DNA from: Rhodothermales bacterium
GTDB lineage: Bacteria; Bacteroidota; Rhodothermia; Rhodothermales; Bin80
Reading direction: 5' to 3'
Assembly: GCA_022821385.1 (NCBI GenBank)
Contig: JAJEDR010000027.1
Span: forward strand, 1-36,765
Length of the DNA: 36,765 bases
Under the pieces are notes generated by a model that saw only the letters and a list, made by a program, of their open reading frames with translations, did no database searches and had not been told where the DNA came from. Below are positions 1 through 36,765 of the stretch, piece by piece (the stretch's first letter is position 1; each line of letters starts with the position of its first letter). The position numbers and the translations under genes are program-made.

Positions 1-399
1 AGTTCAAGAAAGCCTTTTGCTACCGGAGACTTTTTTCAGTTTACGCTTCGCTCCTCATCCATTGATGAAGATCTTGCACGTAGTGAGCTTGATCGCATCG
101 CGGTCGTCCCCAATCCCTATGTCGGCTCTTCCGCCTTTGAACCACGAAGCCAGATCGAAGGCCGCGGAGAGCGACGAGTACAGTTCATTCACCTGCCTCC
201 TCAGTGCACCATCCGCATCTTTAACATCCGTGGAGAACTGATCCGTACGCTGCATCATGATGGTGTAGTCAGTGATGGGTCTGAGTGGTGGGATCTTCGT
301 ACCGAAGAGCAGCAGGATATCGCGTTTGGTATTTACGTGTTTCACATTGAAGCCCCCGGTATTGGGGAGCATGTGGGCAAATTTGCACTTGTCAAATGA
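1..399 (+). CDS. C-terminal end of a large exported protein with a sorting-type domain (partial)
   Basis: The window opens inside this gene; 132 codons remain before the TGA at 397-399. The readable part begins inside a domain of unknown type. It continues with VVPNPYVG near residue 39, then a beta-rich module with IRIFNIRGELIRTL, a WWDLRT stretch and a final GKFALVK. This order (PNPY, an FN-x-x-GE-x-V/I-R-T-L strand, then G-I-Y-x-x-x-V/I-E and a lysine-rich end) is typical of C-terminal domains of proteins exported by Bacteroidota-type (T9SS-like) secretion. The gene overlaps the next one by four bases (ATGA), so the two are probably co-translated. The PorV-like partner downstream fits a sorted surface protein. 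What the missing N-terminal part does cannot be seen. Confidence 0.8.
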   Translation, partial: SSRKPFATGDFFQFTLRSSSIDEDLARSELDRIAVVPNPYVGSSAFEPRSQIEGRGERRVQFIHLPPQCTIRIFNIRGELIRTLHHDGVVSDGSEWWDLRTEEQQDIAFGIYVFHIEAPGIGEHVGKFALVK

Positions 400-1451
400 A
401 CCACATGATACGCATACTGACACGCCGACTTATCCTGCTGATCACATTGATCCTATGTATGGCTTGTACAGTGGTTGCACAAAGCCGATCTGGTACGACA
501 GCCGCCGCCTTTCTGACGATTGGAACTGGGGCACGCGGGCAGTCTTTGGGACATGCATACACCGCCCTTGCAACCGGTGCTGATGCGCTCTTTTGGAACC
601 CTGCCGGAGCTGCGCGCACCTATGGTGATCACTCCTCAGGCAGTGTGTTCCTCTCTCATTCGCGCTGGTTTGCAGACATCGACTATAACGCTGCAGCAAC
701 TGTGATACCTATTTCAGGTGATCGTGTGCTGGGACTCAGTGTAGCAGCTGTGAACTACGGCACCATGATCGTACGCACAGTAGCCTTTCCAGAAGGAACC
801 GGCGAAACCTTTCGCGCAAATGATTTCAGTTTGGGCCTGAGCTATGCACAGCCGCTGACCGAATCATTTTACTTCGGTGGCACTGCCAAGTATGTGCGCC
901 AGCAAATCAGGGATATGAACGCCAGCACCATTGGCTTTGATGTTGGATTTGTTCTCCAGTCAGGTTACCTCGGTGGCTTGGTTCTGGCGGCATCAATCCA
1001 GAATTTCGGCGGCAAAATGCAAATGAGCGGCATCAACAACGTCGTGTTTGTTGATATTGACGAAACTACCAGTGGCAATAACCCGGATATCCCCGCCCGC
1101 ATCGAAATGGATGCGTGGGACCTGCCACTCTCCTTCAAGTTTGGTATGGCCATGCCTGTGGTACAAGTCGGTATGATGGAGTTGATGGCCCTTGCAGATA
1201 TCCAGCAAAGCAACGACAACAGTCTGAACAGCGATGTCGGAGCACAACTCCGTGTCCATAATCGTACCTTCAATTTTGACCTTCGAAGCGGCTACAAAGA
1301 TCTATTTCTAGATAATGTCGACAGTCACGTGACCTTTGGGGCCGGGGTAGATGTTCGGGCATTTGGTTTGCGAATCGGATTTGATTATGCATACACCCCA
1401 TTCAACCTTCTCGGGCAGACGCAGGTGGTTGATTTTCGGATGTACTTCTAG
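396..1451 (+). CDS. PorV/PorQ-family outer-membrane barrel protein
   Basis: This is a 351-residue protein with a clear N-terminal signal sequence (basic MNHMIRILTRR, then a leucine-rich core, ending near residue 28). Just after it comes GTGARGQSLGHAYTALATGA followed by ALFWNPAGAA, the N-terminal signature of the PorV/PorQ (UPF0164-like) branch of FadL-like barrels. The rest alternates beta strands and the chain ends in an aromatic residue (FRMYF), as expected for BAM-inserted barrels. Family members shuttle or anchor type IX secretion cargo at the outer membrane; that role here is inferred. Its ATG lies inside the stop of the upstream sorted protein (ATGA). The end overlaps the likely start region of the downstream parvulin gene, so the three genes form one operon. 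Confidence 0.85.
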   Translation: MNHMIRILTRRLILLITLILCMACTVVAQSRSGTTAAAFLTIGTGARGQSLGHAYTALATGADALFWNPAGAARTYGDHSSGSVFLSHSRWFADIDYNAAATVIPISGDRVLGLSVAAVNYGTMIVRTVAFPEGTGETFRANDFSLGLSYAQPLTESFYFGGTAKYVRQQIRDMNASTIGFDVGFVLQSGYLGGLVLAASIQNFGGKMQMSGINNVVFVDIDETTSGNNPDIPARIEMDAWDLPLSFKFGMAMPVVQVGMMELMALADIQQSNDNSLNSDVGAQLRVHNRTFNFDLRSGYKDLFLDNVDSHVTFGAGVDVRAFGLRIGFDYAYTPFNLLGQTQVVDFRMYF

Positions 1452-2697
1452 AGTCTGGGGGGCAATATTTCTCTTGGCTGTTGGCTGTTCCCCACCGTCA
1501 AGTGAGAAGGACCAGGCACTGGCCGACGTAAACGGCTACAGTATCACAGTCGGCGAATTCGAACGTTCCTATGTGGATGTACTTATTCGCAGCGGCCAAA
1601 ATGATACCCCAGCGGCACGCTACAACCACCTAAACACTCTGATTGAGGACCAGCTTTGGTATGAAGAAGCACTCCGCCGCGAACTGGACCTAGATACCTC
1701 GCTCGCATTGTTCATTGACTTGGCTAGAAAACGTGCCTTGGGTGGTCGGTACTATGAATTGGAGTTTCTTGAGCAGTTGCCGCAGCCAACTGAGACCGAG
1801 ATTCGCCAAGCATTTGCCCGATATAAACAACCCGTTGTAGCCCGTCATCTTTTTTATGGTGATGAGCTGGAAGCTAACTCAGCATACGCAAGACTCCAGG
1901 CGGGGACATCTTTTATTGATGAAGCACAGATCTGCTTCCAGACCGCGAACTTTGACACTACGGCTGGATGGCTTGGCGAGGTCCGTTACTTTCAGGTGGA
2001 CGATGCCTTCGCTGAGACGGCTTTTTCATTAGCGACGGGGAGTTTCTCTGCGCCAGTTCGCAGCCGACAGGGATGGCATATCATCAAAATTGAGGATCGC
2101 ATTTCAGCCCCAATAATAACGGAATCGGAATTCCAGAATCGGAAGGCCGGAATTGCAAGCCTGTTACGTATTCGTAAGCGTCGGCTGGAAGGAGATCGCT
2201 TTGTGCGCACCTTCATGGAGAACCGCGATGTACGCATTGACCCACAGGGTTTAAGGGCCTTGGACGCTGCCCTTGCTCGGATTGAACGTCGGGTCTCGGG
2301 CAGCCCGATAACGCTGGACGATGATCACGATACCCCTGCCCCACCACTGACATCTACCACGCCCCTGGCAACGTTCATCATGAACGAAACGGCGCAGACC
2401 TTTACTGCTGAGGATTATTTTTTCTGGTTCTCTGAACTTCCGTTCAGGGAAGCAAGGTCGAGACCTGCTGCTTCTATAGGACGCGCAGTGCGCAATGAAG
2501 CGTTTGCATTAGCCGGGGCAGATGCCAATCTGGAAGAGGACGCTATTGTGCAAAGAGATGTGGAATACTATACAAGGACCTACTTGGCCAACTCCATGCG
2601 TCAACTGGATACAGACAGCACACTCATTGATGCACTCCAGAGATCCGCATCCATCCACATTGACTCGCTCCTTTTCGATCAGATAATGGTCCAATAG
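1387..2697 (+). CDS. PpiC/SurA-like peptidyl-prolyl isomerase lipoprotein
   Basis: The mature protein starts at the lipobox cysteine in FLLAVGC, residue 34 if translation begins at the ATG at 1387. An N-terminal helical part follows (NGYSITVGEFERSYVD..., LIEDQLWYEEALRRE), as in SurA/PrsA chaperones. A parvulin domain lies at about residues 145-245, with ARHLFY near its start, GWLGEVRYFQVDDAFAE, and the ending SRQGWHIIKIEDR. The C-terminal ~180 residues have no recognised domain. It probably helps outer-membrane or exported proteins fold in the periplasm, which suits its position behind a PorV-like barrel. The start is uncertain: ATG at 1351 or 1387, or TTG at 1429. All overlap or abut the end of the upstream gene. 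I chose 1387 because it gives an arginine-rich n-region ahead of the lipobox. Confidence 0.8.
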   Translation: MHTPHSTFSGRRRWLIFGCTSRVWGAIFLLAVGCSPPSSEKDQALADVNGYSITVGEFERSYVDVLIRSGQNDTPAARYNHLNTLIEDQLWYEEALRRELDLDTSLALFIDLARKRALGGRYYELEFLEQLPQPTETEIRQAFARYKQPVVARHLFYGDELEANSAYARLQAGTSFIDEAQICFQTANFDTTAGWLGEVRYFQVDDAFAETAFSLATGSFSAPVRSRQGWHIIKIEDRISAPIITESEFQNRKAGIASLLRIRKRRLEGDRFVRTFMENRDVRIDPQGLRALDAALARIERRVSGSPITLDDDHDTPAPPLTSTTPLATFIMNETAQTFTAEDYFFWFSELPFREARSRPAASIGRAVRNEAFALAGADANLEEDAIVQRDVEYYTRTYLANSMRQLDTDSTLIDALQRSASIHIDSLLFDQIMVQ

Positions 2698-2927
2698 CAG
2701 GTAATCGCAGTTTTTTATTTGGCATTATGCCAGAGACAATTCTTCCAGAACAGTGAATTCTATAATTATATATTAGGCAAATCAAGCCTCTGGGTAAGAA
2801 CATCTGAAACTACGGCAACACCAGTGGATGAATTGGTGCCTGGGTCTCTCATTAAGGAGAATCTTCTTGAAATTCCGTCAAGACGACTGGTCATTCTCTT
2901 CATCAGTCCAGCTTTAGAGCTTCAACA

Positions 2928-3632
2928 ATGAATGAGTCCGTTCCGCAAATCTCCAAGAGAAAAACTATCGTTGCGGCTCACGAACCCCACGTAAGCCGCA
3001 ACTTCGTTATACAACTCAGCAACGCTGCTACTTGCGAAGACATCTTCAATATTCTGGACAACACGGAGCATAAGGCAATTGTAGAGCGTCTCCGATACCT
3101 CCACAATGTAACCCCATACAACGACCCAGAAGATCCTGATATGGAACTCGATTCACTGTGCGAACTGGCCCTTTTTCTCATCAGAAATGATGTTCCACTC
3201 CCGCCCCCCTTGATTGGAATCACCGCTGACGGCACACTACAACTGGAATGGTATTTGACCCATGCGTCTGCATTAATGAATTTCCTTCTTGATGGAAAAA
3301 TCCAGTTTGCCGGAATTTCAACCATGGAAAACAATTGGGAGGAGCAGTCCATACATGGTACTGGTTCCAAGCAGCTTGCCTTGCAGTCTATTCTGCATTT
3401 TATCAACCAATCTCCTATGGGATGCAACGGTCCTCACAAAGTGAAGGCCCTGTTTCAGTATGTTACGAGCCTTCGCCTGTTGACCCCAATTCAATACTAC
3501 TGGATAGTGTATTTACCCCTAGGTCTAAAGAGAAGCACTTCTAGGCAAATTGGCGTGAATACTACGAATCAGATTTGGGGGAAGCTATTGAATATGTTCG
3601 TCAAGCTTTTAGGAGTAAGCGATACTCATTAA
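2928..3632 (+). CDS. hypothetical protein paired with a downstream ATPase
   Basis: This ORF encodes 234 residues with no recognised catalytic motif. A charged N-terminus is followed by helical DELDSL-like text (MELDSLCELALFLIRND), a proline run (LPPPLIG) and a strand pair ADGTLQLEWYL ... DGKIQFAGI, then HGTGSKQLALQSILHFI. The pattern 'ELALFL ... P.P.IG...DG.LQLEW ... I.FA.IS' recalls small uncharacterised bacterial proteins, but I cannot name a family. The last ~60 residues look less protein-like, so a frameshift or decayed end is possible. An AT-rich, TATAAT-containing stretch at 2761-2766 could carry its promoter. The gene is followed 111 bases later by an AAA/STAND-like ATPase on the same strand, and both sit between two conserved operons, which suggests an accessory cassette. 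Confidence 0.5.
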   Translation: MNESVPQISKRKTIVAAHEPHVSRNFVIQLSNAATCEDIFNILDNTEHKAIVERLRYLHNVTPYNDPEDPDMELDSLCELALFLIRNDVPLPPPLIGITADGTLQLEWYLTHASALMNFLLDGKIQFAGISTMENNWEEQSIHGTGSKQLALQSILHFINQSPMGCNGPHKVKALFQYVTSLRLLTPIQYYWIVYLPLGLKRSTSRQIGVNTTNQIWGKLLNMFVKLLGVSDTH

Positions 3633-3743
3633 GCCCCAATGTGCAAGGTCGACATTGTGGTGGCGAACTTCCGTTAAGGAACAAGCTTGCACGATATTCG
3701 TGAATGGCTTATGCCTTCCTGATCCCCCGAATGTGACAAAACT

Positions 3744-5033
3744 ATGCGTATATCCCGGAGGCCCTCCCCGGTGACAGCAGCGTTTGATCGTGGTCCAGCC
3801 AAGTATTTTCATGGCAGGAAGCAAATATTGCATGATTTTAATGAACTCATAGAAAGGGCGACTCAGGCGAAGTCTGGCACGACCTTTCTGATTCAAGGTG
3901 CGCCTGGAGCCGGGAAATCTGCACTACTCGCTGAATGCGGGAAATTGGCGGAGAGGCGAAAATGGAAAGTGGTAGATATACCCGTCCGTGCCATTTGGAG
4001 TGTAGACGAACTGCGGCGGACTCTTGGTAGAGGAAACATTCCTGTGGCAACGCGTGGATCTGGACAAGTCGGCGGGGGACCCATAGGCAAACTTGAGATT
4101 ACAGTGGAGTTGGCTTCGGAGACGATGCTGAAAATACTTCAGAGTGGTAAGGATCCGTTGCTACTCAAGCTAGATGAAGCGCAGAGGATAGGAACCACAG
4201 TCTCCCGCACAAATGTGGATCAGTTTGCGACCGCAACTGATGTGCTCTATGCGATTCACAACGGCGAATTGAACCGCCCCGTTATACTGATTACAGCCGG
4301 GCTGGGAACGACATCAGATGCCTTTGGGGCCCTCGGGATTTCGAGGTTTGCGACGGGTGCTTTTGTGGAACTGGGGGCGTTGGACAAAGAAGCAGAACGT
4401 GCGATTCTATACGATTGGCTCACGAAGGACGGCGATGCCAAGGGGAACCCCACGGCTTGGATTGATGCCATTGCCCAAGAAACGCACGGCTGGCCACAGC
4501 ACATCTTGTCGTATGTGAAACCCTCCTTGGAGCAACTGCGTGCAGACAGAAGGGTGATGACCGCAGAGGGATTGAATAACGTCCTGAAAGCGGGGCGCGC
4601 AGGGCGGACTGCGTACTATAAGCAACGGGCACGAGGTTTTCCCGAAGAAGAGCGCCAGTCCCTTGCAAGATTGTTTAGTGATCTCCCGATTGGAGAAAGT
4701 GTGCAACTTAGCACGATCATGTCTTCCCTAACCCAGAATTACGGCCAAAAGAAAGCAGAGGCACTATTCCGTCGCGCAGTGGAAAAGGGTATCATAGACG
4801 AGAGGGACGGACGTTATGTTATCCCTGTCCCGTCGATGCAGGATTGGCTGGTATCCAATTATGACCATATCCAGGAAAAGGAATTACCTTCAAGGTTGAT
4901 CGGTCTAAGTCAAGAGCAGAGGTCCACTGCTCTAGCCACAGAGAAGAACCTAAATCAGGAAATTGAGGCTCAATCCCCAGGGCAGCTCCGTGATGTAGAA
5001 GAACGGAATTCTGGAATGGATTTCGGAAGCTGA
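3744..5033 (+). CDS. AAA/STAND-like ATP-binding protein
   Basis: This is a 429-residue soluble P-loop ATPase. YFHGRKQILHDF at residues 21-32 precedes Walker A GAPGAGKS (52-59). Walker B is LLLKLDEAQ (139-147) and a sensor-like strand VILITAGLGTT follows (180-190). The C-terminal half contains GWPQHI, as in archaeal-type and STAND ATPases, and a winged-helix-like section (EERQSLARLFSDL..., AEALFRRAVEKGIIDERDGRY...VPSMQDWL). The last ~50 residues are polar and probably disordered. No transmembrane segment is seen. The fold class is clear. The role is not: regulatory, defence and transposition-associated ATPases all share this layout. Its only close neighbour on the strand is the unknown protein at 2928-3632. 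Confidence 0.75.
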   Translation: MRISRRPSPVTAAFDRGPAKYFHGRKQILHDFNELIERATQAKSGTTFLIQGAPGAGKSALLAECGKLAERRKWKVVDIPVRAIWSVDELRRTLGRGNIPVATRGSGQVGGGPIGKLEITVELASETMLKILQSGKDPLLLKLDEAQRIGTTVSRTNVDQFATATDVLYAIHNGELNRPVILITAGLGTTSDAFGALGISRFATGAFVELGALDKEAERAILYDWLTKDGDAKGNPTAWIDAIAQETHGWPQHILSYVKPSLEQLRADRRVMTAEGLNNVLKAGRAGRTAYYKQRARGFPEEERQSLARLFSDLPIGESVQLSTIMSSLTQNYGQKKAEALFRRAVEKGIIDERDGRYVIPVPSMQDWLVSNYDHIQEKELPSRLIGLSQEQRSTALATEKNLNQEIEAQSPGQLRDVEERNSGMDFGS

Positions 5034-5217
5034 GCAGTTCACCTTCATGGGGCCTTCATTCTGTGGATTCGACACCATTTGATTGCGACCGTATATTCAG
5101 GTCAAATTGCTCCGAAAGATTCGTCAGGACTGATAAGAAATGTCGAATTGGTGAAGTATGGAAGATTCCAATTAGGATGGACCCATTTGTTAGGCTTTTT
5201 TCGGACATGATCCGCCT

Positions 5218-6000
5218 CTATTTGGAATATAACTCCTCCAGCAAGGCGGCAGCTTGCTCGCCCTCCCCTGCCTGAAGCAGCGCCATAGCCAGATTATAGC
5301 GGATCTCAGGATGCCCCGGCACTTGCTCAAGTGCTTGTTTGAGCACAGACACAGCATAGTCCTCGTTGCCGGTTAGCCTGGCCAGACGCCCAGCAGCCAA
5401 CAGATTGGCAGGATTATTAGGAGACAGGCTTAATGCCTGTTCAACGTAATCGCGCGCATCCTCCAGCTCTCCCATATGCTCCGCAATCATTGCCAGACTG
5501 ATATATGCTGGAACATAGTCTGCATCGAGGACCAACGCTTGATGACAAGCATCCCAGGCATCCTCTGTATTCCCCATCTCCCAGTATGCGCCGGCGGCAC
5601 CATGCCACGAAACAGCGTCTGGATGCAGACGGCCTGCGCGTAAATAATAGTCCAGAGATGCTTGGTAGTCTGCCTGCTGAAAAGCTGCATCTCCAAGCGT
5701 TTGTAACCAGATCCAGTTATCCGGCTCCAAACTTCTGGCTATCTCCCAGGACCTTCGTGCCTCCGTGTAATTGCCGCGCACGTAATGCGCCTGCCCCAAT
5801 ATAAAATGAGGATGTGGATGCCCCGGTGCCATTTGTACGGCTTGTTCGGCCATATTGGCAGCTCGCTCTGGAGCATTCTCGTTTAGTGCGATGGTAGCTT
5901 CCTGGAGTAGAATCGCCGCTGACTCTGGTAGTGGAGCCGGAACAGACTCACAGCCAAGTATCCACACCAATTGGATCAGTACCAACCAACGACTCAGCAT
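5218..6000 (-). CDS. tetratricopeptide-repeat lipoprotein
   Basis: This 260-residue protein has a short signal sequence with lipobox WILGC (Cys17), so it is probably membrane-anchored in the periplasm or at the outer membrane. From about residue 29 onward it is a series of roughly six 34-residue TPR units. They can be seen from recurring helices such as ANMAEQAVQMAPGHPHPHF, ARRSWEIARSLEPDN, ASLDYYLRAGRLHPDA, AWDACHQALVLDADY and AVSVLKQALEQVPGHPEI. TPR proteins act as protein-protein adaptors; the partner is unknown. Its ATG directly follows the stop of the FG-GAP gene (TAA then ATG, no gap), so translation is probably coupled. That gene is also the most likely functional partner. Confidence 0.85.
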   Translation of the reverse strand: MLSRWLVLIQLVWILGCESVPAPLPESAAILLQEATIALNENAPERAANMAEQAVQMAPGHPHPHFILGQAHYVRGNYTEARRSWEIARSLEPDNWIWLQTLGDAAFQQADYQASLDYYLRAGRLHPDAVSWHGAAGAYWEMGNTEDAWDACHQALVLDADYVPAYISLAMIAEHMGELEDARDYVEQALSLSPNNPANLLAAGRLARLTGNEDYAVSVLKQALEQVPGHPEIRYNLAMALLQAGEGEQAAALLEELYSK

Positions 6001-7698
6001 TTATTCCTCGGAACCTTCACGAACAACAATGAATGTATTCTCGAGTGGCCCGATCAGCTGTGAGCGCTGTCCACTCGGCCATCGGACATGCAGCGAATCA
6101 ACTATGTCGGACGCACCCAAGCCAAAGGTCAGTACCCGTTCTGATTCCGACAGATAACTGCCACCCGACCGTACATGGCGTTGCTTCAAACCGGTAGAGG
6201 TAGACAGACTCACGTGTGCCCCAATACCATCACGGTTACTGCTCATGCCCTCCAGCCTCACACGCAGGTATCGACCTTGCATATTGTTGCGCCATAGACG
6301 AACACCTGCTCCATTCTGGCCCATCAGAATATCCAGATCTCCATCCTGATCTATGTCTGCATATGCTGCTCCCCGCCCCAATAGTGGCTCAAAATTCCCT
6401 GCGTCGGTAAATCTCCCATCCCCAGTGTTCATAAACAGATGTGGTCGCTGATAAAACTTAATTCCACTGGATCCATGTTCTACGTGTTCGTGAATATGGC
6501 CATTAGCCACAAACACATCTTCATCTCCATCCAGATCAGCATCAAACAGAAACAGGCCGAATGCCAGTGTTTGGCGGCTCACACCACCTATTCGTGATGC
6601 CGATGCGTGGTCACGAAATACTCCTCCTCCAACATACTGCCAAACGCTGATCATTTGATTGGAAAAATTGCCGACAAATATGGACCATTCTCCGCCTATA
6701 ATTCCTGCATCTATCCCCATTCCAGCCGTTGCAATCCCTCGTGCATCATAGGCGATCCCGGCCATTAGCCCACGCTCAAAGAATGTGCCATCGCCTTGGT
6801 TAATAAATAACTGATCTCTTTCGAGATCGTTTGCCACCGCGAGATCAGGCCACAGATCACCATTAACATCCAGGAGGACCGCCCCTAATGTCTTTCCTGG
6901 AGTAGATAGAAAACCGGCCTCTTCTGTCCAGTCAGAAAAGGTCCCATCAGCGTTATTGTGATAAAAGCGGTGGGGCTGCCCATCATATGCTGCCGGTGTA
7001 CAGTAGATCTTTTCTTCACCCGGCCCTTGACAATGGAGGTCAATTTCAGAGCTCCAGTGCACATATCCACCCACATAAAGATCCAGCCAACCATCTCGAT
7101 CCGCGTCAAAAAATACCGCTGCAGTACTCCACGCAAACGGACCTTCGGCCCCTGACTGCATCACGGTATAGATGCCGTCATTGTTACGAAGAAGTATGTC
7201 GTGTCCCAATGAGGTTATGAATAAATCTGCGTCACCATCATTGTCGTAATCAGCCGATGCAATCCCCATTCCATAGGTCACCACTTCCTCCAAACCAGCA
7301 TCCTGCGTAACCTCGCTGAAGTAACCTGAGCCATTATTTAAGTAGAGACGTATAGCCGGCGGCTGCGCATCAAGCGAATCCCATGTTCCGCCCTGAACGA
7401 GTGCTATATCTGGATGACCATCGCCATTGTAATCCACAAACGCGAGGCCCGGTGGCAGGATTTCCGGCATCCACATTAAGCCAGATGCGCCATTCTCGTG
7501 CGTAAAATCAGCCAGGCCCGCTTCACGAGTCACGTTTGTAAAATGTTGAACCTCGCTCAAGCAACCCGCAACAAGCACGCATATCCCCACCAGTATACAG
7601 CAAGTATTCGTGTCAAGGAATAACGTGAGGCGCTTAGTCTCCGATAGCCTCATTGGTTTCCCTCGGCCTGCTTCTCGTTCGTTAGATCTTTGGCCCAT
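6001..7698 (-). CDS. CRTAC1-type FG-GAP/VCBS-repeat lipoprotein with ASPIC/UnbV domain
   Basis: The 565-residue product has a lipobox LVAGC (Cys46). The body is a beta-propeller built from FG-GAP/VCBS repeats, each with a calcium-binding-like loop: DYNGDGHPD, DYDNDGDAD, DADRDGWLD, DVNGDLWPD, DADLDGDED and DIDQDGDLD. An ASPIC/UnbV domain closes the protein (about residues 480-560: RLEGMSSNRDGIGA ... SGGSYLSES ... RWPSGQ). Such proteins are surface or periplasmic binding modules, often next to TPR proteins; the ligand is unknown. Two starts are plausible. ATG 7698 has an AAGGAAGGGAG element a few bases upstream. ATG 7653 has a weaker GAGGG and gives a more usual signal-peptide length (Cys31). 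It is the first gene of a two-gene operon with the TPR lipoprotein. Confidence 0.88.
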   Translation of the reverse strand: MGQRSNEREAGRGKPMRLSETKRLTLFLDTNTCCILVGICVLVAGCLSEVQHFTNVTREAGLADFTHENGASGLMWMPEILPPGLAFVDYNGDGHPDIALVQGGTWDSLDAQPPAIRLYLNNGSGYFSEVTQDAGLEEVVTYGMGIASADYDNDGDADLFITSLGHDILLRNNDGIYTVMQSGAEGPFAWSTAAVFFDADRDGWLDLYVGGYVHWSSEIDLHCQGPGEEKIYCTPAAYDGQPHRFYHNNADGTFSDWTEEAGFLSTPGKTLGAVLLDVNGDLWPDLAVANDLERDQLFINQGDGTFFERGLMAGIAYDARGIATAGMGIDAGIIGGEWSIFVGNFSNQMISVWQYVGGGVFRDHASASRIGGVSRQTLAFGLFLFDADLDGDEDVFVANGHIHEHVEHGSSGIKFYQRPHLFMNTGDGRFTDAGNFEPLLGRGAAYADIDQDGDLDILMGQNGAGVRLWRNNMQGRYLRVRLEGMSSNRDGIGAHVSLSTSTGLKQRHVRSGGSYLSESERVLTFGLGASDIVDSLHVRWPSGQRSQLIGPLENTFIVVREGSEE

Positions 7699-8242
7699 TT
7701 CGACTCCCTTCCTTTCCGCTTTTTCTTGTATTCTGATTGAAGTCTACGAACTTTGTTCGAGCCTGTTAGATACTTGCCAATTGTAATGCCGCTTGTTCCA
7801 TATCCATGCAGTGCTCAACTTAAGCTCCCTTCTTTCGACAGGCACTACCCGCGCTTCTGCATTACTAGCCCCATCCGCCCCGTGACCGCCTCTCCAGAGC
7901 GTCTGGTTGCTGTGGCGCACTCTCAATGTCGACAGGGCTTCCTGCGCTTTGCTCTTTCCTTTTGTATTCATGCTAGGGGTCAATGCCCCGGTGAGAATTA
8001 ACGCGTGTTTTCGCTGTTCTTTTCCTGAATAATCAGCGTCCTTTTCGTTACCCGAGACCGGCTTCCAATTGGTCATTTCGACAACTGCCCACGCGCCCTC
8101 CTCAACCGTTCCAGTACTTCCTCCACTTCATCGAAATAAGCGGAATTGTGCGAACATATTGCCGGGTTTCCTGTTCATTCCTCGGGCTGTCAAGGCTGCT
8201 TCTTAACCCCGTTTACCCTACCGTTATCTCCTTTGTCTCCAT
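7699..8242. other. intergenic region between divergent genes
   Basis: These 544 bases separate the FG-GAP gene (leftward) from the GH16 gene (rightward), so both promoters should lie here. I see no clear promoter boxes, hairpin with a T-tract, tRNA or riboswitch. A 110-codon open frame runs leftward over 7744-8076. It has no recognisable domain or convincing ribosome-binding site, so I do not call it a gene, though its position 45 bases upstream of the FG-GAP start leaves it possible. Confidence 0.4.
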
Positions 8243-10111
8243 ATGCGTTCCGGTCATTCTGCCACCTCCTTTTTTATTTGCTTGCTCATCGGAGTGACGC
8301 CGGCTCCACACCTGTTTGCACAGTCCTCATGGGAATTGATCTGGAACGATGAATTTGACTACACTGGGTTGCCCGACAGTTCTCGCTGGTCTTACGATGT
8401 TGGTGGGCACGGTTGGGGCAATCAGGAAGACCAGTTCTACACGGAAAACCGGGAAGAAAATGCCAGGGCTGACGGCGACCATCTAATCATAGAAGCCAGA
8501 AAAGAAGACTGGCGTGGTCGCTCGTACACTTCTGCACGACTAGTCTCTAAATACAAGGGGGATTGGACGTATGGACGCATAGAGGTTCGTGCGCAACTTC
8601 CGTCCGGAAGAGGCACCTGGCCAGCCATCTGGATGCTTCCTACAAACAGCCATTACGGCAATGGCGGATGGCCTGATACTGGTGAAATTGACATCATGGA
8701 GCATGTCGGGTTCGATCAGGATCTAATTCATGCGACCATTCATACAGACGCGTACAACCACATGATCGGCACACAAAGGGGTGGAAGTAAACGTGTGACA
8801 GGCGCCTCAGACAGTTTTCATGTTTACGCCGTTGAATGGTCGCCAAGGAAGATGGTGTTCTCCATTGACGGGGTTGATTTCTGGACGTACTCCAAGGGGC
8901 TTAGTAATTGGCAGGGCTGGCCGTTTGATCTGGACTTCCATCTCATCATGAATATCGCCATTGGAGGTGCATGGGGAGGAGCACAGGGTATTGACGACAG
9001 CATCTTTCCACAGCAGATGCTCATTGACCATGTACGTGTATACCGTTACATTGATTTTCCCCAAGTAACACTTGCTGCGCCTGCTACGTTGGAAGCCGGC
9101 GAGACCGCCGTGATTACGGGAACATCCGTAGACCCCGACGGACGCATTCTACGCGTTAACCTCTATCAGGGCGATGGCCTCCTGGAATCAATCACGGGAG
9201 GAGCATCGGAATGGAGTTGGTCCGCCAGTAACGTATCCGCGGGATGTTACAAATTACGCGCCGAAGCCACAGACGATGGCGGGTGGACCAGCATTACAGA
9301 TGCTCAGTCCCTGACCGTAGGTAATTCATGCACTGACAATGCCCCTTACCTGATGAGCCCCCACCCTATCCAGGATCGGATAGAGGCAGAGTACTTTGAT
9401 CTAGGAGGATCAGGCGTAGCTTATCTTGAAGCCTCTTTTTCGCCTACGAATGAGGGCGGTGGTATTCGTCTTGACGAAGGCGTAGATGTATTCCCGACAA
9501 CTGACGGTATCGGCTATCATGTTGGGAATATCGCCCGACGTGAGTGGGTGACCTATACCGTTCATGTGGATCAATCGGGTATCTACGATTTGCAAGTACG
9601 ACTGGCCAGTCAGGCAAACCAGGTTTCCTTTTCGCTTGAATTTGACGGTGTAGATAAGATCGGTGTCTTCACACATCCAAGCCATTTTGATGACTTTACG
9701 ACCGTTCGCGTAATCACAGAAGACGGTATTGCCCTGGATGAGGGGACTCAGATCATGAAGATTCAATTTCTCAGCAATGGGACAAAGGTGAACTGGTTCC
9801 AATTTCGACTGAGGTCCCCTACCAGTAGTGAAGAGACACCTGAAAACGGAAAAACGGATCTTCTCGGTAATTATCCTAACCCTTTCAAGGATGCTACGGT
9901 CATAAGTTATCAGGTGGGGCGGCCCGGTCATATAGTTCTGGAGGTCTTCAATACGCTTGGCCAACGTGTACGTACGCTGGCTGATCATCACCATCCTGCG
10001 GGTAAGCATTCGACTATCCTGTACGCGGACGGCCTCAGTACCGGCACATATTTCTACAGGCTGACCGGTGATGCGACGGCAAAGCGTGCACTTCAGTATC
10101 TAGGGAAATAA
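8243..10111 (+). CDS. secreted GH16 beta-glucanase (laminarinase-like) with CBM6-like module and sorting domain
   Basis: The 622-residue product starts with a signal peptide ending near LFAQ (residue 27). Residues ~28-273 form a GH16 catalytic domain. It has WNDEFDYTGLPDSSRWSYD, WGNQEDQFYT, SGRGTWPAIWMLP and the active site GEIDIMEHVG, with Glu148 as nucleophile, Asp150 as helper and Glu153 as acid/base. The intact E-I-D-I-M-E motif with the GNQE region suggests beta-1,3(-1,4)-glucanase activity on laminarin-like glucans; the exact substrate is inferred. An Ig-like domain follows (~275-370), then a CBM6-like module (~379-525, beginning IEAEYFDLGGSG). Last comes a C-terminal sorting-type domain (GNYPNPF ... 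VFNTLGQRVRTLAD ... STGTYFYRL). The protein is therefore probably exported and surface-attached or released. It is a single gene with no susC/D pair beside it. Confidence 0.92.
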   Translation: MRSGHSATSFFICLLIGVTPAPHLFAQSSWELIWNDEFDYTGLPDSSRWSYDVGGHGWGNQEDQFYTENREENARADGDHLIIEARKEDWRGRSYTSARLVSKYKGDWTYGRIEVRAQLPSGRGTWPAIWMLPTNSHYGNGGWPDTGEIDIMEHVGFDQDLIHATIHTDAYNHMIGTQRGGSKRVTGASDSFHVYAVEWSPRKMVFSIDGVDFWTYSKGLSNWQGWPFDLDFHLIMNIAIGGAWGGAQGIDDSIFPQQMLIDHVRVYRYIDFPQVTLAAPATLEAGETAVITGTSVDPDGRILRVNLYQGDGLLESITGGASEWSWSASNVSAGCYKLRAEATDDGGWTSITDAQSLTVGNSCTDNAPYLMSPHPIQDRIEAEYFDLGGSGVAYLEASFSPTNEGGGIRLDEGVDVFPTTDGIGYHVGNIARREWVTYTVHVDQSGIYDLQVRLASQANQVSFSLEFDGVDKIGVFTHPSHFDDFTTVRVITEDGIALDEGTQIMKIQFLSNGTKVNWFQFRLRSPTSSEETPENGKTDLLGNYPNPFKDATVISYQVGRPGHIVLEVFNTLGQRVRTLADHHHPAGKHSTILYADGLSTGTYFYRLTGDATAKRALQYLGK

Positions 10112-10504
10112 TCGGGAATTACACGGTCTAGCGTATTGGCCCCGAGGTTTTTCTGACTTGGTAGGTGTTCGGAGACGCCAAACCAGATTGCAGTGTAGAA
10201 CCCTTCAAAGGGGCCACGCTAGTTTGTAATTACAAATCAAGGCCAAGTACCGACAGGCGGGTGTCGTTTGTGTAAGGGGTACTGAGGTGTTCAGCCAGTT
10301 GCATCTCATACGCTATTTCACGTTGCGGCCGACGAAACCCCGGTAAAAGACAATGATGAATGGGAGGCTCGGCGGCAACACCAGAACAGAAAATGCCGTT
10401 GTAGCAGTGGAATAACATGCACAAGTTCACGTAGAATATGAACTTATTTGCAGAAGCAATTTTCCGACCTTATTCGAGAGGTTTTCTGTGAATACTCACT
10501 TGGA
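10112..10504. other. intergenic region between convergent genes
   Basis: These 393 bases lie between the end of the GH16 gene and the end of pabC. No gene is supported; a 66-codon leftward frame at 10230-10430 has no features. There is no strong hairpin with a T-run that would serve as an intrinsic terminator. The one notable element is a perfect palindrome at 10223-10236, listed separately. Confidence 0.4.
10223..10236. repeat. 14-bp perfect palindrome TTTGTAATTACAAA
   Basis: The sequence TTTGTAATTACAAA reads the same on both strands. It lies in the spacer between two convergent genes, where an operator has no obvious gene to control. It is too AT-rich, and lacks the loop, to be a convincing terminator. 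A chance palindrome or a protein-binding site are both possible. Confidence 0.3.
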
Positions 10505-11332
10505 TTAAACATCTCGGGAATTCAAGCCAATGATTTCCCGCAACGCAGCCTTCAATCGTTCCGGCAATCGTGGCTCCAACTCGCGTGCGTTAATTTTCCG
10601 AATTGGTGCTGCCAGTCGCACACTATTCACCATAAAGGCAGATTCTACGGACTGCAAATCGTTTGCAGTAATAGATTCTTCTGCGATTTTGATGTCTAAG
10701 TCAGATCCAAAACCCAGTAGCCATTGCCGCATGACCCCTGGAAGAACGCCATCTGAAACGGGAGGAGTTACCCAAGTATCATCAATTTTCAGAAATAGGT
10801 TTCCGGTCGTCGTACAACAAATGTTGCCGTAGGTATTCAAGAAGAGGGCATCATCATAGCCTTCGGTTTGCGCAGCTCTGAAGGCAACTACATTATCCGT
10901 ATAGGCCAGAGTTTTGTGACGGCTTGTTATTGACGTGCTATTTCGACGAATATTACTGGTCTGAAGTGAGATAGGCTCAAATTGATCCTTCCTGTTCAGC
11001 GGTGATAAATTCATTAAAACTGTGGGAAATGCCCTTTTCGCACTTACAATGCCTCTTTCGGCAGGCCCAGATGTAACGGTAATGCGTAAGACACCGCTAT
11101 GATCTTTGGTCAAAAACTTAGCGAGGAGAGCATTAATCCTCTGGTGATCAATTGCAATGTTGAGCGCAATGGCATCATTGATGAGCCTGTCCAAATGAAG
11201 CGCACGCAAAATCATGGTGCCATGGGCAATCAAGGAGGTATCAAATACGCCATCCGCAAGCAGTAACCCCCGATCCCGTAGATCAAAAGGACGAACTGCA
11301 CCTTGCTCACTTGATTGCTCTATGAAGAACAT
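10505..11332 (-). CDS. pabC: aminodeoxychorismate lyase-like class IV aminotransferase
   Basis: This 275-residue protein is a fold-type IV PLP enzyme. The N-terminal RGLLLADGVFDTSLIAHG matches the family's 'DRGLxxGDGxFET' motif. Lys140 in SRHKTLAYTDNV is the expected Schiff-base lysine, and VLPGVMRQWLL fits the 'GITR' phosphate-loop region. The usual acidic 'E-x-T-x-S-N-x-F' segment reads CCTTTGNLF here, a mild deviation. Given pabB and pabA immediately upstream, the likely reaction is pyruvate elimination from 4-amino-4-deoxychorismate to give p-aminobenzoate for folate. D-amino acid or branched-chain aminotransferases share the fold, so the name leans on context. It overlaps the end of pabA by about 26 bases, which indicates tight operon packing. 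Confidence 0.85.
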   Translation of the reverse strand: MFFIEQSSEQGAVRPFDLRDRGLLLADGVFDTSLIAHGTMILRALHLDRLINDAIALNIAIDHQRINALLAKFLTKDHSGVLRITVTSGPAERGIVSAKRAFPTVLMNLSPLNRKDQFEPISLQTSNIRRNSTSITSRHKTLAYTDNVVAFRAAQTEGYDDALFLNTYGNICCTTTGNLFLKIDDTWVTPPVSDGVLPGVMRQWLLGFGSDLDIKIAEESITANDLQSVESAFMVNSVRLAAPIRKINARELEPRLPERLKAALREIIGLNSRDV

Positions 11333-11903
11333 TGAAATTCTCTGAGATCAACAGGAAGTTTTGTAGAAGCTCGTGCCCTGCTTCGCTCAATATTGATTCC
11401 GGATGAAATTGGACGCCAAATGTAGGATGCTCCTTGTGACGCAATGCCATGATCTCTCCACCCACAGATTTAGCCTGAACTATCAAATCAGTATCAGAAA
11501 TCTCTGCCACGATGAGGGAGTGATATAGACCTGCCTTCAGCGGATTGGGTAACCCTTTAAAGAGGTCGCAGCCATTATGCATTATGGGGCTTGCTTGGCC
11601 GTATTCTGGAAATAGGGAGTTCTTTACGACACCACCATAGGATTGTGCAATCGCCAGATGGCCTAGGCATACGCCCAGAATTGACAATCTACCTGAATAA
11701 TGTGAAACCACATCCATGCTGATGCCAGCTTCAGTCGGCGTGCACGGACCTGGCGAAATCACCAGTGCTTTGGGAGCCAAAGCTTCAACATCATCCAGGG
11801 TAACCTCGTTAGAATCAACAACTTCGGTTGTCTCGCCAAGCTCCTGGAAATATCTACTCAGGTTGAAAACAAAACTATCTCGATTATTCAACAGCAGGAT
11901 CAT
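11307..11903 (-). CDS. pabA: aminodeoxychorismate/anthranilate synthase glutaminase subunit
   Basis: This is a 198-residue class I glutamine amidotransferase that supplies ammonia to the chorismate-binding subunit. It begins MILLLNNRDSFVFNL, typical of PabA/TrpG. The oxyanion segment SPGPCTP (50-56), nucleophile Cys79 in GVCLGH, and the His167/Glu169 pair in FGVQFHPES are all present. The residue after GVCLGH is leucine rather than the usual glutamine. The chosen start, ATG at 11903, shares bases with the pabB stop (TAATG), pointing to translational coupling; an earlier in-frame ATG at 11930 would overlap pabB more deeply. The pabB-type partner makes p-aminobenzoate the likely product. The same subunit could also serve tryptophan synthesis if no separate trpG exists. 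Confidence 0.9.
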   Translation of the reverse strand: MILLLNNRDSFVFNLSRYFQELGETTEVVDSNEVTLDDVEALAPKALVISPGPCTPTEAGISMDVVSHYSGRLSILGVCLGHLAIAQSYGGVVKNSLFPEYGQASPIMHNGCDLFKGLPNPLKAGLYHSLIVAEISDTDLIVQAKSVGGEIMALRHKEHPTFGVQFHPESILSEAGHELLQNFLLISENFNVLHRAIK

Positions 11904-13267
11904 TAGGCAACCACTTCTTCTGTGCTGCACAGTATTTTCTGCGCCTTCAGCAAGGTTTCAGAATACTCCTCATTTGGATTGGATAAAGAGGTTATTCCAC
12001 TACCCACATCTAGGCGGGCACGGTCGCCATCAAACTGAATGGTCCGAATCATGATGTTAAAGTCTGCTGCGCCGTCAAACCCGAAATAACCGAATGAGCC
12101 GCAAAAGGCACGACGCGAATTTTGTTCTAAATGATCAATAATCTCCATAGCACGACATTTCGGCGCCCCCGTAACCGACCCCCCAGGGAATACTGCAGAC
12201 AGTAGATTGAACGCATCGTGTTCGTCCCCGAGCTGCCCGCGGACGGAAGATGTGAGCTGATGTAATCCGGCATAGGATTCTAGAGTGCAAAGCTCTGAAA
12301 CTTCCACCGAATGAGGCTTGCAAACTTTTGACAGATCATTGCGAAGTAAATCAACAATCATGATGTTCTCGGCACGATCTTTCTTTGATTTGAGAAGCCT
12401 GTCCTTTAACCGTCGATCTTCCTCAGGATCATCTGACCGCGCAATCGTCCCTTTGATCGGCCTTGCTTCGACCATCCCCCCATCATCCACAGTAATCAGT
12501 CGTTCTGGAGAAGTGCAAGCAATGCTGCGCTCCCCGAAAGTACCATAAGCAGAGAATGGGGCCGGATTGCTCTTTCGAATGGAAAGATATACCTGTAACG
12601 GGTCTGTAGAATGGGGCACATTTGCTTCGAAAGTATGTGCAAAATTTGCTTGGTAAATGTCGCCCGCTCGAATAAAATTAAGAATGTCATTTACAGCTCT
12701 CAAATAGGTCGTTTTTGAAATCTGGTTACGCCAGGCGAGGGGTACATCAGAGGTAGAGGAGGATGGTAAGTTGCCGATATCTCGCCTGACCGCATTGATT
12801 TTCGCTTGGGCTATATGCCTGCAAGGCTCGTATGCCCCGCTTTTAAAACCCGATGAAATGATCCATGTAAGGTCAGCGTGATGATCAACAGCAATGATCG
12901 TGTCATACAACCTGAAGTGACAATTTGCACGGCTCTGAATGCAAGATACAAGCGTGTTTCGTGAATTAAGTTCTGAAAACTCGTAATCGAAAAATCCGAC
13001 TAATCCTCCTTGGAATGGGGGCCCCTGATTAATATGACCGGATGAGTAACGCCTAAGCGCAAAACGCAAATCATCTGTGTTTGCCGCAGCCGGGAATGAT
13101 TCGATAGGATCAATACAGAGATAAGAATAGCGACCGAGTCGCTGCATATTGGATGAGCTATCCAGCCAGATCAAACCGCGGCCTTGCGCATACTTTTGTA
13201 CCAAAGGCTGCAGATCTATTGCAGCTAATTTTTGTGCCCATACCTTGGCACATTGCGAAGCGATCAT
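11903..13267 (-). CDS. pabB: aminodeoxychorismate synthase component I
   Basis: The 454-residue product is a chorismate-binding enzyme. The N-terminal ~160 residues are the divergent lobe. The conserved catalytic domain begins near residue 185 (ISKTTYLRAVNDILNFIRAGDIYQANF). The active-site lysine is present in RPIKGT (Lys272); this PIKGT form is the PabB signature, whereas anthranilate synthase has PIAGT. RAENIMIVDLLRND (298-311), LHQLTSSVRG (335-344) and PGGSVTGAPK (361-370) complete the family motifs. With PabA it converts chorismate and glutamine to 4-amino-4-deoxychorismate. It is the first gene of the pabB-pabA-pabC operon. An AGGAG sequence sits about 14 bases ahead of the ATG, rather far for a ribosome-binding site. 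Confidence 0.92.
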   Translation of the reverse strand: MIASQCAKVWAQKLAAIDLQPLVQKYAQGRGLIWLDSSSNMQRLGRYSYLCIDPIESFPAAANTDDLRFALRRYSSGHINQGPPFQGGLVGFFDYEFSELNSRNTLVSCIQSRANCHFRLYDTIIAVDHHADLTWIISSGFKSGAYEPCRHIAQAKINAVRRDIGNLPSSSTSDVPLAWRNQISKTTYLRAVNDILNFIRAGDIYQANFAHTFEANVPHSTDPLQVYLSIRKSNPAPFSAYGTFGERSIACTSPERLITVDDGGMVEARPIKGTIARSDDPEEDRRLKDRLLKSKKDRAENIMIVDLLRNDLSKVCKPHSVEVSELCTLESYAGLHQLTSSVRGQLGDEHDAFNLLSAVFPGGSVTGAPKCRAMEIIDHLEQNSRRAFCGSFGYFGFDGAADFNIMIRTIQFDGDRARLDVGSGITSLSNPNEEYSETLLKAQKILCSTEEVVA

Positions 13268-13937
13268 GCGAGTTGGATGTCTCCTATTCCTGCATTAGAA
13301 AATGATTTTACCGCATACTTCGACCATATGGATCATCGTCCGAATTCCAACCATTTAGACCAATGATTCTGGGCCATACGGTCCACGGTGCTGAGCGAAA
13401 TAGGCTAACCATGTGTTGTTAACCCGACCTCCATGATTTGCTGGATTTATCTTCATAGTTGATAAACCTGTCCGTTTGACGTCGATGATACGTTTTGGTC
13501 TGGTAACTGGTACCATAGAACGTCGTGCTGAGCCGGAATTGATCGCTAAGCTGGAGTTCAACTTTTAGACGAAGACTCTACCCTAAACCTCCTACCCTTA
13601 TCATTAGTACCGATTCTGAATCAATTCACTACTCTGTGAGGCAAGCCATTCTCTTGGTTTTCGACAGACCCTCGAGCACCCAGCCTGATCAGCACTCGAA
13701 CCGATAAGATCATGCCACCCCGTATATCTATCCAGCCCAACGAAATAACGCAGACTACAAGAAGAAGACGGAGATATCGTAGAAACTGCGCGTTTGGTTT
13801 ACACCAGTAGCGTAAGGCCCGGCGCAGGAACCTGTAATCTTACGATATCTAAAACCGAACATCTTCCTTCCAGCCGTATCACATTTGATGTCAGAATTTC
13901 ACTATACTTGCCCTTGCCTCGCTAATTCTCACAATGT
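13268..13937. other. long intergenic region between divergent pabB and sterol methyltransferase genes
   Basis: I see no gene, tRNA or clear hairpin in these 670 bases. A 68-codon leftward frame at 13355-13561 has no recognisable features. Near the right edge, TATACTTG (13903-13910) is one base from the Bacteroidota -7 box TAnnTTTG, with a TTG 15 bases upstream. The spacing is shorter than usual, so it is only a weak promoter candidate for the methyltransferase. Confidence 0.4.
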
Positions 13938-15017
13938 GTGAATAACCAAAAAGCCTATTTCGATGTACCATTCATTTATCACTTAGATTTCATGGCCCTG
14001 GTATCCCGAAAAGAATCCAACGCCCATTCTCCGATTCGCCTTGCCCCGACGGAGGTAAAGCCCGCAGTCACTCGCTACGAAAATCTCCACGACGGTGAAC
14101 TTGCAGATAGAAAGGAGAATTATCGGTCGCTCGTCAATGACTATTATGATCTTGTGACAGATTTCTTCGAATTCGGCTGGGGGCAATCCTTCCACTTCGC
14201 TCCCCGCCGCCGAGGCGAATCATTCAAAGAGTCCCTGCTCAGGCACCAACGCTTCCTCGCCGACCAGTTATCCTTGAAACCAGGAATGCAGGTGTTAGAT
14301 GCTGGCTGTGGTGTCGGAGGGCCGATGGGCAACTTTGCCCGCTGGTACGGTGCCGATTTCGTCGGGGTCAACATCAATGCTTACCAAATTGAACGCGCTA
14401 AAGGGCATATCAAGGATGTCAGCGAACTCTGTCGCTTCATCCACGCAAGCTACATGCAGATTCCCGAAGAGAATGATCACTTCGATGCTGCATTTGCAAT
14501 TGAATCCATGCCGCACGCCCCCGACAAAACTACTGCATTCCGAGAGATCTTCCGTGTACTTCGCCCGGGAGCCTGTTTTGCGGGCTATGATTGGTGTCTC
14601 ACCGAGGATTTTGATCCCGAAGATCGAGAATGCCTGCAGATCAAACAGAACATCATGGTTGGAAACGGTCTGCCAGACATCAGTTCAACGCACGAGGTCT
14701 GCAACGCATTGCGCGATGCCGGTTTCGAAATTCTAGGAGCTCGCGACCTAGCACCAGATGCGGATCCGGATACGCCGTGGTTTCGTGCCCTTCAAGGCCG
14801 CGATTTCTCACTGATGAGCATTCCTCGCACACCAATCGGCCGGAGCATGATGAACCTTACCCTGCGGATAGGGGAATGGTTACGCCTGGCCCCACAAGGG
14901 GCAAGAGCCGTCAGTACTTTCCTGAATAATGGAGCAGATGCCTTGGTCAAAGGAGGCGAAAGTGGTGTTTTTACACCAATGTTTTTCTTTCTGGCAAGGA
15001 AACCTGCGTGTCCTTAG
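13938..15017 (+). CDS. sterol 24-C-methyltransferase (SMT/Erg6)-like methyltransferase
   Basis: The 359-residue product is a class I SAM methyltransferase with the full set of SMT regions known from Erg6. The sterol-binding region I is YYDLVTDFFEFGWGQSFHFA (69-88). The SAM loop is LDAGCGVGGP (120-129). Region III is FAIESMPHAPD (186-196), close to the eukaryotic 'YAIEATCHAP'. Region IV is GYDWCLTEDFDPED (216-229). The C-terminus (PMFFFLARKP) matches a sterol-MT C-terminal domain. SMTs transfer methyl groups from SAM to C-24 or C-28 of sterol side chains; here the substrate is inferred. The GTG start at 13938 is uncertain, and ATG 13992 is an alternative. The gene stands alone, with no squalene or sterol cyclisation gene in the window. 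Ubiquinone or tocopherol methyltransferases are less likely because regions I and III are SMT-specific. Confidence 0.87.
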   Translation: MNNQKAYFDVPFIYHLDFMALVSRKESNAHSPIRLAPTEVKPAVTRYENLHDGELADRKENYRSLVNDYYDLVTDFFEFGWGQSFHFAPRRRGESFKESLLRHQRFLADQLSLKPGMQVLDAGCGVGGPMGNFARWYGADFVGVNINAYQIERAKGHIKDVSELCRFIHASYMQIPEENDHFDAAFAIESMPHAPDKTTAFREIFRVLRPGACFAGYDWCLTEDFDPEDRECLQIKQNIMVGNGLPDISSTHEVCNALRDAGFEILGARDLAPDADPDTPWFRALQGRDFSLMSIPRTPIGRSMMNLTLRIGEWLRLAPQGARAVSTFLNNGADALVKGGESGVFTPMFFFLARKPACP

Positions 15018-15527
15018 ACGTACGGGGTTCTGAAGTTGCTCCATTGGACGCAGACACAATCGACGATTCTACGCTCTGACGAGCTTGACGACGCACTTCG
15101 TAAAGACCAAGGTGAGTGCAGCGGGAAATACTGTCAGTAAAGTGTGCGGTCTAATAATGCCGTACGAAAAAAGACCCCCAGCCATATCTTGCTTCGGCCA
15201 TGCCATCCTCCAGGAAAACACCAACTACTCCGAGTATCCGTCGTATCTCTGAATCTGTGCTACCCACCTGAAAATCAATATTTTTTCAGTCTGCTCCATA
15301 CTCAGAGAACTAAATTATTTGTGCGGAGTAGACGCCCCAACAATAATCCTGTTCATTAGTTATTTTTGCTGGAGAGGCATAAAACACAAGTTTTTTTGCC
15401 ATTTATGCTTTTTTACACTAATTTCCTATGAATATAGCTGAATTGCCTTTTTTATTGTTCACGAGTTCGTACCTTTGAGCGTACCGAATCTTTCCCTCAT
15501 CAACCGTAAACACACTACGTTACACCC
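15018..15527. other. intergenic region upstream of glutamine synthetase III
   Basis: These 510 bases hold no supported gene. The 3' part becomes strongly T-rich (15360-15460), as expected upstream of a promoter. TACCTTTG at 15470-15477 matches the Bacteroidota -7 consensus TAnnTTTG, and a TTG lies at 15443-15445. The 24-base spacing between them is a little long, so this is a tentative promoter for the glutamine synthetase gene. No hairpin with a T-tract was found for the upstream methyltransferase gene. Confidence 0.4.
15470..15477 (+). promoter_or_regulatory. possible -7 promoter box for glutamine synthetase III
   Basis: TACCTTTG fits the Bacteroidota -7 consensus TAnnTTTG exactly. It lies 50 bases before the ATG of the glutamine synthetase gene, within a T-rich upstream stretch. 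The best -33 TTG (15443-15445) is spaced slightly too far away, so the call rests mainly on the -7 box and position. Confidence 0.3.
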
Positions 15528-17714
15528 ATGAGCCTCAGACTCCACAACATCGCTGCTGCGACTAAATATCGCGCCAATAACATTGATACTATTGAGCCGC
15601 CTGATCTGGAGGTCCACTTTGCTGAAAACACGTTTGGTATTGACGAGATGCGCAAGCGGCTGCCGAAGGAGGTATTCCAAGGAATGGTGAACTGTATCAC
15701 CAAAAGCTCTCCCATTGCTACGCACCACGCTGAGATCGTGGCGCTGACCATGAAGGAGTGGGCCTTGGAACGTGGAGCTACACACTTTGTCCACTGGTTT
15801 CAACCGCTAACAGGTAAAACCGCTGGTAAGCACGACAGCTTTATTAATCCGACCGATGTCGGTAAGGCTATCGCAAGCCTGCGCGGAGGAGACCTCATTC
15901 AGGGAGAGCCAGACGCATCCAGCTTCCCGAACGGTGGCCTCAGAGCTACCCACGAAGCACGCGGATATACGATCTGGGATCCTTCATCACCTGCCTTTTT
16001 GGTTGAGAATGAGAACGGGAGTTACCTCGCCATTCCAACATGTTTTGTTTCATGGACCGGTGAAGCGCTTGACCACAAAACACCGCTTCTACGCTCCATC
16101 GACGCGCTAGACAGGCAGGCACGCCGTGTCTTACGCCTGCTCGGTGAACAGGTCGAACGCGTACAGACAACTGTGGGGGCGGAGCAGGAGTATTTCCTGA
16201 TTGATGAGGAATACTTCTACCGCCGTGCGGACCTAGTCAACACAGGGCGTACACTTCTCGGTGCCACACCTCCGAAGGGACAACAACTGGATGACCATTA
16301 CTTCGGAGAGATTCCAAGTCGAATCCTTGCGTGTATGCTGGCAACCGAAAAAGAGCTCTACCGTCTAGGCATCCCCGTTAAGACCCGCCACAACGAGGTT
16401 GCACCGAGCCAGTACGAGGTTGCACCGGTCTTCGAGACCAGTGGTATCGCCTCCGACCACCAGCAACTCATGATGATTACTATCAAGCGTATCGCACGTA
16501 AGCACGGTCTGGTGGCACTTTTACATGAAAAACCGTTTGCCAATCTGAATGGCTCAGGCAAACATATTAACTGGTCAATCGCTACCGATGATGGAAGAAA
16601 CCTGCTCAATCCCGGGGAGGCACCACATGACAATCTGATCTTCCTGGTTTTCTGCTCAGCAGTGATCCGTGCTGTATACAGACACCAGGACTTGCTTCGT
16701 ATATCGGTGAGTTCCGCCGGCAACGATCATCGTTTGGGGGCCAACGAGGCTCCCCCCGCTATCCATAGCGTTTTTCTCGGAACGCAGCTCTATGATCTGT
16801 ACCAAAAACTTATAGCCGGCGATGTGCCGAGTACTGCGAAAGACACAGACCTGTTTTTGGGAGTGAGTATGCTTCCGCTCGTACCCAGACACGCAGGGGA
16901 TCGTAACCGCACCTCACCATTCGCCTTTACCGGTAATAAGTTCGAGTTCCGTTCTGTAGGCTCCGATCAATCACTCGCCTTCCCGAATGTTGTGCTTAAT
17001 GCTTCGGTTGCTGAGTCCTTGCGAGACTTTGCAAACAACCTCCGCAACCGCCTACGGGACAGAGGCAACAAAGACCCGGATACCCTTAAAGATGTCGTAC
17101 TTGATATGGTGGCTGAGATCGCCAGAGAATGCAAGGACATTTTTTTCGAGGGAGATAACTATGCAGAAGAATGGCATCAAGAGGCCGAACGACGTGGTCT
17201 GCTGAATCTGCGCACGACAGTTGATGCACTCGAAGAGCTGACTTCCGAGAAAAATACCAAGCTGTTTGAATCCTTTGGTATCCTTAGCTCCTCCGAACTG
17301 CACGCCCGCTATGAGGTTGCCTTGGAGCAGTATGAGATGGCAATTGATATTGAGGCTAGAACATTGGAAAATCTCGTGCGAACACAAGTACTACCGGCCG
17401 GGTTCAGCTACCTGAATGAACTCACACAGACGGCTGCACAGACTAAAGGCGTTGGACTGAATGTGAAGGATTCCGTGGTCCCCGTCATCAAGACACTCAA
17501 CGGGACATTGTCCGAACTGGTTAGTGCTGTGGATGAGCTAACCAAGCGGCTGAATGTTCACCAGGAAAGCCTGCGAGCCGAAGCAATGCACAAAAAAGAC
17601 AGGGTCATACCTGCTATGCATAAAGTCCGTGAGGCGGCGGATAAACTGGAAGGCCTGGTACCAGAGAAGATGTGGCCGCTACCAAACTACGGCGAGATCC
17701 TGTTTGTACATTGA
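15528..17714 (+). CDS. glnN: type III glutamine synthetase
   Basis: The 728-residue length is typical of GSIII and far longer than GSI (~470). The N-terminal EVHFAENTFGIDEMRKRLP (28-46) and HWFQPLTGKTAGKHDSFI (89-106) are GSIII signatures. The metal-binding strand is GAEQEYFLID (217-226), and HNEVAPSQYEVAPVFE (288-303) and NLNGSGKHINWS (339-350) are the substrate and ATP sites. The C-terminal ~170 residues are helical, as in other GSIII enzymes. It makes glutamine from glutamate, ammonia and ATP in the cytoplasm and is often the main ammonium-assimilating enzyme in Bacteroidota. It is monocistronic here, with its own upstream region and a hairpin just after its stop codon. No glnB/glnK-type regulator lies beside it. 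Confidence 0.96.
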   Translation: MSLRLHNIAAATKYRANNIDTIEPPDLEVHFAENTFGIDEMRKRLPKEVFQGMVNCITKSSPIATHHAEIVALTMKEWALERGATHFVHWFQPLTGKTAGKHDSFINPTDVGKAIASLRGGDLIQGEPDASSFPNGGLRATHEARGYTIWDPSSPAFLVENENGSYLAIPTCFVSWTGEALDHKTPLLRSIDALDRQARRVLRLLGEQVERVQTTVGAEQEYFLIDEEYFYRRADLVNTGRTLLGATPPKGQQLDDHYFGEIPSRILACMLATEKELYRLGIPVKTRHNEVAPSQYEVAPVFETSGIASDHQQLMMITIKRIARKHGLVALLHEKPFANLNGSGKHINWSIATDDGRNLLNPGEAPHDNLIFLVFCSAVIRAVYRHQDLLRISVSSAGNDHRLGANEAPPAIHSVFLGTQLYDLYQKLIAGDVPSTAKDTDLFLGVSMLPLVPRHAGDRNRTSPFAFTGNKFEFRSVGSDQSLAFPNVVLNASVAESLRDFANNLRNRLRDRGNKDPDTLKDVVLDMVAEIARECKDIFFEGDNYAEEWHQEAERRGLLNLRTTVDALEELTSEKNTKLFESFGILSSSELHARYEVALEQYEMAIDIEARTLENLVRTQVLPAGFSYLNELTQTAAQTKGVGLNVKDSVVPVIKTLNGTLSELVSAVDELTKRLNVHQESLRAEAMHKKDRVIPAMHKVREAADKLEGLVPEKMWPLPNYGEILFVH

Positions 17715-17762
17715 TAGAAGACCCAAAGGGGCCTCGCCCTCTGGTGGGCCCCGTGGCTTCTA
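17715..17762 (+). terminator. hairpin between convergent genes (possible bidirectional terminator)
   Basis: The hairpin starts right after the glnN stop. TAGAAG (17715-17720) pairs with CTTCTA (17757-17762). CC (17722-17723) pairs with GG (17755-17756), and GGGGCC (17728-17733) pairs with GGCCCC (17747-17752) around a 13-base loop. The outer right arm includes the stop codon of the opposing nitroreductase gene, so both transcripts end in the same structure. There is no T-run on either side, so it is not a textbook intrinsic terminator. Confidence 0.5.
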
Positions 17763-18434
17763 CTTCTGCACCGGCCTCTCTTCGTGCCAGGTGGCGAGTT
17801 CTGCAAGGTTCTTGCGCTGCAGATCCGGCACCGTTGCGTTCTTCGCAGGATAACCCACGGGGAATAGAATGAACGCCCGCTCGTGTTTTGGACGACCAAG
17901 GATTTCGCCCAGAAAACGCATGGGGCTCGGCGTGTGGGTTAGTGTAACTAATCCCATGTTGTGAATTGCTGCGATAAATAGCCCGCAGGCTACACCACAG
18001 CTTTCCTGCACATAGTAGTTCTTCTTTCCGTCATCCCCAATATTCTTTGCGAAGCAAATAACAATCCACGGGGCTGTTTCGAGAAAAGGCTTGTGCCAGT
18101 CCGTTCCAAGCGGGTCAATCGCGTCACGCCAAGCCTTTGGCATCCGTCTCTCGTAACTCTCCCGCTCCTCCTTCTCGGCTGCCTCACGAATTCTTGATTG
18201 CAACTCCCGATCACTCACAGCAACAAAGTGCCACGGCTCCCGATGTGCACCACTGGGGGCCGTACCGGCAGTCAAAATCGCCTTCTCAATCAACGCTCGA
18301 GGTACGGGGCGATCACTGAACGTGCGTACTGAGCGCCGCTCCCGCATACGATTGAAAAAATCCTGCGCACGGACCAGCATTTCTTCCGATGAGCGTCCAA
18401 TAAACCGCAATGGCCGCTGAGGATAATGCTGCAT
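17760..18434 (-). CDS. nitroreductase-fold flavoprotein, iodotyrosine deiodinase-like
   Basis: The 224-residue protein has the FMN-binding start RRSVRTFSDRPVP and the loop TAGTAPSGAHREPWHF (55-70), then YYVQESCGVACG and LVTLTHTPSPM. These are characteristic of the iodotyrosine deiodinase (IYD) branch rather than general NfsA/NfnB nitroreductases. The three IYD residues that clamp the substrate's amino-acid group appear to be conserved: Glu90 and Tyr94 in EERESYERRM, and Lys115 in TDWHKPFL. The family uses FMN to remove halogen from halotyrosines reductively, and bacterial members exist; the natural substrate here is unknown. The gene starts four bases after the asparaginyl-tRNA synthetase stop, so it is part of that operon. 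Its stop falls in a hairpin shared with glnN. Confidence 0.85.
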   Translation of the reverse strand: MQHYPQRPLRFIGRSSEEMLVRAQDFFNRMRERRSVRTFSDRPVPRALIEKAILTAGTAPSGAHREPWHFVAVSDRELQSRIREAAEKEERESYERRMPKAWRDAIDPLGTDWHKPFLETAPWIVICFAKNIGDDGKKNYYVQESCGVACGLFIAAIHNMGLVTLTHTPSPMRFLGEILGRPKHERAFILFPVGYPAKNATVPDLQRKNLAELATWHEERPVQK

Positions 18435-18438
18435 TCTA

Positions 18439-19938
18439 CTATGGCGTCAGTCTTCCCAGGGTACGCGGAAACGGAATGGTTTCCCGGATATGCTCAACCC
18501 CACAGATCCATGACACGGTCCGCTCGAGACCCAGGCCAAATCCACTGTGTGGCACACTACCATACCGCCGCAGATCAAAGTACCACTCAAAAGCCTTCCG
18601 CGGCAAGTCGTGTCGCTCCACCTGAGCCTCCAGAAAAGCCAGATCGTCCGCACGCTGTCCTCCGCCTATGATCTCGCCGAAACCTTCGGGAGCGAGAACA
18701 TCCATTCCAAGCGCTAGCCTGTCATCCTCTGGATCACGTTTCATATAGAAAGCCTTGACCGCCTCCGGATAACGGTGGACGATGATCGGGCGATCGAAAT
18801 GCCAAGTTAACAACGTTTCGTCACTGCCGCCAAAATCTCCTCCCCACTCAAACTCGGCCGCAGACCGCCACCATTTAGGCAAGTTCCGCAATGCTTCCTG
18901 AACTTGAGCCAGACGCGCATTAATCTCAATCTCACGTGCATCAACTCGACGTTTCTTCCATTCTTTCAGTTGTCCATAATTGGATTTATTGCTGGCCCGT
19001 TCCTCTTCCAAGTCAGATTTCTCACGGTGTAGCGCATCTATTTTTTCTTCTACCAGTCCCTTGGTCTTATCGCTGCGCAGGAGATCCACCGCATCCGAAT
19101 AGCTGATTCGAGGAAACGGCGCTTGGACACGCCGTAGAGCATCCAGATCCCTTCCCAATAATTCGAGTTCATCTGCACAATCACGCAAAGCATCAGATGC
19201 AACCCTAACAAGAAAATCTTCAGCAAGGGTCATATTCATATCCAGATCATAAAAGGCCATTTCCGGTTCTATCATCCAGAATTCAGTCAAATGCCTTCGA
19301 GTCTTGGATTTTTCCGCCCTGAAAACAGGACCGAACGTGTAGATTTTACTGAATGCCATCGCCATGACCTCCCCATGGAGCTGGCCGCTCTGTGTCAGGT
19401 ATGCGGGACTTCCAAAATAGTCTATCTCGAAAAGCGTGCTTGTACCCTCTACTGCATTCTTTGTGAGGATAGGAGCATCCATCTGGACGAAGCCGCGCTC
19501 CTGGAAAAAATTGTGGATGCTCATGATCACGCAATTGCGCACGCGCATGACGGCCCAAGGCCGACGACTGCGCAACCACAGATGACGCCGGTCCATCAAA
19601 AACTCTACTCCGTGTGCCTTCGGCGTAATGGGGTAGTCGCTGACTAAATGAATAACCTCAAGACTCGAAACCTGCACCTCGATACCCCCAATCTGACGCT
19701 CATCCGCGCATACCTCGCCCTTGATTGTGAGCGAGGTTTCTTGGGTTGCAGTTGACGCACCCGCCCACGAGTGTTCATCTACACTGCTTTGATTTACCAC
19801 ACACTGGACCAATCCCGTTCCGTCGCGAATAACCAGAAAGATCAACCCCTTGGAAGCACGTTTTTGTTGCAACCACCCTTGCAACGTAACCACCGATCCA
19901 ACCTGCCCTGCCAGGGATTCTATCATTGTTGCTGCCAC
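18439..19938 (-). CDS. asnS: asparaginyl-tRNA synthetase with a helical insertion
   Basis: The 499-residue class IIb synthetase has an N-terminal OB-fold anticodon-binding domain (VVTLQGWLQQKRASKGL, 17-33). Its catalytic domain carries motif 2 (FRAEKSKTRRHLTEF, 206-220) and motif 3 (GFGLGLER, 466-473). YPEAVKAFYMKRDPEDD and EIIGGGQR are AsnRS hallmarks. It charges tRNA-Asn with asparagine. Residues ~291-364 are an extra highly charged helical segment inserted just before the EWGGDF motif; E. coli AsnRS lacks it and is about 30 residues shorter. The start is either GTG 19938 or ATG 19926. The gene follows the GWxTD gene by three bases and is followed by the IYD-like gene. Confidence 0.95.
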   Translation of the reverse strand: MAATMIESLAGQVGSVVTLQGWLQQKRASKGLIFLVIRDGTGLVQCVVNQSSVDEHSWAGASTATQETSLTIKGEVCADERQIGGIEVQVSSLEVIHLVSDYPITPKAHGVEFLMDRRHLWLRSRRPWAVMRVRNCVIMSIHNFFQERGFVQMDAPILTKNAVEGTSTLFEIDYFGSPAYLTQSGQLHGEVMAMAFSKIYTFGPVFRAEKSKTRRHLTEFWMIEPEMAFYDLDMNMTLAEDFLVRVASDALRDCADELELLGRDLDALRRVQAPFPRISYSDAVDLLRSDKTKGLVEEKIDALHREKSDLEEERASNKSNYGQLKEWKKRRVDAREIEINARLAQVQEALRNLPKWWRSAAEFEWGGDFGGSDETLLTWHFDRPIIVHRYPEAVKAFYMKRDPEDDRLALGMDVLAPEGFGEIIGGGQRADDLAFLEAQVERHDLPRKAFEWYFDLRRYGSVPHSGFGLGLERTVSWICGVEHIRETIPFPRTLGRLTP

Positions 19939-19941
19939 AAC

Positions 19942-21363
19942 TCAATAGGACTCGCTGATTCTTCTAATCCAGTCTGGAAGCTTTCGTTCACCTGCAACGG
20001 TCGAATGAATAAGTTCATACTCGCCAAATCCGTCCAGATCTGCGAAGATAAAATCGGCCTGGCCCTCACCAGAAATATTATTGTATTTCCAGATTTCATA
20101 GGGTTTAAAGCCCCTATCGTACTGGTGCTGTTCAATGGTGCTCGGGCGTCCGTACTTTATAAGAATACGCCCTCTGTCGGTCTCCCATCCATCCACGCGC
20201 TGAATCGAATAACGCTCGTTAGCATACATTAGCAGGCTGTAAAACTCATCCCGGTACTCATTGACCCCCGTACCTGGTGTGGGATCGCGTACCAACCAAA
20301 AGTCCATCAGCAGTCGGCGACGCTCATTAAGATCTTCCACACGTCTGATCCGCCGCAACTCCTGCTCGGTAGCAATAAGCTGAATATGCTCAAGCCCCTG
20401 CTCTACCTCGTCCGCTGGCATAGTGGCATAACCACTTGTCTCGAATGTTTCCGTGGCAACAACAGGTTGTGCCAATGCCGAATCTGCTACGGGATTGAAG
20501 ACAAAGAACTTGCGGGCTTGTTCAACCTTGGACTCATTAGCACTGTCAAGAATTACCATGCGCAGAAAGTATGTGCCAGAGACAAGAGCAGATAAATTAA
20601 ACGTACCGACAAGGACATCCGTTGGGCGCACTGTTCGTTTCGAGCGCTTCTGTAACCCTGTGATGGGCGCTGGCCTGTTCGCCTCGGAAACGTATATAAG
20701 CATGGTATACTCGTCCGTATCCGAAGCCGCGCATGCAGTATTGTAAGCCTCCGCATAGTAGAAAAGGTTAGCAGCCCCCTCGCCGTACAGTTGACTTGCA
20801 TTCGGACGTATATAGAGCCCGTTCTTGTAGAATGGATCCTCTCTATCCTGTGAAGGAGTAATCCTGGAAGCCAGTGTTATGTCTGAAAGCGTACAGCTTT
20901 CCTGCTGATCATAGTCCGGTATAATTACATCACGGCTTGCCTGTACGGGATCTTGGCCGGACAGGGGCATGGCTATTTGCAATTCGTACTCACCGGGTAC
21001 AACGGTTAGCCGGACTTGCCGCAAAAATACTTGCCCTTCTGTAATCACAGCCGGATCCATCACAGCAAACTGCAGATCCATCTGCTGCTCCCATACAATT
21101 CGTTCAGCAGATGCATCGAGATCCGTATCGGAGGAGCTAAGCAAGCTTAGCTCAAGTGGAATCGTAGAGATGTAAAGCGAATCACTAGATTGATAGACAA
21201 GTGAGCTCGCCTCGACAGCCATGTATAGTTCAACCATTGACTCCTGTTCGTCATAAGCGAATGACGCATAATCAATATCAATCTGTGGAGCCTGCTGAGC
21301 TGTACTGCTGGCCGCAGAAAGAAGCAGCCCCAGGAGGGCTATCAAATAACATGTTCTGTTCAT
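19942..21363 (-). CDS. GWxTD-domain exported protein
   Basis: The 473-residue product starts at ATG 21363, giving a clean signal peptide (MNRTCYLIALLGLLLSAASS, cleaved near STAQQ). An in-frame ATG at 21450 would add 29 residues ahead of it and spoil the signal. The protein is beta-rich and ends with a GWxTD domain: DFWLVRDPTPGTGVNEYRD, then GWETDRGRILIKYGRP (392-407) and DFIFADLDGFGEYELIHS. This domain is common in exported proteins of Bacteroidota, Rhodothermota and related phyla; its biochemical role is not known. It overlaps no gene upstream but sits three bases before asnS, so it leads a GWxTD-asnS-IYD operon. Confidence 0.87.
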   Translation of the reverse strand: MNRTCYLIALLGLLLSAASSTAQQAPQIDIDYASFAYDEQESMVELYMAVEASSLVYQSSDSLYISTIPLELSLLSSSDTDLDASAERIVWEQQMDLQFAVMDPAVITEGQVFLRQVRLTVVPGEYELQIAMPLSGQDPVQASRDVIIPDYDQQESCTLSDITLASRITPSQDREDPFYKNGLYIRPNASQLYGEGAANLFYYAEAYNTACAASDTDEYTMLIYVSEANRPAPITGLQKRSKRTVRPTDVLVGTFNLSALVSGTYFLRMVILDSANESKVEQARKFFVFNPVADSALAQPVVATETFETSGYATMPADEVEQGLEHIQLIATEQELRRIRRVEDLNERRRLLMDFWLVRDPTPGTGVNEYRDEFYSLLMYANERYSIQRVDGWETDRGRILIKYGRPSTIEQHQYDRGFKPYEIWKYNNISGEGQADFIFADLDGFGEYELIHSTVAGERKLPDWIRRISESY

Positions 21364-21712
21364 GAACTCTGTGTGCTGGCGTAAATGATATTCACGAATC
21401 AACTGCACTTGCGTTCCCGCCTTCCGTACCCATATCAGGCAGAATTGCAACTCCCAGTAAAATGGTTCCTCGTAGCACTCCTTGCTGAACCTCTGAATTC
21501 AAAGACTTTTGAATTTCATGGTTTCCCTTCTCCTGACTGGTACAACGAAGGCATATACCAGGTTGCAGGCAGCAATCATCACAGGGTTTCCTCCTGCATC
21601 TGCACGGCAAGGGACGTTCGGATTACCGCGACCCGTGAAATTGAATCAAAAGGTGATCTGTGACAGGTAACACCTAGGGTATAATTCCCAATCTCTGCTC
21701 TTCTACCTGCAA
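21364..21712. other. intergenic region upstream of the GWxTD gene
   Basis: These 349 bases lie between the MazG-like gene and the GWxTD gene, both leftward. A 72-codon leftward frame (21392-21610) begins with a cysteine-rich segment and has no recognised domain. On the same strand, AGGAGAAGGG precedes an ATG that opens only a six-codon frame ending in TGA (near 21500-21520). This might be a leader but is equally likely chance. No tRNA or terminator hairpin is evident. Confidence 0.35.
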
Positions 21713-22174
21713 CTATTGCATGCCCAGGACACCTGTTATATCCGGTGGCGTCCAGTCCGACGGCTTCATCCATTTGCCATCTTCACGAACGTAGCTGCCC
21801 GGACCAAACTTTCTAAGATTAGCTTCATCCACCTCACGCAGCAACTGTTCATCATCAATCCCGAAGGCAATTAATGTGCCAATTGTTACAACAGATATGT
21901 CCGCACAACCGTCTGCCACACCTTCCAGATCGATCGCCTTCTCTGGTTTGAACATGCACGTATCTATTTCCAATTCACCCTCGGGGACTTTGACTGCGAT
22001 GCCAAGTGCGTTCACCGTCTCGATAGCCTCTTCCAGAATTAGACGCGCCCGAAGCAATCGGGTGTGCTCGTCAGGTACGATTACTTCGGGCGGTGTCGCC
22101 TGACCCGCTTTCTCCATAAAGGTCCTCACGCGCTGATAATGTACTGTAGGCATAACGAAATCTAGGTTGATCAA
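21713..22174 (-). CDS. MazG/PRA-PH-like nucleoside triphosphate pyrophosphohydrolase
   Basis: The 153-residue protein belongs to the all-alpha NTP-pyrophosphohydrolase superfamily. The metal-binding motif EExxE is present as LILEEAIETVNAL (Glu48, Glu49, Glu52). The second half-site reads EGVADGCADISVV (Glu84, Asp88, Asp92). The C-terminal DEANLRKFGPGSYVREDGKW is typical of phosphoribosyl-ATP pyrophosphohydrolase-like proteins often annotated as MazG-like. Members hydrolyse (d)NTPs or modified nucleotides to monophosphate and pyrophosphate; the substrate here is unknown. ATG at 22174 or 22153 could be the start. It lies 25 bases after the queuosine-mannosyltransferase-like gene on the same strand, probably in one transcript. 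Confidence 0.82.
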   Translation of the reverse strand: MINLDFVMPTVHYQRVRTFMEKAGQATPPEVIVPDEHTRLLRARLILEEAIETVNALGIAVKVPEGELEIDTCMFKPEKAIDLEGVADGCADISVVTIGTLIAFGIDDEQLLREVDEANLRKFGPGSYVREDGKWMKPSDWTPPDITGVLGMQ

Positions 22175-22199
22175 TTGAACCTGCCCATCATGATGGATC

Positions 22200-23318
22200 C
22201 TATCGCAGTGACGCTATTAGTGAGTCATACTGTTCTACATGAATAGACCAGTCAAGGTGCTCAACGATGCCGCGGAGCGTTCCGTGTGGAAGGGGACGTT
22301 CCTCTCCCATCAGCATCGCCTTCAGGGTTGTAAAGAGACTCTCCTCATCCTCGTATAGAATTGGAGCATGCAACAACGGCTTATGCAGCTTTTCCGGAAT
22401 TAACTCGGGGTAACTCAAACGATTTGGCAACAGCGGGTGACAACCACAATAAATCGCTTCCAGCATTGCTATGCCAAAAAACTCATGCACTGCGGTCGAT
22501 ACAACAATATCAGCCCGATGCAGAAGCCGACTGTACTCCTCAAAATCCTCCGCATATCCATAGTGCAAAATTCGGTCGGCATAGCGCTCAAAAGCAGTGT
22601 CGAATTCTGAGGGCTGCTCCTCAAAACGCTTGCCCGCCAGTATCAACCGGAACCGACATCCCGCGTCATCCAACCGGTTCATCAGCCTAAAGAATGCCTC
22701 AGGATTTTTGTCGTACTCCCAGCGCTGATTCCATAGTACAATCGGCGACCCCCCATCCGAATCTGTCGTATTGGCATAGCGTGCATGTGCCTGTAGATTC
22801 ATTCCGAGATGCATAACCCTGCTCTTGGCACGAATTTCCGATACTGTATGCAGATGAGTGTAATCTGGAAACACACGGAGCAGCCCGGGAAGGGCACGTA
22901 TAAATTCGTTGTAGTGGAACTCCGAATTGAATACAACCTGATCTGCCGCCAGACACGACAGATAGTTGATGTAGGCGTATGACAGATCCCGTTTCTCTTC
23001 CTTTGATAACGGATATGTCAATTGGTTCTCGTGTAGATAGTAAACTACCGGCACATTCCCGATATTTTTTCGGCTCAGAGCAAGAAACGCCGGGATGTTA
23101 ACCATACTGGAGGCCAGAATCACGTCCGGCGTGAAACCATTCTCCATCAGTTGTCCGCATTTGCGCGCAAGTGTCTGCGCACCACCCTGCAGTCTCCATT
23201 TCCAGAACCTTGCCGCCATTGTTACGAGTTCATACTCGTGACAACTATTCTCGGTGAGTCCATCTACGAAGTTCCGGTGCGAACCTCCATACCAAGGCTC
23301 GAGTGCCAGTACCCTCAT
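22200..23318 (-). CDS. tRNA-queuosine alpha-mannosyltransferase (QTMAN/GTDC1)-like glycosyltransferase
   Basis: The 372-residue product is a GT-B enzyme. Its N-terminal half is the DUF3524 domain diagnostic of GTDC1/QTMAN: LALEPWYGGSHRNFVDGL (4-21), ARFWKWRLQGGAQTLA (36-51), YYLHENQLTYPL (93-104) and YINYLSCLAADQVVFNSEF (116-134). The C-terminal half has WNQRWEYDKNPEAFF (196-210) and the donor-binding segment HEFFGIAMLEAIYCGCHPLL (278-297). The vertebrate enzyme adds mannose from GDP-mannose to queuosine-34 in tRNA-Asp. For the bacterial homologue that role is inferred from similarity, and another cyclopentenediol-like acceptor is possible. Its start overlaps the stop of the small upstream gene (TAATG), and a MazG-like gene follows. 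No queuosine-biosynthesis gene (tgt, queA/F/G) is in the window. Confidence 0.85.
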   Translation of the reverse strand: MRVLALEPWYGGSHRNFVDGLTENSCHEYELVTMAARFWKWRLQGGAQTLARKCGQLMENGFTPDVILASSMVNIPAFLALSRKNIGNVPVVYYLHENQLTYPLSKEEKRDLSYAYINYLSCLAADQVVFNSEFHYNEFIRALPGLLRVFPDYTHLHTVSEIRAKSRVMHLGMNLQAHARYANTTDSDGGSPIVLWNQRWEYDKNPEAFFRLMNRLDDAGCRFRLILAGKRFEEQPSEFDTAFERYADRILHYGYAEDFEEYSRLLHRADIVVSTAVHEFFGIAMLEAIYCGCHPLLPNRLSYPELIPEKLHKPLLHAPILYEDEESLFTTLKAMLMGEERPLPHGTLRGIVEHLDWSIHVEQYDSLIASLR

Positions 23319-23572
23319 TAATGTCCCTTGGCGTTCTTTTTAGCGGCAAACTGGCTTTGGACCTCTTTATTTTCCTGCTCTGTGAGGGGACGCACGATCG
23401 CCAACTGACGAACTTGTAACAAATCACGCATCGAATTCTCCATCACTTCATCCGAAGTAATCGGTGCTGTTCCGCCGGGTGGAAGCCCAATTTCACGGTG
23501 CTTCAGCTTGACGGTCAACGGCTTTTTGTTCGTGTTCTTGATAATCATGCCCTTTCGCTTGCGGGGTATCAT
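23318..23572 (-). CDS. small hypothetical protein coupled to the QTMAN-like gene
   Basis: The 84-residue product is strongly basic at both ends (MIPRKRKGMIIKNTNKKP and AAKKNAKGH). A central KLKHREIGLPPGGTAPIT segment and a helix (SDEVMENSMRDLLQVRQL) lie between them. I recognise no family. Start may be ATG 23572 or ATG 23548. Its TAA shares a base pair of letters with the next ATG (TAATG), so it is probably translated together with the glycosyltransferase. A tRNA- or RNA-binding helper would fit its charge, but that is speculation. Confidence 0.6.
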   Translation of the reverse strand: MIPRKRKGMIIKNTNKKPLTVKLKHREIGLPPGGTAPITSDEVMENSMRDLLQVRQLAIVRPLTEQENKEVQSQFAAKKNAKGH

Positions 23573-23607
23573 GATTCAATGGTATTAGCTTTCCCAAAGT
23601 ATACGAC

Positions 23608-24279
23608 TTATTTGCTTGATGACCGCAACGGAGCGGTTGATCCCGGTGCATAATCTTCGATACACAGCGTGCGGTTTGTCAAACGGATTTCATTCTTGGA
23701 GTTGGAGGCAATAGCAACCAGATGTCCTGCTTCTTGCGCTCGGGATATGACTCTCCTAAATACTGCCCTCCCCTTCGAATCTAGACCTGTCATGGGCTCG
23801 TCAAGCATCAATACCCTAGGCCTGTGCAACAGTGCAGCTGCGAACCGTACTCGCTGCTGCATCCCCGTCGAATATGTACTTACTAGTGTATCAATCCAGT
23901 CTGACAACCCAACTTCTGCGACTACAGATTCAATATGCTCCATCTGCTCAACTATTGAGCGCACTCGCAATATGAAGGTAAGGTTCTCACGCAGAGTAAG
24001 ATCCTCGTACACGTTTATGTACGGGGCCACAAAACCTACATTCAGCGGATGTAGCTCTTTTGGTATGCATTGTCCATCCGATATAAGTTCCGCCTCCCCA
24101 TCAGTTGGTTGAAGAACGCCAGCCAGAATCCTAAGCAATGTAGACTTCCCTGAACCATTTGCACCGGTTATAGCAAGTATCTCCCCCGGTAACAGTGTCA
24201 GTTCAACATTGCTGAAAATCCTCCGATACCCATACTTGTGCCCTACTCCGCGTACGGTTAGGCTCAAACTATTTTCCAT
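23608..24279 (-). CDS. ABC transporter ATP-binding protein, CcmA-like
   Basis: The 223-residue protein is a single ABC ATPase. Walker A is GANGSGKST (39-47), the signature is YSTGMQQRVRFAAAL (136-150) and Walker B is VLMLDEP (156-162). After Walker B the H-loop position reads IASNSKNE. This lacks the usual histidine and resembles the 'I-A-T-N' of CcmA-type heme-exporter ATPases in Bacteroidota. GFVAPYINVYEDLTLRENL also fits that group. The predicted function is to power export, possibly linked to cytochrome c maturation. No permease gene sits beside it, so the partner must be encoded elsewhere. The gene is not tightly joined to either neighbour. Confidence 0.8.
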   Translation of the reverse strand: MENSLSLTVRGVGHKYGYRRIFSNVELTLLPGEILAITGANGSGKSTLLRILAGVLQPTDGEAELISDGQCIPKELHPLNVGFVAPYINVYEDLTLRENLTFILRVRSIVEQMEHIESVVAEVGLSDWIDTLVSTYSTGMQQRVRFAAALLHRPRVLMLDEPMTGLDSKGRAVFRRVISRAQEAGHLVAIASNSKNEIRLTNRTLCIEDYAPGSTAPLRSSSK

Positions 24280-24450
24280 TGACCATCAACATTGGTTGGC
24301 CTCCTGTAGGCATAAGTCTTATGTCAGCATCTTTCCCAGACAACCTCTGAAGTGATTCAGTAGATCTAACCGTAAAGCCTTTGAAGGTCATTAACTTGCG
24401 TTTAGCTAGCATTAATCACAGCATTCGCCCTCACGCAACTGAATAAAACC

Positions 24451-25194
24451 TTACAGAATTCCCAGTATTCTCAGGGCCATGATCAATACGGCGACGATCA
24501 GCACCACACGAATGGCCTTTTCTCCTCGCCGTACCGCTATTCTCGCGGCAGCGATAGCTCCCGTTGCATTGCCCGAAGCCAGTGACAATCCCAAGACCCA
24601 ATCTACATCTCCTGCAATCGCAAACACCAGCAAAGCTGGTATGGAATAGAGGAGTACAATAACGACTTTATGCACTGTGGTAGAGACTAGGTCCATATGC
24701 AGAAGATGAAAAAATACAGCCATAAACAGGAATCCTACTCCCACCTGAATAAACCCTCCATAAAATCCAAGCAACAATAGCACGGGGCCCGACCATGGAG
24801 ATTTCCGAACTGTTGACTCGGAGTCTGGATTACTCCGTGGAATGACCATGGTCAATACAACCACAATCAAAAGCACGCCCAAAATCCGCTCAAACCAAGC
24901 ATCTTCAATCCTGGTCGCCGTAAAAGCACCTGTCAGCGCACCCGGTATCGCCCAGAGCGCATAGGACATACTCTTGCGCAAGCGGGTCTTTCTGTCGGCC
25001 TTAAAGGTTAACGTAGCCGAAATATTCTGAATAACGATCGCAACCCTGTTGGTGCCGTTTGCCACGCCGGCATCAACGCCGAGCAAGACTAGCACCGGAA
25101 GTGTGAGGGTAGAACCACCCCCCGCCATCACGTTAACCATACCTGCCGCTGCACCTACACCAAACAGGATCAGTAAGACGTGCAGCTCCGGCAT
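24451..25194 (-). CDS. TauE/SafE-family membrane permease
   Basis: The 247-residue protein has about eight hydrophobic segments arranged as two similar halves. The first half carries MVNVMAGGGSTLTLPVLVLLG ahead of ANGTNRVAI; the second carries GGFIQVGVGFLFMAVFF. These are TauE/SafE (DUF81) features. Family members move sulfite, sulfoacetate or other small organic anions across the inner membrane; the substrate here cannot be told. The C-terminus (RVVLIVAVLIMALRILGIL) is a final membrane helix. It begins eight bases after the yaaA-like gene, in the same operon. Confidence 0.87.
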   Translation of the reverse strand: MPELHVLLILFGVGAAAGMVNVMAGGGSTLTLPVLVLLGVDAGVANGTNRVAIVIQNISATLTFKADRKTRLRKSMSYALWAIPGALTGAFTATRIEDAWFERILGVLLIVVVLTMVIPRSNPDSESTVRKSPWSGPVLLLLGFYGGFIQVGVGFLFMAVFFHLLHMDLVSTTVHKVVIVLLYSIPALLVFAIAGDVDWVLGLSLASGNATGAIAAARIAVRRGEKAIRVVLIVAVLIMALRILGIL

Positions 25195-25202
25195 ACTATC
25201 GC

Positions 25203-26015
25203 CTAATAGCGGCGAACCATTGCAATTGTCTTGTGCCTGCCCTCCAGGTCTGACTTCTTCCGGCTGAATTTAAAACCTCCTGGATGACGCCAATCAGCCA
25301 GCACCTCCGGCTCGACAATCGGCCCTCGAACAATAAAGTTCATCATCTGCCCACGATAGACCGTGTCCATCTTAACCTCGCGTCCGTTCGCGTTCATAAA
25401 TTTGACGCGCCCCCGGCCGTTGTGGGATTCATCGTCATCCCATACATCCCGAAATGATTCCGGCAACAAATCCCAAACAAATCGACCCTGGACGACCTTG
25501 TTAAGCAGTGGACTGATACGCGGCCTCCAGAAGGAAATCAAGGACCCAATGCCGGGAATAATGGCGGACAAATTGAGACAGTGTTCCGGCACCAGATCAT
25601 CGGGACGCAAGAGACCGAACAACCCGCTCACGATTGCGCTGTTTTCCAGAAGCCTGCGCTGCGCTCCTGTGGGCAGCCCTTCAAAGTCAACTGCACTGTA
25701 AAACGGATCTGGCTCAAATCGTTTGCGCGCTGCCATAAGCGGCGCAGTATAGACGGCTTTTGTCAACTCCAGAACGTCTTCGTATCTCCCTTTGCCGAAG
25801 ATATCTTCCAGCGCTTCGGTATCTTCACGTTGAATGGCCCCTAGAAGTTGATTGAGGACCCGTCGGCGCTCGGGAATCAACTGATGAAAGTAGTTGAAGG
25901 TAGTCTTTGAGCGGTAGTCAAATACATCAGGAGCAAACGGATTACCTCCACTCACCATAATATCTGCCGGCGCAGCCAAGACTGCAAAACGGTCGTCGAT
26001 AGTACCCCTTCTCAA
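25203..26015 (-). CDS. yaaA: YaaA-family (UPF0246) peroxide stress protein
   Basis: The 270-residue product matches the YaaA/DUF328 family. Hallmarks are FYSAVDFEGLP, LLENSAIVSGLFGLLRPDDLVPEH, IIPGIGSLISFWRPRISPLLN and VWDLLPESF. E. coli YaaA limits intracellular iron and DNA damage during hydrogen peroxide stress; the biochemistry is incompletely known. The start is TTG at 26015. It is favoured because the family needs the N-terminal strand seen here as FAVLAAPADIMVSGG, which lies before the first internal ATG. That TTG overlaps the upstream gene's stop (TTGA), giving a YtxH-yaaA-TauE/SafE operon. Confidence 0.87.
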   Translation of the reverse strand: MRRGTIDDRFAVLAAPADIMVSGGNPFAPDVFDYRSKTTFNYFHQLIPERRRVLNQLLGAIQREDTEALEDIFGKGRYEDVLELTKAVYTAPLMAARKRFEPDPFYSAVDFEGLPTGAQRRLLENSAIVSGLFGLLRPDDLVPEHCLNLSAIIPGIGSLISFWRPRISPLLNKVVQGRFVWDLLPESFRDVWDDDESHNGRGRVKFMNANGREVKMDTVYRGQMMNFIVRGPIVEPEVLADWRHPGGFKFSRKKSDLEGRHKTIAMVRRY

Positions 26016-26335
26016 GACTCCGTGCGTGATGCTGACGCAGACCCTAGGATTTCATCCATACGCGAGTTTATTTCTCGCGCTTGTTCCTCCGCCTTTGCGA
26101 CGAGGGCTTCTCCCTTCTGTCGAGCATCGGCGTCCTTATTAGGCGTTTTCATGGTCTCCGCCAAGGTTCCAATTTGATTTGCAAGTCCTTCTAGGTGATA
26201 GGTAACTCGACGGCGTAGTCGGCTACCCTCCTCAGGGGCAAGTAGGAGCCCCAAAGTAAAACCTATACCGCCACCTAGCAACAGGCCCCAGCCCAGTGCT
26301 CGTGGCACATTACCTAAGCCATCATTTTTTGACAT
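26012..26335 (-). CDS. YtxH-domain small membrane protein
   Basis: The 107-residue protein has one membrane segment, WGLLLGGGIGFTLGLLLAPEEG (about residues 16-37). The glycine-rich helix followed by APEEG-x-x-x-R is the YtxH/gas-vesicle-like signature. A basic stretch and an amphipathic, partly coiled-coil tail (KAEEQAREINSRMDEILG) follow. YtxH proteins are stress-associated and of unknown mechanism. It is the first gene of the operon with yaaA, which fits a stress role. Confidence 0.75.
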   Translation of the reverse strand: MSKNDGLGNVPRALGWGLLLGGGIGFTLGLLLAPEEGSRLRRRVTYHLEGLANQIGTLAETMKTPNKDADARQKGEALVAKAEEQAREINSRMDEILGSASASRTES

Positions 26336-26464
26336 TGCTTCGAATGATTCTTGTCACACGCGGCGAGCTCGGTAACTACTGAGCAACGCGGCAGCTGTCG
26401 AATTGTGGGCGCGAAAATACCTTTTCGGATTCTTGGTCCATAGACCGTCTACACCCGATCAAGT

Positions 26465-26560
26465 TTAGCGATTCCGCTTCTTGTGGCGATTCTTACGCAG
26501 TCGCTTCTTCCGCTTATGCGTCGCTATCTTGTGACGTTTCCTTTTTTTGCCGCAGGGCAT
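26465..26560 (-). CDS. AURKAIP1/COX24-domain small ribosomal protein
   Basis: This is a 31-residue, extremely basic peptide starting MPCGKKRKRHKIATHKRKKR and ending in RNR. The motif K-R-x-K-H/R-K-x-x-x-H-K-R-K-K-R-x-R-K-x-R-H-K is that of the AURKAIP1/COX24 domain, known from mitochondrial mS38 and small bacterial ribosome-associated proteins (bS22-type). It probably sits on the small ribosomal subunit. It is easily missed because of its size. A possible 31-codon ORF ends four bases upstream. Confidence 0.85.
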   Translation of the reverse strand: MPCGKKRKRHKIATHKRKKRLRKNRHKKRNR

Positions 26561-26564
26561 ACAG

Positions 26565-26660
26565 CTATAATTGATTAGGTATGGGTAAGACTTCAAGTGT
26601 GGAATAGTACTCGGGAAAATACCCTAATGTTCCATTTTCTTCCCAATAAAAGAATCCCAT
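26565..26660 (-). CDS. possible 31-residue ORF upstream of the COX24-type gene
   Basis: An ATG at 26660 opens a frame reading MGFFYWEENGTLGYFPEYYS and then eleven more residues, ending in PIPNQL. The stop TAG lies four bases before the COX24-type ATG, as in a tight operon. The frame stays open 12 more codons upstream of the ATG (reading SLTEQTTGKQ) before a TAA, but without a standard start. The acidic, aromatic composition looks protein-like and is the opposite of the basic neighbour. I recognise no family, and chance cannot be excluded. Confidence 0.35.
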   Translation of the reverse strand: MGFFYWEENGTLGYFPEYYSTLEVLPIPNQL

Positions 26661-26727
26661 TTGCTTACCCGTTGTTTGCTCCGTTAAACTTATATTTTAC
26701 CTGAGTGGTACATACTTTCTTACTCGC

Positions 26728-26733
26728 TATAAT
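26728..26733 (+). promoter_or_regulatory. possible -10 box (TATAAT) for the alpha/beta hydrolase gene
   Basis: TATAAT lies 12 bases before the TTG start of the hydrolase gene, in an AT-rich spacer shared with the divergent COX24-type gene. No good -35 element is visible at the expected distance. With this box, transcription would start within a few bases of the start codon, giving an almost leaderless mRNA. Confidence 0.25.
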
Positions 26734-26744
26734 AAGACAATAAG

Positions 26745-27545
26745 TTGGCATTAGAATTCCAGCACGCTGGTGGCTTCAAATATGTCGATCTGAACAGTGG
26801 CTCAGAGAGACCCCCGGTCTTGTTGTTGCATGGCCTTTTGGGAAACCCGGAAGGATGGTTTGATGCAGCGGCGGCCTTGGCCTCAAGTAAATGCCGGGCC
26901 ATCGTGCCATACCTGCCGATTGACGAGATGCCCCGCGGACAGGCCAACGTAGGCGGGCTTGTTCAGTATGTACGTGAATTCACTGACTTCATGGATCTGG
27001 ATTCTATGGTGTTGGTCGGCAACTCTCTCGGAGGCCAGATCGCCCTGAAGTACTCAATAGATCATCCAGAACACATCGCTGGGCTGGTTCTTTCTGGCTC
27101 CTCGGGAATTTATGAAACGGACGTCGGCACTTCAACTTTTCGGCGCCAGGATCGCGACTTCATTCGGGCCAAAGCAGAAAAATCATTCTATGATCCGGCC
27201 ATGGTAACCGAAGAATTGATAGATAGGATTTATGAACTGGCAACAAACCGTCTTCGGGCGCTTCGAATAGTCTGGGTTGCTCGCAGTTCAATGAAAGATC
27301 TCGTAGTTGACGACTTAGGGGATATCACAGCCCCTACACTGCTTATCTGGGGCGCCGAAGATCAAATTACTCCTCCTGATGTCGCCTACAGATTCGATCG
27401 GCTGATGCCATCAACACAGTTACATTTCATTGAGAAATGTGGCCATGCTCCTATGATGGAACATCCAGATGCATTTAACGAAATAATGATAAATTTTCTG
27501 GAGCACTCAATTGACAGGGTTGCCTTGCCCTCCGCATCTATCTGA
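26745..27545 (+). CDS. alpha/beta-hydrolase
   Basis: The 266-residue protein has the full alpha/beta-hydrolase layout. The oxyanion strand is VLLLHGLLGNPEGW (25-38), the nucleophile elbow GNSLGG (Ser94), and the acid WGAEDQITP (Asp206). The catalytic histidine is in CGHAPMMEHP (His234). A helical lid spans about residues 125-185. It is likely an esterase or C-C hydrolase; the substrate cannot be told. Translation must begin at TTG 26745, because an in-frame TAA lies four codons upstream and no ATG precedes the first conserved strand. No signal peptide is present, so it is cytoplasmic. A lipoprotein gene follows after ten bases. Confidence 0.85.
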   Translation: MALEFQHAGGFKYVDLNSGSERPPVLLLHGLLGNPEGWFDAAAALASSKCRAIVPYLPIDEMPRGQANVGGLVQYVREFTDFMDLDSMVLVGNSLGGQIALKYSIDHPEHIAGLVLSGSSGIYETDVGTSTFRRQDRDFIRAKAEKSFYDPAMVTEELIDRIYELATNRLRALRIVWVARSSMKDLVVDDLGDITAPTLLIWGAEDQITPPDVAYRFDRLMPSTQLHFIEKCGHAPMMEHPDAFNEIMINFLEHSIDRVALPSASI

Positions 27546-27555
27546 GCCAGGACTC

Positions 27556-28011
27556 TTGTTCCTCAGAGCACCTACCGTACTATTATTGGGGCTTTCAGCA
27601 CTGCTGATCGCCGGCTGTTCGCCCACGCTGTACCCGCTCTACAGAGATTATGAGCACGATTCCGAATATTCCGCTCTGTTGCCTCGCATTGAGGAAGCTC
27701 TCGTTGAAGCCGGCTGGGAGCTGATCCCTCCACCGGCACCAAACACTGTGGCTACAGCAGATCGGCAAATTCGCGATTGGATAATTTACCGTGTCGTAGT
27801 ACAAGTGGAAGCTGTTCCAGTGGGTTCCAGGCATGTCCGCCTGTTTGTGCATCCTTATCGAATGTACGCAACCGGATCGCGAAGCAAGATTCCCTTCTTG
27901 AAACGCAGCATTCGTCGCAGGGTGATCCATGATATCGATCGGGTATTCGAATCACACAACCTCGTAGCAGTTGGAACAGATATCTCTCGAGACCGCGTCC
28001 GCAGAAGGTAG
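27556..28011 (+). CDS. hypothetical lipoprotein
   Basis: Starting at TTG 27556, with CCAGGA four to nine bases upstream, the 151-residue product has a short signal sequence and lipobox LIAGC (Cys21). The mature part begins SPTLYPLYRDYEH. It then has an alpha/beta pattern (LPRIEEALVEAGWELIP, RVVVQVEAVPVGSRHVRLFVHPYRMY) and a basic C-terminus (FLKRSIRRRVIHDIDRVFESHN...RRR). The strand-helix order suggests a small compact domain, but I cannot assign a family. A longer frame from TTG 27511 overlaps the hydrolase stop and would add 15 residues before the signal. It is co-directional with the hydrolase and with the tmRNA gene that follows. Confidence 0.65.
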   Translation: MFLRAPTVLLLGLSALLIAGCSPTLYPLYRDYEHDSEYSALLPRIEEALVEAGWELIPPPAPNTVATADRQIRDWIIYRVVVQVEAVPVGSRHVRLFVHPYRMYATGSRSKIPFLKRSIRRRVIHDIDRVFESHNLVAVGTDISRDRVRRR

Positions 28012-28116
28012 TTTCGCTAACAACTGTTACGTCCTGACGATCTGTGCTGGCACAGATATCCTTAGGTGCAACCTTGGTTGCCTTCAAGCGTACCTATTAG
28101 AGTTATTTGACTTAAT

Positions 28117-28481
28117 GGGGATGATCTGGCTTCGACGGACAGCATCGCGCGGCAAGTTGCGTGTCGAGCTAACCTGACTTGAGCTCGTGAATTACGTCAG
28201 GAACCTGTAACTGCGAACGATTACTCGTACGCGATGGCGGCATAACCCCGCCATCTGTTTTGCGGACACGCCCTCCCACAGGCAGTCCGTAAGGCATCGT
28301 CAATTGTGGGGACTCTATTTTGAATTCCGGCTGCATTCCATATAGAGTATTGATCAGCCTTTATCTGACCTGGCTTTGGTCGCACGCCAAAGGGCACAGA
28401 CGAGACTTTAAGGACGACCTACACACGTAGACGCTTGATCGTTCGACTCTTCGGACCCGGGTTCGATTCCCGGCATCTCCA
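28117..28481 (+). ncRNA. ssrA: transfer-messenger RNA (tmRNA)
   Basis: The 365-base gene begins GGGGATGATCTGGCTTCGAC, the near-universal tmRNA 5' end. It ends with the T-arm GGGTTCGATTCCC and acceptor strand CATCTCC plus discriminator A. The acceptor arms GGGGAUG and CAUCUCC pair over seven bases with one G-U. The 3' CCA is not encoded. The resume codon GCG at 28213 starts a tag reading ANDYSYAMAA before TAA. With SmpB it rescues ribosomes stalled on broken mRNAs and marks the peptides for proteolysis. It is followed directly by a strong terminator. A possible upstream promoter (TTATTTG near 28105 with a TTG about 22 bases before it) is weak. Confidence 0.96.
28213..28245 (+). other. tmRNA proteolysis-tag reading frame (ANDYSYAMAA)
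   Basis: Ten codons from GCG (28213) to GCA, then TAA at 28243-28245, encode A-N-D-Y-S-Y-A-M-A-A. The AND start and hydrophobic A-x-A-A end are the standard features recognised by SspB/ClpXP-type proteolysis. The bases before the resume codon (GTAACT) correspond to the alignment segment seen in other tmRNAs. Confidence 0.9.
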
Positions 28482-28485
28482 CGAC

Positions 28486-28521
28486 AGAGGCCTCGCACCA
28501 TAGAGAGCGAGGCCTCTTTTT
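28486..28521 (+). terminator. intrinsic terminator of tmRNA gene
   Basis: AGAGGCCTCGC (28486-28496) pairs perfectly with GCGAGGCCTCT (28507-28517) over eleven bases with a ten-base loop. Five consecutive T residues end the structure (28517-28521). It starts five bases after the tmRNA 3' end. Confidence 0.93.
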
Positions 28522-28602
28522 GTTTCAGACAGACCTCCCGGTTAAACCATAAGGAGAGTATCCGGGATCACCTGCAAGTTTCCCGGCTTGAAACGATTGT
28601 TC

Positions 28603-29469
28603 CTAACCGCTCCTCTTAGTCAGTTCAACCAGACTGTCAAACAGCAACCGCTGATGCCCCAGAGCGGCTACACGATCGTCGGGCTCTGTCCGTGCCTCTA
28701 ACAAAATCCAGCCCGCATATTCTGACGCTTGCAACAATTCAAATAGCTGTCGATAGGGATACGCACCAATATCCAGCTCACGGATATGAACAGTTTGTCC
28801 AAAATATTCGCGAACAAGCTCAAAATTGTGTGCCAGCCCAGGCTCATTTAAGTCGGCCTCGTTGCAATTCCAGCAGACCCTGACGTTTCGGTGGTCGGCG
28901 GCCTCCATGATTCGTCGAACGACCGGCAACTGGTCTGTACCTTGGCCATGAACCTCAAGACGAATCTCCTGGCCATAGTCTTCTCCATACTGTCCAAGTA
29001 TCCGCAGCGCACGTCCAATTTGGGCAATAGTCTGCGCTTCATCTACCTCACTAGGTAAAGCATCCGGCTTAACCTTTACACCACTACCTCCGACGTCATG
29101 GGAGAGCACTATAGAAGCCTTCGCACCCGTAATTTCGTGCGCCAAACGCGCGGGCTCGCGATGGTGAAAGGCCCAGTTCGTTCCCAATCCCAGCAATAAC
29201 ACGTCACTGTCTGCAAACTGCGCATTAACTGCAGCACGTTCGGCGGGTCGCAGATGGACCTCTACCCCATGAGCATGCTCCGTCCTCAGCTCTACACCCC
29301 CTGCGCCAGCGACCTGGCAGTTATCAATGAGCGTTGGAATATCCCAGTCTCGCCCCCATAAATAGGTTACAAGACCAAACTTCGGGGAACTCTCCCATCG
29401 CGAAATGGATGTGAGTAATTCCCCTAGCGGAAGTTTGAAGAACTGTCGACGAGATGAACGCATGATCAA
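28603..29469 (-). CDS. sugar phosphate isomerase/epimerase-like TIM-barrel protein
   Basis: The 288-residue protein is a xylose-isomerase-like (AP endonuclease 2 family) TIM barrel. Strands with candidate metal ligands are GVELRTEHAHGVEV, IRLEVHGQGTD, VCWNCNEADLNEPG and WILLEARTEPDD. The N-terminus MRSSRRQFFKL carries a Tat-like S-R-R-x-F-x-K motif, as many Tat-exported members do. However, the following stretch (PLGELLTSISRWESSP) is too polar to be a normal signal h-region. Export is thus doubtful. ATG 29469 or 29463 is the start. It lies 119 bases after the TonB-dependent receptor gene on the same strand. The substrate is unknown. Confidence 0.78.
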   Translation of the reverse strand: MIMRSSRRQFFKLPLGELLTSISRWESSPKFGLVTYLWGRDWDIPTLIDNCQVAGAGGVELRTEHAHGVEVHLRPAERAAVNAQFADSDVLLLGLGTNWAFHHREPARLAHEITGAKASIVLSHDVGGSGVKVKPDALPSEVDEAQTIAQIGRALRILGQYGEDYGQEIRLEVHGQGTDQLPVVRRIMEAADHRNVRVCWNCNEADLNEPGLAHNFELVREYFGQTVHIRELDIGAYPYRQLFELLQASEYAGWILLEARTEPDDRVAALGHQRLLFDSLVELTKRSG

Positions 29470-29588
29470 CTGTCAGTTAAAGGACCAAATCTGTCAACTG
29501 GGAGCTTGTAAAGATTGATTGCCAATCAAGATCAGCAATATTGCCATACTGATACCTAATTCAAAATACAGTTGCACCAAAACATGAA

Positions 29589-32441
29589 TCAGTACAGATC
29601 CGCAGCAATTCGTAAATACACTGAAGTTCCGTTGTGATCAAATGGCAGGCTGCGTGGAGACAGGTTGCCTTGCCGATGCGTCTCTTCCATATGAGCGCTG
29701 CGGGCTATATCAAACAGATTGTTTACACCAAGTGTAACTCGCCAGAAATCCCGGAATGCATAACCAATCTCAACATCCGTAAGCCAGACGCTTGGAAAAT
29801 AATCCAGAACACTAATACCATCCTCAGTGCAGGTAGAACTGGCAAACCTGCAGGCCTGCCAACTGTCGAACCAACTCACACGAAAGAGCGCCGACCATCT
29901 GTCCAGCAAATACCGTTGTGTTGCAACCAGTCGATGTTTTGGATTCAATTCTTCTATTTCAACCTGACGGCGTCTGGTGAGCAAACCTAGTGGCAGTGGA
30001 TCTTGCAACGTTTCGCCAAGGAAATTAGTGATCTCGCTTGGAGGCGTGAAATGGGTAAGGGATGTAGACGTCCAGTTCCACGCAATGCTACCGGAAATGG
30101 CATGTGTAGGCTCCCATTCACGCTGCCACGCCAGCAGTAGGTCCAAGCCATTGGTCCTTGTGCTGAAATCATTTGAATAAAAACGAACTTCTCTAATGTT
30201 AGTGATCCCCCCCAGCAAGTTTTTCGGGTCAATGATCTGTATAATCTCGTCTGTGATGGGAATGCTACCTGTGAGAGAAAGACGGTCGCGCACGTTGATC
30301 TGGAAAAAATCAGCGGTCAATGTAATATCCTCACTGATCTCTGCAATTACCCCTGACGACACACTGGTGGCAAACTCTGGGGTCAACGGCTGACCTCCTA
30401 ATGCTTGCGAGATAGGATGTACTGACGGTAAAACTCCAACTTCTATCAATCCATGCTCTTTCGAAAACCCCGTCGTCCGGAATACATTCAGATTTGCCTG
30501 TCCCGGTGTTGGTGCACGAAATCCTGTACTTGTCGTAGCGCGCAGCGAAATACGATCCGACACCCTGTACAGTGCTGCCAGCTTTCCGTTCAGCGTGCTT
30601 CCAAATTCAGTGGTAAAATTTTCATACCGCACAGCAACGTTGCCCAGAAGACGCCGAGTAAGATCCGCTTCGGCATCTACATAGATGGCGAAATTCGGCC
30701 GGGACCACCGGCCTGCAAAATCTGGATTCAGCCCCTGATAACCATTGGAACCAACACTGAACCCCTGATCAGCATACGGACCCGGTTTCCAGGATTGGGG
30801 ATCTCCAGGTCGGCTCTCAAAAATCTCCGTACGCCAAGTAACCCCCCAAGCCAAATGGATCGGTGAAGCCAGCCGGCGCACGGCAAGCGGAATAGAGAAA
30901 GCTGCCAACACTTCCGCTTCTTGTTGAAAATAGGACCGCGGTTTGAAGGAGGTCGGCGTGTCTGGACCATAGGAAGCATTGACTGATCGATAAAGGAAAA
31001 AATTCAACAGACTTCGGGCCCCACTGACACTGATATCCCAATTCAGACCGTCAACTTTTTCACTGCGCACGCCCGCCGTCAAACTGATATCAAATACATC
31101 CCCCCCAAATCGCGGAGTGAATCCTCCCGGAAATATTTCATTAAACAAAAAACACTCCCCTTGGAACGCGTCAATAAAGCCCTGAATCTCCGCATTCGTC
31201 GCATTCAGATCTGGCAGCGCTTTATCTCCGCGACAATCCGCACCACCGTCTGGATTAAGGTCTACTACGGCCCGTTCACTACCAAAGCGAAATACGCTGC
31301 TGCGGGCCGTTGACGTACCTGGTGCCCGGAAATAAAAACCATATTCCTGGGTTCTGCGTCCCCCACCCCCAAAAACATACCCTCTAATTCCCGGGGTTAC
31401 ATCAAAGCCACTGTTCAAGAATCCAACGACGCTGTGACTCACTTCTGCGCTTCCCCAGGTCTGCGCCGGATCCGCGACAGGGTAACCACGACCGGCTAGG
31501 GTTAGAGCATCATCACGCTGAGCACCACGAACGGTGGGCTCTACATCTCTATACTCCAGGCTCAGATTTGCAAATCCGTTGCGCGGCAGCGAAAACCCTG
31601 TATTGGCTGCCGCATGCACATAGCGCCCATCCCCCTTCAAATATTGTCCGGATCGTAATCGCGCACGTATTCCCTGCGCATCTTCGCGAAGCTGCAAATT
31701 AAAAACACCGGCTATGGCATCCGCTCCATATTGGGCTGTGGCGCCGTCACGTAATATCTCAATTTGTCGCAAAGCAATTGTTGGAATCATGTTGAGATCC
31801 GGCCCCTGTGCCCCCTCGTTCAGGGAACCTGCTGATAATGCAATGGAGCCGGATCGATGCCGGCGTTTTCCATTAACCAGGACAATCACGTTGTCTGTCG
31901 GCAGTCCGCGCAGCGTTGCCGGACGCACAATCGCAGCTTCATCACCATTTAAGGCCTGCAGATTATAGGACGGGATTTGTGTTCGCACCATATCGTCCAC
32001 ATCTGTACTGCCCATCGAATGTAAATCGGAGGGACCCAGTACATCAACCGGCACGGCCGAGTCCTTCAACAGTCGAGGTTGTCGTCGTGAACCCACAACG
32101 ACAAACTCATCCAGACCAAGTACATTTGACTGAAGAACTACATCGATTGTCTCGCCACTCACTGTTACATTGAATTCCTGTGTGCGATACCCAACAAAAC
32201 TGAATACCAGCGTTACATCTCCAGCAGGCACTTGCAACGAATACGTGCCATCCTCAGCCGTTGTAGTACCGAGTGTGGTTCCACGTACAGAAACGCTAAC
32301 GCCTGGAAAGGGCTGATTTGTCTCGCCGTCAGTTACAGTTCCCTGAACAGCGACCTGCGCATTTGCAGCAGGAACGAGAGCGGCAAGCACCAGCAAAACC
32401 GAGAAGATTAAACAACGAAGCGTCTTGATTGCTATAAACAT
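29589..32441 (-). CDS. TonB-dependent outer-membrane receptor with CarboxypepD_reg-like domain
   Basis: The 950-residue product has a signal peptide ending near ANAQ (residue 29). A CarboxypepD_reg-like domain follows (VQGTVTDGETNQPFPGVSVS ... FVGYRTQEF, ~33-105). The plug domain then runs through DEFVVVGSRR, RGLPTDNVIVLVNGKRRHR and IEILRDGATAQYGADAIAGV (~115-255). The remaining ~690 residues are beta-barrel, with paired strands and an aromatic C-terminus (YLRIAADLY). Such receptors import ligands such as siderophores, vitamins or oligosaccharides across the outer membrane using TonB energy. No SusD gene follows, so it is not a classic SusCD pair. The downstream isomerase-like gene hints at a sugar-like ligand, but this is weak. 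Confidence 0.93.
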   Translation of the reverse strand: MFIAIKTLRCLIFSVLLVLAALVPAANAQVAVQGTVTDGETNQPFPGVSVSVRGTTLGTTTAEDGTYSLQVPAGDVTLVFSFVGYRTQEFNVTVSGETIDVVLQSNVLGLDEFVVVGSRRQPRLLKDSAVPVDVLGPSDLHSMGSTDVDDMVRTQIPSYNLQALNGDEAAIVRPATLRGLPTDNVIVLVNGKRRHRSGSIALSAGSLNEGAQGPDLNMIPTIALRQIEILRDGATAQYGADAIAGVFNLQLREDAQGIRARLRSGQYLKGDGRYVHAAANTGFSLPRNGFANLSLEYRDVEPTVRGAQRDDALTLAGRGYPVADPAQTWGSAEVSHSVVGFLNSGFDVTPGIRGYVFGGGGRRTQEYGFYFRAPGTSTARSSVFRFGSERAVVDLNPDGGADCRGDKALPDLNATNAEIQGFIDAFQGECFLFNEIFPGGFTPRFGGDVFDISLTAGVRSEKVDGLNWDISVSGARSLLNFFLYRSVNASYGPDTPTSFKPRSYFQQEAEVLAAFSIPLAVRRLASPIHLAWGVTWRTEIFESRPGDPQSWKPGPYADQGFSVGSNGYQGLNPDFAGRWSRPNFAIYVDAEADLTRRLLGNVAVRYENFTTEFGSTLNGKLAALYRVSDRISLRATTSTGFRAPTPGQANLNVFRTTGFSKEHGLIEVGVLPSVHPISQALGGQPLTPEFATSVSSGVIAEISEDITLTADFFQINVRDRLSLTGSIPITDEIIQIIDPKNLLGGITNIREVRFYSNDFSTRTNGLDLLLAWQREWEPTHAISGSIAWNWTSTSLTHFTPPSEITNFLGETLQDPLPLGLLTRRRQVEIEELNPKHRLVATQRYLLDRWSALFRVSWFDSWQACRFASSTCTEDGISVLDYFPSVWLTDVEIGYAFRDFWRVTLGVNNLFDIARSAHMEETHRQGNLSPRSLPFDHNGTSVYLRIAADLY

Positions 32442-32962
32442 GGTCCATCGAACGGTTGAACGTGAGCCCTCTACCTACTATCTGGATATTTAATTTCGGA
32501 ATTACTTGGCATATCGATTCAGGGTTCCATCCCGTAAAGGAGACGTGTTTGATCCAAGTCTGCGCCGGGTTCCGCGCAGACTTCCGGGCTGTCCAACGGT
32601 TGCAGTACCTTATTGTGCCGAACCGTACTTTCAGGTTAATTCTGACAGGATGCGTCTCCAAGAGACGTGACGACGCCTCATAGGGTTCAGGCTTTGTAGC
32701 TAGGACCTACTGCACATACCAGATGGAAGCCTCAACCCAAGGCTGTGGCGGTAACAGACCTTGCAGATGTGAGACGCAGCTGTAAACCCTGGCCACAAAA
32801 TCTATAAGAATTAATGACCTTTTCGAAGCTCATCCATTTCGCTACAGTACTTGTTGATCCGTGAACTGGATACAAGAGTTAACCCATAGTTGCGCAAATC
32901 CAGACATAGCAATCCCCCATAAATTACACAGGCACCCATCATTCCTCAGACTCGCATTCCCC
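32442..32962. other. intergenic region between divergent TonB receptor and glycosyltransferase
   Basis: These 521 bases should hold promoters for both neighbouring genes. A perfect ten-base inverted repeat lies at 32556-32583, and CGTCTC-CAA-GAGACG forms a small stem at 32653-32667. No known riboswitch core (cobalamin, TPP, SAM) could be recognised on the receptor strand. An in-frame GTG at 32861 could extend the glycosyltransferase, but the added residues look non-conserved. Confidence 0.4.
32556..32583 (-). repeat. perfect hairpin upstream of the TonB receptor
   Basis: AAGTCTGCGC (32556-32565) and GCGCAGACTT (32574-32583) are exact inverted copies separated by eight bases. The hairpin would lie in the leader of the receptor mRNA, about 115 bases upstream of its ATG. 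No T-tract follows it on either strand, so it is more likely a leader structure or protein-binding site than a terminator. Confidence 0.55.
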
Positions 32963-34102
32963 ATGACCCAGACCCTGCCTAGATCTAACAGATTGAGAAC
33001 GGTTCACGTTATTGGGCGATACCCCCCTCCAATAGATGGGCAGAGTCTTGCAACGCACAGCCTGGCCCGGCTGCTTGAACAAGATCATGAAGTCAAGCAG
33101 TTCAATATGACTCTTACCAACAGAGCCTTGCTGTCTTCCGGGTACTCAGGAGCAAGGCAGACCATTCAGCACTATCTCAAGCTCAAACCAAAGCTAAAAT
33201 CCAGACTTAGCGATGGTAACCCGGTGCTGTGGGCAAACATTTCCAGCCAACCTTCAGGACATTGGCGTGACCTCATGGCTGTAATGCCCTGCCTGCACCC
33301 CAATCAGCCGGTCGTCGCCGTGGTGCATTGGGGAAACTTCTCGAGAATTTTCACGCACTGGTCTATGGCGGCCTCGGCCCGGAGACTGGTCCGACGACTG
33401 GATCGTGTGGTCGTTCTAAGCCGTGAATTGGCAAACCAAATCGGAGCTTATGTACCAGCACATAAACTTTGTGTCATTCCCAATTATGTGCCCCAGATTG
33501 CATCCGAGGAAGAATTCCGCATCAAGCACGAAAACTATGCCGCCTCAAGCACCATCCGGGTGTTGTTCCTGAGTCATATGATCAAGGAAAAAGGTTGCTA
33601 TGATCTTCTACAGGCCATTGCCATCGCTACCGAACAGGGACTGTCCCTCAAAGCACATTTTGCTGGACGCTGGAATATTGAAAGTGATGAAGGAAGATTT
33701 CGCAGCGAGGTCGAACGCCTGGGGCTTAAAGACACCGTTGTAATCCACGGACCGATTTCTGACCGAAGGACTGTTGCCGAGTTGCATCAAGCTGCGGATG
33801 TCTTTGCACTGCCGAGTTTACTTGCTCACGAGGCGCAGCCCTTAGCTATCATGGAGGCACTAAGTGCCGGAACACCTGTGATCATCACCAAGCTTCCAGT
33901 GCTTGAAGCCCTGGTAAATGAAGGACAGGGCGCGTCTCTTGTGCCTCCGCATGATCCCGAGGCAATTGCAAATGCACTTATAACATTGGGTAATAGAGAA
34001 GTCTGGCAGGATAAGTCCTTTGCTGCACGTAAACATTATGAAACGGAATACAGTCCTGCAACTGTTCGACAAGCCTGGACCGCCCTAATTAAGAACCTGT
34101 AA
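32963..34102 (+). CDS. GT4-type glycosyltransferase
   Basis: From ATG 32963 the product is 379 residues and starts just before the first Rossmann strand (RTVHVIGRYPPPIDGQS). The GT-B fold is completed by a C-terminal domain with VLFLSHMIKEKGCYDLLQAI, FAGRWN, VVIHGPISDRRTVAELHQAADVFALPS and the donor-binding EAQPLAIMEALSAGTPVI. The E-x7-E motif (EAQPLAIME) is that of retaining GT4 family enzymes. It transfers a sugar from an activated nucleotide donor, probably for cell-surface polysaccharide or lipid glycosylation; donor and acceptor are unknown. A longer start (GTG 32861) is possible but adds 34 residues without conserved features. An MFS sugar transporter gene follows on the same strand. 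Confidence 0.88.
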   Translation: MTQTLPRSNRLRTVHVIGRYPPPIDGQSLATHSLARLLEQDHEVKQFNMTLTNRALLSSGYSGARQTIQHYLKLKPKLKSRLSDGNPVLWANISSQPSGHWRDLMAVMPCLHPNQPVVAVVHWGNFSRIFTHWSMAASARRLVRRLDRVVVLSRELANQIGAYVPAHKLCVIPNYVPQIASEEEFRIKHENYAASSTIRVLFLSHMIKEKGCYDLLQAIAIATEQGLSLKAHFAGRWNIESDEGRFRSEVERLGLKDTVVIHGPISDRRTVAELHQAADVFALPSLLAHEAQPLAIMEALSAGTPVIITKLPVLEALVNEGQGASLVPPHDPEAIANALITLGNREVWQDKSFAARKHYETEYSPATVRQAWTALIKNL

Positions 34103-34214
34103 AAATGTTGTACCTTGGTACGTTGCATGCATCGTGCGCCGACTTCGCTGCCGTACCCGGACCCGACCAGCTCTTGGCATCCCGAGGTTGTTGTACATCA
34201 ATAATTAGCTGGAA

Positions 34215-35804
34215 ATGATTAAAAATCTTTATGTGGCACGGACCGCCCTGATTGTCGCCCTGGGAGGTTTCCTTATGGGCTTTGATGCTTCGGTTATTTC
34301 CGGGGTAGTCGGTTTTATTGAAGTGGAATTTGACCTTACCAATCTTCAACTTGGGTGGGCCGTGAGTTCTTTGACACTGAGTTCAACGCTGGCGATGTTG
34401 GCGGCAGGACCCCTGAGTAATCGTATAGGTCGCCGAACCGTGCTGTATTGGGCTGCCGTGCTTTACGCTGTTTCGGCTATTGGCTCAGCATTGGCGCCGA
34501 ACTATATGCTGCTGGTCATCGCCCGTATGGTCGGCGGACTCGGAGTGGGAGCGTCCCTAATTATCGCACCGATGTACATCGCGGAAATATCTCCGCCAGC
34601 ACTTCGGGGGCGTATGGTTTCCTTCAACCAGCTCAATATCGTCATCGGCATCTCAGTCGCATTCTTCACCAACTACCTCATACTGGAACTTGGCGACAGC
34701 TCCCGTGCCTGGGCTGAAGCACTAATGCTTGGTCCACACAATTGGCGCTGGATGCTTGGTCTCGAGACCCTGCCAGCTGTGCTCTATTTCGGTGCACTCT
34801 TTGCCGTACCCGAGAGTCCACGCTGGCTTGTGATGAAGGGACGTATCTCCGAAGGACTTGCTATTATGACCCGGGCGAGCGGAGCTGAGGAAGCAGAGGA
34901 AGATCTGCGTGCAGTACAAGCCAGTTTGGATGCAGACGCCGCAAAGACCAATGTCGGTCTGACAGCCTTGTTCGCGCCTGCTATGAAATTTGTACTGCTC
35001 ATCGGAATCGTGATCGCCATTGTACAGCAGATCACAGGAATCAATGCTGTGTTCTTCTACGCTCCCATGATATTTGAGCAGTCGGGCATAGGAACCAATG
35101 CTTCCTTTGTTCAGGCTATACTGGTCGGATTGGTCAATCTGGTTTTTACGATTGTTGCTATTGCATTGGTCGATCGACTGGGAAGAAAACCCTTGCTTAT
35201 CGTCGGGCTTACAGGAATAACAATCGCCATGGCACTCCTGGCTTACGGATTCAATGGGGCCTCGTACACATTGACATCAGACGTAATCCTGCCCGCAGCG
35301 GTAAGCCTTGATGCACTACAGCCCATCCTGGATACAACTTTCAACTCTGATGTTGCCTTTAAGCAGGCGCTGGAGTCTGCACTAGGGCTTGCTACCGCGC
35401 GACAATATGAATCCGAGTTGATCGCGGCCGCCATCAGCATGAATCCCATTCTTATTCTGGTTGGTATTCTGGGATTTGTCGCCTCCTTCGCAGTGTCTCT
35501 CGGACCGGTTATGTGGGTTCTGTTCTCGGAGCTCTTCCCAAACCGTCTGCGTGCTCTGGCTATTTCGTTTGTTGGGTTGATCAACTCGGGAGTCAGTTTC
35601 ACCGTGCAACTGGTCTTCCCATGGGAACTCGCCAACCTGGGCAGCGCCCTGACCTTCCTGCTGTATGGTGTTATGGCTGCACTAGGCTTGGTTTTTGTAA
35701 TAATTGCTCTTCCTGAGACGAAGGGGCGATCGCTTGAAGCACTGGAATCTCTCTTGGCTCGGGGCAATGAAGCCGATGTGCAGACTAAAGTTGAATCAGG
35801 ATAG
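34215..35804 (+). CDS. sugar-porter family MFS transporter with an enlarged periplasmic loop
   Basis: The 529-residue protein has twelve predicted membrane helices and the sugar-porter motifs. These are GPLSNRIGRR (65-74), PMYIAEISPPALRGRM (119-134), PESPRWLVMKGR (199-210), QQITGINAVFFYAP (271-284), VDRLGRKPLL (319-328) and PETKGRSLEALE (500-511). It imports a monosaccharide, likely by proton symport; the substrate is unknown. Between helices 9 and 10 (about residues 346-410) there is an extra ~60-residue segment rich in Asp, Leu and Ala (SLDALQPILDTTF ... ALESALGLATARQYESEL). The XylE/GLUT loop there is only about ten residues. It follows the GT4 gene by 112 bases. Confidence 0.92.
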   Translation: MIKNLYVARTALIVALGGFLMGFDASVISGVVGFIEVEFDLTNLQLGWAVSSLTLSSTLAMLAAGPLSNRIGRRTVLYWAAVLYAVSAIGSALAPNYMLLVIARMVGGLGVGASLIIAPMYIAEISPPALRGRMVSFNQLNIVIGISVAFFTNYLILELGDSSRAWAEALMLGPHNWRWMLGLETLPAVLYFGALFAVPESPRWLVMKGRISEGLAIMTRASGAEEAEEDLRAVQASLDADAAKTNVGLTALFAPAMKFVLLIGIVIAIVQQITGINAVFFYAPMIFEQSGIGTNASFVQAILVGLVNLVFTIVAIALVDRLGRKPLLIVGLTGITIAMALLAYGFNGASYTLTSDVILPAAVSLDALQPILDTTFNSDVAFKQALESALGLATARQYESELIAAAISMNPILILVGILGFVASFAVSLGPVMWVLFSELFPNRLRALAISFVGLINSGVSFTVQLVFPWELANLGSALTFLLYGVMAALGLVFVIIALPETKGRSLEALESLLARGNEADVQTKVESG

Positions 35805-36253
35805 CATGGGCGAATCTGCTCAAAAACTCCTTAGTAATTGGCGCTCTCTAGTCATCTTTCGTACGTATGAGCTTCTTATATGCCACGTGCGAAAGCGGCA
35901 CAACGGTGGCCTCTATCCCCTTTAGTTAGGGCGGGAGGTTGTGAATTTGTGGAATAAGAGGCCTGCTGCCGGCTGGATCTGCGAGGCTTTTGTGAACAAT
36001 AGTCCGTCCGTCCGGTGATGAGGCAACAGCGTATAGAATTCGTCTCTGGCCATCGTGGACATCCGTTTTAGTACGTATCACAAGCCTCTTCGTAGGATAC
36101 CCAGTACAAGCACCATCACAGACTTTGAAGACTTTGCTTTCCCAAATCTACGCCGACTTCATCGTTTTACTGTCGCAGACATCAATAATTATTCAAATCC
36201 CATAAATACTAAAATATTAGTATTTTTAGGAATAAATCAAGATAATTTATATT
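35805..36253. other. intergenic region between sugar transporter and hipB
   Basis: These 449 bases contain no supported gene. A GGCCTCT near 35909 is the inverse of AGAGGCC near 35970, but the arms are far apart. The last ~80 bases turn very AT-rich and include the palindrome at 36204-36225, consistent with the hipBA promoter. A 91-codon rightward frame at 36055-36330 runs into hipB in a different frame and is rejected. Confidence 0.4.
36204..36225 (+). promoter_or_regulatory. candidate HipB operator
   Basis: AAATACTAA (36204-36212) and TTAGTATTT (36217-36225) form a nine-base inverted repeat with a four-base centre. It ends 28 bases before the hipB ATG in a very AT-rich stretch. HipB proteins autorepress by binding palindromes in their own promoter, so this is a good operator candidate. 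Confidence 0.45.
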
Positions 36254-36562
36254 ATGATATCATTAATTACACCTACAAGAGCGAAAATAGCGATCGCTCA
36301 GAACATGAAACAGCGTCGCTTAGCGCTTAATCTTACGCAAGCTGGTCTTAGTAAGCGTTCAGGGGTTGCCCTATCTACACTTAGAAAATTTGAGCAAAGC
36401 GGTGCCATATCTATTGACAATTTATTGAAGCTCATGCTGGTTGTCGGGGGGATGAGAAAAATCGTAGAGGCGAGCGCACCGAACCAAAGAAGATTCTCTT
36501 CCATTGATGATGTCCTGTCCAACAAAACTCGTCCCACGCGCAAACGTGGTTCACGCTCATGA
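36254..36562 (+). CDS. hipB: HipB-like helix-turn-helix antitoxin
   Basis: The 102-residue protein has an XRE-type helix-turn-helix at about residues 18-60 (KQRRLALNLTQAGLSKRSGV, then LSTLRKFEQSG). The tail is RFSSIDDVLSNKTRPTRKRG. A short 'F-x-S-I/L-D-D-V-L' segment followed by a basic C-terminus is typical of HipB-like partners of HipA kinases. It should neutralise HipA and repress the operon. The stop overlaps the hipA start by four bases (ATGA). Codon and base content just upstream are more AT-rich than in the rest of the window, in line with a transferable module. Confidence 0.85.
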   Translation: MISLITPTRAKIAIAQNMKQRRLALNLTQAGLSKRSGVALSTLRKFEQSGAISIDNLLKLMLVVGGMRKIVEASAPNQRRFSSIDDVLSNKTRPTRKRGSRS

Positions 36563-36765
36563 GACGTAAGCCCGTACAACACATAATAGTTGGACTGGAT
36601 TTTGGAAGTGGCCCTGTGCTCGTTGGACATCTAGCCCTTCGAGATCAGCAAATATATTTTGAATATGATGCGGATTTTATTCGTCGAGGTCTCGACTTGT
36701 CTCCTTTCCGCTTACCATTAAAACTTGGGGTACAAACTTTCCCGTCAGAACTTTTTGAAGGTCTG
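36559..36765 (+). CDS. hipA: HipA-like kinase toxin, N-terminal part
   Basis: The first 69 codons are present and the frame runs off the window. The start overlaps hipB (ATGA). The visible region (VLVGHLALRDQQIYFEYDAD, then LDLSPFRLPLKLG ... FPSELFEGL) matches the HipA N-terminal subdomain: G-x-L, a F-x-Y-D strand, 'LSPxxLPL' and 'F-x-GL'. HipA family kinases phosphorylate a translation factor such as glutamyl-tRNA synthetase to cause dormancy. The catalytic part lies outside the window, so activity and intactness cannot be judged. Confidence 0.85.
   Translation, partial: MRRKPVQHIIVGLDFGSGPVLVGHLALRDQQIYFEYDADFIRRGLDLSPFRLPLKLGVQTFPSELFEGL

Follow-up and report, generated by a model that had tools for sequence, protein, structure and literature searches.

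Sterol 24-C-methyltransferases (SMTs) move a methyl group from SAM onto the C-24 double bond of delta-24 sterols, and C-24 alkylated sterols, chiefly 24-isopropylcholestane, are used in the fossil record as signs of eukaryotes and of the first sponges. We asked how an SMT homolog came to stand apart from other sterol genes in a Rhodothermales bacterium, and what it might do there. The window, the whole stretch of DNA analyzed, is 36,765 nucleotides long. We propose, at a probability of about 0.6, that the gene is a genuine bacterial SMT that arrived in a mobile sterol cluster, that the rest of this cluster was lost, and that the enzyme still alkylates the sterols of others. This proposal builds on the homology of the protein, the membership of its relatives in a sterol cluster, the wreck of a cyclase gene beside it, and a draft genome in which the pathway is missing.

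Extent and identity of the SMT gene

The open reading frame at 13938-15017 (+ strand) was confirmed and encodes 359 amino acids from a GTG start. As many SMT relatives begin at residue 19 of this longer frame, we prefer the ATG at 13992 as the probable start over the GTG at 13938, which had been taken as the start in a preliminary description of this DNA and adds 18 residues. The gene has the following features.

13992..15017, + strand: SMT coding sequence, probable true extent (ATG start, 341 aa)
14142..14201, + strand: region I, sterol-binding motif YYDLVTDFFEFGWGQSFHFA (YEYGWG type), aligned with bacterial relatives
14292..14324, + strand: SAM-binding motif VLDAGCGVGGP, aligned with bacterial relatives
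14493..14522, + strand: region III motif FAIESMPHAP (IEA/S..HAP type), aligned with bacterial relatives
14631..14633, + strand: H232C codon; at no other column does the window SMT depart from a residue that all 19 other close SMTs share

The protein matched Sterol_MT_C (PF08498), the SMT-specific C-terminal domain (E 3e-21; 75.7 bits, cut-off 21.7), as well as Pfam methyltransferase domains; no NCBIfam profile scored above its own cut-off against it. Four SMT-specific regions had been claimed from the sequence. Region I, the SAM motif and region III are indeed common to this protein and its bacterial relatives in the alignment, and the region IV stretch is present, but its residue 232 is a cysteine, where all 19 other close SMTs have a histidine (H238 in yeast). 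This histidine is conserved among close relatives and is not known here as family-defining; another bacterial SMT, at locus L019, likewise lacks it.

The window SMT is 47% identical to Arabidopsis SMT1 and 38% identical to yeast Erg6 (both reference sequences entered by hand). The preliminary description had proposed phylogeny as a check on its assignment. In a maximum-likelihood tree with small-molecule methyltransferases from the same order as outgroup, in which the hand-entered Erg6 and SMT1 sequences stood for the eukaryotes, all SMTs separated from the small-molecule methyltransferases (support 100/100), and the window protein grouped with the SMTs, as sister to those of two genomes of the same genus, G031 and G032 (100/97). 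The PF08498 domain, the motifs and this placement agree with the original identification as an SMT homolog.

An AlphaFold model of the protein has a confidently predicted class I methyltransferase fold (pLDDT 85, pTM 0.86), and the solved structures closest to it are small-molecule methyltransferases, as would be expected of a merely SMT-like SAM methyltransferase with a non-sterol substrate. We consider such an activity highly improbable, as a better structural match is not to be expected when, according to a 2024 review, no SMT crystal structure has been obtained (PMC10968281), and as the SMT C-terminal domain, regions I and III, the clade placement and the repeated linkage of the SMT family to sterol genes all argue against it.

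Remains of a sterol cluster beside the SMT

Relatives of the SMT with 65-79% identity over the 341-aa form were found in metagenome-assembled genomes (MAGs) of about seven phyla, labeled Rhodothermales, Binatia, Nitrospira, Alpha- and Gammaproteobacteria, Gemmatimonadetes, Opitutales and Bryobacterales. The bin names CAR, COS, RHO and APA among them fit host species of a demosponge MAG set (PMC8163846); judging by these names, several of the relatives and the genus of the window appear to be sponge-associated.

In most relatives the SMT gene adjoins, usually tail to tail, a squalene epoxidase-oxidosqualene cyclase fusion gene (SE-OSC) of ~1140-1400 codons, which encodes squalene epoxidase together with both cyclase domains as a single frame; the SMT abuts this fusion in G031 and G032. 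Past SE-OSC the gene order is CYP51, ERG24, SdmA and SdmB, with ERG2 in some. The cluster CYP51 has Cytochrome P450 51 as its top PDB match (E 1e-96), and the best models for the Rieske oxygenase and the dehydrogenase are SdmA (412 bits) and SdmB (306 bits), both under the NCBI cut-offs.

Several side observations concern these clusters. The single-ORF fusion (e.g. L001:9060-12479, - strand) occurs in most SMT-bearing loci, across several phyla. A literature search of titles and abstracts returned none on a natural fusion of this type, and an LSS alignment of 3765 positions mentioned in passages of PMC9531527 would fit one. At L017:11011-12646 a frameshifted and truncated SE-OSC lies near an intact SMT, with a second SE-OSC copy at a contig edge of the same genome (G017:C13). 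About ten loci share, within the sterol cluster, a conserved 252-aa protein (L002:9127-9885) without a known Pfam or NCBIfam family.

The surroundings of the window SMT are as follows.

11903..13267, - strand: chorismate-binding enzyme (anthranilate/aminodeoxychorismate synthase I type), native left neighbor
13268..13991, no strand: spacer upstream of the SMT; its first part (13268-13448) corresponds to the pabB-proximal spacer in the same-genus genome G028, and no match was found for the remainder
15018..15242, - strand: SE-OSC pseudogene remnant, C-terminal residues ~1077-1131 joined to ~827-850, convergent with the SMT
15306..15527, no strand: native DNA just ahead of the glutamine synthetase III gene, with conserved counterparts in G028, G030 and G036
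15528..17714, + strand: glutamine synthetase type III, native right neighbor

Where positions 15018-15210 align to the 3' end of SE-OSC, 2 bases are deleted at one site, and there are several small insertions as well as in-frame stops. The stretch up to ~15242 matches SE-OSC residues ~827-850, so that ~670 bases are missing from inside the gene; this deletion appears to have run from one QW-type repeat to a similar one. A blastn search with 15018-15527 alone hit locus L071 at E 5e-20, and six further cluster loci were matched at E 1e-13 or better. The relic matches at 76-80% DNA identity, and its place and orientation are those of intact clusters, in which the SMT is convergent with the cyclase gene. 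No relics of other cluster genes were found in 13268-13991.

The two native neighbors are ~737 bases apart in G028, where no SMT lies between them, and 2,260 bases apart here; matching spacer ends bracket the foreign segment to ~13449-15305, the right edge being set by the region at 15306..15527. Eukaryotic contamination was rejected, as both flanks are syntenic with G028, which agrees with the bacterial setting first assigned to the gene.

These findings revise how the locus was first described. Its long flanks had been read as plain non-coding DNA, and the downstream one contains the SE-OSC pseudogene. The statement that no sterol-synthesis gene lies nearby holds for intact genes and fails for the wreck adjoining the SMT. 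The view of the gene as isolated and later inserted was half right, in that the adjacent wreck points to an SMT that came with a sterol cluster and was orphaned by deletion.

The 47% identity to plant SMT1 (hand-entered sequence) might be taken to favor transfer of a single SMT gene from a eukaryote such as a sponge host. We regard this origin as extremely improbable. The closest relatives are bacterial cluster SMTs with up to 80% identity and the same 3' neighbor, published trees set most bacterial SMTs apart from sponge SMTs (PMC10070321), and the SE-OSC relic also speaks against it.

Probable loss of the pathway and retention of the SMT

The preliminary description had called for a genome search for squalene epoxidase (SE) and oxidosqualene cyclase (OSC). 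In the window genome, a draft MAG of 96 contigs that is 97.6% complete, we found no intact copy of either, nor of OSC/SHC, SE-OSC, ERG24, a CYP51 orthologue or ERG2 anywhere in the 96 contigs. With the intact OSC, CYP51 and ERG24 of the cluster absent, this is a former and not a present sterol cluster. The genome has two PF00494 proteins, which could serve either squalene or carotenoid synthesis. As a separate observation, PF00494 ORFs of ~640 codons, about twice the usual length, occur in G029 and G031-G035 (L147-L152) and are absent from G000, G028, G030 and G036.

Given the draft state of the assembly and the cluster carried by relatives in the same genus, a de novo sterol pathway could in principle persist in the genome and have been missed. 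This is very improbable: the SE-OSC expected beside this SMT is itself in the window as a wreck, the searches listed above were all negative, and a second, unlinked and wholly unassembled cluster would be needed.

An SMT beside an SE-OSC wreck, in a genome that lacks the pathway, instead suggests that the whole cluster arrived and was then lost. We propose that the SMT entered the lineage with a horizontally mobile cluster of sponge-associated bacteria (SMT, SE-OSC, CYP51, ERG24, SdmA and SdmB), whose later loss would have left the intact SMT and a broken SE-OSC stub between the pabB-type and glutamine synthetase III genes. The enzyme would still bind SAM and alkylate C-24 of delta-24 sterols of the desmosterol type. 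With no endogenous sterol, its substrate would have to be external, taken up from the host or from neighboring symbionts, so that the cell would tailor sterols without making them. As no intact sterol-backbone gene was found in the draft genome, the use of outside sterols, already suggested from the sequence, is the natural reading, and the SMT most likely alkylates sterols made by other organisms.

The main rival to continued function is that the SMT was recently orphaned and is drifting to decay, its cluster and substrate gone and its frame so far unbroken. Constraint was judged by pairwise dN/dS, branch lengths and private changes. Against G031 and G032 the open frame has a dN/dS of 0.08-0.09, at a dS of about 1.6, which is so near saturation that a recent loss of constraint would stay hidden. 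The H232C change hits a position that does not vary in the other close SMTs; the SE-OSC relic, at 76-80% DNA identity, can still be recognized, so its loss need not be old; and SMTs in this genus do decay, as two genomes, G033 and G034, show the reverse case of an intact SE-OSC with SMTs broken by stops and frameshifts (SMT pseudogenes lie at L134 and L137 in G033 and at L136 in G034). However, the SMT frame is intact next to an SE-OSC that already has several frameshifts and stops, and its terminal branch is not accelerated (0.15 versus about 0.158 for its sister).

Retention of an SMT after loss of SE-OSC also recurs elsewhere, which argues against decay. In the Bryobacterales loci L016 and L023, homology to the intact L015 cluster breaks off shortly after entering the 3' end of SE-OSC, at positions that agree to within one base, and a search of both genomes found no SE. 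In the Gemmatimonadetes locus L007, homology to L017 reaches ~20 bases into SE-OSC before it ends, and ERG24 has been retained. Thus, SE-OSC loss with the SMT kept is seen in Acidobacteriota and Gemmatimonadota, making three phyla with the window. Furthermore, four genomes of the same genus (G028, G029, G030 and G036) carry a divergent type-B SMT, ~43% identical, without SE-OSC or ERG24, and these orphan SMTs are intact. Weighing both sides, we hold decay to be unlikely, though far less so than the other alternatives, and favor a functional SMT acting on outside sterols. We also raise, as a tentative suggestion, that sponge symbionts repeatedly drop sterol synthesis yet hold on to the final, alkylating enzyme, with close relatives taking the opposite course of losing the SMT and retaining the backbone genes.

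In addition, a 680-690 aa ORF combining GPP34 (Golgi phosphoprotein 3-like) and cytochrome P450 adjoins the type-B SMT (L003:3985-6054, L143, L144, L145), in Nitrospira and in the genus of the window.

Comparison with known SMTs and sterol clusters

The retention of a last step after loss of its pathway suggests that such bacteria may tailor the sterols of other organisms. If so, sterol alkylation would be a trait of the holobiont, in which some bacteria make sterols and others alter the side chains of host or neighbor sterols; missing backbone genes would then not exclude a genome as a side-chain source, and the orphan SMT makes sterol exchange inside sponges testable.

The SMT family, bacterial SMTs and horizontally spread sterol clusters are known (PMC10070321, PMC9531527). 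Brown et al. 2023 (PMC10070321) describe bacterial SMTs from sponge symbionts, from Chlamydiae and from Sandaracinus; many of these enzymes were active in vitro, and many are encoded in sterol clusters that also hold sdmA/sdmB and OSC. Passages of PMC9531527 describe clusters of steroid genes (CSGs) in Ircinia symbionts of 10 phyla, including Rhodothermia, with an ERG24-CYP51-LSS core and SMT or FDFT1 on the opposite strand, the SMT at the 3' end, and report horizontal transfer and purifying selection. With SMTs thus widespread in sponge symbionts, the earlier remark that bacterial SMTs are rare is dated. The literature searched, with partial coverage, yielded no report of cluster loss with SMT retention, and the passages of PMC9531527 mention neither the orphaned state nor the SE-OSC fusion.

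The cluster of the relatives is of the same kind as the Ircinia CSGs, as far as the passages of PMC9531527 describe them, whereas in the window genome only the SMT is left. Eukaryotic Erg6 and SMT1 share regions I and III, the SAM motif and the C-terminal domain with the window SMT at 38-47% identity (hand-entered sequences), which differs from them in its bacterial clade and genomic setting and in having no endogenous sterol supply. The bacterial SMTs of PMC10070321 belong to the same enzyme family. One of them, the Chlamydiae enzyme, likewise comes from a MAG without other sterol genes, and in vitro it performed the methylation steps as far as the 24-isopropyl stage, so that use of an orphan SMT is chemically possible (PMC10070321). 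In comparison to these enzymes, the window SMT carries H232C and keeps beside it, as the SE-OSC pseudogene, an in-place record of its cluster.
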